DNA of 64,000 bases from Vandiemenella viatica (Eukaryota > Arthropoda > Insecta > Orthoptera > Morabidae), in the NCBI GenBank assembly GCA_031002005.1, contig JARYHS010009186.1:180012437-180076436 (forward strand). The letters run 5' to 3'. The notes beneath the pieces are model-generated. The model searched no databases, was not told the DNA's origin, and saw only the letters and a list, made by a program, of their open reading frames with translations. Positions 1 to 64,000 of this stretch are shown piece by piece (positions within the stretch are counted from its first letter, which is position 1; each line of letters begins with the position of its first letter). A program made the translations under genes and the position numbers.

Positions 1-662
1 TACTCCTCTTCAATAACTTGTTTTGGTTCTCCAAATCATTAATAGTGTTGGTCTTATCATTTGTTCACAAACTCTCCAACACTATGGTTTGTTTGCAAAT
101 GCATTGTTGTTTGGGAGAACAGTTTTTCAACACCACTGTATTGTTTTGCACTGTCTGTACACATTTTTGATGTATCATGATGAACGTATCTGTGGATGTA
201 GGGCCACAATTCCTTTTTGCTTTTGGAATTAACTTTAAAAAATAGGCCACGCTTAGTTTCTTTGCAATACAAACCCAGTACAGTTATTGTCATTTGTTCA
301 GTTAAACGGCCACGGTTATATTTTCTTTTGGTAAGAAAAGTTTCATCAATCTGCACTGTCTTACCTTCGCCGCCGAGTACCGTATCGCTGTGACACGAGA
401 TCACTTCGGCTACTTCTCTACAGTAGCTGTAGTAATCTACAAGTGTACCGCGGCTCAGTTCTTTCCCATTACTTGCACAACGCCAAGACTTGAGATTTTC
501 ATATACATCTGTTATTTTCATATCAATGACAAAACTGACAATGATGGCTACAATTTCCCGAAATGAAATTCTACAACTTGATCCGTCAAAGAATGATAGT
601 GTTGCGGCACCACTTCTTTGCGTTTTTAATTCTTCTGGAAGAACATCTCCATATCCAGCCAA
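1..662 (-). pseudogene. Merlin-type (ISXO2/IS1595-like) DNA transposase, frameshifted and cut by window edge
   Basis: The long open frame (662 to 57) has the layout of an ISXO2-like DDE transposase, which cuts and pastes Merlin transposons in animal nuclei. A first catalytic Asp lies in VQIDETFLTKRKYNRGR, then come the strand VLGLYCKETKRGLFF and a second Asp in CTDSAKQY, followed by NHSVGEF. The frame stops at 57, but the neighbouring frame continues with TINDLENQNKLLKR, which fits the region of the third acidic residue. A one-base frameshift near position 60 therefore broke the gene. The C-terminus lies beyond the window. The N-terminal zinc-binding part of the family is not clearly visible upstream of the first Met, and I did not find terminal inverted repeats. 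Family assignment is from motif recognition only. Confidence 0.72.
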
Positions 663-1318
663 GCTTTTTCTCTGATGCGTTTTGAACTTTCATTGGTAGG
701 CTACAGCATGTTGGCGGAGTTGTGTGGCGTTGCAATCAATTTTGCAAATGAAGTATAGATATTGAAATTATCTAAAAGCGGGTGTAATAAACTGTTTATT
801 ACTCATTTCAGCAGTAGTCATGCAACGAACAAATGCTACGATTTTCACTATGTTGTAACGGCGACGGACCATAATTGAAATGGATACTTCAAATTGATGG
901 CGCTATTTCAAATTTATATTTACAGAGAATCGTACTACGGTTATACATGAACACCTACATATGGTTTCATTGCTCATTACGATAAAAAATACTACAATCT
1001 GAATACTATATAAAAATCAGAGTGAAAAAAAATCATTTTCATTTCAATATGTTGGCTGCCTTGCGCAATAACTTGTTTCATTAGTTTCGCAGACAGTACA
1101 GTAAAATCTGTGATGCATCATGGCAGTATCACCGTTGATTGTAACTAAATGTGTCGTCCGCTTTTTCCGCCTCTGTATACGAAACACATAAAACCGATGG
1201 ATTTTTTTGGAACAGGAATGAACTCTAGTATATACCTACCTTACATTTACACAGGTAATAATACATATTTCTTTTATAATAAGTTGTGGAGAAGTGCCTA
1301 TGTTACTTTCTTTATGAC
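663..1318. other. AT-rich spacer, nothing recognised
   Basis: Only short open frames without family resemblance. Part of it may belong to the Merlin element whose transposase lies to the left, but no terminal repeat could be found. Confidence 0.4.
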
Positions 1319-2105
1319 CTCATATCTCGAAAAGTAAGTGAGATACCAAAAAAATGTATTCTTCATTTTCGATTTGTCTCGTCGAGATCTATAAGAATCA
1401 ACCATCAAATCCGTAAAATTTCAGTGGCTCGGATATCGTAATACTGCCATTCCGAAAGGTATAGTTCCTTGTGCTTGGTGACGTTTCTTCTGGTCCAGGC
1501 CGTATTTCAACCTAACAACAACCATTAGGAAGAAAATAAAACACTTATACGGTAGTGTATTTCCACCGTGTAAATATAGTGGTTTTGGTGAATTTATTTT
1601 TTCTGGCCCAAGCCATATACCGCCCTAACCTCCTTACTTTTGAGATACAATATCTCGATAACTAAGAGAGATATCGAAAAACTTCATTCTTTATTTTCTA
1701 TTTGTCTCGTCGAGTTATATACGAATTCATCATCAAATTGTGGCGCCACGGTTATCGTAGAATCCCCGCGTACGTCATTAAACAAATAAAAAATAGTTGC
1801 ATTTGGCGTAATTTATTTTGACAATTGATTAGTAAAATTGTGTTTAATCTAAGAGCTGATTTACCTATAGAACCTTTCTATTATTATTTTAAAACTGTAG
1901 GGAAATTAGTCATAACATCTAATTAGGTCAGAAGAAAAAACGTCATCAAAAGCAGAAGGAACTATACCTAAAACTGATTTTTAACATGCTATATCTCGAA
2001 AACCAAGCGAGATATCAAAAAAATGTTATTCGTTATTTTCGAATTGTTTTGTCGAGTTCTAGAAGAATGCATCATCAGATTTTGGCGCCACGGTAATCAT
2101 AGAAC
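1319..2105. repeat. Three-copy degenerate repeat with a small hairpin in each copy
   Basis: Copies begin near 1321, 1649 and 1989. Each has an imperfect stem (ATATCTCG ... CGAGATAT) followed by an A-run, then TTCATTTTCGATTTGTCTCG-like text and a CATCAAAT segment. Copies two and three also share TGGCGCCACGG. Between copies one and three, 1457-1500 and 1925-1968 are inverted copies of about 42 bases starting AGGTATAGTTCCTT. The arrangement suggests a decayed non-autonomous element; no coding sequence is visible. Confidence 0.6.
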
Positions 2106-2800
2106 TAACTGCCTGCTGTTTGCTTTTGCAGTTTCAAGTACATTTTTACATGAACTTGATGTGAACATCTGCAAATAACCTTTGTTTTGGATTTGCATGT
2201 GCTTTTTCCTGCCATTGTTGAACGACAATATCCTTTAGGCTCACAGAAAAAGATGTTTCTGGTCGTTGAAATTTCACCAAAAATAGAAATAAATTAATTA
2301 CTTCTGTTTTTGATTATTATTAATAGGCCTATAATCACTTCGGCTTCACATCTATGCAAAGCATTGTATAAAGCTAATAATCTGATTGGAACAAACAGAA
2401 TCCGTTCGCAACAGACAGAGACCACTACCACAAGCAGGTGGCCACTTTGCTCGGTTTGGAGCCTTTATAAAAACGTCATTCTATCTTAACAATGCAAAGA
2501 AACAAGCTTGATCACAAAATCAGGAACTTACAGCAAAAACATTTAGTTCAGAAGCGGTAAGTCATCATACTTCTTAGTAATAAATTCTTAAACTGACCAC
2601 TTACCAAACATCAGGCTCATCAAAAACCACAAATATTGCAATAAGTTTGACAGATGATACGCTAACCAGATCTGGCTTCTCAAGGTAACTGAAGGCATTA
2701 AGTTGCACTAGTCATGACTTTTTCCTCATGATGGCACCATCCCTTGGGAACAAAATCCGCATGGCCACCTTGTCCACCATTGCCACTTTGCCTGGCTCTC
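2106..2800. other. Spacer, nothing recognised
   Basis: AT-rich sequence without recognisable genes or repeats apart from the tandem array that follows. Confidence 0.35.
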
Positions 2801-2804
2801 TCGT

Positions 2805-3500
2805 ATATATAAAAATAGATGTGTGTATCCCTATATTTCACTTTTCAGCCATCACTTTCTTGAACAGATCACTGGTGTTTGTGTGTGGAGTTTCCTATCG
2901 TGCACAACGTTGGCCGAATGCCGATAGCTGTGAGGGTATGGCAGATATGGTGGTTAAAAGTGGTTGATATAAGGCATTTTCATATTTGGACCAAAGACTT
3001 GTGTGTCCCTATACATCTCTTTCTTGCCACAACTGCATAGTGCAGACCATTGGTGTTTGTGTGTGATAGTTAGCATTGACTCTCCCATTGTGCACTATGG
3101 TGGTTGCATGTCGGTACCTATGGGGAAGTTGGAGATACGATGGTTGAAAGTGATGGACCTGAGGTACTTTCGTGTTTCGATCAAAGACGTGCGTGTCCCT
3201 TTATTTTACCTTTCAGTCACAGCTACCTACCGCAGACCACTGGTGTTTGTGTGTGGTAGTAGTATGGAGTCACCCATCGTACACAACGTTGGCCGAATTT
3301 GGGTAGCTGTGGGGGTGTGGGAGATATAGTTGTTGAAAATGGTCGATCAGGGATGTTTTAGGACTTCGACCAAAAATATTTGTATCTGTATATTTCACTT
3401 TGCTGCCATAACTATATAGCGCAGACCACTGGTGGTTGTGAGTGGTAGTAGCATCTAGTCTCCCATCGTGCACTTTGGTGGTTAAACGTCGGTAGCTGTC
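2805..3500. repeat. Degenerate tandem array, about 185-bp unit, four copies
   Basis: The phrase CTGGTGTTTGTGTGTGG or a close variant recurs at 2872, 3050, 3240 and 3429 (spacing 178-190). Each time it is followed by CCCATCGTGCAC-like text and, later, by GTGTGTCCCTATA-like text. The short ORFs here are by-products of the repeat. It ends just before a SINE. Confidence 0.75.
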
Positions 3501-3560
3501 GATCAAAATTCTTTACAAACACGAATGAAGTAGTGGGCACCAGCTAGTATATATATTTAC

Positions 3561-3785
3561 GGTTTTACGCCTCGTCGACATTGAGGTCATTAGAGATGGG
3601 ATATGAAGGCGTCAAGGAACGTGAATAATTTGGCCATGGTCTTTTGAAGTAACCATCCAGTAATTCTCCTGTAGTGATTACGGTAAATCAGGGAAACCTT
3701 AAATCTGGATGAAAAGACCGGGGTTTGAACCCGCGTCCTCTTGAACGACAAACCCGAGAATTACCGCTCACCCACCAGAGTCGGT
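3561..3785 (-). mobile_element. SINE-A copy (tRNA-derived)
   Basis: First of many copies of the family I call SINE-A. On the - strand it has a tRNA-like head with a GTGAGCGGTAA-type A box and a GGTTTGAACCC-like B box. A body follows (CCAGATTTRGGTTTTCC, GGCCATGGCC) and a conserved 3' end (CTCTAATGACCTCGACGTCG then ACGAGGCGTAAAACC). SINEs of this sort are RNA polymerase III transcripts mobilised by LINE enzymes. The copy is diverged. Confidence 0.8.
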
Positions 3786-5281
3786 ATCGAATAATCGACG
3801 AAGATCCCAGCGTATAGTTGTCATCGGACGAAACGCCACTGTCAAAAATATGGTATCTGAAAGTTCTTAAAATTTTTCTTTGAGTTTTGAGGAAAACGTG
3901 CACTGAAAAATAAATAATTCTTTATATCGATGACAGTCACTCAAATGCAAAGAGATTATGAAAAGTTGTTAATCGGTGGTGTTTCGGAACCTACGCCGGA
4001 TTTTATGTCAACTATTGTGTCTATACTGTAACAGGCTGCATCTGTGTTGTTTCTTTGTCTAGGCATCACGCAGAAATTAGGAAACCAGTTTTGATGGGTT
4101 TTCACATTTTGAGAGCTTAAAATCTGCGATGTGTGTTATGACTCTACGTGAGGAGGGAACAGAACAAGAAGTGATAATTCCTTCGTAAGAAGAATAAATA
4201 GTCGCCACAGTTCACACCGAATCTTTGACAAAGATTACGCTAAAACACAGATAAATTATTTCTTCAGTTTTCTGAAATATACTACGTTAGAATACACAGT
4301 AAATTTTTTTCAAATCACTACATCACAGATTGGAGTTACAATAAGTGTAACGAAATTGTGGAATTTAATTTATGGTAAAGGTTGGAATATGTTACTGTCC
4401 AAGCACTTGTGTTTTGTTACTAGAAGAAAATAGTGTAATATGGAATGTTAGCCGGAAAATCTGGAAGGATTGTTCGGCGCCGCGTGACAGAATAGACAAA
4501 AAACATAAAAAACACAAAGGGCAAACCCATTGCTACACTCACCAAGGTCTGCGGGGAGAAGCAGCAGGAAAATGCTATTAAAACTACAAAGCTAACTACA
4601 GAATTAGTTCCACACGGCATAGGTACTTTAAATTGCATCACAAGGTTATATGGCGTCTGTGGCAGTTTTTCCTTCTGATTTATTGGTATACACATAAGAA
4701 TGTGGTGTTTGCGTAAAGCTTGCCAGCCACCAATATCTATGTTGGAAGTTTTTCGGTTAAACTAGTTTTTCTTGTATAAATTATTTATTTTCCATTGTTT
4801 GCGCGCAGTGAGAACTTCTAGATAGTTTGCTATGTTATAATGCAATGGCTAAGAATTAGTTGAGTACAGATACTATCATTTGTAGTGGAAAATCCTGAAT
4901 ACTTCAATCTTAATATTAACACACATGTCATAATACTAGGAATAAATATAACACCAAGGATTACAATTTACTGTCAATTGTACAGAAGGGGGTAACATTT
5001 ATTGTAGCTTCCTTATTCAATTTCTTACCACAAGAACTAAAATGTTATCTGCAAAAACCTAACTACTTTAAATCCAAACTGAAAGAGTTTTAGCTTAAGA
5101 ACTCATTTTAGTCTGTGAAAAAATTTTCATTCTTGAAATTTGGTAACTAAGAATGACAGAGAAAATAATATATATCTGGTATACGGAAGGGTAAGGTGAC
5201 AAAGTTGTCCACAATTACTAAAATAATATATGGTTTTTCTTTCTATTGAAACTGTTGACAAATGCAGTAACTATATTGTCT
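3786..5281. other. Spacer, nothing recognised
   Basis: AT-rich, with only short unrelated frames on both strands. No transposon ends or gene motifs were seen. Confidence 0.35.
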
Positions 5282-5707
5282 GCAAATTTCACTCATATGT
5301 AGTAACTAACATGGGATAAAATGTATTTACAACTTACAGCGGAAATTTATTATACTAATAGGTTTTTAAGTAATTGACTGATTATCAGTTGTTGGTAATA
5401 TTATTGATATTGTTAATAACTGTACTTTCTGTTCCACATATATAGTAACTAACATGATATGAACTTGCAGATTACAGTGGAAACTTAGTATGCTAATAGG
5501 TATGTAAGGAATTAACTGATTATTAGATGCTGGTAATATTATTGATATTGTTAACAGGTGTATGCACTGTTGCCACATATGTAATAACTAACATGGGATT
5601 GTATTTGCAAATTACAGTGGATACTGATTATATTAACGGGTTGTTAAGTAGTTAACTTGTTATCAATTGCCGATAATATTATTAATAAGTGTATGTACTG
5701 TTCCACA
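5282..5707. repeat. Tandem repeat, about 142-bp unit, three copies
   Basis: The block beginning GTAACTAACATG recurs at about 5302, 5444 and 5585. Each copy continues with a TTACAGTGGAAA-like stretch, ACTAATAGGT, a TAACTGATTATCAG variant and GGTAATATTATTGATATTG. Units differ by many substitutions, so the array is old. Confidence 0.8.
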
Positions 5708-6589
5708 TCCCCCATACTATCCTCACGTGGGAACAAAGCGAATATATCTACCTGTCTACTAAATTAGCATTGAATAACTATCAGCTTCTCAAAAAGTTAG
5801 CGTGTCGTTTCAGGATTTTCCGTTTAAATAATACTATTAGCTATTCTATAAACTTGCTTTTATTTAATGACATGTACATTACTTTGCTACTGTTATAATA
5901 AAACCTTTCTTATAAATCAGTAGTTACAAACTATAACGTAATTTTAAAGAAGGTTCTAACAAATATTACTATCCAAATGACGATAAAACAGAAGCGAGTA
6001 AATCAGAAATTCAGGTAGGCCCTTGATTGTTAACACTCGATTTATCGTGTACATAAAAATTAAGCACGTACGCTTTAACAAACAGACAGATGACATTCCG
6101 GATGTAATATTAACGACTTATGATGTCTTTTTCTGGAATATTAAAATTAAAATTTTCCATTCACTAGCGTCCAAATACAAAATTCGTATTGGGTAATTAA
6201 GTGTTAAATCAAATCTGTGCGGTTACCAAATCTTCTTGATGTCATTAAATACAGAGTAGAAATAAAAGATGATACGGAGAAGGCATATCAGTTTACTAAG
6301 ATCATTATCAACAGATACTATCTATGATTCTTATCATATTGAATATCAAGTTACCTACGTAAGTCTTATATTTGTGAGGTTATTTTTAACCAGTGGTTAA
6401 GTGTCAAAAAATAATAATAATAAACACTGTATCATTTGTTTGAAGTAAATTATGAGACTTTAGGAAAAAATTGAGACTTCATTGCTGTGCATTCAGATGT
6501 TAAGAATGTGAGACTTGCTGATGCCAGTCACATCATTGCAGTGCTTACTTTACTGGAATTCTTCTTTCATTTATGCTTCTCTTGTACAT
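5708..6589. other. Spacer, nothing recognised
   Basis: AT-rich sequence with no recognisable coding or repeat structure. Confidence 0.35.
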
Positions 6590-7260
6590 CTTCAGGTGAG
6601 GCAATGCATGTCCTTCCCACTAGGTATCCAGCCAGCAATTCTTGGGTCTCCCTTGTGACCTTCGGCCCTTCGGACTTCCATTGAGTTCTGTTCTTGCAAC
6701 TGAAGTGCTATTGCTGCGCATTACTTGGTTGCACCGTCCACAGACGGCCCTCCCGCATTTTTGTAGGGATTGCCGCCCCAACGGGCTAATTCCTGATTTG
6801 GTCCAAGTATGGTCCCAGAAATGTTTGATTTAAGGTACAGTCGCACCTTCCGGTTGAAAAGGACTTCTGTGACCTGACGTCAGTACATTCTAGCTGTGTT
6901 GACTGTCTTTCGGACGTCTAGGAACGTGTGACTATCCGAACAGATTAGTGTTCTTCGGCATTTGAACTCTGATGATTAACAGAGTTCAGCGCCGTCGATA
7001 TTAACAAACCCATCACTTGGAACTCCATACTCCATGTGCACGGTCTTCCGTACATTAAGTCGTATGCTGTGTTTGTCTGGAGAAGTTTTTTATCGTTGGA
7101 TTTGTTGTTCCAGTTCTTGACGGGACTCCAAGTGATTATGATATCATCAGCATAAAGTAATATCCATGGGTGTGGAGAGAGTAGCTCTTCAGCAATAATG
7201 TCAAGACAGAGGAAAAACAGGTGTGGTGATGAAGCCGATCCTTAATGAAAACCAAATATG
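6590..7260 (-). mobile_element. RTE-type non-LTR retrotransposon remnant (reverse transcriptase to C-terminus)
   Basis: Reading the - strand from about 7250, a reverse transcriptase core is visible across several frames. There is a GSASSPHLFFLC motif (the family's HQGSALSPFLF box), then the catalytic ILLYADDIIIT. Further on lie the segments LFNRKVRLYLKSN and KGDPRIAGW, which match the RTE/BovB-like tail. Stops and frameshifts separate these motifs, so the copy is dead. The 5' end (endonuclease) is missing; most LINE insertions are truncated there. Clade assignment rests on the motif wording only. Confidence 0.65.
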
Positions 7261-9530
7261 ATGGGAAAAAGTCAGAATTCCCGACTGCACATCGAACATA
7301 GATGGTAACGTTCCGATATAGCAGCTGGATCTATGTAACACATATCTCTGGTACCCCATGCTGTCTCAGTGCGTACCAGATTAGACCCTATCAAATATAT
7401 AATCCTGTTTGACGAATAAATTAATGAAATGTGGACTACTGTTAGTGGCAGCTTGTGTGATGTAATAGGTTAAATTGATTGCGGCATCTATATGTTTCCT
7501 AGTATTTTAGTTACCTGACATTTCATGTAGTCATCGGCTTTCACAAATTATTGTGTGCAAATTTCTCATTTAAGGTTTGTTTCTCAAGGCTAGCAAATAT
7601 ACAGATTAAAACGATATTTAAATATACTCCAAGACGTTTGTATTTATTTATTAATTTTTTTGATCTAAAGCTGGTCAGAAAACTTATACTTTATTTGTCA
7701 TATGTTATATATAATACGGCACGGCTTCCAGAATCAAGATGATTCATCCGATTTTCTTTTTACTGTGTGTTGAGAGCTGAACAGTAACTTCAACGAATAT
7801 GGTCTGACATGTAGAAAGTTTTAGGTAGTTTTGCATTCCTGAGAAATTTGAAGCAAATAACTTCAAGCGATGGATAGTGGTAACGGTAACTACAACCAAA
7901 AATAAGTGCTGCTAGTGAAAAAAGCTTGATGCAGTTAATTTAATAAGCTAACACATAAATTGATTAACACAAAATAACCTATCTATCACACACAATTTTT
8001 ACCCATGACGATGCCAACAGTTCTTAAACATTTATTATTTGAGACATAAACAGATTTTGTTGTTCAGGCAGAAGTGACTCGACGTTATTATTAAGTTGTT
8101 GTATAGATTGCCACAGTTATTATAAAGTTCATTGTAGTTTCTTGAAACTGTTTCAAATAAAGGACTTCAACTACATTATTTGAAAAATTGATAAATCATC
8201 AATACATATCTTCCTGCCAAGCTGGCTTGTAATCAGGTAAACGTATCTTAACTCTTAGACCTCACCCCACTTATCAAGGATAAATTTTACGATAAGTGTC
8301 TTCCTCCCAATGACTTTAGCCACGGCATTAAATAAATAAAATTCTATTTAGTCGAAGATAAACATTAATCATATCTGGCTATTATCATTTCTCCGGGTCT
8401 ATATTATTTTAGTATTTCGCGGATGCCGTTTAAAAAAAATCGTTGGCACTAAATTTTAATTATTTTGTATTGTTTTCCTCGCTGCATCATGAGTTTCATT
8501 TTTTAGACAGTTGATTACCATCTTTAATGAAAATATCTTATAGCTTTGTCCCGTTTGACTTAATGTTTAGTATCCACACAACCAATCCGTAAGTTGCATT
8601 ACATCGCTAAGTCTTTTTACTTAAACCGTACGGATGAAACTGCTGAGGCGATAATACTATTATAACTTGAGATGGTTTATTTAACATTTTGAAGAATTGT
8701 ATTTTGCTAATTATTATTTTTATGTATATATTTGGGAAGCTATATTTAATTCTCTTTGTGAATCCTGACAATAGATGCAAATAATATTAACATACATAGT
8801 CTAATATGCAATTACGAAAAATGCCTAACATGTTTGCGGTTTATTTGGTTTTGACTGTCATTTAAATAATACCTAAACGGTGACTGTTTGAATATTACGG
8901 ATACATAACTCTCATTAATTGTCACGGAGATCTGAAATATTTAGTTTTTTCATGTTATTGCTCTGCACAGCATGAAGCCAAGCAAATTGGATCTTAATTT
9001 AAATATAAAAAGGAAGAATTTTACACAATAACTGTCTTTACTGTATTGTATGATATTTTTATTTATGAACTCTTTTTTTTTATATTTTTAAAGAAATTTG
9101 TGAAACGAAATTCTTCGAACGTATGGCACCATGTGGGATAGATGTTTGCAATTATTGTTAGTGTCTTATGCTTAGTGTCTTTGACGACTGAGATGAAATG
9201 GGCTCTAACAAAGATCTACTCGAGATATCGCGAATTACTATTAGCGAGAGATATCTTACACAAACGTACACACACGCACACAAACAATAACAACAAACGC
9301 AGATTATTATCAAATTATGTACAGTAAGAGTAAAAGAATAAATTGAAACTAAACACTAATATTGTTGCGAAAGATTTTATGGGTTAGGTATTTTTTAGTG
9401 TCTTTAAAACATTATCAGAGTTATTGATATTGTGTTCTTGTGGTCTGATGTTTTTCCCCGTCCGGCTGACGAATGGGGTACCTCGTGCAGCCTTGTCCCG
9501 CTCTACTGCTCCCCTCCTCTCGGCAGGCGC
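7261..9530. other. Upstream spacer of the first CSP gene
   Basis: AT-rich with no recognised gene. A CA/AC-rich microsatellite stretch lies near 9265-9295. No conserved element could be named apart from the core promoter at its end. Confidence 0.4.
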
Positions 9531-9535
9531 CTGGG

Positions 9536-9543
9536 TATAAAGA
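9536..9543 (+). promoter_or_regulatory. TATA box of CSP-a
   Basis: TATAAAGA lies 45 bases before the start codon in a locally GC-richer stretch. A transcription start 25-30 bases downstream, near the CAGATA at 9561-9566, would leave a 5' leader of about 15-20 bases. The paralogue has the same arrangement. Confidence 0.7.
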
Positions 9544-9580
9544 GACTGTGCAGCGCTCGGCAGATACACCGGTCGCCAAC

Positions 9581-9640
9581 ATGAGAACCAGCGTACTCGT
9601 CTTGATACTGCCGCTGCTTCTGACTGCAGCATACGCTCAG
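9581..9640 (+). CDS. CSP-a exon 1 (signal peptide)
   Basis: Twenty codons, start context CCAACATGA, ending CAG before donor GTAAGG. It encodes only the secretion signal; phase 0. Confidence 0.92.
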
Positions 9641-10784
9641 GTAAGGAAGTACTCAGTCTGTTAGTAAACATCAAACAACTTCTTCTATGGGTTGCTTGTA
9701 CACTTTCGTGTAACACCTCCCTTCTATGTTGTGTGCTTTGGTACAGCAGCATAGTTTTGTGTCATTTTGGACGTTACACTATTTACCTTACTTCGGATTT
9801 TTTGTTTGTTATAGGAAGCAGTTTGGATATTTAAAATATTTCGTTTGTTTCTAACCAAGGATTTCGTTTATATACTGTATATAAATAAACCTCGCACCGT
9901 GTTTACAACCTCGCGGCGGTTTGAATTTGACTAGTAGTGGCGTAATCCAACAGGTAATACTATTAGGAAAAAAAATGAATGTGCAATGACTTCGAACCGT
10001 GGAACATCCTAATGCAATTTACATCAACAAAACAATCCCCCCCCCCCCCCCGCCCCCCGCCCTCCACCCCAATTAGTTAAAGCTGGTATAAATGCATGTA
10101 AATTTTTTGCCTGTAACCGGCGTTCAAACTGGACACGTCTTGATTACCTGTTTGGTAATTTACCCAATGCGTTACTCTACAGATCTGATGAATTCGTGGC
10201 TTAATCACTTTGTTTTACTTGCTGTGAATTCGTTAAATTGAGAATCTACATCATGCAAATACCTGAACTTCGAGGAAAGGAGTTTAGAGGATAATGAGAT
10301 GTGGTTGAGGCGAAGGTTGAAATGTATCATTTGGATGAATTGAGTAAGGAATGAGGATGATGAGAGTTGCTGAGTAGAGAAAATTTTGAAGTCTACCAGA
10401 AATAGGAAGGAAAATTGCTTGGGATATTAGATAAGATATTATAGCATTATGGTGGATATTTGGAAATAAACTGAAATGGAAGAAGAAGGAAAGGACGTCG
10501 AAGATTGAACTCCACAAATTAGAGTGCAAAACAGCTACATCGGGATGAAAATGATGGCGCAAAATGTAAAGGAGTGGAGATTTAAGGAAGATATGCCATA
10601 TTAGGAGCTATCTGAGAGCAATAAACTTTTTATTATTAATCTTCATTGTGATTTTGTTTCATACAATCATAATATTACACGCCAGAAAATTTTATCCACG
10701 TTCATAAGTGAAATAATCAACAGAATGTATCATAAGCCAGAAAATTTATACATTTTGATGACTTCGAATAGAAAAAGTTTACAC

Positions 10785-10819
<35 letters not shown>

Positions 10820-13800
10820 GAAACATCGCCAACCCTCATGATTAGGATCACAAATGTCTAATACCATAAGAACTCATTACGCATTGTTGCAATTTGAGAG
10901 GCATGATGTCGGATACATAGGCCGTAATAATCTGCTATGTCGCCAGAATTCGTTCTGGCAATTGGGGATCATTCTGCGTTTCAAAATATTACTCGCCAAA
11001 CTTAAATGGGTGCTAGTATGAGCTCTCATTCCGTCTGTACGTGAAGCTTTCTATTGGTGTAACCAACACGTTTGCGCTGTAGGAGAAAGTTCGCAGGGAA
11101 GCCGGTTTGAGATGTAGTTCGTTTGCACCCAGTTGCATCCGCCGCCACGGCATATTAGCATAATTTCCAGCTGTTGCACAATTGCTATGACGTGGCTGCT
11201 GTGAATCATAAAACACGTTTGCGACGACAAAAGAGGCATAATATATTACCCTAAGAATTACCCACTCCACGAGAAATAATGATGATTAATCAGTGTGGCT
11301 TCCAGACGGAGAGTTTAAATCGGCCGCATAATCTGTCTCTGAAGAAGTCTGTTTAGTATATGGTTGTTACGAAATTATTTAAGTAGTACTGTAATTTAAT
11401 AAACTATTAATGTCTGAAATTGAAATACCAGATATGGACTTTGAAATTAGAATGTTATTTTAACTACGCATTGCTGACATTAATAATGTTTAGTATTTCA
11501 GAACAACTCAGATACAACCAATACCTTACGAAGCCTCCAAGAGCCTTAGTTAGTGCCCACATGTGTTAATGCATATGCAATTATTTTGATGATTAGATAT
11601 TTGTAACTGCTGAAATCCTGAATTTTACTTAGTTCTAGAAGTATGCCGTCAGCAGACTTCTCTTACTTGAGTGTTATTTATTATATACCAGTATTTACAT
11701 AGAACTCTTCCAGGAACACAAGATATAACATATCTCTTGATATTATATCTAAGGCGTTGATGGCTCAACACGATTTGCTGTAAATCGATTATCGAAATCT
11801 GTGAAGTAAGGTATGATAAATTGTGGAGATAAGCAGCAACATCGATTGCCATACTGCATTGTTGTACGAAGACTAACAATATAAGGTGAAGTGCCATTTA
11901 AAGAAAATTTATATGATTGGTTCATTTAGTGACATATTGGCAAATGCCATGACAACAAAATTCTCTCCAGTGCTTTACCCAGAAACAATATGTGGACCAT
12001 TACCTCAGTACTTGCATTCAGTAGTGGCTTCATGACCATACTAGCAGAGAAATAGCGGTGAATATATGATAAAATTCATCTTGCACAGTCTTTCATTAAA
12101 ATTCTATCATCTGCTGATATTGCGCTATTCGCGAGGTGTTGTGATCGTTAAGTCTTTATTCGCCAACGATGCACTCTGTGATTGATACCATGTGTACCAG
12201 TAACAAATTCCTCTTCTGCGCAAAAGTTTTACGCTTCTAATAATTTGCTTATTGTATGTTTATCTATTTATGCAAATAATGACCTCGCCTCTAATACTAT
12301 GACGTTGATCAGGCGTAAACCCTAAGCAAAAAATCAAATAATGACATATGTTTCTCCTTATGCTGTAATTTTAAGAAAGACTAGACTAGGTTGTGGTGTT
12401 TATCAATGTAATGTGTTTCTGTTTGATCGGTGTAATTGCATAGTTTTATATATATACATCGCATGTACTTGTTTTTGTGATTGTAGGAAAAATATGTAAC
12501 TGGTCACGAGAGCGTTGAGCTGTCTGACGTCATCAGTGATAAGCCCAGAACGGAGGCGGCGATCAAATGTCTGCTGGAAGTGAAAGACGACACCTGTGTT
12601 CCTGCCAGCAAGGCGCTCAAAGGTGAGGCCATGCGGAATGCGTGGTAGCTGTTGCATAAAGATTACCCAGAAATAATTATGATTATTTGTACAAAATGTA
12701 ATTTTAAGTGGTTTAGCTCGTGAAAAGGATAAAAAATGATTTCTGATTATTCTAAGAATCAACACAGTTTTATTTACCATTCTGTCTGAATTTAATTGCG
12801 ACGAGAAGTCCGAAGGAAGGTACTGATATTTGGGCGTGCTGTTTTTTTCTCTTGAAATTGGAAATTTTCTAAATATACTGTACAATACGAAAGTTAAGCT
12901 TTGACTACAGCAGAAGTCAAACTCACATGATCTCGTCTGCTAGAATAAAAAATCTGGGTGTGACGCCATTGCTGAATGATGGAAATTTTTTGAAGTCACT
13001 GTCATGCTGAGAGACTATATATAATCTTTCTAATTTTTTCTGAACCTATCAATAATTCATATTAAGCGACTATGTCTAAAGTTAATTTCATAGCTATGCA
13101 CCGTCGGTAATTTCCATAGTCACCTATTTACTCATTTCATATTATTATTTTTTTTTACTATACTTTTTCACATTATGAATTTTAATTGTAAATTATTTGA
13201 GCGTTCTTGGTAAATTATTCATTACTTCCTTTGGTACTTTATTTCAGTCCCTGTCACACGTAACTAAAAAAGAATTTTCCCACTCCTTTATGCCTAAAAT
13301 CGAGTGCATATTGTAGTCATGATCATCTTTTCCCACCCGTATAACACACTTAATTCTTCCACCAATGTCTTTCCAAGTCTCATCACCAATATACTCTCTC
13401 ACCACTCTCTTCACTCTTCTGCTGTTACCCAATAAATCCCATTCCAGCTCCTTTATCATATCAGTTATTGATTGTGTTCTGCAATAATTTCCGGAGACAA
13501 ATCTAGAAGCCCTTCTTTAAATCCCTCCAATTCCTGTATTTGATATCCAAAATGTGGGTCCCATACAACACCAACATGTTCAAGCAATGGTCTGGTCAAA
13601 GTTTTGTAAACCATCCCTTACTTCTCTATATATTCCCTCATCGGTCTGTCCAACAAGTGAAGGATTTTGAAATGTTTTCCTACCACCTGCGTAATGTGTA
13701 CTGCCCAGTTGAGTTTATTATAAATGCTATACAAAGATATTTACAAGCAGTTCCATTACCTCCCTATGATCATGAACAACCTTCCATGCTGACCTACCGA

Positions 13801-15317
13801 GTTAGATATCCTATCCATGTCACTCAGCAGCAGTTCAGTTTTTCCCGTTTTGATTCTATTTTATAACATATTTCATCTGCAAAGAACCTAACTTCTGTCT
13901 GTAAACAATCCAGGCAATCGTTCATTAGAGTAATGAATAGTGATGCCCCTACGCTATCCTCTGGAACTCCCATCAGATTCAAAGAAGCCTGAGGATAGCC
14001 ATCAAGTAGTCTTGAACGAATTCTGGTCCGGATTCTTATACCCTCAACTAGAAGAAGAAGATAAGCGATAGGAAAAGTCAGGGAGTCACATTTACTTGGC
14101 ATGCAGAACAGTGAAAGTGTTAGAGTGATTGGTAAATTATTGATTGTCTGTAATCCTATAATTTGTTGTTACTTCTCAATAGAGGGCAGAAAATTTACTC
14201 TAGTTAGAGTAACACACTCCTACTGCAGGGATAAATACGGGATGCGTTTGTTCCCAGCCAAAACATAATGAGGGTGATTTTAGATATAAATAACAATAAC
14301 AGGATCTTAACCGATTGTCCCCCCATTCTGCAGGACGCGAGCTCGAATTATACCAAGCCATATAATTTTCCATGGTTTCCCGAAATCATTCCAGGTGAAT
14401 GGCGGAAGGATTCCGTCAAAAGACCATGGCCGAATTCCTTCCCGTTCCTAGTCCCCAGTCATTTACCCTTCTCTAATGACGTCGGAGTCGACAAGAGATA
14501 AAACCACAAACACAAAACAAAAACATCAAAAAATCATTGTAAAAACGCCAGCGTTTGAACCTGCATTCTGACAGGCAACCTCAAGTAAGGGCCATAATGC
14601 ATACCGTATCAACGCAATTCCTAGTGGTACTGTGCATACTGACCATGGAGTCCATCATGAAATGTAGCCCCAATGATCGACTATGTGCTAGTGCGTCTAG
14701 TAACCCTACTTCTTGCCTTTTGTTTTGCCTTGAATCTACTCATCTCTCTATTCCTTGGAGTCTGTCTATATTTCTCTCGGTATTCCATAGAGTAGTACCT
14801 TGTCTCAAACACATATTTATATTAATAAACATTATTAATCGAATTATTGTAGAACATTAACTTTATTACCAACATAGGTTTATTTATCCATCATGAATAA
14901 TAGTTCTGTAGAAAACGATAGAAGTACATAGAAATATTAATATTTGAGGGAAAGGAAGAATCGCAAATGATTCATTGCACTCTTCAGCCATACGTCCAGC
15001 TGTAATACTGGATGACTGATGTTCGAAAATTTCAGATGCCATTATTGTATTTTGAATATAATGCACATCTAAAAATAATAAGTGATTAAATCCAGTTTTG
15101 TATATTATTCTTATTTTCAGGACTGCTGCCGGAAATCGTGAAGACGGATTGCGCTAAGTGCACCGACTCTCAGAGGGCTAAAGTTGGCGGCTTCTTCGCT
15201 TATGTGTCTCAGCACTACCCCGAGGACATGAAGAAGTTGCTGGCCAAGTACGACCCAACTGGGGAGTACAGAAAGAAGTTCGCTGCCTCATGGTCCGAGG
15301 AGGGTATTAAACTGTGA
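9581..15317 (+). CDS. Chemosensory protein (CSP/OS-D family) gene CSP-a, three exons
   Basis: Join 9581-9640, 12487-12622 and 15121-15317; 130 residues. Secreted CSPs are small helical proteins that bind hydrophobic ligands in sensillar lymph and other tissues. Exon 1 is a signal peptide with hydrophobic core LVLILPLLLTAAYA, probably cut before Gln20 or Glu21. The mature part has the four family cysteines as CX8C-X18-CX2C (CLLEVKDDTC ... CAKC) and the C-terminal signature KYDPTGEYRKK. The more usual first spacing is CX6C. Intron 2 splits the codon one nucleotide after a Lys codon, the conserved CSP intron position; intron 1 (phase 0, after the last signal-peptide codon) is extra. Donors are GTAAGG and GTGAGG, and acceptors end in AG. 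The 3' UTR is very short. Its paralogue lies 11.7 kb downstream. The ligand cannot be inferred. Confidence 0.93.
10037..10070 (+). repeat. Poly-C tract in CSP-a intron 1
   Basis: About seventeen C residues, then interrupted C runs. Simple sequence with no transposon attached that I can recognise. Confidence 0.9.
10787..10817 (+). repeat. A31 homopolymer in CSP-a intron 1
   Basis: A run of 31 A residues. It may be the tail of an old retrotransposed sequence, but I recognise nothing upstream of it. Confidence 0.9.
12487..12622 (+). CDS. CSP-a exon 2
   Basis: 136 nt following acceptor TTGTAG. It encodes the N-terminal helix region (VELSDVISDK) and the first two cysteines. It ends with a Lys codon plus one G before donor GTGAGG. 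Exon 2 of CSP-b has the same length. Confidence 0.93.
13210..14102 (-). mobile_element. Non-LTR retrotransposon remnant inside CSP-a intron 2
   Basis: From the - strand 5' side, a reverse transcriptase fragment reads GVPEDSVGASLF (family GVPQGSVLGPLLF) and VRFFADEI (the YADD box, decayed). A C-terminal stretch follows with RRVKRVVREYIGDETWKDIG (13459 towards 13244). The remnant at 36.6-37.3 kb belongs to the same family by this tail. The part between the catalytic box and the tail is shortened and frameshifted. It lies antisense to the host gene, within an intron. Confidence 0.75.
14308..14510 (+). mobile_element. SINE-A copy in CSP-a intron 2
   Basis: Recognised by TTTTCCATGGTTTCCCGAAA, GACCATGGCCGAATTCC and the 3' block CTCTAATGACGTCGGAGTCG followed by an A-rich tail. 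The tRNA-like head is badly decayed. Confidence 0.8.
15121..15317 (+). CDS. CSP-a exon 3 and stop
   Basis: 197 nt after acceptor TTTTCAG. It encodes cysteines three and four (CAKC), helix GGFFAYVSQHYPEDMKKLL, KYDPTGEY and a tail ending WSEEGIKL, stop TGA. CSP-b exon 3 is equally long and 43 of 65 residues match by hand count. Confidence 0.94.
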
Positions 15318-15335
15318 ATGGACTGTTCGTTATAA

Positions 15336-15341
15336 AATAAA
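15336..15341 (+). terminator. Polyadenylation signal of CSP-a
   Basis: AATAAA starts 19 bases after the stop codon, giving a minimal 3' UTR. Confidence 0.75.
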
Positions 15342-16569
15342 TTGTTTTCACCACTATATATTTATTTCCTTCTTTCAGCAAACCAATTCATTGTCTGACA
15401 TTTATCTGATTCGTTATCTGAAAATCTAAAAGTCTTGGGCAACTTTATAATGTAGTTTGACTGTTCAACTTAATTGTTCGCATATGCATAACGAAGCACA
15501 ATTGTAACTTCAATTTTTGGATATTTTTGTTAATGGCCAAGACTGCCTTTAAAGTCCACCATCTACACATTGAAGACTAACGTTTGACAAGTAGCGAGAC
15601 AAACAATAGTGCCAAGCTTACAACATTCTTGATACAAGAAAATAACAATCAAACAATACAGTCATACATTTTAACTGTCTAATATTTTGTAAACAATATT
15701 ATTCACATATACACATGAAATTAATTAATAACTACAATGATTCAGTTGAAGTAAGGTCACCGTTACTTTATATTAGCCAGATTCTAATCACTACTACCGA
15801 ACAAGGTGTGTGTGGATTAACAGAATCTCCTTATAAGAAAACTAGGTAGATCCAGATATCTGGCAGAAGAACAGTTCATATATAGTCAATATCTCCTCAA
15901 CTGAAAAATGAACTGGCAGTCTATTGCTAGGAATTTTGTGGAAGGCTGACGGTCAATACGTCGGTTAGAAAGACTTACCGTGATGAAACACAGAGAATAA
16001 ATCACTCCGGATGAGAGTAACAGGAATTTCGTAGGAGAGATCGACACATTATAATGACTCCGTATAGCTAAAATTCTCCGCTGACACAACGAACCATTTG
16101 GAGTAATTGCAATGTGCCTAAGAAAAGGTTATCAATAAAGAAAATCGATAAACTAACGAAATGAATCTGGGTGAATGATGTTAACAGTTGGAATAAGGTA
16201 GATAAATGAACAATTTAAAGAAGTATTTGATTCTGCTGAATGAGTATTAATATTATTGACATAACGCGATTAAATGGAAGGACAGGAATAATACCTCCTA
16301 GCTACCAAGAAGATAATGGACCAAAATTTATCGTATAAAAGAAACGGGAAAATAAATAACACAAAACAATAAAATGACAAGCTTCTAATAATGAACACAA
16401 ACTATGCACGCAGCAAGCACATTATTAAAATTATTGTTTTTTATTTCATATGAATACTAATCCAGAGTATATATGGGGCAATATCGCAGAGCTAACTAAC
16501 TATATCCGTGTATGAGGAAAATCTTTTGATCGTGGATGATGAGAATGATGTAAGAGGTTAAGAAAAATA
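15342..16569. other. Intergenic spacer, nothing recognised
   Basis: AT-rich sequence between CSP-a and a LINE remnant; only short unrelated frames. Confidence 0.35.
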
Positions 16570-17400
16570 AGATAATCTACATATATACTCTGCAATTCAC
16601 AAAATTGTGGGTGGCAGAGGGTGCTCATCACCAAAGCTAATCTCTTTGCTGTGCATTCCAATCTCGAATGGTACGAGGGAAAAAAGAATTCATATAAGAA
16701 TCAGTGCAGCACCTTATTTCTCTAATCTTATCTTTCCTGTCATTCCGACTCAAACAGGTGAATGAAGTATTTCACTACACTCGTAAGTGAAAGTGGGAGT
16801 ACACATGTTTACCAATAAGTTTAAACGAAAAGTGCGTCGTATATCTACCAGAGAATCTCGGCCCAGTCTACTAATCAGTTCTGTGACGCTTTCATAAGGA
16901 CTATAGCAAGCGGTCACGAATAGAGCGGCTCTTCTCTGTACTCTCAATCAGCCCCTTACGAAACGGATCCCAAACGGCACAACAGTAGTCCAAATGTGGA
17001 CGCACAAGAGATTTGTACGCTATCTCTTTTGTTTGCTCATTACAAATTTTCAAGACTCGACCTAGGAATCGCAGCCTAGAATAAGCTCTACCTAGTAACG
17101 AATTAATGTGTAAGTCCCATTTCATGTTGCTTTGTACTGTTACTCTCAAATATTTCATAGAATCGACCATATCGAAAACTGAACTATTTACCTCGTATTT
17201 CTGAACAATCGGATTCTTTTTGTTAGTTATGCTCATTATCTTGAACTTTTTACAATTTAGTGTAAGTTGCCATTCAGCGCACCATGCCAAAATAACACCC
17301 AGATCACGCTAAATTTCTAAGCAATCGGCCGAAATTTTCACTTCCCTATAAATAACCGCATCATCAGCAAACAATCTAAAAATGCTTTTCATTTTGACTC
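16570..17400 (-). mobile_element. Non-LTR retrotransposon remnant, second family
   Basis: The - strand begins with a decayed catalytic box LFADDAVIY near 17375. It continues with WQLTLNCKKFKIM, VRPHLDYCCAVWDPFRKGLI and, in another frame, VQRRAALFVTACYSPYESVT and DSLVDIRRTF. These are the thumb and C-terminal region of a LINE ORF2. The last part runs to about 16575 with an amber-like break and a frameshift near 16940. The wording of the tail differs from the remnants at 13.2 and 36.7 kb, so it is another family. Confidence 0.8.
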
Positions 17401-17433
17401 CGAGATAATATTGAAATGGATTTTACCGAGTGT

Positions 17434-17660
17434 GGCGTGCGAGCGGTAGGTACGCTCTGGCCTTGTATACTGCTGGACTCTGCTTCGAGTCCCCATCTGG
17501 TCATCTAGGACTTAGTTTCCCGTAATCACTCCAGGCGAATGCCTGGATGGTTCTTTTTAAGAGGCCATGGCCGAATTTCTTCTTGTTCCGTGTTCCCATT
17601 TCTTTGCCTTCTCTAATGACCCTTGATGTCGAAGAGGCAAAAAGCCATAAGTCAGCCAAG
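17434..17660 (+). mobile_element. SINE-A copy
   Basis: Head GCGTGCGAGCGGTAGGTACG, decayed B box GCTTCGAGTCCCC, body ATCACTCCAGGCGAATGCC and GGCCATGGCCGAATTT. The 3' end CTCTAATGACCCTTGATGTC is followed by an A-rich tail. Confidence 0.85.
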
Positions 17661-18097
17661 TAAATGAATTTTGTACCGTCAGAAGGAAATGAATGAAAAA
17701 TTTATTGCTTCAGTCGAGTATTGAGCTGTGTAAGTTTTATTTTTAAATGCGTCAACGTTTAGCCGGAATCGCAAATTTCGTTTTATACTGGACAAATATT
17801 CCAGTTGTCAATGAAAACACACAAAATATTTTTTCATGAATGAACCGAAATTTGCATTAGAAGATGTGCAAAGGCTTCGGGAATAAGCAATAAGGTATGA
17901 ATTTAAAGCTGCTAAAATAAGAAATTTGTATTTTCGAAAATAGTGAAAGATACAAGCTAAAGATTAGAAATGAATATTACGCACTGTAAAGTATTTTTCA
18001 GATTGGAAACTTGCTATGACCTAAATCAGATAATTATAAAGCAAATATTGATGTTAAAGGAATGAATACAAACCAAACTTCTTTATTTTCATTGTGC

Positions 18098-18426
18098 TTT
18101 TTACGCCTCGTCGACGTCGGGGTCATTAGAGGCAGGAAACGATTTGGAGCAAGGAACGTGAAGGAATTTGGTAACCATCTTTTGAAGGAACCATCCAGAC
18201 ATTCGCCTGGAGTGATTTGGGTAACGATGTAAAAGCCAAATCCGACCGGCCGGACGGGGATTCAAACCCGCGTCCCACGGCCTTTTGAAGGAACCATCCA
18301 GGCATTCACCTGGAGTGATTTGGGTAACGATGTAAAAGCCAAATTCGACCGGCCGGACGGGGATTCAAACCCGCGTCCTCCCAAATGCGAGACCAGAGCC
18401 TTACCACTCACCCAGCACGCTCGGTC
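18098..18426 (-). mobile_element. SINE-A copy with an internal 103-bp tandem duplication
   Basis: On the - strand it has head, B box and 3' end as in other copies. The middle, from the B box to CCTTTTGAAGG, occurs twice in tandem (roughly 18179-18275 and 18282-18378). The two copies differ at only a few positions. The duplication covers the tRNA B box, so this copy has two. Confidence 0.88.
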
Positions 18427-18687
18427 CAGCTTATTCTAAGTGTGCTAAGTAAAAGCACCTGACTTGAAACAGAAGATTAATAAATTTTAAATACTGTTTT
18501 AAGTAGAAAACGTGAAGGAAATCAGATTGAAGAGGATTTGATAGTCAAAGCATGTTAGGAAATATTTGGCGTAACTACGATAACTTAGAAAATATTAATG
18601 CCTTACAGGAGATAAACATAAAACAATGAAGGAATAAAAGAGCACCAATAGTTTTAAAAAATAACCCTGCAAGAGGCGTCATTAAAC

Positions 18688-18897
18688 TTGCCTGGTGAGT
18701 GAGCGGTAACGTTACGGCCTGACATTCGAATGGACACGGGTTCAATTCCCGACGGGCCATCTAGATTTCGGTTATTTACGGTTTTCAGAAATGAGTCCAG
18801 GGAAATGTTTCCATCAACAGGAATTGCCAGTTTTTTCCGTTCCTGGTTCCTTGACGTCGATAAGACGTAAAGCTCTAAACAAAACAAAAAAAAAATA
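18688..18897 (+). mobile_element. SINE-A copy
   Basis: A box TGAGTGAGCGGTAACG, B box GGGTTCAATTCCC, GGGCCATCTAGATTTCGG and 3' end CTTGACGTCGATAAGACGTA with an A-rich tail. The body is shortened. Confidence 0.83.
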
Positions 18898-19720
18898 TTG
18901 AAGCGAATTTGGTGGAATTCATAACATGTAAGTCAAACTTTTGCAGATGTGGTTATGCACGTAACAGAAACCATAACTGGTGTAGGATGGTACAAAATAG
19001 AAAAATATGCTGCTGGTTTGTTAAAATATCCTGCCGATTAGAAGTCACCTTATTATGAACAAACTAACCTATCTTTGTAAATGAACAAGAAAATACAAGA
19101 GTCGTCATCATCCTTTATGCAACTACCGACAGAACGGAGCAAGTATGATGTGGAAATTCAAGAGAGTCATTCATGAAAAATGCTCACTGTGACTATTGAT
19201 AATTTCATAATTAACTTTTATGAAACTTAACAATATTATTTTCAACACAATTTTTTCTATTTTCATCACACTTTGCCCATCTATAAACAAGCGTTCGCAA
19301 TCCCTTATTAAAAATGTTTTGTCTGAGATCTTTTAGCCATAAATCCACCTTTGTCTACGTTTGTAGTAATCAATAAAGATTTTATTAAAAATGTTTTTCC
19401 TTATTTCGAATACCGATTCAAATTCAGTTAATTTTTGTTTTTATTCACACGGAGTTTATTCAGCTGTGCAGCTGTTCCCCCCACCCTTCCCGCATGTTTC
19501 ATTTCATGGAGGTGAGCACTGCACGCCCAATTTGACCCGTGGCACTGGCGAGGTTGGCGCTACGCTCCAGCCACTTTTCCTGTGGAGTTCCTCCACGGTA
19601 CTGTTACAGTAACGTTATGTCGAGAGGCAGTTAACGTATTAACGCAAGTGTGATGGAAGCTTTCATTTTAGAACAGACATAGTTATACGTCGCTACACCA
19701 AAGAGAAAAGATTTTCTTAA

Positions 19721-19757
<37 letters not shown>

Positions 19758-20267
19758 CTGTTTTTATGAGCACCATGTTATTGAAATCATTTCTTCGTTT
19801 GAATAAAAGTAATTGCAGACTAGATCTAGACCACGTCTGAAACTAATATTACGCGGCATACCGTCGTTGTTAAAATTTATTTTTAATTTACTTCGATTTC
19901 ACTAGTCGCACGTAGTTGTAACATCATCAGTCGTTGTAATATGGATCTGAATCAAGGGTAATGTGAAAAAAACCTGTAAGATAACTCGTGAATATTTTGG
20001 GTCAAGTTTATAACGCATTTAATGCCACTAACATGCTAAACAGTGAATGTATTAATGCGCGTGCGATTGAACCTTTGATTTTCTTACGGCAATATTAGCA
20101 GGACTTGTGCTTGGGTTCAAATGCAGCCTGGAGCTGGATGACAACTAAAAATTTATGTTACAATGTGCACGACGAATTGGATTGGTCGTTATTTTATAAC
20201 AAGTCTATTTGGTTTAGCAACTGCCACAACACCTCGTTCAATCCTACAAATATATATATTTCTTTTT
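18898..20267. other. Spacer with a poly-A run
   Basis: No gene or known repeat recognised. A 32-base A run occupies 19724-19755. Confidence 0.4.
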
Positions 20268-20462
20268 TACTTATGGCTTTATCCCTCATCTTCGTCGGGG
20301 TCATAAGAGGCCGGAAAGGATAGAGAAAAGGAACGGGAAGGAATTTTTCTATAGCCTTTTGCAGGAAGCATCCCGGCAATCGACTGGAGTGATTTGGGGA
20401 AACCATGGAAAACCTAAATCTGTATGCCCGGACGAGGATTCCCACTCACCACGCTCGATCCT
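20268..20462 (-). mobile_element. SINE-A copy, head truncated
   Basis: Starts at the 3' end (CTTCGTCGGGGTCATAAGAG on the + strand) and runs through AAACCATGGAAAACC. The B box region is deleted: GGATTC is followed directly by CCACTCACC. Confidence 0.8.
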
Positions 20463-21333
20463 ACAGTTTTGACGGGCTTAGAGGCGAGTAAGTAAATAAC
20501 AAACATTTGGCATTTCGTTTTGTGTTTACAGTGGTACATATGATTGTAGTTACTGTGACGTGATGCTATCTCTTAAAAACTTCGTAAAGCAAGGCGCCAC
20601 AGGAAGCTATTCACATCTGTGGCAATCATTGAAGTTAATGCTGTCTTTAATACACTCTGGAAGGAAAGAATAAACTTCTTTGGGTAATACTCTGCTTAAC
20701 TGTAACACAGCTTGTTAATAACACACTGCTTGTTCGAAATATTCAAGTAATTGAAGGGAATAATATCAGAAGTGAGACAAAGCGCACCAGTAGTGTAACC
20801 AGAGGATCAGTTATCTCCCCAACATTAATAAATCTTTAACATTTTTTATTTCCCTGCCATTACATTAAGAAAATTCTACTATATCGATTATCTAGCATGT
20901 TGGCGCAACAAAATAAACTGATGTAGGTAGAAGAAGCGCTGATGAGAGACTTAGACAAGATATTATATTTGTTCAGGAATAGGAGAGGAAGACTTTTGAG
21001 GACCTGCAATAATATCATAAATATTATTTCTAGAAGATGCATTTTTTTGTGACGAGCCATCTTTCTTACTTCATACATTACCAAAATCAATAAATGAGAT
21101 ATCACTTTAAAGATTAAGTTTTCCACTCTGGTAATATAAGAGGATGTGTCGATCGACCCGCGAAAGAGGAAAAGTTCTGAAGATGATGATGACTATCAAA
21201 CACAATATTGCGGCCCATACAATGAGAATCGTGCATAAGAAATATACTTTTCTTATTTAAACGATGAGAGATCAGTGCATCCACGCCGAAAATTCAGAAT
21301 CATTCTGCGCCAAAGAATTTTTGTGGTTACTTA

Positions 21334-21422
21334 GCCTGACTTTGAGAGCTTTGTTTTGTTCATGTGAAGCACGCTAGGGCGCAAGAACGCTTCGTGATTT
21401 TATGATAATTTGTGGGTCCAGC
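21334..21422 (+). mobile_element. SINE-B fragment
   Basis: Contains the family phrase GAGCTTTGTTTTGTTCATGT, then GAAGCACGCTAG, AACGCTTCG and TGTGGGTCC. See 22553 for the full description. Confidence 0.65.
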
Positions 21423-21814
21423 TACGACTGAGGCAGACTTTAAACCCTGTCACCACGAAATAAGACCACGCCAATTTGCTTTATCTGACTATATGAGGTA
21501 CACCAAGAGAAAAATATTAAACATTATTTAGTTTATACAGACAGCGAATCAAAACTGATTTTAGCTGTGAAACCCTGTAGCATGTATTCCTTGACACGCT
21601 CTTGATAATATCCTCATGTATCGTTCAGGCCACCACGTAGCGGTTTAAAGTTGAATCAGATTCGGATGACGTTATGGTTCCAACGATGACGCTCTTGTGT
21701 AACATTTTTCACGATACGATTTTAGCTAGTAAATATATTTATACCTATCTGTCCTTGTCAATAAATTCAAATAATCATACGTTTTGAGGACAGAAAAGCG
21801 GTAGGGAGGAGGGA

Positions 21815-21905
21815 GGGGTATTTTACGAATCGTCGACGTCGATGCCATTAGATATGGGAAGGGATTGGGAGCAAGGAACGGGAAGGAATACAGCCATGAA
21901 CTATT
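21815..21905 (-). mobile_element. SINE-A 3' fragment
   Basis: Only the 3' half remains: CGTCGACGTCGATGCCATTA then GGAACGGGAAGGAAT on the + strand. Confidence 0.7.
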
Positions 21906-22552
21906 CCAGCACAAATACATTTGCAATACAACAACTATCATGAAAACGCCAACTGGAAACCTGATATCTGGCCGTTATGTTTTTAAATTTAATTGTATTG
22001 TAGAATATGCCTCGGTGGCAATTTGACTACACATCCGCTTTCTCATTGTCGAAGATCATTTTTGTTTCGGTTATCACTAATTGGAAGACTTCAATCTCCA
22101 CTGATTGTTACTTTGAGAAAACTTCATTATAACCTTTGAGATTTTATAAATTTAAATAGGAAGTATTTTGGATAAAGTACAGTGACACCGCAAAATTAAC
22201 ATCTTATTAACATTATTTCAGGTGATCTCTTAGCCTCACCAGTAGTAAATCAGAAGAAAAATAAATACAAAATTTAATCTTTGGAACATAACAACCCTCA
22301 CTAGGGATGTCTCAGACGTCCATCTATCTATCGGTTAGTTTCGTGCGTCAGTAGACAGTCGTTTACGTCAGAACGCCGCTTCCTATTAAGAAACACGACA
22401 GGGAAAACAGAAGCTGCTGCGCTTACACCAGAAAAATATGTGTTTAGTCACACCGAACCTAGTGCTCATTAACGCCAGCAAGGAAGACAGTCCCGCCAGG
22501 GCCGTAAACAAAACAGAGCGTAATGCTTACTGCAACACTTCCTGATTTTCTG

Positions 22553-22800
22553 CTTGACAGGCAGTGGCTGCTGACTTAAGAGAGTTCTGCGTCCCGTCTG
22601 GAGATCGAAGGGTCGCCGGTTCGAATCCCTGTCTCGGCGGGGATTTTCATAGGCTCTTAACCTGACCTTCACCTCTGGCATAGCTCATTGTGTAGCGTGA
22701 AGTACGCCAGAACGCTTCCTTTATTAGGATCCCACGTTAAACTGTGGGTCAATTTTACCAGGTAGGATTACCGGATTAGGTTAGGTTAGGTTAGGTAAGG
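22553..22800 (+). mobile_element. SINE-B copy ending in TTAGG repeats
   Basis: Reference copy of the family I call SINE-B. It has a tRNA-like head with B box GGTTCGAATCCC, then AGGCTCTTAACC, TTCACCTCTGGC, a GTGAAGTACGCCAGAACGCT-type block, a CCCACGTTAAACTGTGGGTC block and GGATTACCGGATTAG. The tail runs into four perfect TTAGG units at 22776-22795. Five other copies and fragments in the window share the same blocks. Confidence 0.82.
22776..22795 (+). repeat. Interstitial (TTAGG)4
   Basis: Four perfect copies of the arthropod telomere unit. The SINE-B tail already ends GGATTAG, so expansion from the tail is as likely as telomeric origin. Confidence 0.9.
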
Positions 22801-23579
22801 AGGACTGGAACTGGCCATCCTACCTCCTTCGTGAAGGGTCTGATTGAATATCAAGCTTAGCTCTAATCAGACAAGTATAACGCGCCTTTGGTTTACATCA
22901 CCATGACGATTTTTGGCACGTGCCAAGAGGTTTGTTGGTTCTAGATCCCTTAGTGGAAGACATGTTCGCAATTCTTAACATGTCCCAGCGTTTGAAGGTT
23001 GGTGCACGGTATCTATTCACTAGAGCTTACAAAAATGTCTTGCTTGAATTCCAAATATCTCCGCTGTGCGCATTAAGTTAAGAAATATAACGTTGCTGTT
23101 TGTGATTACGTTAGTAGATGCGGACGGTTCGCTTCGCGGCTTCACCCATCGCTCTGAGTCTTTCGAAAGAATAAGTCTGGATGGGTAAGTATCGAATTTC
23201 ATCCTACACACAGTACAACGATCGCAGTCATTTATACGTCTACAACTCTTAAGACGCGCGGAAAAAAAGGAACTGATCCTCCTACCTCTATAAGGTGGCC
23301 TAGTAAACCGATGGGTTAGTAGCTTAAGTACGCGTATCACACAAGTACTCAGACATTGGATGAAGTAATTAATGATATAGTTTTTCTTCCATACATGATG
23401 CGAACAAAAATAAATGCATCTAACTTTCGTATAACTTACATTTAGCCGATCCAAATATGTGTGATCTATACTTTATAATAAAATGTTAGAAAAATTGTTT
23501 CTGTACATTTATTTGAAAAGTAGTGATTGCAAAGCAAACTATTGACGATAGAGGTACCGAAACCGTAAAATTTATAATT

Positions 23580-24080
23580 ATTGTTTGTCTGTACGTTCGC
23601 GCATTGGCGGATTTCAACTAAACTGGATATGGTGATACCGTATGTCGTCGTTCAGAATGTAGGATACTCTTTATCCCTAAAGGTACAAATTTCCTGAAAC
23701 CGAGTACAAAACCATAAATTTATACTTAAAAAATTCTGACAGTCTGCGTATCATGCAGTAACTAATGAACCGTCTTCAACGAAATTTCACAAAGCAATAG
23801 CTTATGTAACCGGTTAGGAATATGGAATACCTGCTTTTTATCCTGATTAGAACATATTTCTCCATGACGCACAGTGGAAAACAGTAAATTTTCCATTTTT
23901 GTCTAGCTGTGCGCGTTTCTCGCATAGACTATTGAACCAATTTCAACCAAATTTAACCTTAGAAATAGCTGATGTTATCAGTTAAAATATGAGATAATTT
24001 TTTATCCTGGTTAGTACCATATTTCGTCCAAGATACATAGGGCAAAAACGTAAATGTGGGAATTTTTGTATATCCATTTT
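23580..24080. repeat. Degenerate tandem repeat, about 170-180 bp, three copies
   Basis: Three units each have a GCGCGTTTCTCGCA-like start, an ATTGAACCAATTTCAACCAA-like stretch, an AAATAGCT-like block and TTTTTATCC. They are strongly diverged. Similar wording recurs in the array at 28.6-29.9 kb. Confidence 0.6.
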
Positions 24081-24114
24081 ATAATATAGCTGTGCTTGGA
24101 AATTTCCGGTTCGA

Positions 24115-24211
24115 TTTTTACGGGTCTTTAAGTTGATCATAAACTCTGGCAAAGATCTGCTTTGTTACTGTGAAGCTGCTAGGGTGGTTCGGAATTCGAA
24201 TTCCACGCTAA
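24115..24211 (+). mobile_element. SINE-B fragment interrupted by a MITE
   Basis: SINE-B blocks (CTCTGGCAAAGATCTGCTTT and GGTTCGGAATTC) lead to CCACGCTAA. The family continues TTAAACCGTAGG, and that continuation (TAAACCGTAAAT) appears immediately after the MITE at 24608. Confidence 0.65.
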
Positions 24212-24607
24212 CGGAGCGTCCATAAACTACGTGGATCGATCTAGGGAGGGGGGGAGGAGGGGCTAGCTGGAAGGCTACGCTGCCCTACATGGGTGGGGGG
24301 AGGGGAGTGTTCCGATCCAGGCCACGTAGCTTTCCATTCACATCATTTTTCACAGTTAAAATGATGTACAGAACACACAACAGCATGCGAATGTTTATTG
24401 CCTTCATTTAATTGTCTCTGTATATAATTTAGAATAGTCTGACTAGAGAAAACCGCACAAAATGTTTTCTCAACTCAAAAGGGAAAAAAGGCTACGTACT
24501 ACGTGAGGGGGGGGGGGGTGTAGTGGTAAAAGCCACGTCGGGCTACGTGGGGGGAGGGGGGGTTCACAGAAGGCCAAACTGGAGCTACGTGGCTTATGGA
24601 CGTTCCC
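24212..24607. mobile_element. MITE of about 396 bp with GTCCATAA-type terminal inverted repeats
   Basis: Begins CGGAGCGTCCATAA and ends with the inverse of GGGAACGTCCATAA. The ends continue with CTACGTGG and GCCACGTAGC inside. It is flanked by TAA on both sides, and removal restores SINE-B text. G-rich runs lie just inside both ends. No ORF is present, so it must be mobilised in trans. A 3-bp TAA duplication fits PIF/Harbinger-type transposons, but that is inference. Confidence 0.75.
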
Positions 24608-24639
24608 TAAACCGTAAATGCAATTATCAGATTAGGTTA

Positions 24640-26995
24640 AGCGGCTGTAATAGTAGCGCATTACGCAGGCAGTAAGAAACCGTGTCAAACAGGTTAGAGA
24701 CCATATAAAATTATATATCATCTGGCGGAACTTTCTCTCTGTTGAAATTTCTACTTCGATAAGTGCTAAACATGCGATGAATGAATTCGACTTAACAATT
24801 TTGTTAGAGAGAAATGTGAACATTTACATACAAATACAAATAAAGCAAATGGTTCGTACAAATTACAGGCACCACAATTTCAAATATTGCTTGCAAGAAA
24901 GCTACGTGGAAAATATTCAAGTATGTCTGTAGGTCATCAACAAACATAAACTTTCACAATTAATGGTAGTTTCAAGCAGAGGTAGAAAAAAATGATACGC
25001 TGAGACGTGATTAAATATTCATAGAATGGAAATTCAGGAGGAAAGGAGCAGATCCAGGAAAACGGTAAAACGGGACAACTCATCTGCTTTTACCGACCCA
25101 TCAAATATTTCTTTGATAATTGAATTAATATCTCAAATCCCGTGTGACAATATCGCAGGCACAGCTAGTAGTTGAATAAAACACTGTGTGAATGATTAAC
25201 GGATGTTTATAACTTTTTAATTCACCTCCTATAGAAGTTTCCCTTTTCTTATGTTCATGGCAATATAGCGATGTCTTGCGTGAGTTAATACAGGTGCCAT
25301 AACACACTCAGTATTACCGGAAAGATGGTCACGGAGATAGTACGATGAATAATGTGGGAAATAACAACGCTTTGTTGCCTTAAAACCCAAGGACACGTTT
25401 TAAATTGCTAGCACACAGCTTTTCAATTTCTCCGACTGTCATGCTGCACATTAAATACCAAACATATGTTTTGTTTTTCCATATGAACTGAAAGTAGAAT
25501 GGCATTTTAAACTACATCTGAATACCGATATCTTTATATGAAAAAATATGTCTGAAAATCAATAGGTTATATTTACATACTAACGAAACTAAATAAATTT
25601 ATTGCTACTTTACTTACAGTTACACACAATAAAAGCGCAATATGTTGTCTAAATTTAAACTTAAGAAATAAAACACTGATTTTGAAATTGATGTAAACAA
25701 TATTCGTTTTATATTTCCAGATGACAATTAGTGGCAATAATTAGATTTGCAGTGGATTATCTTCAGAGCAACCTAGAAAATATGAATAGTTCAAATTTCT
25801 GGCATTGATTCACGAATCATCATTTTATGATTTTATGATTTGTTGAAATCTAAATCCAGCAGAAAAAGTTTTATCATAAAGGGCGAAGGTTAACGTCGTC
25901 CTTTGTCAGCAAATGGCGGAAATCGTGTACTGGAATCTTATTGCGTTTGCGACAGGCATGGTCTCTAGACATTGGGCAAGTCAGCATTAGCATTCATATG
26001 TAAGATTATGTATTACCGCCAAAAAAGAAAACAAAACCATTCGGACCAGATCGTCCTGGATTTCAGCACCACATCTCTAGTGACACTAAAGTAAGACTGC
26101 GTCTTAACGCCCTAAATCAAGCTCCACTGACGTTTGAGTGACGGCAAGTGAAAACTTTCCATGCAGCCTTCAGCAGAACGCAACAAGAGGAAACACACTT
26201 GTTATTACTTTGCACTGTTTTAAGTTTCACAAGGTGATCAAGTTTCATGCTATTGTAGTAAGTAAGGAAATTGAACACGCCGCTGAAGGTAAATTCAGTA
26301 TTCATTTACGAGCTAAACATTTTTAACATCTATTAATTTGAGCCGTTAAATGTTTTTCTCTTGTAAAGTTAAAATGAGAAATATTGTTACGAAAATTTCG
26401 AATCTGGTTTATTCTGTTATATATTTTAAGCTACTCCTTTGCTTCAAAGACTTCGCCGTTGTACAGTAACCAAAATATCATTCTCTAATGCGTGTTTATT
26501 CAGTGAAGGTTCAGGTGAAACGTTAACAAATTTTTCATTAAAAAATACAAGTGTGCACATCGGAGTAAATTTTCAATTTATTAGATTATCTAAATCATTT
26601 AATTTCTCCGGTTTTTTCTTTATTATCACTGGCACTTCATAGCAACAGTTCGTAACACAAAATTTGTTATAGCGCATTGTAATTCGAGAGGAAAAGAATT
26701 ACAGAAAACTTCAATCAGTGTTTTTTAAAAGCACTTAATGAAATACGAGAAATATTTGGCGCAGAATAATTTCACGTTAGAAAGAATGTGTTATAAATAG
26801 TGCGAGATGTGTCAAAAATTTTAACTAGAGGAAAAGGATTGTTCATCTCCAGACAACAAAGATGAACACATTTGGATATTTCAAAAGCATTTCATAATAG
26901 TTATCTTCCCCATACTTAGCATCGAAATCACACGAGGGTAGGTTCGTAGCGGCTGCCTATCTTCCCCCTCTTGGCTTCCCTCAGCTGACGTACCC
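24640..26995. other. Spacer upstream of CSP-b, nothing recognised
   Basis: AT-rich with short overlapping frames on both strands and no family resemblance. Confidence 0.35.
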
Positions 26996-27002
26996 TCTCG
27001 GC

Positions 27003-27009
27003 TATATAA
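27003..27009 (+). promoter_or_regulatory. TATA box of CSP-b
   Basis: TATATAA lies 55 bases before the start codon in a CT-rich stretch, matching the promoter layout of CSP-a. Confidence 0.65.
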
Positions 27010-27057
27010 CTTCCCGATAACCCGCTGTACCATCCATCTCCATCACTTGTCACCATC

Positions 27058-27120
27058 ATGAGGAGTAGCTTCTTGGTCGTTATTGTGTTGCCCATTCTCC
27101 TGTCTGCAGCACCCACTCAG
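27058..27120 (+). CDS. CSP-b exon 1 (signal peptide)
   Basis: Twenty-one codons ending CAG before donor GTAACA. Phase 0, same position as in CSP-a. Confidence 0.9.
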
Positions 27121-30100
27121 GTAACAGAGTTTGTGGAATATTACTAATATAGGTATCATAGTTAAATCTATTATCAGATCTAATTATTGACTGAAATTAT
27201 TAAGTATTCGATCACAATCAGTCTTATGTTAAAAAAGTTAAAAATGTTAATTGATAGTTCATATTACCAATTGTTCATTGTCACTGTTGGTCGATGAAAC
27301 GGTCGCCAGGATTGTGGTGGGAAAATGGTGAAAATAATACTATTCTGGTTGCACCCTATAATAAACAAATCGTCGAGATTATAAAATTTGCTATTACAAA
27401 TATCGAATGAAACAGAAAACTCCACCATTAAAAGTATCGTCTATAATGGTAAAAAGTGAGAGATGAATACTTTTACTGTGTTTAAAAGAACAGCGCATTT
27501 CCTTAGAACATAGAGACATTTGAATAAATAAATTTTTATCGGGTTTCCAGCAGCGTATAAATGTCAAAATTATTTATAATTCGAAAATGAGAGCAGGGAT
27601 AAACGCTCTCGAAACGTTCCAGTATAGTGATATTTTTACGTGCCAGGATGATTGAGAAAAGTTTATTTACTTACAACGCCGTGAAAAGCTTCGGTCTTAC
27701 ACATTATGACATTTGATTAGTATTGGGTGAATTAACTGTCTTGTCTCCAACATCATTTTTGTCCTTATTTATCACTTCCGAATAGATTCCAAGTCTCTAA
27801 TGGTTTTAATAACAGAATAACGAAGTTGTGGTAACTCATATCTCTGCGAAAGGATAATTGTGCCAGTACTTAAAATTATTAGAGAAACTTTTTTAAATCT
27901 ATCACCAATTTAGCCGATACGATTAGAGTCGTAAAGTCTGTGTGGATATGTGTACCTTTGCTCATTGATATACTAGTAGTGATCTTTTAAATTTCGTAAT
28001 TTTCGTACAAATCTAAATAGCTTAAAGTTCACTTGATTCTTTCTTGTTGTTATATTTGGCAATCGGTTATTTTGTTGTTGAATGTATCATCAGATTTGTA
28101 CCTCTTACTCAGATAAAAATTTACACCGTACAAGCAGCGGGATTTTGATAATGGCAATTTCAAAGAAAATTTTAATAATTTCATGTAGATTATTTTGTGA
28201 GATAATTTCTTCCTGGTTGAGGATGCTTACTGACGATTTCTGAGACAAGAGTTTAAATTCGTTATCGTATCAGAAAGCGACTATTATGTACTGTTAATGA
28301 ACATTAACAGTGTTGAAACAAACATATCTCTGATACAAGTGAGCTGCAATGCTTGCATAAAATCATAGCGTAGACAAAAAAACGTCATTGTGTCGTATTA
28401 AAATGTGCGATGCCGAGATATATATATATTTAATATCGTCGATTATGGTTATTATTTAACGTTATATAGTTACACAATGCTTGCTCACATGTTGCAAGTA
28501 TTGCTAAGTTAAAATATGTGCATTAATCACTCGATCCATTTCTTTCGACGCTTTGTATTAGTTTGACCTGCATGTAGAGTATGTAGGTATTGGTATATGT
28601 ATGTATGAGTGTAACGGAATCTTTGATCTCAATTTCCACCCACTTCTAGAAATCAGAATTAAGAATCGATGACAATATACTCATTTCGCGGCTATGAACT
28701 GATATTCTCATTATTTTGACTGTAACAACGAAAAAATGAGAACGAAGGCTTTCACGTCGTATCGATGATATGAAGTCTTCACGAGTTATCCGCCGTATGG
28801 TGTTGAAGAAAGACAACGAGCTTTCGGCGGCTAACTCTGTCACCATCTTCAGGTCTGACGTTATGCAGGGAACACCTGTGCAGCTCTGGTGCTCCCTGCA
28901 TAACATCAGATCTGAATATGGCGGCAGAGCTAGCCGCCGAAAGCTCGTTGTTGTTTTTCTTCAACACCATACGGCGGAGAACCCGTCAAGACTTCAAATC
29001 AATAGAAAAATGGTTTAATGCAATCGAATCCTTTGATTCATTTTTCACTCATCTCCAGGCGCCCGAATTGTTCGAAATTTTTCATTTATATTAAGAACCG
29101 ATAAAATTCAATATTTTCGTAGCTACGTCGTGTTATTCTCATTACTTTTACAGTAACGACAGAAAAGTTGGATGTATTGGAATAGTCGAATTCAATTTTC
29201 ACCTACTTCCCTATGTCTGATTTGTTTGTAATTTTGGCACATTTTAAGAACCAATGACAGCAGAATTATCGTGGTACATTACTTTGACAGTAACAACAGA
29301 AAAATAGTTTAGTTGTCAAATCACAGATCTGGCTAATTCGCTCAACTCCGTCAGTCTGTTGGCTCATTTGGTTCAGGCGCTTTAATGGGGCTAAACGGTC
29401 TCCGGTCACGGCGGTGATTTTGAGGGTTTTCACCTCTGGCAAAGCTTTGTTTTGTTTATGTGATGCATGCCAGAATGCTCCCTGGTTCGGATTAGGACCC
29501 ATATATACGAAAGGATTACCGGATTAGACTAATGCAACCGCGCCATGGGTGCTCATACGCGGCAATTCGAAAAAGTTTTTGTAACTGGCGACCGAACCCT
29601 TCGTAGATCTCCCGGTCAATAATGCCATACGCATTTAATTTAGTTACCCACATCCAGAGGTCCGAATTATTTGAAATTTTGCAACTGTATTAAGAACCGA
29701 TGACAATACAATAATTTCATGGCTATGTCTCGGTATTCTCATTACTTTGATAGTAAGAACAAAAAAGTGTTGAATGTAATGAAATTTTTTAATTCAATTT
29801 TTAGTTATTTCGAGACGTGCTAATTGTTTGAAATTTTGCACACTTATGACAATAAAATAATTTCATAGCCATATCCTGGTATTCTCATTACTTTGACAGG
29901 AACAAATGAAAATTTGTTTAAACGTTATATCACAGACGTAGCTAATTTTCAGCCACTTTAAGGTGTGGTCAGGGGGCTAAGTTGGTTAATGCGCCTGACT
30001 GGGAGCGGAAGGGAGTCAGTCCATTTCCGGTCGCAATTGGAATTTTTACGGTCCTTATAACGGACTGATTTTCACCTATGGGAAAGCTTTGTTTTGTTTA

Positions 30101-32613
30101 TGTGAAGTAAGCTAGCTCCGTGGTTCGGATTCCACGTTAAACCGCAGGTTACTTTTTGGTATATCAGACAGGATTACAGGGTGAGGATAGTGCAGGCGCG
30201 AAATAAGTGCGCATGCGCACTTGTTGCCAAACATTCTGCACGTGCACATTTAACTACACTTTAATGTAATTAGCTGTAATAGTCTCCGATGTCACTTAAG
30301 CAGGCAGCTACGTTTTCCCTTCTGTCGGATGTATGGTAGGGCTGACAATTGAACTGTCCATTACTCATGTGGACAATAATAAAAGATGAAACTATAACAC
30401 AAAGAAAAAGAAGATTGGTGAAGGAAAAGCAAACACTAAAATGATACGCTCTTTTAACAATCTGAACTAAAACATAAAATTATATTTGATGAACTAAAAA
30501 CATGCTTTTGTAACAATGTGAACTAAAAAGTTGGAAATAATTTTCAAATATAAAGATTTTTTTCAACAGTGATGTCCCTAAATTCAGTATTATTTAATTT
30601 CTTAAATAAGTTTAAAATAAGAATAAATTCATTGATAAAAATTATGACTTTAGTGTAAAAAAAGCGTGGGTGTTATCTTTTTACTTTTCATAATGATTCT
30701 ACAAAAAGCTAGTGATAAAAAAAAAGAACAATTGATATCTAGCGCCCACATATTTTTTTACAGATTTCATTATTTTGTACAATGACTTTATTCTTGTTTT
30801 ATGCTTATTTAAAAATTTAACTTATTATGAATTTTAGGCCAACCTATCGCTGTTGAAGAAAATGTTTATATTTAAAAATTATTTTTACATTTTTAGTTCA
30901 CATTGTTGCAAAAGTGTGTTTTTAGTTTTTAAAACTATAATTTTTTCCGTCATTAGTTTGGCTATCTGATCAATGAAGTTGCAACACTTGATTATGACTT
31001 CTGACTGTCCCTATATATTTGATGTCTAGCAAGTGATTCTGTGCCGCGTGCCGTTGTTCATCGATCATACAACTGATTTCTAGGAAATGAATATTATGTG
31101 CTGCTTGCAGTGAGTGACACGTAGAATAGACGGCAAGGAAAAACCACTTGTTGGTTTGTATCAGTAGCACCGTCACACTGTTTTTCTAATTACACTTGCG
31201 TAACACTAATGCCCTGTTGCGGACAGCTCATTCTTTCGCCATGGATAAGTTTATTTTAAGGCGGATACTATTATCACCACAATAACTACGTTGTATTTTT
31301 GTCTTCCAGAAATTTTTTCAACGAATGAACAGCTGCATATAAGTGAATTTAAAACCTATTCTCCAATAGATTTCAAATTTTTACTTTCTTTTATATGAAT
31401 AGGTAAATAAAACACTATTTGCGGGATGGCACATTTCTTGCCATCGGTGCGTTAAAATATATCCCGAAATTCCAAATCTTATCAAAAACTTTATTGTACC
31501 AATTCGTTCTAACATTTAAAAATCTTTTATTCGATGGTGTGAATATTGATTACTGAAAAATCAGACTGCGTGAATTTCAGCATTTGCTGTTGTTTTCTTA
31601 TTATCAGTGGACTATGACATTCGTAGCAAAAGCGTGTGTATGGCTGCTTCTTGTCTTCGGCAAGATTTAGGCTTTTGTTGCAAATACTTTTCTGCTTTAT
31701 CGCAAGGAGTAACAACACTATCTGCCGTTTCAAACACTCTTATGAAAAATATGGCGTTGTACGAATGCTCAGTTCTTCCTTTAGAATCAATTTTGTTGGT
31801 CTTGACGAAAGGATCAATATGTAGTAAGCGTTTACTTACAATTACATGCATTACTGTCGCAAACAAAGGAAGTGGCGCCTGTAAGTTATCAGATATCAGA
31901 AAGGAATTAAAAATAACACACAAATAAATATTTGCACCAAACACGACTTTAAATCTGATATAGAAATGGAGCTGTTGTAATTCTTGTATATATTATTTTT
32001 AGAAGTTCTCAGTAATCGAGCCAAGAACAATACAAAATGAAATAATTTATGAGTGATAAACAACGATGCGGTAAGAATTCACTCGTACTCCCAGAGTTTC
32101 ATAATTTTTCTGCAATACCAGCATCCTAGGAGCTGTGTTACAGTTTTGGATGTATGTGTATCAGTATACGCAATCGGCCTGACGCCAGAGCCTGCCGCTT
32201 GGAGCGTTACTGTCGCCGGGAGCGTTACTGACGCTATCAGTGTGTGAACCGTGCGAGTTCTATTGTGTGTGTAAAGTGTTATTTTTGTTTATGAAATTTC
32301 TGGTTACCGGTATGAAGACTGCAGATCGTCCCAGCAATTGTATGTATCATAACCCAAGAGCACCTGAACATTGCACCAAACCAAGAGCGTGAACAGCAAC
32401 GAACAGATCTGTCGTTTGGGAGGATGCGGGTTCGCATCCATGCTGCGGTTTTCAGTTGTTTTCCGAAATCACTAAAGGCGAATACTGGAATGTTTCCTTC
32501 AAAAGGCTTCCCATTGTTTGCCCCCAATCCTATCCCACCTCTAATGACTTCTACATCGACAAGGGATAGGGCCCTATGCAAATATATATTATATATATAA
32601 TATATATATATAT

Positions 32614-32661
<48 letters not shown>

Positions 32662-33331
32662 TAATTAGGACGTTCATATGCATAGCCCGTTATATCTTCA
32701 GTATTTTGGTCCTTTAATACCCCAATGTTCTCCTTTTATATCGAAATATATCCAGTGGATACTTCTGATGTTGCAGGAGGAAGGTGAGACTGAACTCGAC
32801 GATGTGGAGCTGTCTGACATCATCAACGACAAGAGCAAAGTAGCAGCGGCCATCAAGTGTCTGCTGGATGAGGGAGACGACGACTGCCCTTCGTATGGCA
32901 AGACTTTCAAGGGTCAGCAACTTCTCTTTCTTTGTCACTAGGAATAACCTACCAACCGCATCAGTTAACTTGAATGAATATTCATTTATCATTCCGTTAT
33001 TATTTCTACTTTCTGCAAGAGCATATCGTTATGGTTTGACGCCATTCTCAACACTTGAATAACACGACTGAATAGAAGTTCATCTAAGTTATATTATTAT
33101 CTATAGTAATGTAAATTTAATTCTCTCTTTTCAGATCTGCTGCGAGAAATAGTAAGGACGGATTGTGTGAAGTGCACCGTGGAACAGAAGGCGAAGACTG
33201 GCGGTTTCTTTGCCTTTGTGTCTGTGCGCTACCCAGAGGAGATGAAGAAACTGTTGCAGAAGTTCGACCCCACGGGAGAGTATCGTCAGAAATACTCTAA
33301 GCCATGGGCTGAGGAGGGTATCGAAGTCTGA
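27058..33331 (+). CDS. Chemosensory protein (CSP/OS-D family) gene CSP-b, three exons
   Basis: Join 27058-27120, 32777-32912 and 33135-33331; 131 residues. It is the tandem paralogue of CSP-a. The signal peptide contains FLVVIVLPILLSAA. The mature protein is acidic at its N-terminus (EEGETELDDVELSDI), has cysteines CX8C-X18-CX2C (CLLDEGDDDC ... CVKC), helix GGFFAFVSVRYPEEMKKLL, FDPTGEYRQK and a tail ending WAEEGIEV. Exon 2 and 3 lengths and both intron phases equal those of CSP-a. Intron 1 is 5.66 kb and packed with repeats; intron 2 is only 222 bp, with an unusual donor GTCAGC. No AATAAA lies close to the stop; one is at 33550-33555. The reading frame is intact, so the gene is probably functional. 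It would encode a secreted carrier of small hydrophobic ligands, ligand unknown. Confidence 0.92.
28771..28996. repeat. 226-bp palindromic element with hammerhead-like cores in both arms
   Basis: Two arms of about 108 bases are inverted copies around a loop near 28880. Reading each arm inward to outward gives CTGAAGATGGTGAC (left arm, - strand) or CTGAATATGGCGGC (right arm, + strand). Next comes a short loop, then GCCGCC, then GAAAGCTCGTTG and CTTCAACACCATACGGCGG. CUGANGA, a stem and GAAA in this order resemble the hammerhead ribozyme core of Penelope-like and related elements. The right arm has a perfect GGCGGC/GCCGCC stem but a changed core base. The palindrome is certain; the ribozyme reading is a hypothesis. 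Confidence 0.75.
29345..29540 (+). mobile_element. SINE-B copy in CSP-b intron 1
   Basis: Decayed head, then TTTTCACCTCTGGCAAAGCT, TTTGTTTTGTTTATGTGATG, CCTGGTTCGGATTAGG and end GGATTACCGGATTAG. Confidence 0.78.
29958..30200 (+). mobile_element. SINE-B copy in CSP-b intron 1
   Basis: Head GGGCTAAGTTGGTTAATGCG CCTGACTGGGAGCGGAAGG, then TTCACCTATGGGAAAGCTTT, GTTTATGTGAAGTAAGCTAG and GATTCCACGTTAAACCGC. It is the best preserved head of the family here. Confidence 0.82.
30430..30965. mobile_element. Foldback (long inverted repeat) element of about 535 bp
   Basis: The left arm (about 30430-30690) and right arm (about 30735-30965) are imperfect inverted copies. Matched blocks are GAACTAAAAACATGCTTTTG with the inverse of AACTAAAAACACACTTTTGC, then AACAATGTGAACTAAAAA, a TTTTCAAATATAAAG variant and AAGAATAAATTCATTG. 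It is AT-rich and non-coding. Exact ends and a target duplication could not be fixed. Confidence 0.7.
31527..31944 (-). pseudogene. Possible decayed transposase tail, unidentified
   Basis: Two overlapping - strand frames (31944-31612 and 31733-31527) carry LLHIDPFVKTNK and, in the second frame, a short Cys-rich stretch TRFCYECHSPLII. The latter vaguely resembles the zinc-binding tail of piggyBac-like transposases. There is also an open + strand frame over the same bases, so coding status is uncertain. I do not assign a function. Confidence 0.2.
32405..32578 (+). mobile_element. SINE-A copy in CSP-b intron 1
   Basis: B box GGGTTCGCATCC, GGTTTTCAGTTGTTTTCCG, TTCCTTCAAAAGGCTTCC and 3' end CCTCTAATGACTTCTACATC. 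A (TA)n microsatellite follows directly and probably grew from the SINE tail. Confidence 0.83.
32581..32660. repeat. (TA)n microsatellite
   Basis: About 80 bases of alternating TA with small phase changes, directly after the SINE tail and about 115 bases before CSP-b exon 2. Confidence 0.95.
32777..32912 (+). CDS. CSP-b exon 2
   Basis: 136 nt after acceptor TTGCAG, from the acidic N-terminus to the conserved Lys codon plus one G. The donor reads GTCAGC; C at the third intron position is uncommon. Phase 1 matches the family intron. Confidence 0.92.
33135..33331 (+). CDS. CSP-b exon 3 and stop
   Basis: 197 nt after acceptor TTTTCAG. It encodes CVKC, helices five and six and the tail WAEEGIEV, stop TGA. 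Confidence 0.93.
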
Positions 33332-33549
33332 CTTGTATCTCCGTAAAATAAGTTACTGTCTGCAGTATTCCTGATGTTGTTCCTGAGTTTCATTAAGTAC
33401 ACCTGTATATTAAGACTGTGATCAACTGATTTAAATCATTCATATGAAAATACTACTCTTTGCTGATGTGAAGAACTTTTAAGGCATATGCATCTCGATG
33501 ACATCAATTAAATCATTATACATCTTTCATTATTAATTGATATGTACAA

Positions 33550-33555
33550 AATAAA
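33550..33555 (+). terminator. Candidate polyadenylation signal of CSP-b
   Basis: First AATAAA after the stop codon, about 220 bases downstream. A weaker AATAAG near 33345 could instead give a short UTR like that of CSP-a. Confidence 0.4.
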
Positions 33556-33659
33556 TTCTTATTTAGAGATTGAAATAATACTCTTTTTACTTCAATCTTA
33601 ACCTTATTTGCAGTAAAAGGAGTATGTTGAAAACCATTGATTGTTTCTTTTATTTGTCT

Positions 33660-33855
33660 GCGTTGTATAGTGGCTCAGAGGTTAAAGCGACTGACTGGTG
33701 ATCATAAAGTATCCGATTCAAATCACGGTCTTGATTGGGATTTTTAAAGGCTCTTATATCTGTCCTTTACCCCTGGCAAAACTTGCTTTGTGTATGTGAA
33801 GTACGTTAGACCGCTTCAGTCGTTCAGATTCCATCTTCAAACGTAGACGCTCTCT
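33660..33855 (+). mobile_element. SINE-B copy
   Basis: Head GTGGCTCAGAGGTTAAAGCG ACTGACTGG, B box GATTCAAATCAC, AGGCTCTTATATC, CCCCTGGCAAAACTTGC and TATGTGAAGTACGTTAG. Confidence 0.8.
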
Positions 33856-34904
33856 GCCCCGCAGGCGGCCACGAAAAAAGCTATTTTCGCAGCTGATAGG
33901 AAACTCTGTCACCAGGTCGTGAAGACCAGAAGATATTATTGTTATTACTTTGTCAATCTACGTAGTTTTAATGCCTTTCCCGTTAGCTTCCTAGATTCTA
34001 ACGCACCAGCCGTAAACTGATTTTACTTTTTAAAGAAACGTGACTTTCAAAATAAATTGAAATTACCACACACAACCAGTATGTGCAACACCCAAAAAAT
34101 GTTTTTGTTTTCTAAGTTATAAACTGATTAATATTATACGCAACTGTATCGTAAAACAAAGAACAAAAATAAGATAAATGGAAAACATCCTATTCCCAAG
34201 ATCAAAACTGATAGAACGAATTCTTCGTACTCTAAAATCAGGGCTAAACTACGGGAACCGATTACTTTTCTCGAGTGAAGAGTTATCTGTGAGAAGATAA
34301 AGTTTGTTCATGGACATCTTTCACTATAACTGAGGTTAAATATTGGTATTAATGAGTGTTCTTCGTCAGCATGTCTAACTAGAACGAATACACGTGGTTT
34401 TACCAGTTAATTCACTTTAAGCTAAGCTGTTTGTTTCCTAATCATATTAGTCTGTTGTTTAATCAAAGCAAATTCACACGAACTAATTTAACAGATAGTA
34501 TTACATAAGTTCAAGATCGACGAAAGAAATCACAAGTTCCTTCTCCATATTTTAACAGTTTATATTTTGGGCTTGACGAAACTACCTATGGTTTCGATAA
34601 AAGGGAAATATTTTATTATTATTTCGTTACGTTACACATTCCTATTTAGCGGCGACATCTTGTTGCTCCAATAAAAACGATGTTACACGTAGACGAATGT
34701 GATAGCCAACAAACAGAAGCACAACGATCACGTAAATTAAGTGACAAAACTATCCAGTGGACAGTACTATTAGTAATATTCGATGACAAAGTTTAATGAC
34801 ACAACTCTATGACGGAATTCCAGAATTTAAGAACTCCTAATAGTAGTATTTCTAAAGCGTTGACTCAGTACGACACTTAAAATGCTAAACGTGATTCTTA
34901 ACCC
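33856..34904. other. Spacer, nothing recognised
   Basis: AT-rich, without recognisable genes or repeat ends. Confidence 0.35.
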
Positions 34905-35140
34905 GACGGTTGGTTGGACCCTCCCGAAGGAAGCAACATGCGCCTGATATCAGAGGTGTGACTCCGAGTTCCTATCCTCATTACCTACCCTAACAAGGTA
35001 GGCATACCGGGTACAGGGGACCTACAGTTTAACGTGGAATACGAACCACGGAAGTATTCTGATGTACTTCACATTACACAACAAGCTGTGCCAGAAGTAA
35101 TGGTCGGGTGAAGGGCATTTGAAAATCCCTGATGAGCCAT
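34905..35140 (-). mobile_element. SINE-B copy
   Basis: Inverse orientation. On the + strand: GTAGGCATACCGGGTACAGG, GGACCTACAGTTTAACGTGG, GTACTTCACATTACACAACA and AAAATCCCTGATGAGCC. It shows the fuller 3' part of the family (GGGTACCCGG-like block). Confidence 0.78.
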
Positions 35141-35307
35141 TGATTAGAACCAAACACCTTTCGATATCTAGTAAAATGTCCTTTAGCACTGAACCACCAG
35201 ACTGCTCTACGACAGCTAAACGGTAGTGAAATAGAGATGAAATGATAACAATCGACTATCTATCAAAACTGAAGTAATTATTCAAAACTGTAAGACTTTT
35301 ATCACCG

Positions 35308-35520
35308 GCGGTTGAGCGGTAATTCTTGGTCCTTTCATTCGGGAGGACGTGGGCTCAAATTTCCGGCCATTCTGATGTCGGTTTTCCATGGATTCCCGAA
35401 ATCATTCTTCGCGAATACGGCAGTGGTTCCCTCAAAAGACCATAGCCGCCGTTATTTACCTTGATTCTCTCACCCCGATAATTATTCTCACGTCGACGAG
35501 GGGTACAGTCCTAAACAAAT
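35308..35520 (+). mobile_element. SINE-A copy
   Basis: Head GGTTGAGCGGTAATTCTTGG, CATTCGGGAGGACGTGGGCT, GGTTTTCCATGGATTCCCG, AAAAGACCATAGCCG and 3' end CACGTCGACGAGGGGTA. Confidence 0.85.
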
Positions 35521-36589
35521 AAAATTTGACATTTACCACTTATGTAATGAACAACGGAAGCCGCCTGAGACTTTTTCAAAACGAAAAACGCTGATAAAGA
35601 ACTCAGGAAGATTGGGTTAATACTGTTATCACTTGGTAAAAGTGATGCTCAGACATTACGGATAGAAGAAGAGAAAAAAAAGGTTTCAAGGTTATGTTGT
35701 GTGATAAATTATGAAATTAACACTATGATGAGTGAAGGAGGTTGTTTTAGAAAACTAGTGCCACGTTTTGAGCGACATAAGCTTGATTTATTGGTTAGCA
35801 TTTAGAATCATCATATATTAAGAATAAGAGTGTAATCCTATTATGACGGTAATATACTTAAATTTTAATATAAAAAAAATATTATCACAAGGAATTGGTG
35901 TCTGATGTAGTGTTAGTAAGAGGAACTCCTAACTCCAACTAATGATTATCGAACTCATTACATTCCAGACTCGTGCAAGTGGGAGGAAAGTCTTTCACTG
36001 ACGGTCATCTCTCTCTCTTTTTTTTGGCATTTAGCTTTAGGGTAATCTCGCCTGGAGCGGAGGGTAGGGATACTAGGTTTTAGAACCGTCATCTCTCTTG
36101 CAAGAAATATCGTGTTATTCCCAATGTGACATGTGGCGCCTCAGCTTCTACACGTAGTTCGCCAGTAAGCTAAGAGATGGCGCAGTTAGCACGAGTGACC
36201 GTGGCTCAAGAATTTTGTTGTATGTATAACCTGATCTTAAATACATTACTTTATCGACAGCACTAAACACGCTCAGTCGATGGCAAGTAATTTAGGAATC
36301 ACTTTTTACCTTCCTCCACCTAATGTTTAACTCCACGTACTCTTACAACCTTATACTTCATTTATGTTTGCATGGTGAAACCTTTAAATCGTACTATAGT
36401 TCTTCCTGACTGCTTTATAACATTTTAATACAGCCATAAAATTTGTATATAATAAATTTTATGAAATATGTTAAGGCAAACGTTTTTTAAGTAATTATAT
36501 TTATGAACGTACAAGGTATCGGCAGCAAGATGTATTACGGTCAGAATTTGGGGTTTGCACCTCAATATAATAGTATGCAACAGGATCAG
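35521..36589. other. Spacer, nothing recognised
   Basis: No gene or repeat family recognised. A short CT microsatellite lies near 36005. Confidence 0.35.
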
Positions 36590-37280
36590 AACGGATGAAG
36601 ACTTAACAACTGCAGGGTGGATTGGATAGAACAGCAAGTAATGAAGATAAATACCAAGAAGAATCAGCTTATTAGTTAAGGTTAATTATGATTACAGGAT
36701 GGGATCAGAATTGCTTGTTCAAGATTTGAATTGTTAATATCTTGGCATAACGTTTGATAACAAACTCAATTGGGCAGAGCACATTGGGCAGGTGGTAGGA
36801 AAAGATTTTAAAATCCTTCGTTTGGTGAAGAGGGTGACGAGAGGATTTGTCAGAGAAGTTAGGGAATATGGTAACAAAACTTTGGTCAGACTGTTGATTG
36901 AATATGGTGGTGTAGTTTGGAACCCACATTTTACCCATCGCAGGACCCAGTCAGTAACTGATATGATACAAGAACTGGATTGGGAGTCACTGGAGGTAAG
37001 CAGGAGGGTGAAGAGAGTGCTGGGAATGTACAGGGCATACGTTGGTGATGGGGATTGGAGAGATATTGGTGAAAGAATTAGGAATACTGCATGGAAGGTA
37101 AAGACGACCAAGACCACAAGCTGGCTCTGGAATTCATGCATGTTAGGAAAGTGGGAAAATTTTCTTTTGATGGTAAGGGTGTCAGGGATTGGAACAAATT
37201 GCCAAGAGATGAATAATTTACCAAAAACGCTTAAGGAATTTAAAATCAAAATTTCTAAATCGGAAAAGTAAATGGGGCAA
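36590..37280 (+). mobile_element. Non-LTR retrotransposon C-terminal remnant
   Basis: The frame 36792-37271 reads LRLVKRVTRGFVREVREYGN, LIEYGGVVWNPHFTHRRTQS, RRVKRVLGMYRAYVGDG and later NLPKTLKEFKIKIS, the thumb and tail of a LINE ORF2. A preceding frame carries YLGITFDNKLNWAEHI. One frameshift breaks the frame near 37100 (KVKTTKTTSWLW replaces the expected text). It is the same family as the remnant in CSP-a intron 2. Confidence 0.82.
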
Positions 37281-37577
37281 GAATTTAACACTTCATTTAT
37301 TAAAGCTAGATTTTAAAAAATGAAAATGGGAAATTATATGACTAGGGGAATTGCTACCGTAGATTTAGTTCCATAGCAATTAAAAGGAATAATAATAAGA
37401 ATGTTGGCTGATTCTCTGGAGCTGAAAATTTGCGTTTTTTTTTTTTCCAGTAAGCGTTATCGAATGAGTTTCAGACATTAATAAGCGTGGCTCTTTAAAA
37501 TCAGCAAATTTTTTTGTTTAACGTTATCTATAGGTTCCACATAATTAATTTACAAATGCCTTCAATATATAATTATT

Positions 37578-37620
37578 TCACGGCTCTAATGACATTTACG
37601 TCTACGAGACGTAAAGCAAA
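37578..37620 (+). mobile_element. SINE-A 3' fragment
   Basis: Only CTCTAATGACATTTACGTC and TACGAGACGTAAAGC remain, followed by an AAT-rich microsatellite tail. Confidence 0.65.
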
Positions 37621-38835
37621 ATAATAATAATAAAATAAAAAGGAGGCTACAGTTACATGCAAGTGGGAATGAACAGACAAGGAAATAAGGAGATTATGTG
37701 GGAATTGTAGCTTAAAGAGGAAGGTATAGAATTTTTTAAAAATATTTTTGCTTAAGATACGTGAATAAGATATTCTGTCATACTGAGAAATAGGAGGGTT
37801 GTCCCAGAGTTTCATTAGGTGACACTGATGCGCTTAGTAAAGTTTAAAGACAGGTCGTAGTCTATTTTTCCACGCATCTTCTTCAAAAACATTCTAATAG
37901 TTTTATGATATACAGATAAAATATTAAAATTAGGAACACATTGCGTTATATTTTGAATTGAGCTATGGTTCCTGGCAGAAACGTTTCTATGGTCTGAAAA
38001 TAGGTGGAAGTGTCAACGTATCAGATATGGAGAGTATGCAGATGTCGTAATAACCTAAATCCCCATTCATGTACTGTAACCATGACAATGAACGATTTGT
38101 GAATAAAAGTACTATGCTGATTAAACGGCACAATTTTTGTTTTTAAAACTTGCCTGTTCTCTTTTCTTTGATAGAATCTCCCAGTTGTTTTAATTTGGTA
38201 GCAAAACCACCGTGATGGTTTCGAACTTCTCACAGAACTGTAGAAGTATATCCTCAGAATCCCTAAAACAAACACCGTCATTTTTTTTATTGTCTTATTG
38301 AGTGGAAATGGTGGCAGGAGGGGCTCGTTGGGAGTGAGGAGGAGGGGGGGGGGGGGGTGGGTGGGCTGCGATGCTTCCACTGCATTGATTGTTCCTTCGG
38401 GCTGGGTCTGATCCGTCACATTCGCTAAACAAATTCTACCTTATTGGCTTTAAAGCAGGCAAGATTCTCCGCAAACACCTGGCTATTGATTTGCTGAAAA
38501 TATTTTCTGTACCCACCGGGCAGAATACTTTCTTCGTAAGAATGTGATTTAATGGTTGTCCAGGCGGAAATGCGTCAATTTTTTGAAACCCATCATTCTG
38601 TGACTTTTCACCTGAGTAACTAAGATAACATTAACAACGAACCCGAGAGTCTACGCTATCGTGTGATCTAATTTTGTTCGTTAATCTGACCACATTGTCC
38701 TGGACTACCTGCAGGGGTATCATCTTCAGTTCTGATTGTCCCCTGTTTAAATTCAGGTACCCACTATATAATTACGCTGGGGCACAATTTCCACATGAAT
38801 ATCATATGGTAATATTTCTTTCTTACATACATATC
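37621..38835. other. Spacer with a poly-G run
   Basis: No gene recognised. A G-rich run lies at about 38340-38360. Confidence 0.35.
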
Positions 38836-39065
38836 GAGTCTGGTGACAGAGCGGTAACGCTGGCGCCTTGTATTCGAGAGCTCGGGGGTTCTAATCCCAA
38901 TCCGGCCATACAAATTTCGGTTTTCAATGGTTTCCAGAATTCACTACAGGCGAATGGCGGTATGGTTTCTTCAGAAGGCCATGGCTGAATTCCTTCAAGT
39001 TCCTTGACCCCCATCCTCTCCCGTCTCTAATGACTTCAACGTCAATGAAGCGTAAACCTGATTTT
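38836..39065 (+). mobile_element. SINE-A copy
   Basis: Head GTGACAGAGCGGTAACGCTG, B box GGGGTTCTAATCCC, ATCCGGCCATACAAATTTCG, AAGGCCATGGCTGAATTCC and 3' end GTCTCTAATGACTTCAACG. Confidence 0.87.
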
Positions 39066-39794
39066 TTAAAACCTTTTTTACACAAATATTGAATCACTCC
39101 AGGACTGTCTTTCACATTAGTTTCAGATTAAGCACTTCTCACTAAATAAAAAGAATGCTGAAACTTTGGACATTCTAGAAAGTACTAAAACCTTGTTTGT
39201 ATTATACACAAATAAGGTACTTATCTGAAGGGCGTGTAAATGTGTATTTGTATATTTAGTAACTAATTGGATTAGTATGTTTCAGAATCGTAGGATTAAC
39301 GATTTAGTCTAAAATCTTAGTATATGTATACTATATTTGCTGCGGTTGGCATCAGTGCCAAAAAAATGCATGAGTTGGCTAACCTATAAGCTGCTGCAGC
39401 AGCAGAATCATTGTGGCCACGGGATCAAAAACTATGAATATAGAGCCATACACAGCAAGTTAACTGTGGGCGATACAGGTAGTATTTAAGTTTCAGTAAA
39501 GTAATAGTTATTCTTCTGAATGGCTGCAGAGGAAAAAGAGATATTGAATTACTGAGTGAAGACGGTTATGGAAAGAATTGTAATAGACGGGTTTTTGATT
39601 ATAAATGCGGATGAGTCAAACTTAAATTGTGATATACATTTAAGTATGTTGAATAATTGGTTATAGCGAACCTTTATACGTTTTTATGCAGTGAGTGCTT
39701 GTTTAATCTACTCAAAAGAATATTTTTTTGCCTCCTGGAGTACGCATTCATTTTCAGCTTCAACAGGTGATAACAAATTAAGGGACATTTCACT

Positions 39795-39990
39795 CATAAT
39801 TTCCGGGCTGAAAGGCCGTGGTCGATAAGTAAACTTTCCCCTGACGTTTTGGTCTTCAACTGCGGAAGACATCCTCGGAGGCTAAGCGGCAACTGCACTG
39901 AGGGCACGATGGAGCGCCGTATATATCGGTGGTGTAGAGGGCGCCACAGTCCATCACGTGACGACGGCTGAGTGGCTATCTCTGGTAATA
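39795..39990 (-). mobile_element. Repeat fragment with a hammerhead-like motif (Penelope-type candidate)
   Basis: On the - strand (39885 to 39841) the order is CCTCCGAGGATGTCTTC, a loop, GAAGACC and AAAACGTCAGG. The self-complementary GTCTTC/GAAGAC stem sits between CUGANGA-like and GAAA-like strings, each carrying one change. The flanks (TCGACCACGGCCTTTCAGCC and a GC-rich 5' part) form a discrete block in AT-rich DNA. Possibly a decayed Penelope-like element end. Confidence 0.4.
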
Positions 39991-40382
39991 AGGGACAGTT
40001 ATCTTTCGTCATTTCAGTTTTGTTCAAATGTATAATATGATCAATTGATAACTTATAAAACCCTTATGCTGAAAGACTGAAAACATGCCGTAGCATAACA
40101 GGTTTATGAAGATAAAAGACAATTGGAAAAGTGAAAAGCAGTCAGGTTAGCTTGATTTCTGTTGTAGGCAAGGGAAGTCTGAGAGAAAATGATGTGGGTT
40201 TTGAAGCAAAATATTCTTGTGAATTTCAGCGATTTACGTATATGACAATTCAAATAAAATAACAAGAATGGATATAATCACTGTGTTGCTCCATGTCTCT
40301 TGAACAAATGCGCAAAGTTCTAGCGAATAAGGTTAAAACAATTGGAGTAAAATAAGTATTCTCTTAAAATGTCATCGGACAT

Positions 40383-40535
40383 GAGGTCAGGAAATTATGA
40401 ATTAGCGACAAGGAATGAGGAATGACAAGGCATTCGTCAGAAGTGATTTCGGAAAAAGCCATGGAAAACCGTAATCGACATAGGCGAACGAGGTTTTGAA
40501 TGCCCGTCCAGCTGAATTTCTGGCCCGGGCGTTAC
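40383..40535 (-). mobile_element. SINE-A copy, strongly decayed
   Basis: On the + strand: GAGGTCAGGAAATTATGAAT, AAGGCATTCGTCAGAAGTGA, TTTCGGAAAAAGCCATGGAA and GAGGTTTTGAATGCCCGTCC align in order with the family. Confidence 0.6.
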
Positions 40536-41554
40536 AATTCACCTACAGGGTTATATTCTTGTGTGGTAAGAAGCAAAGAGTCTGCACAAATTTGAAATAA
40601 GGCAGAGAGCGATGAGAACAGGTAATTTCTAGAGCTGGGAAAGCGGATATACGGCAAACGAATGTATTATCACGCAAGAACACAACAGGCAAAATAGTAT
40701 CTCCTCTTTATTCATTTGTTTGTTGACACTTCGCGATACGTTGGTGACACATTGGTGGTTATGCCCTATATAACGTAACTATTCGATGTCATTGCGAAGT
40801 GTTACCTGCTGGTCGTATTATATTTATAACACCGGGTGACATGTTGGCATTTTTCGTATATTTCTGTGTTTATAAGTCAGTTTATTATTCTGAAGTAATT
40901 CGTTTTATGGTATGCAATAGCCACAACAGTGACATGAATAGTAACACAGAAATTATATGTACTGAAGATTCCGAAGTGAATACAGAGTTATGTTATTTCC
41001 ATTTCCTACTTAATTGATGGATATCAGACGTAAGCCAGGTGGCTTGGTGTCAGGCTTGGATTCTGAATGTACCAAGGTGACAGTTCAAGAACGCCGAGGT
41101 GTAGAGTATGCGGCAGGGGTTCGCTCTTTGTATTCATATGAGGTGTTAGAGCGAAGGACGCGTCTGAGACCAGCTCCTGACCTCACCTTCACAGCAAGTC
41201 GATAGGCGTTTACAGGAACCAAACAAGAGAAACAACACTTCCCTTCATGTAACATCACTTTAGAGCAGAAAGGCACTCTCAATAGTAACTCAGTAATATA
41301 GTTTTAAAATCACAAAAGGGTTAATTAAGAGACGTTCAAATTTTTCTACGAACACCATTACAATATAATAATCACAAGAATACAATAATATTAAAATTTG
41401 TAAAAGGTAAATGAAGGTGGACGCAGAAAAAGGGGAAGATGGGTGTTTAGGGAAATTGCCACCGGAGCATGCTCTTCATTACAATTTAATTTAATTTTGT
41501 TTGAAAACAAAATAAACATTTATGTTTTAAAAACCGAAGATTTTGTCCTTTGCC
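40536..41554. other. Spacer, nothing recognised
   Basis: Short frames only; none resembles a known family. Confidence 0.35.
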
Positions 41555-41818
41555 CCGTTCTGCTCCGCGAATTGGGGAACACAGGAAGTTGCAAGGTTGG
41601 TTGGATTCTCCCAAATGAGGCATACTAAGCCATTGTGTGAGAGACAGGACGGCCAATTCCTTTCCCCTAGGACCTACAGTTTAACTTGGAATCCGAACCA
41701 TGGACCGACCTGGCATAGCTCACACGATCAAAAGGAACTCTTAAAAATTCTGTGCCCATAGGGACTTGAACCCAGGACCTTAGCAGTGAACTTTTTGAAA
41801 GCAAGCGCCTTAACCACA
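41555..41818 (-). mobile_element. SINE-B copy next to a LINE
   Basis: On the + strand it reads ACCTACAGTTTAACTTGGAA, CTGGCATAGCTCACACG, the B box inverse GGGACTTGAACCC and AAGCGCCTTAACCAC. It abuts an AT-rich stretch about 140 bases ahead of the LINE ORF. Confidence 0.8.
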
Positions 41819-41963
41819 TTTTTTAAAAAAAATTTTACACTTTAATCTTTACTGGGAAAAATATTTCATATTTACATTAACATCGAGCTATCAGGCCACT
41901 CATCGGAGAGGGAAGGACAATTAATTACAAAAATATATAAAACTAGTAGAAATCCAGAAAAAA

Positions 41964-44921
41964 TTGCTTAATATTTATTTAGTTTTAAATGACTATAAAG
42001 GTTTAAATGGGGTACGACGTGTAGATAACCTCCTCGTGGTGTACCCTGGACAACGGACTGCTGATGCAGGACGGCTGATAATCTACACAATAGGCGACCG
42101 AACTAGATCCCGTATCTCTCACGGTCACACAAAGCAACATCAGAAGATGAAAAATCTGAAGATGAAATTGAACAACGGCACTTGTCAGAGCCAACTGACC
42201 AGAACGTTTGGACACAGCGCTCAGATTCTTCAAATAAATGCAGAAGGATTAACAATTGCTAAATGTGAATACCTTAGCAAACTAGCTACTGACCTCAAAA
42301 TCGACATCTTAGCTGTTCAAGAGACCCACATGACTGAAAAAGATTTGGAAAGCAGGGGCAAGATTGCAGGATACAGAATGATATCGAGAATTCCCTCTCC
42401 TATACACGGATCAGCCATGTATGCCAAAAGTAACATCTCGGAAGTGAGGTGTCAAAAAGTCAATGAAGTGGAAATAATTACTGCCAAACTCAACAATTTA
42501 ACTGTTGCATCAGTTTACAAACCACCTCTTTCCAACTGGCCAACTCCACCACTGCCCTCACTACCAAAACCTTGCATATATGTAGGAGACTTTAACAGCC
42601 GACATACATCCTGGGGTTACCCAAATTCTGATGAAAACGGTGAGAAACTCACTGTGTGGTGCGAAAGTCAAGACCTGTATCTCAGCTATGATGCTAAAGA
42701 AAAGAAAACATTCCACTCTGCTAGATGGCAATCTGACACCAATCCTGATCTGGTCTTTGTTTCCACAGATGAAAGAAAACCTTTAGACCACACAAGGAAA
42801 GTCCTTCAGCATTTTCCCAGAAGCCAACACAGGCCCACACTAATCAGTGTTGGTATCACAATACCTGTTATCAGATCAATTCATAAACCAAGATGGAATT
42901 TAAAGAGGGCAAACTGGGACAATTATAGCTCCGAGGTAGATAATAACCTGCGATGGATACCCCCAAAAGTGAAAAACTACAAGAGATTTGTAGGTATTGT
43001 TATTGCTGCAGCTAAACGAAACATCCCTCGAGGGTACAGGAAACAATACATTCCATGCTGGGACAAATCTACGCAAACTTTATATGAAAATTTTCAAAAA
43101 ACTGGTGACCCTGAAACAGGAAAAAGAATATTAGAAAAACTGAATGAAGGGAGGAAACAGAAATGGAAAGAGCTAACTTCTCAAATGAGCTTTACTCACT
43201 CCAGTAGAAATGCATGGACTCTCCTTAGAAAACTGGGTGCAGCCTCAAACATGTGCAAAGAGGAGCCAGGAATTACACCAGCTGAAATGGCATTGCACAT
43301 AAAAACAAGAGCTGACAAAGTCCCAATAGATCCTGCCATGAAGAAACAGATGGAGAAAGAGATGATTGAAATGGATAACAACCTTAGAAATAATCCTATC
43401 CTTTCTAATCCATTTAGTCATGAAGAAGTTGAGAAAGCCATCAAAATGCTAAAAATGAGGAAGGCTGCAGGGTTAGATGGCATTTTCCCAGAATTCATAA
43501 GATATCTCGGCAAGCAGGGAAGAACTTGGCTCAAGAACTTCTTCAGTGATATCCTGGACACTGGGATAGTCCCCCCAGAATTTAAGATGGCTCACACCTT
43601 GACGATCCTCAAACCAGGCAAACCAGCAGATGATGCTTCAAGCTATCGACCTATTGCTCTACTCAGTGTTTGCTATAAGCTTCTAGAACGCCTCATCCTT
43701 AACCGCATACAAGGAATAATAAATATCATAACACCAACATATCAGGCAGGTTTCAGACTAAAACGGAGCTGTTGTGAGCAAGTATTAGCACTGACATCAT
43801 ACATTGAGGCTGGATTTCAGAAGAAGTTAAAAACATCAGTAGCCTTTGTCGATTTAACAGCGGCATATGATACAGTTTGGCTGGATGGACTGCTACTTAA
43901 ACTTAAAAAACATATACCCTGCAGGAAACTAACATCACTCCTGAGGAATATGCTGACCAACAGATATTTTAAGGTCACCGTCGGACATAAGACAAGTAAG
44001 TCATTTACAATAAAAAATGGATTACCTCAAGGGTCAGTACTAGCTCCATTGCTCTTCAACTTGTACACCAGTGACATGCCAGAAACAACCGGCAATAAAT
44101 TCTGCTACGCTGACGACTTAGCTATCGCCGTCCAAACTGCCACATTAGAGGAAGGTGAGAGCATTCTCTCTAACGACTTAGAAACCTTGAACACATATTA
44201 TAGAAAGTGGAGACTTTGTCCGAACCCAATGAAAACAGAAGTATGCGCATTCCACTTGAGCAATAGAATAGCACATCAGCAGCTCAAAGTGAACTTCTGC
44301 CACCAGAGGGTGAAACATAATTTCCATCCTAAGTATCTTGGCATCACCTTAGACCGCTCCTTAACATTCAAAAAACACCTCGAAAACACAAGTCAGAAAC
44401 TGAAAACACGAAACAACATCATGAAGAAGCTAGCTGGTACTTCATGGGGAGCTGATGCGAACACACTACGAACAACCGCTCTCACCATGGTTTACCCTGT
44501 TGCTGAGTACTGTGCTCCAGTGTGGCAACGTAGTACTCATACTAGAAAAATCGACGTCCACCTGAATGAGTGTATGAGAGTAATAACTGGCACCCTAAAA
44601 TCCACCCCAGTCCCCTGGTTGCACCTGATCAGCAAAATACCACCTCCAGAGATAAGACGCCAAGAAGCAACGGCACGTGAGTGGATAAAACTACACCATC
44701 CTGATCATCCACAGGATCTCCCAATCCACGAGGTTCTAAATAACTTACCACCCACTCGTCTTAAATCAAGAAATCCGGTATGGCAAGATGTATTTGACTT
44801 TGATGTCATGGAAAAATGGCGACAAAGCTGGAACTCCACATCTGTAAAACATTCAGATATTAAAGATCCCACAACTGGACTTCCAGGATTCCATCTAAAT
44901 AGAGACCATGGGTCAAACTAA
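41964..44921 (+). CDS. Non-LTR retrotransposon ORF2: AP endonuclease plus reverse transcriptase, 985 codons, open
   Basis: Encodes the enzyme that nicks target DNA and reverse-transcribes the element's RNA in place. The endonuclease domain begins with ILQINAEGLT (about residue 90) and has the catalytic Glu in AVQETHM and the Asp in YVGDFNSRHTSWGY. The reverse transcriptase (about residues 490-750) shows AAGLDGIFPEF, YRPIALLSVCYKLLERLI, AFVDLTAAYDTVW, NGLPQGSVLAPLLF and the catalytic FCYADDLAIA, then the thumb region YLGITLDRSLTF. No internal stop or frameshift was seen. The first Met is not certain; translation may begin later. No gag-like ORF1 is present upstream, so the copy is 5' truncated or of a single-ORF type. 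The frame's end is altered by an insertion described next. Clade not assigned. Confidence 0.9.
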   Translation: MLNIYLVLNDYKGLNGVRRVDNLLVVYPGQRTADAGRLIIYTIGDRTRSRISHGHTKQHQKMKNLKMKLNNGTCQSQLTRTFGHSAQILQINAEGLTIAKCEYLSKLATDLKIDILAVQETHMTEKDLESRGKIAGYRMISRIPSPIHGSAMYAKSNISEVRCQKVNEVEIITAKLNNLTVASVYKPPLSNWPTPPLPSLPKPCIYVGDFNSRHTSWGYPNSDENGEKLTVWCESQDLYLSYDAKEKKTFHSARWQSDTNPDLVFVSTDERKPLDHTRKVLQHFPRSQHRPTLISVGITIPVIRSIHKPRWNLKRANWDNYSSEVDNNLRWIPPKVKNYKRFVGIVIAAAKRNIPRGYRKQYIPCWDKSTQTLYENFQKTGDPETGKRILEKLNEGRKQKWKELTSQMSFTHSSRNAWTLLRKLGAASNMCKEEPGITPAEMALHIKTRADKVPIDPAMKKQMEKEMIEMDNNLRNNPILSNPFSHEEVEKAIKMLKMRKAAGLDGIFPEFIRYLGKQGRTWLKNFFSDILDTGIVPPEFKMAHTLTILKPGKPADDASSYRPIALLSVCYKLLERLILNRIQGIINIITPTYQAGFRLKRSCCEQVLALTSYIEAGFQKKLKTSVAFVDLTAAYDTVWLDGLLLKLKKHIPCRKLTSLLRNMLTNRYFKVTVGHKTSKSFTIKNGLPQGSVLAPLLFNLYTSDMPETTGNKFCYADDLAIAVQTATLEEGESILSNDLETLNTYYRKWRLCPNPMKTEVCAFHLSNRIAHQQLKVNFCHQRVKHNFHPKYLGITLDRSLTFKKHLENTSQKLKTRNNIMKKLAGTSWGADANTLRTTALTMVYPVAEYCAPVWQRSTHTRKIDVHLNECMRVITGTLKSTPVPWLHLISKIPPPEIRRQEATAREWIKLHHPDHPQDLPIHEVLNNLPPTRLKSRNPVWQDVFDFDVMEKWRQSWNSTSVKHSDIKDPTTGLPGFHLNRDHGSN

Positions 44922-45622
44922 ATCGCCTAAGAACAGGCATGCGAAATGCAACGCCATGCGTATAAGTGGGTGTAAGGAACAAGACCGATACCGGGGTTGT
45001 ATTATCGCTTATGTGCCTTAACTTACTCTCTTGTCGACTAACAGTTCTCTTTAAAACTCGTTAAATAATTTAGATTCGACCATGTAGCCAAAGTAACTCA
45101 ACTGAATGCTCAGGTCGCCACTATATTCGTTACCCCCGAATATAGAAAAGGGTTCTATGCTAATAACTGAAGCACACAAGTTCACTGTTAGAAAAGTCCA
45201 AAGTTTTATTCTTCAAAATCAAAAGTTCAAAATTGCATTTACAGTTGAGCAGGCATATCGAACACTCGTTCCACAAGTTTGCAGATTGTGAAGAGAAACC
45301 ACCGACCGACCCCTTTGCAATGTTTACAAGTTCATGGTGAGTAAACAGAGCCACGCCCCAATCATGATGGCCGAACCCGGTAGTTTTGTTATCAAAGGTT
45401 TATTCCGAGTATTTATTTAATTTTGAATACTTTTGTTATCCCTAAAGGGTCTTATTTAGTGTGTTTGGTTACTGTATCTCTATGCTACATAAAGCTTTAC
45501 TCCCATAACCTGTACATGAACTGAAAACTATCTTTTACTACAGAATAAGCTTTACCCCTGATGCCTAGAGGTGAGAGGCTAGAATTTACTAAAATTCTAA
45601 GATGCTTACATGGGGTCTTCAG
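44922..45622 (+). other. Interruption of the LINE 3' end, unidentified insert of about 640 bp
   Basis: Directly after the stop, another frame still reads WVKLNRLRTG, the usual end of this ORF. The Cys motif that should follow (PACDCGAPSQSVEHII) appears only at about 45630. The intervening 44978-45622 has no LINE resemblance. The insert may be bounded by AGGA/AAGACC at the left and GGTCTTC/AGGA at the right, but the ends are not secure. Confidence 0.5.
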
Positions 45623-45862
45623 GATTCTCCTGCATGTGACTGCGGTGCTCCTTCCCAGAGTGTGGAGCATATTATCAGGGGAATGCCCTCTACGGAAGTA
45701 TGATGGACCATATGAAGATGTTTTTGGAGCTACAAGTTCCTTCTTAGAATGGCTGGAAGAATTAGACATCAGCTTGTGAACGCTACCAACGTTCTTGTCA
45801 TTGTATATATTTATTATTGTATTAGTTGCTTGCCATACGACAAATAAACAAATAAATAAATA
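45623..45862 (+). mobile_element. 3' end of the same LINE: Cys motif, C-terminus and A-rich tail
   Basis: Contains ACDCGAPSQSVEHII, a one-base frame change, CPLRKYDGPYEDVFGATS and FLEWLEELDISL with a stop at 45779. A 3' UTR follows, ending in an AAATAAATAAAT-like tail at 45840-45862. The tail sequence fits the end of a LINE insertion. Confidence 0.72.
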
Positions 45863-45914
45863 AGGTTTAAATATAGTTTTTTTTATGGATTGTGACCTTT
45901 TCTTAAACCTATTC

Positions 45915-46028
45915 GCATGCTTCAAAAGGCTATGGCCGAATTCCTTCCCATTCCTTGCCCCCCATCCTTTCCTGTCTCTAAAGACCTCGCTGTTAGAGAG
46001 ACGTTAAGCAGATAAAAAAAAAAAAAAT
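45915..46028 (+). mobile_element. SINE-A 3' half
   Basis: CTTCAAAAGGCTATGGCCGA, ATTCCTTCCCATTCCTTG and GTCTCTAAAGACCTCGCTG, with a poly-A tail ending at 46027. Confidence 0.8.
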
Positions 46029-48238
46029 TAAGCCTATTCCCAAAATACATACACCGGGATAGCCTCATCATCTTGCTATCTATTGCCGCATAGGAATTGT
46101 GTGCCCATTATTTATACATGGAACAGGCAACCTAACCTTCGGCTGACTGTGAGAAAAATTCGCCGCAATATAAACATTCACTGTCAGAACAATACTCAGA
46201 ATAAGGGTTCTCTCTTCAGCTTTTTCTTTGTTCCATTTATCTTCAGGCACTTTCCTTTATCTTTTCAATTGTTAATTTTATTATCATTCTTAAATAGTTC
46301 TATGCATGCTTTTTCTACTTTGTATTCTTTTTCTTTACTAGCTTTTTCCAGGTATTTAACTTTTGCAACAGGGATTAGAATTTCACCTGAAACATAAAAT
46401 GACGAGGTGTTGTTGTCATCCTAGAGCACCCCAAGAGGGGTGCAGAATCAAGAAACTTTCTATTCTGCCCTATCGGTTTCGCCCAAAGGACACGATTTAG
46501 GTTAACGGAGGTAAGATCACTCGAGAAAGATACGTAAACAAAACAGTTAACTATACGCAACTAAAGACAATTAAAGGTAGTTCAAGCATGTACCAACTAT
46601 TTTTGTAATGTAAACAAGCATGTATAGTTTAACTTGGTTTCAAAAATATCAGAAGAACAAAATCACACAACAAAAATGTCACACACGCTCGAGAAAACAA
46701 AATTATCATGGCTACCGTCGTTGAGCAGTAATAGGTTGGTCGAGTTGTACTTATTTCAGCTCGCTGGCAATACCTCCTTGACATCGAAAAATATTCCGCC
46801 TCGGTACCCCGTTCTTCCCACTAATTTATAACCTACTTTCGCAACAAAACTAAGATTACATTTACCTTTATAACTTCACTAGTCAAACGTCCGTAAAAAA
46901 TGACGGGTGTCACCTGTGGTGGTAGTTAATTTGTTATGGAAAAACTTCGAAGAAAAAACAAATAATAATCTTTTTTATTGATTAGATACTCGGGATATTT
47001 GCCACGATATTTTTAAATAACTGTATTTGACTTTAAATGATGGGAATTTTTATTGTTATGAAAAAGTTTCTAAGTAAAGTATAATTTACTGAACAAATAC
47101 AATTATTTGTTTGAATGGTATATATGGCGATTACACACGTTTAATGTAAACTTTCTTGTGAATTTTTAGTATACTTCTGTGAAAAAAATTCTTATCTTAT
47201 GTTGCTTCATGATTCTAATAACTGTTACAGAGCATACAGCGTAATCATAGAACGCTTTGAATTTCTGTATATAGTCGTTGAAAATTAAAAAAAAGCCTGT
47301 AAATTTAAACAAACGTCCCAATGAAATTATTTTAATATCTGCCTTGCATTATAAATTTTTATTTTTGTCCATCCTATGTTTGTGCAATTACTTCCACAAC
47401 AGACAATTCTTTTTAATCCAATGAAATCAAATTAAATTATTTATTTGAAATTTACACTTCTTTTTAAAGGCATAAACGTAAATTAAGTCAATGCAGTTAT
47501 TCATTTGAAATTTCCTGGTTAGCCGAGGAGCGCTGTGGTGTCGGCCAGTACAGTTCGAGTATCATCGGTATCGCCGAAGTTTTCCGAGTTATCGAGCATG
47601 AGAACAATTTTTGTAGATAATTACATGATCTACAATTTTTGTCTGAACTATTTTTATCATAAAACTAACCGTTTCGCTAAAAAAAAAAAATGCGAAAAAC
47701 CTATTTTTGCGAACTTTGACCTTGTATAAAATGTTTTGCACACACGGGATCGATGGGGACTTCTCACAATTTCATTATAATGGCATCCCTAACGTTCATG
47801 CAAATTTTCAACTTGTTGGGAATTTAAGAGTTTGTTTGGTGGTCGAAGAAATTTTCATCATAAGGACTTGGCCGGCAGGGTAGGAGAGGTGTTGGTGCAT
47901 AGTTCCCAATCACCAGTCTGTGTCCTGGGCTAAGTCAAAACCTCTCCGCAGTGCTCATGGAGTGAGGTTTTTTTTTTCACTACCTCAACGGTTTTAATGA
48001 ACTGTTTGTAGCTTAATCTGTATGTTCAGTTTGATGGTTTTGGATTCATTGGTGTTACACTTTAGGGGGGCTATGGTCGGTTGGACCTTAATAGGAACCC
48101 CTTCTTGTATTCTTATATATATTTCATATATATTTCACTTTCTCACTACACTTACTCAGGAATCCACAGGGTTCATAATAATACTTAATGGCACCTTGTA
48201 TTTGTGCCAGGTCATAGGTACAACCGTGCGTATAGACT
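46029..48238. other. Spacer, including the presumed 3' UTR of the Jockey element
   Basis: No gene recognised. The right-hand part, perhaps down to about 47900, should contain the 3' untranslated region of the - strand Jockey element, but no clear poly-A end could be set. Confidence 0.35.
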
Positions 48239-48921
48239 CTAGTCTTGGAACTTCGTGCGGGCTTCCTCTACTCTGTTGAAGAATTTTTCGGTTGATTGGA
48301 AGATTTGTGTATGGATATTTGGAATATTTGTGACGTCATGGAGGAGCTCTGTTGGAGTGAAGTGAACCCTGTGATCATTAGGAGAGTCTTATTCTGCAGT
48401 CTCTGAATATGTATTCTGTTGGAGTGGCTGGTCGTTCCCCAAGCTTGGCAACTATATAAGATGAGAGGAACAATGATTGATTTGTAAATGCTGATCTTGG
48501 TTTAATAAATTTAGGTTTCTCGCTCCTCAGGATCGGTGTAAGGTTCATCGTCACTGCTAGCCCTTTTTTTCTCCGGTCTAGCACATGTTGACGAAAGAGA
48601 AGTTTGTTGTCAAGTATTATGCCCAGATATCGAGTCTCTGTCACCCATGGAAGCTTGTGGCCCATTGTTTCTAGCTGTTTAAGGAGTACTGGTCTTTCCT
48701 TGAGAAAATACATTGCAGAACATTTCGTAGGGTTGAGTTTGACTTTATTTACTCTGCACCATTTATCAAAAGCGTCCAAGCCTTTTTGAGCGTTTTGGAT
48801 ATTACGTGCGTGGTTTCCTCCGGTCGAGTAGATGACCGTATCGTCAGCGAATTGAGCCATAAGTACGTGAAGAGGTAAGGGTATGTCGTTAATGTAGATT
48901 TTGAAAAGAGTAGACGCAATT
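48239..48921 (-). pseudogene. Jockey-clade LINE ORF2, 3' part (second half of reverse transcriptase)
   Basis: Begins at the insertion site with STLFKIYINDIPLPLHVL and the catalytic AQFADDTVIYS. It continues through WCRVNKVKLNPTKCSAMYF and RYLGIILDNKLLF, and then in a shifted frame NRIHIQRLQNKTLLMITG. After a second shift it ends FFNRVEEARTKFQD, stop at 48241-48239. Two frameshifts make it non-functional. The first half lies 11.3 kb away at 60199-62140. Confidence 0.92.
48916..48921 (+). repeat. Target-site duplication, left copy (GCAATT)
   Basis: Exact match to 60193-60198. Collapsing the two copies joins the LINE frame perfectly across GSVIA and STLF. Confidence 0.95.
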
Positions 48922-48959
48922 AGTAGTGTGGAATTGAGAGAGCGAGCTCAAAATAGACC

Positions 48960-49325
48960 TGTCAATCATTTTCACACCTCTATTGTTCTCCCCCCTCCCA
49001 CCTGTCAATCATTTTCACACCTATTGTTCTCTCCCCTCCCACTTGACTTGAGGGCCACTTGACTAACCGCTTGACATGAGGACCACTTGAGCGACCCAGG
49101 TGTGTCACGGTCCTTTGTTGTCCTCCCCTCCCCCCCCCCACCTGTCAATCATGGGCCACTTGACTAACCACTTGACTCGAGGGCCACTTGAGGTACCCAG
49201 GTGTGTCCCCACCTGTCAATCATGGCCACTTGTTTGAACACCTGCCTTCCCTAGCACCAGCTGCCCTTGGTGTTTTTTTTTTTTTTGTTAGGCCACTTGA
49301 GCGACCCCAACCCCGCCAGCTGCAT
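48960..49325. repeat. Subterminal CACTTGA-rich repeats, left arm
   Basis: Repeated phrases CACCTGTCAATCATTTTCAC, CCACTTGACTAACCACTTGA and GCGACCCAGGTGTGTC alternate with C-rich runs. The mirror block is at 59760-60160 with several small indels. Confidence 0.85.
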
Positions 49326-49429
49326 CGTTTCATCGACTGGTTTGAACATGCTCACCCCCCACCACCGCTCCAACAAGCAGGACTGCCCCCCGACCGGCCT
49401 GCTGACCTCAGTGTTCAGCCATGTCTCGC

Positions 49430-49585
49430 CCAGTACTGTTGTTCAGACGGCGATTCGAACCAGAGCCCTCCTAAATGCTTGGTCATTGCGTGCTAGTATG
49501 GTGTTACACATCGTTGTCATTAGAGGTGGTGAAAGAAAAAGGCTACCTGGAGTGAATCTAGGTTTCTATAGCGTATGTGGCGTTA
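49430..49585 (-). mobile_element. tRNA-like SINE fragment, left arm
   Basis: On the - strand it has B box GGTTCGAATCGCC, then ACTAGCACGCAATGACC and CCACCTCTAATGACAACG. It resembles a rearranged SINE-A. The right arm carries it twice in tandem. Confidence 0.6.
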
Positions 49586-49700
49586 CTACGGGGCGTTTTA
49601 ATATTCCAAGAAATACGAGTACCAATACTCTCGACCCTTTACACTAACGCTCACAGCTTCAGTTCATATTCCAACAGCCTCCTATTCATGAATAAAAAAA

Positions 49701-50597
49701 ATGAAAATATTAGTATTTTTTAAAAATTTATTGGGTAAATCGTGAGGCCGCGTTTTTACAATAATCACGATATAAAAATAATTTTTGTATCTATTATGCC
49801 AAGAGTAGAAATTAAATGTTTAATATTACGTGAAATGAAATTTTGCCTTCCCTCCCACCGGCCGCCAAGAGTCTATTGTGTGTGAATGGACCCTTACTTG
49901 ACATATGAATAGGAGGACCGGCTGCCTCACGCAACTAAATTTACTACGAACTAATGAAAATATTAGTATTTAAAAAAAATTTATTGGGTAAATGGTGAGG
50001 CCGCGTTTTTACAATAATCACGATATAAAAATATTTTTTTTATCTATTATGCCAAGAGTAGAAATTAAATGTTTAATATTACGTGAAATGAAATTTGGCC
50101 TTCCCTCCCACCGGCCGCCAAGAGTCTATTGTGTGTGGGTGAACCCTTACTTGACATATGAATAGGAGGACCGGCTGCCTCATGCAACTAAATTTACTAC
50201 GAACTAATGAAAATATTAGTATTTAAAAAAAATTATTGTGTAAATCGTGAGGCCGCGTTTTTACAATAATCACGATATAAAAATAATTTTTGTATCTATT
50301 ATGCCAAGAGTCGAAATTAAATGTTTAATATTACGTGAAATGAAATTTTGCCTTCCCTCCCACCGGCCGCCAAGAGTCTATTGTGTGCGAATGGACCCTT
50401 ACTTGACATATGAATAGGAGGGGCCGGCTGCCTCACGTAACAAAATTTAATACGAACTAATGAAAATATTAGTATTTTTAAAAAATGTATTGGGTAAATC
50501 GTGAGGCCGCGTTTTTACAATAATCACGATATAAAAATAATTTTTGTATCTATTTTGCCAAGAGTAGAAATTAAATGTTTAATATTACGTGAAATGG
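49701..50597. repeat. 253-bp tandem array, left arm, about 3.5 units
   Basis: Unit starts at 49701, 49954, 50207 and 50460, exactly 253 apart. Each unit has ATGAAAATATTAGTATTT, GTGAGGCCGCGTTTTTACAA, TAATCACGATATAAAAATA, CCACCGGCCGCCAAGAGTC and ACTTGACATATGAATAGGAG. The last unit is partial. Confidence 0.95.
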
Positions 50598-50732
50598 GCT
50601 TTCAGAGAGAGATTTGTTTAAAGGCATTAATTCTTAACTTAAGAAAGAAACATCATTGGTTTAAATCGCATTTTATTAAGCGCTCAATATCGAGTATATT
50701 GCTTATTCCCGGACCTAGACAGCTTTGGCTAT

Positions 50733-50930
50733 TTATTCAAAAAATGAATCAAATCCATTGCGGTATCGTCCATGATACATGTCGCTGTCCTTGTCAATAA
50801 CCACAAATCCATGCTTGCTTGTATTCCAGCAGGAACTACATAGGTTTTTTAAACTCGTTGAATGGCATGTCAGTATTAACGTGGTCATTGTAAATGTGTC
50901 TGAGATTCATGTCGTCCTGTTTAAATAAAC
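50733..50930 (-). pseudogene. Packaging-ATPase-like C-terminus relic, left arm
   Basis: From 50910 on the - strand one frame reads MNLRHIYNDHVNTDMPFNEF. After a frame change, another reads HGFVVIDKDSDMYHGRYRNG and closes at 50735-50733. This order and wording resemble the end of the A32-like DNA-packaging ATPase of Polintons, as far as I recall the family. The Walker motifs are missing because the sequence is cut off upstream by a stop and a SINE. The shift lies at the A-run before CCTATG. Confidence 0.6.
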
Positions 50931-50998
50931 TTTATAGGCAGGTAGGTGATTTCACTGCAGGTCTATATATATCCGTCTTCCTTTCAGAGGTACTTTTT

Positions 50999-51180
50999 CT
51001 TCTTCCTGGTGGGTGAGTTTGTTAACGTTCGGGGGCTGCCATGTGGGAGATGGAGGGTTCGATTCCCGGTCCGCATGTTAATTAGTATCTGTTGTAGTTT
51101 AGACCCACAAATAGCTGTTTATAGCCAAGAGTCACTGCGAACACTCCGACAACGAAAAAAAATAAAAATAAAACGTGTTT
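50999..51180 (+). mobile_element. SINE-C copy, left arm
   Basis: A third tRNA-like family: GGTGGGTGAGTTTGTTAACG, B box GGGTTCGATTCCCGGTCC, AGTTTAGACCCACAAATAGC and an A-rich AAAAATAAAAATAAAA tail. It is mirrored at 58038-58212. Confidence 0.75.
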
Positions 51181-51310
51181 AGTGGTGTTTGTTCCTGTAG
51201 CCAGGGATGGTAACGCGATGTGTGTGGTGGGGAGTTCTACAGGTTTATCTGTTCGAATACCTGTGCCAGTGATGTATATTCATAGATCCTCCTATGTTAC
51301 CACTTCTCAT

Positions 51311-51485
51311 TCATGTTGAGGGGTGACTGTAAAATTCTTGAAATACAGATATTTGCGCGGGTTTAGCGAATGCGTGCCTCAATTTCACAATAATTGTTTG
51401 TGCATAACTGCGATAAGTTCGGCGAAAGACGTTTGTGACGGCGAGTGTTTTGGACAAAGTTTTGTGCATATTCTTACGGCTCATA
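51311..51485 (-). other. Open frame shared by both arms, function unknown
   Basis: The frame includes MHKTLSKTLAVTNVFRRTYR and KLRHAFAKPAQISVFQEFYS and is present identically in the right arm (57729-57901). It may be a remnant of an element gene; I do not recognise it. Confidence 0.25.
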
Positions 51486-51722
51486 CCGAGCGTGGTGGGT
51501 GAGCGGTTAACTCTCTGGCCTCGCATTCGGGAAGGACGCGGGTTACGAACCCCCGTCCAGGCATCCAGATTTGGGTTTTTAATGGTTTACCTAAATCATT
51601 CCAAGCGAATGCCGGGGTGTTTCCTTCAAAAAGGCGATGGCCGAATACCTCCCCGTTCCTTGTCTCCAGTCACATCCCGCCTCTAATGACCTCGACTTAG
51701 ACGAGGCGTAAAACCATAAGTA
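51486..51722 (+). mobile_element. SINE-A copy, left arm
   Basis: Among the best preserved copies: GTGGTGGGTGAGCGGTTAAC, CATCCAGATTTGGG, AAGGCGATGGCCGAATACC, CCTCTAATGACCTCGAC and GACGAGGCGTAAAACC. Confidence 0.92.
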
Positions 51723-51947
51723 AAAAGAAAAAAAAATCTTAATGCCCAGTAACGTTTTCCTTTACTTTAGAATTACCGTTAATATTTTCTATTGTAGAGA
51801 CTAAATGCTGATCAGTGCAGAAATGATTACATTCGGCCACGTTTCAGACGATGCAGGTTTAATTTCGAGACTGGCTGGTGAATTTTTAATGTTCGGCAGT
51901 GTCATACAGGTGATTTCGTGTTTTTTCTTCAATGCATTCCACACTTA

Positions 51948-53716
51948 CACTGATCGGCCGGAACATTATAACTACCAACCGACTATCGATATAAACCCGT
52001 CCAGGTGAAAGCAGCGTCACGAGGAATGGCTGCTAGTCAGACACACGCATGCTGCATGTAGTATCAGTGAGCGCGCTATCAGTGTTTAAAATGGGGAAGG
52101 CTTGCGATCTATCTAAGTTTGACCCATTGCAGATTGCGATGGCCCAGAGGCTCGGCACGAGCATTACGGAAACTGCACTATATATCGGGTGTTCGAGCAG
52201 TGTTGCGGTGAGTGTCTTCAACAAGTGGCGAAACGAAGGTGACACCATGTCCTAAACGTCGAGTAGTTGGGTGGCCATCCCCCCTATTTCACATGTCTGA
52301 CGTCGTAGGCTGGGCAGACGTAAAACAGGACAGGCGGCGGGGCGAACTGTGACGGAACTAACATCAGACTTTAATGTTGGGCAGCAGTACAAGTGTACCT
52401 GAACACACAGTGCACCGAACACTCCTAACGATGGGTCCTCCGCAGCCGACGACCCATGCATGTGCACCACGACATCGGCAACTGAGACTGAAATGGGCAC
52501 GAGACCATCGTCACTGGACGTTGGCGTAGTGGCAGATCGTTGCATGGTCTGATGAATTCCGATACCTTCTTCATCATGCCGGAGTAAGGGTGCGAGCTGG
52601 TCGTTTTCTACGGGAAAAGCTTCTTGTCACCTGTACTGCGGGGAACATTCACGTGGGAGCTCGTGCAAGGCACTGTGACGACCGATAAGTATCGTACACT
52701 GGTTGCAGACCACTGTACAGCACAAACCTTCATGACGACCATGTTTCCCAACGGCTGTGACATTTTTCAACAAGATAATGCGCCATGTCACAAGGCCAGA
52801 AGTGTAACTTAATGGTTCGAGGAACACAGTGGCGAGTTGTAATTGATGTACTGGCTCGCCAGCTCGCCAGATCTGAACCCGATCGAACACATCTGGGGTG
52901 TGATTTGGGGAAGGCTTGCGATCTATCTAAGTTTGACCCATTGCAGATTGCGATGGCCCAGAGGCTCGGCACGAGCATTTCGGAAACTGCACTATATATC
53001 GGGTGTTCGAGCAGTGTTGCGGTGAGTGTCTTCAACAAGTGGCGAAACGAAGGTGACAGCCATGTCCAAACGTTGAGTGGTTGGCGGCCACCCCTTTTTA
53101 CACATGTCGGACGTCGTAGGCTGGGCAGACGTAAAAACAGGACAGGCGGCGGGCGAACTGTGGCGGAACTAACATCAGACTTTAATGTTGGGCAGAGTAC
53201 AAGTGTACCTGAACACACAGTGCACTGAACACTTCTAACGATGGGCCTCCGCAGCCGACGACCCATGCATGTGCACCACGACATCGGCAACTGCGACTGA
53301 AATGGGCACGAGACCATCGTCACTGGACGTTGGCGTAGTGGCAGATCGTTGCATGGTCTGATGAATTCCGATACCTTCTTCATCATGCCGGAGTAAGGGT
53401 GCGAACTGGTCGTTTTCTACGGGAACAGCTTCTTGTCACCTGTACTGCGGGGAACATTCACGTAGGGGGCTCGTGCAAGGCACCGTGACGACCGATAAGT
53501 ATCGTACACTGGTTGCAGACCACGTACAGCACAAACCTTCATGACGACCATGTTTCCCAACGGCTGTGACATTTTTCAACAAGATAATGCGCCATGTCAC
53601 AAGGCCAGAAGTGTAACTTAATGGTTCGAGGAATACAGTGGCGAGTTGTAATTGATGTACTGGCTCGCCCAGCTCGCCAGATCTGAACCCGATCGAACAC
53701 ATCTGGCATGTGATTG
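51948..53716 (+). mobile_element. Tc1-like transposon with tandemly duplicated transposase, left arm
   Basis: The 5' terminal repeat CACTGATCGGCCGGAACATT follows a TA dinucleotide. The transposase begins at 52091: helix-turn-helix region with KFDPLQIAMAQRLGTSITET and VFNKWRNEG, DDE segment with WSDEFRYLLHHAGVRV, CDIFQQDNAPCHKA and SPDLNPIEHIWGV. Stops and frameshifts abound. The segment 52093-52906 is repeated as 52907-53716 with a period of 814. The 3' terminal repeat is absent. The same element, single copy, is in the right arm. Confidence 0.9.
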
Positions 53717-54249
53717 AATATGGCGTCAACCAAACGAGGTGAAACAACGTATATGCATGCAGAAACTGACATTACATGGAAGGCAGTCTGCATTCATATA
53801 ACTTTCGTGGATTAGGATCATGAAAACAGGTAAAACATCACCACAATTATGTAATTTCACTATACGAAAGATGTCATCGGTTTAAATGGTTAGAAGGTAT
53901 CCATCATGCCATACGATGTGCATTGAGTGCATCCACCAAAATAGAAAAACCCACGGCATGATGCGGTGTATCGTCATAAATGAAACTCATTCTGTTCACG
54001 ACCCTATATACAACTCGAGTAGTACATCTGATATATCTGTCGAAAGTCACACTAAAGTATTTGAAGCTGAACTAAACAGAGCATGCAGAAGATGACAACA
54101 TCACAAGTTTACGACCCTCCGCAAGGCCGAAACATAATGCACTCAACTCCAGACGAAACATAAAATATGTTACATATCAGTTAGTATGTGCCACTTTCGA
54201 TGAATTTCATTTAAAAAAGTGTAAAAATATTTAATAGCAGTCCATACCA
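53717..54249. other. Unassigned inner arm segment, left
   Basis: Conserved in both arms (mirror 55780-56310). A + frame, 53886-54095, reads CIECIHQNRKTHGMMRC but is not recognised. No transposon ends seen. Confidence 0.35.
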
Positions 54250-54482
54250 TTTATGGTTCTACGCCTCGTCGACATCGAAGCCTTTAGAGGCGGGAAAGGA
54301 CAGTGGGACGAGGAACGGGAAGGAATTTCAGGCCATGGCAAATGAAGAAATCATCCCCCGGCGTTCGCATCGCGTTATTTGGGGGGAAACCATGGAAAAC
54401 CCAAATCTGGATGCCCGGACGGGGGATTCGAACCCGCACCCTCCCAAATGCTAGACCAGATCTTTATCGATCACGAGGCGTG
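54250..54482 (-). mobile_element. SINE-A copy, left inner arm
   Basis: On the - strand: B box GGGTTCGAATCCCC, CATCCAGATTTGGG, TTCCATGGTTTCCCCCC and 3' end AGGCTTCGATGTCGACGAGG. Mirrored at 55548-55778. Confidence 0.9.
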
Positions 54483-54604
54483 ATAGGACTGGTGTGACTG
54501 AATTACATCTGGTGTGCATGCGAGATATAGACTGAATGTGACTGTGATTCGGTGTGATATGATGGCTCCACGTATCAACATCGATTCTGCTGGTTTGAGC
54601 AGTT

Positions 54605-54790
54605 TCATAATGTTTGCCTGCACCTACAGAAATTCGGTCTAGAGATACTTATATAAAATTCGTTAACTCTATGAAACCCCCACAGTTTCAAACAGTATGG
54701 TAGGTTTAAAATGCGCTTTAAATAGTTGTATAAAGCGGAGTAGAGAAGTATCTCGTTGACCTTTCTACACTGAGGCTGTACTGATTTCAT
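54605..54790 (-). CDS. 61-codon open frame next to the loop, left arm
   Basis: Starts MKSVQPQCRKVNEILLYSAL and ends RPNFCRCRQTL. The right-arm copy (55278-55463) differs at one residue (N for K after FHRV). Basic, Cys-containing and of unknown function. Both copies stay open, but 61 codons can stay open by chance at this divergence. Confidence 0.3.
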   Translation of the reverse strand: MKSVQPQCRKVNEILLYSALYNYLKRILNLPYCLKLWGFHRVNEFYISISRPNFCRCRQTL

Positions 54791-54924
54791 TACGAATTCA
54801 CCATTCCTCAGTTTAGGTACCCTAAATTACAAGATTTATAACCCTGGATACTACATGGTTGTGAAAAGTGTGAATAATACACACATAGAAAATTATCAAC
54901 ACACACTAGGTGTACTGTGGGATA

Positions 54925-55143
54925 GTAATACTGAGTTAGGTCACGACAACAAGTTGTCATATGCCATTCTCATGGCACCACTGATACATGGAAATCCAAA
55001 AGTGCCTATGGAGCCGGCGTGGGGGGCCCCACAGTAAGCGGCTACTGCGTAGAATAAAAACAAACGCGTTGCATCCGGAAAAACGGCGCGCAAAATTTCG
55101 ATCTTCTTAGGCCGCGCAAAATGCCGGGCTCATTAGTACGCGG
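54925..55143. other. Unique loop at the palindrome centre
   Basis: 219 bases without an inverted partner. A + frame entering from the left arm runs through it (HDNKLSYAILMAPLIHGNPK ... WGAPQ, stop at 55035-55037). The right half is GC-richer, with CGGCGCGCAAAATTTC and GGCCGCGCAAAATGCC. Confidence 0.9.
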
Positions 55144-55277
55144 TATCCCACAGTACACCTAGGGTGAGTTGATAATTTTCTATGTGTGTATTATTCACAC
55201 ATTTCACATCCATGTAGTATCCAGGGTTATAAATCTTGTAATTTAGGCTACCTAAACTGAGGAATGGTGAATTCGTA

Positions 55278-55463
55278 ATGAAATCAGTACAGCCTCAGTG
55301 TAGAAAGGTCAACGAGATACTTCTCTACTCCGCTTTATACAACTATTTAAAGCGTATTTTAAACCTACCATACTGTTTGAAACTGTGGGGGTTTCATAGA
55401 GTTAAAGAATTTTATATAAGTATCTCTAGACCGAATTTCTGTAGGTGCAGGCAAACATTATGA
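55278..55463 (+). CDS. 61-codon open frame next to the loop, right arm
   Basis: Mirror of the frame at 54605-54790, with one amino-acid difference. Function unknown. Confidence 0.3.
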   Translation: MKSVQPQCRKVNEILLYSALYNYLKRILNLPYCLKLWGFHRVKEFYISISRPNFCRCRQTL

Positions 55464-55547
55464 AACTGTTGAAACCAGCAGAACCGATGTTGATACGTGG
55501 AGCCATCACATGCACACCAGATGTAATTCAGTCACACCAGTCCTATC

Positions 55548-55778
55548 ACGCCTCGTGATCGATAAAGATCTGGTCTAGCATTTGGGAGGGTGCGGGTTCG
55601 AATCCCCCGTCCGGGCATCCAGATTTGGGTTTTCCATGGTTTCCCCCCAAATAACGCGATGCGAACGCCGGGGGGATGATTTCTTCGTTTGCCATGGCTG
55701 AAATCCTTCCCGTTCCTCGTCCACTGTCCTTTCCCACCTCTAAAGGCTTCGATGTCGACGAGGCGTAGAACCATAAAT
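55548..55778 (+). mobile_element. SINE-A copy, right inner arm
   Basis: Mirror of 54250-54482. B box GGGTTCGAATCCCC and 3' end CGATGTCGACGAGGCGTAG are intact. Confidence 0.9.
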
Positions 55779-56310
55779 GGTATGTACTGCTATTAAATAT
55801 TTTTACACTTTTTAAATGAAATTCATCGAAAGTGGCACATACTAACTGATATGTAACATATTTTATGTTTCGTCTGGAGTTGAGTGCATTATGTTTCGGC
55901 CTTGCGGAGGGTCGTAAACGTGTGATGTTGTCATCTTCTGCATGCTCTGTTTAGTTCAGCTTCAAATACTTTAGTGTGACTTTCGACAGATATATCAGAT
56001 GTACTACTCGAGTTGTCATATAGGGTTGTGAACAGAATGAGTTTCATTTATGACGATACACCGCATCATGCCGTGGGTTTTTCTATTTTGGTGGATGCAC
56101 TCAATGCACATCGTATGGCATGATGGATACCTTCTAACCATTTAAACCGATGACATCTTTCGCATAGTGAAATTACATAATTGTGGTGATGGTTTACCTG
56201 TTTTCATGATCCTAATCCACGAAAGTTATATGAATGCAGACTGCCTTCCATGTAATGTCAGTTTCTGCATGCATATACGTTGTTTCACCTCGTTTGGTTG
56301 ACGCCATATT

Positions 56311-57267
56311 CAATCACATGCCAGATGTGTTCGATCGGGTTCAGATCTGGCGAGCTGGGCGAGCCAGTACATCAATTACAACTCGCCACTGTGTTCCTCG
56401 AACCATTAAGTTACACTTCTGGCCTTGTGACATGGCGCATTATCTTGTTGAAAAATGTCACAGCCGTTGGGAAACATGGTCGTCATGAATGTTTGTGCTG
56501 TACGTGGTCTGCAACCAGTGTACGATACTTATCGGTCGTCACGGTGCCTTGCACGAGCCCCCCCATGTGAATGTTCCCCGCAGTACAGGTGGCAAGAAGC
56601 TGTTCCCGTAGAAAACGACCAGTTCGCACCCTTACTCCGGAATGATGAAGAAGGTATAGGAATTCATCAGACCATGCACCGATCTGCCACTACGCCAACG
56701 TCCAGTAACTATGGTCACGTGTCCCATTTCAGTCGCAGTTGCCGATGTCGTGGTGCCCATGCATGGGTCGTCGGCTGCAGAGGCCCATCGTTAGGAGTGT
56801 TCAGTGCACTGTGTGTTCAGGTACACTTGTACTCTGCCCAACATTAAAGTGTGATGTTAGTTCCGCCACAGTTCGCCCGCCGCCTGTCCTGTTTTTACGT
56901 CTGCCCAGCCTACGACGTCCGACATGTGTAAAAAGGGGTGGCCGGCCAACCACTCAACGTTTGGACATGGTGTCACCTTCGTTTCGCCACTTGTTGAAGA
57001 CACTCACCGCAACACTGCTCGAACACCCGATATATTGTGCAGTTTCCGAAATGCTCGTGCCGAGCCTCTGGGCCATCGCAATCTGCAATGGGTCAAACTT
57101 AGATAGATCGCAAGCCTTCCCCATTTTAAACACTGATAGCGCGCTCACTGATACTACATGCAGCATGCGTGTGTCTGACTAGCAGCCATTCCTCGTGACG
57201 CTGCTTTCACCTGGACGGGTTTATATCGATAGTCGGTTGGTAGTTATAATGTTCCGGCCGATCAGTG
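56311..57267 (-). mobile_element. Tc1-like transposon, single transposase copy, right arm
   Basis: The terminal repeat CACTGATCGGCCGGAACATT starts at 57267 on the - strand, beside TA. Transposase start is at 57124, with KFDPLQIAMAQRLGTSISET and the DDE segments in decayed frames. It lacks the 814-bp duplication of the left arm. The 3' junction (TGTGATTGAATATGGC) is identical in both arms, so the truncation predates the palindrome. Confidence 0.88.
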
Positions 57268-57497
57268 TAAGTGTGGAATGCATTGAAGAGAAAACACGAA
57301 ATCACCTGTATGACACTGCCGAACATTAAAAATTCACCAGCCAGTCTCAAAATTAAACCTGCATCGTCTGAAACGTGGCCGAATGTAATCATTTCTGCAC
57401 TGATCAGCATTTAGTCTCTACAATAGAAAATATTAACGGTAATTCTAAAGTAAAGGAAAACGTTCTGGGCATAAGATTTTTTTTTTCTTTTTACTTA

Positions 57498-57726
57498 TGG
57501 TTTTACGCCTCGTCTAAGTCGAGGTCATTAGAGGCGGGATGTGACTGGAGACAAGGAACGGGGAGGTATTCGGCCATCGCCTTTTTGAAGGAAACACCCC
57601 GGCATTCGCTTGGAATGATTTAGGTAAACCATTAAAAACCCAAATCTGGATGCCTGGACGGGGGTTCGTACCCGCGTCTTCCCGAATGCGAGGCCAGAGA
57701 GTTAACCGCTCACCCACCACGCTCGG
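57498..57726 (-). mobile_element. SINE-A copy, right arm
   Basis: Mirror of 51486-51722 with a handful of substitutions. Confidence 0.92.
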
Positions 57727-58037
57727 TATGAGCCGTAAGAATATGCACAAAACTTTGTCCAAAACACTCGCCGTCACAAACGTCTTTCGCCGAACTTATC
57801 GCAGTTATGCACAAACAATTATTGTGAAATTGAGGCACGCATTCGCTAAACCCGCGCAAATATCTGTATTTCAAGAATTTTACAGTCACCCCTCAACATG
57901 AATGAGAAGTGGTAACATAGGAGGATCTATGAATATACATCACTGGCACAGGTATTCGAACAGATAAACCTGTAGAACTCCCCACCACACACATCGCGTT
58001 ACCATCCCTGGCTACAGGAACAAACACCACTAAACAC

Positions 58038-58212
58038 GTTTTATTTTTATTTTTTTTCGTTGTCGGAGTGTTCGCAGTGACTCTTGGCTATAAACAGCTA
58101 TTTGTGGGTCTAAACTACAACAGATACTAATTAACATGCGGACCGGGAATCGAACCCTCCATCTCCCACATGGCAGCCCCGAACGTTAACAAACTCACCC
58201 ACCAGGAAGAAG
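58038..58212 (-). mobile_element. SINE-C copy, right arm
   Basis: Mirror of 50999-51180, with B box inverse GGGAATCGAACCC. Confidence 0.75.
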
Positions 58213-58279
58213 AAAAAGTACCTCTGAAAGGAAGACGGATATATATAGACCTGCAGTGAAATCACCTACCTGCCTATAA

Positions 58280-58479
58280 AGTTTATTTAAACAGGACGAC
58301 ATGAATCTCAGACACATTTACAATGACCACGTTAATACTGACATGCCATTCAACGAGTTTAAAAAAACCTATGTAGTTCCTGCTGGAATACAAGCAAGCA
58401 TGGATTTGTGGTTATTGACAAGGACAGCGACATGTATCATGGACGATACCGCAATGGATTTGATTCATTTTTTGAATAA
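58280..58479 (+). pseudogene. Packaging-ATPase-like C-terminus relic, right arm
   Basis: Frame one (58301 on) has MNLRHIYNDHVNTDMPFNEF. The other frame ends HGFVVIDKDSDMYHGRYRNG with its stop at 58477-58479. The same frame break as in the left arm is present, and the A-run has one extra A here. No Walker motif is left. Confidence 0.6.
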
Positions 58480-58613
58480 ATAGCCAAAGCTGTCTAGGTC
58501 CGGGAATAAGCAATATACTCGATATTGAGCGCTTAATAAAATGCGATTTAAATCAAAGATGTTTCTTTCTTAAGTTAAGAATTAATGCCTTTAAACAAAT
58601 CTCTCTCTGAAAG

Positions 58614-59260
58614 CCCATTTCACGTAATATTAAACATTTAATTTCTATCTTGGCAAAATAGATACAAAAATTATTTTTATATCGTGATTATTGTAAAAAC
58701 GCTGCCTCACGATTTACCCAATACATTTTTTAAAAATACTAATATTTTCATTAGTTCGTAGTAAATTTTGTTACGTGAGGCAGCCGGCCCCTCCTATTCA
58801 TATGTCAAGTAAGGGTCCATTCGCACACAATAGACTCTTGGCGGCCGGTGGGAGGGAAGGCAAAATTTCATTTCACGTAATATTAAACATTTAATTTCGA
58901 CTCTTGGCATAATAGATACAAAAATTATTTTTATATCGTGATTATTGTAAAAACGCGGCCTCACGATTTACACAATAATTTTTTTAAAAAAATACTAATA
59001 TTTTCATTAGTTCGTAGTAAATTTAGTTGCATGAGGCAGCCGGTCCTCCTATTCATATGTCAAGTAAGGGTTCACCCACACACAATAGACTCTTGGCGGC
59101 CGGTGGGAGGGAAGGCCAAATTTCATTTCACGTAATATTAAACATTTAATTTCTACTCTTGGCATAATAGATACAAAAATTATTTTTATATCGTGATTAT
59201 TGTAAAAACGCGGCCTCACGATTTACCCAATAAATTTTTTAAAAATACTAATATTTTCAT
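58614..59260. repeat. 253-bp tandem array, right arm, about 2.5 units
   Basis: The anchor CACGTAATATTAAACATTTA recurs at 58621, 58874 and 59129. One unit fewer than the left arm. Confidence 0.95.
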
Positions 59261-59393
59261 TTTTTTTATTCATGAATTCATGAATTCAACTGAAGCTGTG
59301 AGCGTTAGTGTAAAGGGTCGAGAGTATTGGTACTCGTATTTCTTGGAATATTAAAACGCCCCGAAGTAACGCCACATACGCTATGGAAACCTA

Positions 59394-59651
59394 GATTCAC
59401 TCCAGGTAGCCGTTTACTTTCACCGCCTCTAATGACAACGATGTGTAACACCATACTAGCACGCTATGACCATGCATCTAGGAGGGCTCTGGTTCGAATC
59501 CCCGTCTGAGCATCCATATTCAGATTCACTCCAGGTCGCCGTTTACTTTCACCGCCTCTAATGACAACGATGTGTAACGCCATACTAGCACGCTATGACC
59601 AATCATCTAGGAGGGCTCTGGTTCGAATCCCCGTCTGAACAACAGTACTGG
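59394..59651 (+). repeat. 129-bp tandem duplication of a tRNA-like fragment, right arm only
   Basis: Two units start GATTCACTCCAGGT at 59394 and 59523. Each contains CGCCTCTAATGACAACGATG and B box GGTTCGAATCCCC. The left arm has a single unit. Confidence 0.88.
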
Positions 59652-59759
59652 GCGAGACATGGCTGAACACTGAGGTCAGCAGGCCGGTCGGGGGGCAGTC
59701 CTGCTTGTTGGAGTGGTGGTGGGGGATGAGCATGTTCAAACCAGTCGATGAAACGATGC

Positions 59760-60170
59760 AGCTGGCGGGGTTGGGGTCGCTCAAGTGGCCTAACAAAAAA
59801 AAAAAAACACCAAGGGCAGCTGGTGCTAGGGAAGGCAGGTGTTCAAACAAGTGGCCATGATTGACAGGTGGGGACACACCTGGGTACCTCAAGTGGCCCT
59901 CGAGTCAAGTGGTTAGTCAAGTGGCCCATGATTGAAAGGTGGGGGGGAGGGGAGGACAACAAAGGACCGTGACACACCTGGGTCGCTCAAGTGGTCTAAC
60001 AATAGAGGGGAAACTGAGGTTAGTCAAGTGGCCCTCATGTCAAGTGGTTAATCAAATGGCCCTCAAGTCAAGTGGGAGGGTAGAGAACAATAGGTGTGAA
60101 AATGATTGACAGGTGGGAGGGGGGAGAACAATAGAGGTGTGAAAATGATTGACAGGTGTATTGTGAGATC
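59760..60170. repeat. Subterminal CACTTGA-rich repeats, right arm
   Basis: Mirror of the left block, longer by small local duplications around GGTTAGTCAAGTGGCC. Confidence 0.85.
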
Positions 60171-60192
60171 GCTCTCTCAAATCCACACTACT

Positions 60193-60198
60193 GCAATT
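60193..60198 (+). repeat. Target-site duplication, right copy (GCAATT)
   Basis: Identical to 48916-48921. Confidence 0.95.
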
Positions 60199-62140
60199 AC
60201 CGAGCCTTGCGGGATTCCAGCAGTAATTGTGTGAGTTGCAGATTTTTGGCCTTCAACTTGTACGAAGAATTTTCTATTTTTTAGGTAGCTTGCAATAAGT
60301 ACGATGTAGAATTCCGGAATATCTGTTTGATTATATAGTTTATCAATTAATTTAGTGTGCAAGACTTTAACGTAGGCTTTTTCTATTTCAACGAAATAGA
60401 AGTTGATTTTTTCCAGATGAAACCTTTGCTTATATGCTCCGTTAGTCACACTATCTGGGTTGTGGCTCCTACACGGTTTTCAAAGCCGAATTTTTCGTGT
60501 CGGATGGTGTGTCCAAACTCCAAACTGGTATTAATTCTTTTTAGCAGTAGCCGCTCTAGTATTTTGGAAGGAGCAGACAGTAAACTAATCGGTCTGTAAT
60601 TACTTGGGTTTTGCTTATCTTTACCCCTTTTTGGAAGCGCGATGACCTTTGCAGTTTTCCATATCGATGGGTAGTAGTGTTGAAGCAGGCAGGCGTTAAA
60701 GATTCTGGTAAGTAGTACAATCCCTTTACTTGGTAGATGCTTAAGGTGGAAGTTGCCAATACCGTCATACCCTGGAGATTTTTTGGTGGCTAGTTTTCGT
60801 ATTACAGCTCTAACTTCCCTGGGGGTTGTTAGTTCCGGTTGGTCGGAAGGTGGTCTGCTAAGTTTTTCTGCAACTCGTTGAGTAGATATGGCCACCTCCA
60901 GTTCTTCAGCTGGGGTCAGTTGATAATCTTTTGCTGTATTTTGAGCTGCAAAATGTTCTGCCAAGATTTCTACTTTACCCAGTGAGAGGAAGCACGGACC
61001 TGCAGGGCCATTTATAGGAGAAGTGGCTTCGCGTGGTTCTCGAAGGGCACGGATTAGTTGCCACGCCTCCCTATTTTCCAGCATTAGTTGAGACATTTTT
61101 TCCTCCCATCTTTCTGAGCTCCTTTCTTTCAGCCGAGCGGTGAGTTGGCGGGAGTAATGGCGATTTCTACGGCGGTCGGCTGGATCGCGGAAACGTTGCC
61201 AGAGTAGCCTATAGCGGTTCCGTAAATACCTAATATCTTCAAGAATATCAGGTAGTCTCTGTTGATATTCATCGTTGCGTGAGGTGGTAATTGATGCTCT
61301 TCTGTCAGCCTCCTTAACTACGTTGGTAAAATGACTGATGGCCTTTTCTATCAATTCTGGTGTTGAAAGGTTGACGGTAGGCATAATCTTGTTATGGACC
61401 AATCTTGAGAAAAGATTCCAATCTGTCTCCTTGGTGCTTTTTGGTGACTGGTTTAATAAGATAAAATTCCTGAGGTTTATTAGCACCGGGTTGTGATCAG
61501 ACGATAGATCCGACATAGATTTGAGTTGGACTCTATGAGTGATGTTCTTGAGTAGTGCGATGTCTAGGACATCAGGTTGTGCTCGCTGTGAATTAGGGAT
61601 ATATGTCGGCTCCGTAGGTCCTAGGACGTCTATGTTCCTCCTGCCAGCAAGTTGGAGAAGACGTTCCCCTTTTGGGTTATTTGAGCGGGAGTTCCAAGCT
61701 GTATGTTTGCTGTTTAAGTCTCCACCAATGATGATTTTGTTTCCTTTCGAAATTAATTCATCAAGGTCGTGTTCAATGATATTTCTGTTAGGAGAGAGAT
61801 ATGCTGAGATTAAGACAATGTGCCCCTCTTTTGAGTGAATCTTGACTGCTGTAGCTTCTAGTTCTATTAGGTTTAACGGTTGGATGGCTGTATGCGTTAT
61901 AGATTTCTTGATTGCTATGGTGGTGCCGCCGCCCCTTTGGCCTATTCTGTCAGTGCGATGTATCTGAAATCTTGATAGGCTGAATTTATCATTAGGCTTT
62001 AGATGTGTTTCAGTTAGCAGAATAACGTTAATATTATGTCGGTTGACGAAATCTAGGAGTTCAAGTTTCTTGTTTTTGATTCCATTAGCATTCCATATTG
62101 TTATGCTTAGGTCACGATGTGACTGTGGATTTGTGGCCAT
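60199..62140 (-). pseudogene. Jockey-clade LINE ORF2, 5' part (endonuclease and first half of reverse transcriptase)
   Basis: Start codon at 62140. The AP-type endonuclease shows ITIWNANGIKNKKLELLDFV, the catalytic LLTETHLKP, IIIGGDLNSKHTAWNS and the histidine segment LSSDHNPVLINLRN. The reverse transcriptase begins with KKSPGYDGIGNFHLKHL and YRPISLLSAPSKILERLLL. A stop near 60446 marks a frameshift; the next frame carries FVEIEKAYVKVLHTKLI and AGIPQGSVIA, where the palindromic element interrupts. The wording WNANGI and the paired ORF1 zinc knuckles place it in the Jockey clade. The enzyme would nick DNA and reverse-transcribe the LINE RNA, but this copy is broken three times. Confidence 0.93.
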
Positions 62141-62142
62141 TA
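62138..62142 (-). promoter_or_regulatory. TAATG overlap of ORF1 stop and ORF2 start
   Basis: The ORF1 stop TAA and the ORF2 ATG share one A. In some insect LINEs such an overlap couples ORF2 translation to termination of ORF1. Confidence 0.8.
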
Positions 62143-63608
62143 TTTGAGCATCGCCAAAACACCTTCCATAAAGGCAAACAGTTTAGAGAACTTGTACTTT
62201 GCACTGTTTACTTTTTTCATGGTTCTTTTCATTGTGAAGAGTAATTTCTTCATGTCTAAGAAGTCTACAGGGTCATCTGAGTCTTCTTCTTCGTCTGAGT
62301 AATGTGGTTTCTTGTTCTCTCCTCTGGAGCGCTTTAGGGTCTCTGCGAAGGAATGATAGTCACTAATCTTTTGTTTGCAGGTCTCTGGCTTCTTTCCAGC
62401 TTTGGTTTTATCCAGATTTTGGTTTTGAAATTCCATTTCGCCTGCGTTTTTGGTTAGACGGTTTTTCAATAGTCTCAAGTCTTCATTTTCTTTTTGTTTG
62501 TCTTTGTAGGTTTCACGATCTTCTGGTATTGCGGGCATCCTCTCCAGGAGGCTGCGTGATCACCTGAGCAATTTACACACTTTACCTTTTGGCTATTCGA
62601 GATTTGGCAGCTTCTGCTCGGATGTAAACCGGCGCACTTTACACATCTTGCAGGAAAGTTGCAGTAATTCGCAGTGTGCTCGTGGCGCTGGCACTTGACG
62701 CATTGAGGAGGTCCATTTAGATTCTTATAGCGTTCTACTCTAATTCTTGTATATAATAGAGCGCGAACGTTGTAGATTGACTCAGCTTCTGGTCCTGGTT
62801 TCAATGCAACGCTGAAGGTAGCTAGTGGAATCAATTCCTTAGTCTGTTGATCCCTCTTCTTGAATTGGTGCACTTCCAGTGACTCAAAACCCTTTTCGGT
62901 CAGCTCTTCTTTTATGCTTTCAGTTGTAACTGATGGCGGGAGTCCTTTGATAACTACTCTGAATGGTTTTTCATCAGGCATTTGATGACTGAAGTGGGCA
63001 ATATTGTTTTGTTTGAAGAATGCTGTTAAAATTTTGTGATCTTCTTTATTGTCCACAAAATATTTCAAGGTTTCCCCACTATAGATTACCTTCAGTCCTC
63101 CTGTGAGATGATCTTTGATGGTTTTGTTCAATTCCAAATAGTTTTTCACCACTTTGATTACTACAGGGGATATTTTATCACTCCTCTGTGCTGGTGTTGT
63201 TGCAGGTGTAGTTTCTGTTTCATTTGTGGTCTGTTGACAGGTATTGACATTCTCTGTGACTGCTACTGAAGGTTGGCTTGTTTCCAGAGGAGTAAATCTA
63301 TTTCGCAACTCAATCTGAGAATCAGTTTTACTTATTTTCTGTTTTTTTCTTGGGAGTACTCTTGCGTCTCCTCTTACCCTTTGCTGTTTGAAACCCGTCA
63401 GAGGGTTCGGGCAGACTCGGAAATTCTTTCAGGTAATACTCTCTTCTGTTTTCTGGAGATTTATTTTTCCGTTGTGGTGGCGGACTCTCATGATCAGAGC
63501 TCGAGGATTCATCGCAGCTTGAACAGTCCATTTCAGATCCCGAAGGAGAAGCCAAATTATCTTCACAATCTGTAGCCCGTTCCGAGTGTGACGCCCGTCT
63601 TCCAGCCA
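62140..63608 (-). pseudogene. Jockey-clade LINE ORF1 (gag-like, PRE_C2HC domain and three zinc knuckles)
   Basis: The RNA-binding nucleocapsid-like protein of the LINE. The likely start is MAGRRASHSERAT at 63608. An acidic/serine-rich stretch and a basic stretch (KGKRRRKSTPKKK) follow, before a frameshift at about 63325. The next frame (63308 on) holds FRVVIKGLPPSVTTESIKEE, matching the PRE_C2HC domain, and three CCHC-type knuckles: CVKCQRHEHTANYC, CVKCAGLHPSRSC and CVNCSGDHAASWRGC. A second frameshift lies near 62520. The last frame (62538-62140) is charged and ends EGVLAMLK, overlapping the ORF2 start. The longer open frame up to 63948 is probably 5' UTR. Confidence 0.88.
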
Positions 63609-64000
63609 TGTTGTGCACGAAACGCCTATCGCGTACCGTGCACGTGTATATCCTAGTGGGAGTGTCGCTCTGATTCCTTGTTAACACCGCTGGGTAGCTG
63701 GAACCAGAAGCAACCCTACACAGTGCGTCCGGGGGTTCCACCTCTCGCGGAAGTGTGCCGTGGGACGGTATCACCCTAAAGCCTCGGAAAGTGGGTTCGG
63801 GTGGATCTCTACCGTCTGACGACAAATTTGCTAAAGCGCTAGAATAACTGGATATGTCAGTACAACGCTGCTCTCTTTTAGATGGAGTGAGGGCACTGCT
63901 TACGATTATTAGTTCGTTGCAAAAGAGGGGGGGGGAGGCGACTGGCATGCGCAGACCAAGCTCAAATTCTTACTTTCCGCATGACGTCACCAAAGGAGCA
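63609..64000 (-). mobile_element. Probable 5' UTR of the Jockey element
   Basis: GC-richer than the surroundings and open in the ORF1 frame back to 63948, but without recognisable protein motifs. The start of the element is not visible, and a G-rich run lies near 63927. Confidence 0.5.

Follow-up and report, generated by a model that had tools for sequence, protein, structure and literature searches.

Protein-primed replication of linear genomes can yield palindromes that carry the same end twice, such as the symmetric recombinants (SYREC) and snap-back DNA of adenoviruses, which are sporadic by-products of infected cells. The snap-back genomes of adeno-associated virus are likewise symmetric, self-complementary and able to replicate; however, these are parvovirus genomes inside particles rather than members of a chromosomal transposon family (PMC8235507). 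Foldback transposons are characterized by very long inverted repeats that contain tandem repeats of variable number; among them, Tetris and Tm1 (Mutator kind) produce 8-10-bp duplications (PMC4079207, PMC3169594) and Galileo produces 7-bp duplications, the Galileo copies with the longest arms being those without a gene (PMC3573991). The origin and persistence of such long arms are unsettled. Duplications of 6 bp are found in IS3EU and GingerRoot, which have TA..TA ends (GingerRoot occasionally TG..CA) and a DDE transposase gene (PMC10045372), and in vertebrate Mavericks (Polintons), in which the commonest terminal motif is 5'-(AGT)2//(ACT)2-3' and the terminal inverted repeats of intact copies measure 46-1447 bp (PMC8097293). 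In the titles and abstract openings of the open-licence PMC matches listed, a palindromic Polinton or a palindromic transposon with a protein-primed B-family DNA polymerase (pPolB) is not described.

The element studied here, E0, occupies positions 48922-60192 of the window (the whole 64-kb stretch of DNA that was analyzed) and is an 11.3-kb near-perfect palindrome, as determined by self-BLAST and global alignment of its arms. The left arm of 6003 bp (48922-54924, plus strand) is separated by a loop of 219 bp (54925-55143) from the right arm of 5049 bp (55144-60192, minus strand), which is the left arm inverted; the giant palindrome and the loop length given in an earlier note were thus borne out to the base. 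The arms are 98.34% identical (81 mismatches over 4877 aligned columns), and their alignment contains 22 indels, five of them spanning 37-815 bp; extras of 815, 250 and 129 bp are specific to one arm. Divergence between the arms is uneven, amounting to 3.5% near the ends versus 0.6% mid-arm (p 2.5e-5, with a badly aligned cluster included). The outermost sequences are exactly AGTAGTGTGG / CCACACTACT; the motif AGTAGT (48922-48927) at the left and ACTACT (60187-60192) at the exact right end, both read on the plus strand, match the Maverick motif (PMC8097293), whereas the TA..TA ends of IS3EU and GingerRoot, which share the 6-bp duplication, differ from the AG..CT ends of E0.

E0 is flanked by exact copies of GCAATT (48916-48921 and 60193-60198), a match that would arise by chance at a single locus with a probability of ~2.7e-4. 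When E0 is excised and the flanks are joined at a single GCAATT, the product, ...TAGIPQGS|VIASTLFKIYINDIPL..., keeps a minus-strand RT frame open, which confirms an earlier proposal that these flanks are a duplication in a LINE. The endonuclease and the start of the RT of this host LINE lie upstream of the insertion (60446-62140, minus strand; frame and domain evidence), and the remaining RT frame lies beyond E0 (48378-48860, minus strand; frame evidence); near 60446 the LINE has a separate frame break of its own.

The arms contain 253-bp tandem repeats in 3.5 copies on the left (49700-50596, plus strand) and 255-bp tandem repeats in 2.5 copies on the right (58616-59261, plus strand). A tandem duplication of ~815 bp is confined to the left arm (52092-53715, plus strand; self-BLAST and arm alignment) and one of 129 bp to the right arm (59393-59638, plus strand). 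Dead Tc1-like transposase relics were detected by tblastn in the left arm (52139-53739, plus strand), where the relic is partly duplicated, and in the right arm (56288-57076, minus strand). Close to the apex, each arm carries a 26-codon relic of pPolB at 73% identity, with one stop inside on the left (54752-54829, plus strand; tblastn E 2e-6) and more than one on the right (55239-55316, minus strand; E 5e-6). A Pfam scan of five E0 frames out of 15 listed gave no integrase domain. Capture of host DNA as the source of both arms at once was considered and dropped because sister elements share the arm modules, including the Tc1-like one.

Seven such relatives with long inverted arms, wholly or partly palindromic, were found in the same 3.7-Gb genome, a search for other palindromic copies having been suggested in the earlier note; six of them were fetched for showing two inversely oriented ends, so the seven are not a random sample. 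Exact 6-bp flank repeats, differing in sequence between sites, are present in five of seven evaluable pairs (E0 and four of six sisters), and some sisters end in AGTAGG or AGTAGA instead of AGTAGT. The palindrome centers of E0 and the C5 sister coincide within ~110 bp. The pPolB relic near the apex was recovered by tblastn in five pieces from four sisters, and a control in which one of the eight queries was shuffled 20 times gave no matches. In the sister at C8:321.6 Mb, a duplication of ~648 bp and a deletion of 2.0-2.2 kb are mirrored in both arms, with matching break points. In six more stretches with E0-like ends, the partner end was absent within 8-10 kb.

Comparison of arm modules among these elements bears on the age of the palindrome. 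For six of seven modules, an E0 arm has a closer match in some sister arm than in its own partner arm, whereas in all seven the average sister arm is farther from the E0 arms than these are from one another. Across 20 element-module cases, the distance between the two arms of an element is smaller than that to the nearest sister arm in seven and smaller than the mean distance to sister arms in 17; arm homogenization across E0-type elements is patchy. Because a sister arm is nearer in six of seven modules, the E0 palindrome is probably older than its insertion into the LINE, and the same comparison weakens the idea that arms are re-made identical at each insertion.

A genome search for pPolB yielded 91 matches, from 91 scored of 1591 candidates, and 89 of these contain no internal stop. 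Scored matches lying less than 15 kb apart form 13 pairs (26 of the 91 matches), all convergent; the other 65 have no scored neighbor, and 20 of 40 scored ends have no scored partner, counts that reflect the scoring of a minority of candidates and so speak neither for nor against non-palindromic copies. Four pairs were read, and their center pieces are palindromic and loopless. Three of them have resolved ends and exact 6-bp duplications: C1:187.31 Mb (outer arms 99.1% identical over a 3.3-3.8 kb range; CTCGGC on both sides), C4537:228.63 Mb (98.9% over the same range; TATAGT on both sides) and C6:27.75 Mb (98.6%; AATAAC). The fourth, C7729:123.96 Mb (arms 98.8% identical), was omitted from the flank counts since its left end could not be fixed; the convergent pairs C6:142.28, C5:11.41 and C1:139.53 were omitted since their matches start inside the end. 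For pPolB-type ends altogether, nine of 16 flank pairs are exact 6-bp duplications. Both ends are resolved in five pPolB pairs, of which those at C6490:180 and C8746 have no matching duplication, and two pPolB-type elements with exact duplications (C7:303.02 and C6:258.70) are non-palindromic at the positions probed. A center probe was inverted in one of four elements of one pPolB-type set and in three of four of another.

The pPolB frame carries an endonuclease-VII-like stretch upstream of the polymerase, with one copy per arm reading towards the apex. The PolB pieces of nine loci (the 10 that scored highest, minus L030) have a pooled pN/pS of 0.19, a value based on non-independent pairs of top-scoring copies. 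The ends of E0 and of the pPolB elements, compared by eye, are alike in the first bases only. Five frame pieces taken from three pPolB copies (C1, C4537:228 and C7729:163.7) were scanned with Pfam, and neither integrase nor capsid nor ATPase domains were detected; thus, these pieces offer no candidate enzyme for the 6-bp cut. A genome-wide search for the A32 packaging ATPase produced one broken match (102 of 102 candidates scored). Viral contigs gave no match to the exact E0 terminus or to a pPolB piece, and the pattern AGTAGNNNGTAAAC was uninformative (1098+1150 matches versus 1357+1361 for the control).

The likeness to Polintons therefore needs to be qualified. The ends, the 6-bp duplications (E0, four of six sisters and nine of 16 pPolB-type pairs) and pPolB, present in E0 as the 26-codon relic alone and as open frames in the pPolB palindromes, are shared with Polintons. 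Conversely, the E0 arms of 5049-6003 bp enclose a loop of 219 bp, in contrast to terminal repeats of 46-1447 bp that flank unique internal sequence (PMC8097293); pPolB is carried twice in gene-bearing palindromes; no rve-type integrase was found in the pPolB and E0 frames scanned; and capsid, ATPase and protease genes were not seen in the pieces scanned, apart from the single broken ATPase match elsewhere in the genome. The Polinton assignment made earlier is thus supported by the ends, the duplication, the relic in both arms and the like-ended pPolB palindromes, but not by the gene set in the pieces scanned. Because these pieces contain no integrase or capsid domain and the ATPase match is broken, we place E0, as a non-autonomous member, in a palindromic pPolB class that would work like a Polinton but falls outside the Polinton gene set.

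We consider it likely that E0 is a decayed, non-autonomous copy of a palindromic family, integrated with a 6-bp duplication and replicated as a hairpin by pPolB. Most likely, a displaced single strand would fold on itself into a long hairpin that is open at one end only, where pPolB may prime and copy the entire strand; therefore, one end sequence and one arm would be enough for a replicon. Within the hairpin, one arm might occasionally be copied onto the other through mismatch repair or template switching. Integration would involve an integrase-like 6-bp staggered cut at the AGTAG...CTACT ends, and E0 most likely entered the LINE already palindromic. Several observations weigh against this reading: the pPolB frame pieces scanned contain no integrase domain, E0 is linked to the pPolB elements by the first bases of the ends and a 26-codon relic, some pPolB-type elements lack a matching duplication or are non-palindromic where probed, six stretches with E0-like ends show no partner end, and arm homogenization is patchy. 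Like-ended elements with a self-priming polymerase in each half suggest that a single hairpin makes up the entire genome of such a mobile element, and the presence of pPolB in both halves offers an answer to how long arms arise and persist, i.e., the palindrome is the replicon. More tentatively, and with somewhat less than even confidence, hairpin-genome transposons may constitute a separate order, defined by the palindrome, a single gene (pPolB fused to an endonuclease-VII-like domain) carried in both arms, each strand as a complete, self-complementary one-origin replicon and no encoded retroviral-type integrase, with E0 as a non-autonomous member. A pPolB carried in both halves would also suggest that Polinton-type ends and polymerase can persist as a transposon without capsid or packaging genes, which bears on the question of whether Polintons are viruses or transposons.

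An ordinary Foldback-type DNA transposon, mobilized in trans by a cut-and-paste transposase and carrying the pPolB relic as captured DNA, would explain the long arms and the 253-bp internal repeats, which resemble those of Tetris and Galileo, as well as the paucity of genes in E0 and the shortness of its link to pPolB. We regard this as rather unlikely, since the duplications are 6 bp and not 8-10 bp (Tetris, Tm1) or 7 bp (Galileo), the AGTAGT ends match Mavericks, and independent like-ended palindromes have open pPolB frames in both arms, i.e., a polymerase in place of a transposase. Moreover, E0-class arms are several times longer than those of Galileo, and the longest Galileo arms are geneless, whereas the gene-bearing pairs read here are palindromic as well.

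Origin in place, i.e., insertion of a non-palindromic element followed by inverted duplication and gene conversion, agrees with the uneven arm divergence and with the mutual proximity of the E0 arms relative to the mean sister arm, and the target duplication by itself proves merely the insertion of two ends. This is improbable given sisters elsewhere that are palindromic about nearly the same center and the nearer sister arm in six of seven modules. The nearest-arm comparison also speaks against a one-time snap-back event that derived E0 from an ordinary linear Polinton, a similarly improbable reading that would account for the Maverick ends, the duplication and the relic; eight related palindromes including E0, the gene-bearing palindromes and the lone broken ATPase match oppose it. 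The earlier suggestion of a snap-back thus retains a non-autonomous palindrome, but a single accident does not fit seven palindromic sisters and four gene-bearing pairs; the snap-back step itself is conjecture. Assembly fold-over is a concern for this genome: mirror-image host flanks, as expected of fold-over, occur at C8:22.46, C979 and C5:105.58, and since host flanks are mirrored at three of 16 pPolB-type loci, which look like fold-overs, and unmatched at four more, the assembly is unsafe around pPolB-type repeats. At E0, however, fold-over is very unlikely because the host flanks are directly repeated and unmirrored and the arms differ structurally; the palindrome ends exactly at the duplication, and each flank holds a different half of the same LINE, whose frame is restored.

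Two further features accompany the E0-type arms. A 283-aa orphan frame, present in both arms of the C2233 sister and nearly whole in C4537:280 (an element omitted from the counts), is without a convincing relative in Pfam or PDB, and a search of the protein database at E 0.001 likewise gave none. Self-BLAST located two SINE-like repeats, each present in both arms of E0; the window gave no match in an Rfam scan at the gathering threshold or in a tRNA scan. The second lies at 54251-54460 (minus strand) on the left and 55569-55776 (plus strand) on the right; the first, tRNA-like by eye, lies at 51514-51719 (plus strand) and 57495-57698 (minus strand) and has diverged copies at other positions of the window.

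Self-comparison of 48-61.5 kb resolved the palindromic element inserted in a LINE at 48922-60192 (E0) into two mutually inverted arms, 48922-54924 and 55144-60192, with a 219-bp loop between them. The arms are 98.34% identical in a global alignment (81 mismatches and 22 indels, 4877 aligned columns); an 815-bp tandem duplication and one additional 250-bp repeat unit occur in the left arm only, and extras of 129 bp and 37 bp in the right arm only. The termini are AGTAGTGTGG and CCACACTACT, and GCAATT adjoins each side. If one GCAATT is kept and the flanks are joined, the minus-strand reverse-transcriptase frame of the LINE is open across the motif GIPQGS|V; a separate break in the LINE's own frame lies near 60446. 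The palindrome with exact ends claimed in the earlier note was borne out to the base by the self-comparison, and the claimed restoration of the host frame held as well. We consider the structure and family of E0 near certain.

The genome search with the terminal sequence, proposed in the same place, yielded further palindromic copies, with 6-bp flank repeats in most that could be evaluated. The first 301 bases of E0 match the genome it lies in at least 57 times, with 40 of 1079 candidates scored. Long inverted arms were found in all seven related elements fetched, six of them picked since the terminal search showed two ends in inverse orientation: C5:13.04 (contig and Mb position; 11263 bp), C4537:115 (9573 bp), C5206:2.07 (14423 bp, arms partial), C2233 (15883 bp), C6490:46.8 (9662 bp), C4537:280 and C8:321.6 (8620 bp, without loop). 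Of the seven elements that could be evaluated, counting E0, five have exact 6-bp flank repeats (GCAATT, AGCGTC, TATCGG, AACTAG, TGCGAT); five of six bases match in C5206:2.07 and four of six in C2233. The partner end was absent within 8-10 kb in all six stretches fetched on a single end (L023-L028), and the far side of L026 bears an inverted repeat of 1.2 kb (97.7%). Stretches L023, L024, L027 and L028 form a subfamily ending AGTAGGTATAAAAGG or AGTAGGGATAAAAGG, with an A/T-rich, TATA-box-like stretch in the first 15 bases. A 283-aa open frame is identical in both C2233 arms (L015/L016) and almost complete in C4537:280 (L019/L020); Pfam and PDB gave no convincing relative of it, and the protein database none.

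The same genome carries elements with a protein-primed B-family DNA polymerase (pPolB). At least 91 matches to PF03175 were found (91 of 1591 candidates scored), 89 of the 91 free of internal stops; 13 neighbour pairs lie no more than 15 kb apart, all convergent, and the remaining 65 matches have no neighbour among those scored. Of these 13 pairs, four were read. C1 (11548 bp) has CTCGGC as both flanks and outer arms 99.1% identical; the corresponding data are TATAGT and 98.9% for C4537:228.63 (15068 bp) and AATAAC and 98.6% for C6:27.75 (14602 bp), and C7729:123.96 has 98.8%, with the left end not fixed. All four have loop-free palindromic centre pieces (98.7%, 96.1%, 92.7% and 96.5%). The pooled pN/pS of the polymerase pieces is 0.19, for nine of the ten top-scoring loci (L030 left out), with pairs that are not independent and copies chosen by score. 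Pfam placed an endonuclease-VII-like stretch upstream in the polymerase frame, scoring it over the cut-off in one piece and slightly under it in two others, and PHROGs also gave it in two pieces; Pfam detected no integrase or capsid domain in five pieces from three copies.

An assembly fold-over, which the earlier note had named as a refutation, is expected to leave mirrored host flanks and arms alike in structure. E0 shows neither sign: its host flanks lack mirror symmetry and its arms differ in structure. Terminal queries of pPolB type gave at least 110 matches (40 of 852 candidates scored) and at least 56 (40 of 758), with, by eye, 10 and 8 convergent end pairs of up to 16 kb, respectively. 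Flanks were checked for all 10 and for five of the 8, which with C6:27.75 makes 16 pairs: nine with exact 6-bp direct repeats, three mirrored (C8:22.46, C979 and C5:105.58 Mb) and four unmatched (C6490:180, C8746, C4515 and C7:18.87). The right flanks of these four recur, by eye, next to another element; C6490:180 and C8746 are also among the 13 polymerase pairs, with ends resolved but no matching duplication beside them. Since some pairs have mirrored or unmatched flanks, every palindrome in this genome should be judged by its flanks, and on that measure E0 is sound. The three mirrored cases are either assembly fold-overs or true inverted duplications that include host DNA. Arms or mirror probes are inverted in seven of the nine exact-repeat pairs, and centre probes in one of four elements of one probe set and three of four of another. 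Inversion was not seen at the probes in C7:303.02 and C6:258.70. The former looks like a palindrome that lost one arm, because centre-type sequence occupies the place expected for the right arm. The latter has ends of C1 type with an exact ACTGAT duplication, and its left probe is 100% identical to C1. Eight polymerase-type stretches were compared with its right and central probes and gave no match, and it is possibly a non-palindromic member or a nested insertion.

A pPolB relic lies in E0 at 54752-54829 ('LVDLSTLRLY*FHYEFTIPQFRYPKL' vs 'ILDLSKLRMYRFHYEFAIPQFRSPKL'; E 2e-6, tblastn with pPolB pieces), and a nearly identical one in the other arm at 55316-55239 (E 5e-6); it is oriented towards the apex, as is the intact gene, and four sisters carry it too, in the five pieces L009, L010, L012, L014 and L021. 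One query of the eight was also shuffled, and its 20 shuffled versions gave no match. The ends of E0 and of two polymerase elements are alike in the first bases only. E0 quite probably belongs to one class with the pPolB palindromes. It should be noted that a second short pPolB-like match, 25 residues with an insertion, occurs near element ends in L015, L016, L023, L024 and L028.

The Polinton/Maverick assignment of the earlier note stands in part. E0 works like a Polinton, but it is not filed as a Polinton proper, because the gene-set and inverted-repeat features tested were not found in it; Pfam detected a Polinton domain in none of the five E0 frames submitted (of 15 stop-to-stop frames of at least 75 aa listed). 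The polymerase elements do not resemble ordinary Polintons, since a genome search for the A32-type packaging ATPase gave a single match, which is broken (102 of 102 candidates scored). An extract of PMC8097293 gives 5'-(AGT)2//(ACT)2-3' as the commonest vertebrate Maverick ends, with 6-bp duplications; IS3EU and GingerRoot also make 6-bp duplications, with ends mostly TA..TA (PMC10045372, in part). The 6-bp cut may be made by an enzyme hidden in the unassigned N-terminal part of the polymerase frame, by one that derives from the endonuclease-like stretch, or by one supplied in trans.

Protein-primed replication of adenovirus uses a jump-back start. In our reading, a self-complementary strand would be replicated by protein priming, the repeated terminal AGT serving as the site for a similar start; such a hairpin-type step seems about evenly balanced between true and false. 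Replicating snap-back genomes are documented for AAV (PMC8235507, in part).

The nearest relative of an E0 arm is a sister arm, rather than its own other arm, in six of seven modules. Over all elements, own arms are closer than the nearest sister arm in seven of 20 cases, and when measured against the mean sister arm they are closer in 17 of these 20 (seven of seven for E0); module trees agree only partially with the nearest-arm comparison. The E0 and C5 centres are the same within about 110 bp, and C8 and C5 share a centre. From these distances and shared centres, we read the palindrome as predating the E0 insertion, with patchy copying between arms. Arm-to-arm copying does happen, because both arms of C8:321.6 carry a duplication of ~648 bp and a 2.0-2.2-kb deletion with matching break points. 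The uneven divergence of the E0 arms, 3.5% at the ends and 0.6% mid-arm (p 2.5e-5, including a badly aligned cluster at 49665-49673), fits such patchy copying.

The E0 arms also contain 253-bp internal tandem repeats, SINE-like repeats (copies elsewhere in the window are 66-80% identical) and, in both, a dead Tc1-like transposase sequence with stops, closest to protein P0001 (52% identity). Among named proteins, the closest to this relic belong to spiders and fishes and the closest to the LINE to insects and one spider; the host is taken to be an arthropod. An IS1595/ISXO2-like transposase fragment at 57-662 on the minus strand (PF12762) is probably a Merlin-type element, Merlin being linked to IS1595 in a portion of PMC10045372. 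A second LINE, at 41964-44921 on the plus strand, has a 985-codon open frame with endonuclease and reverse transcriptase and is apparently young.
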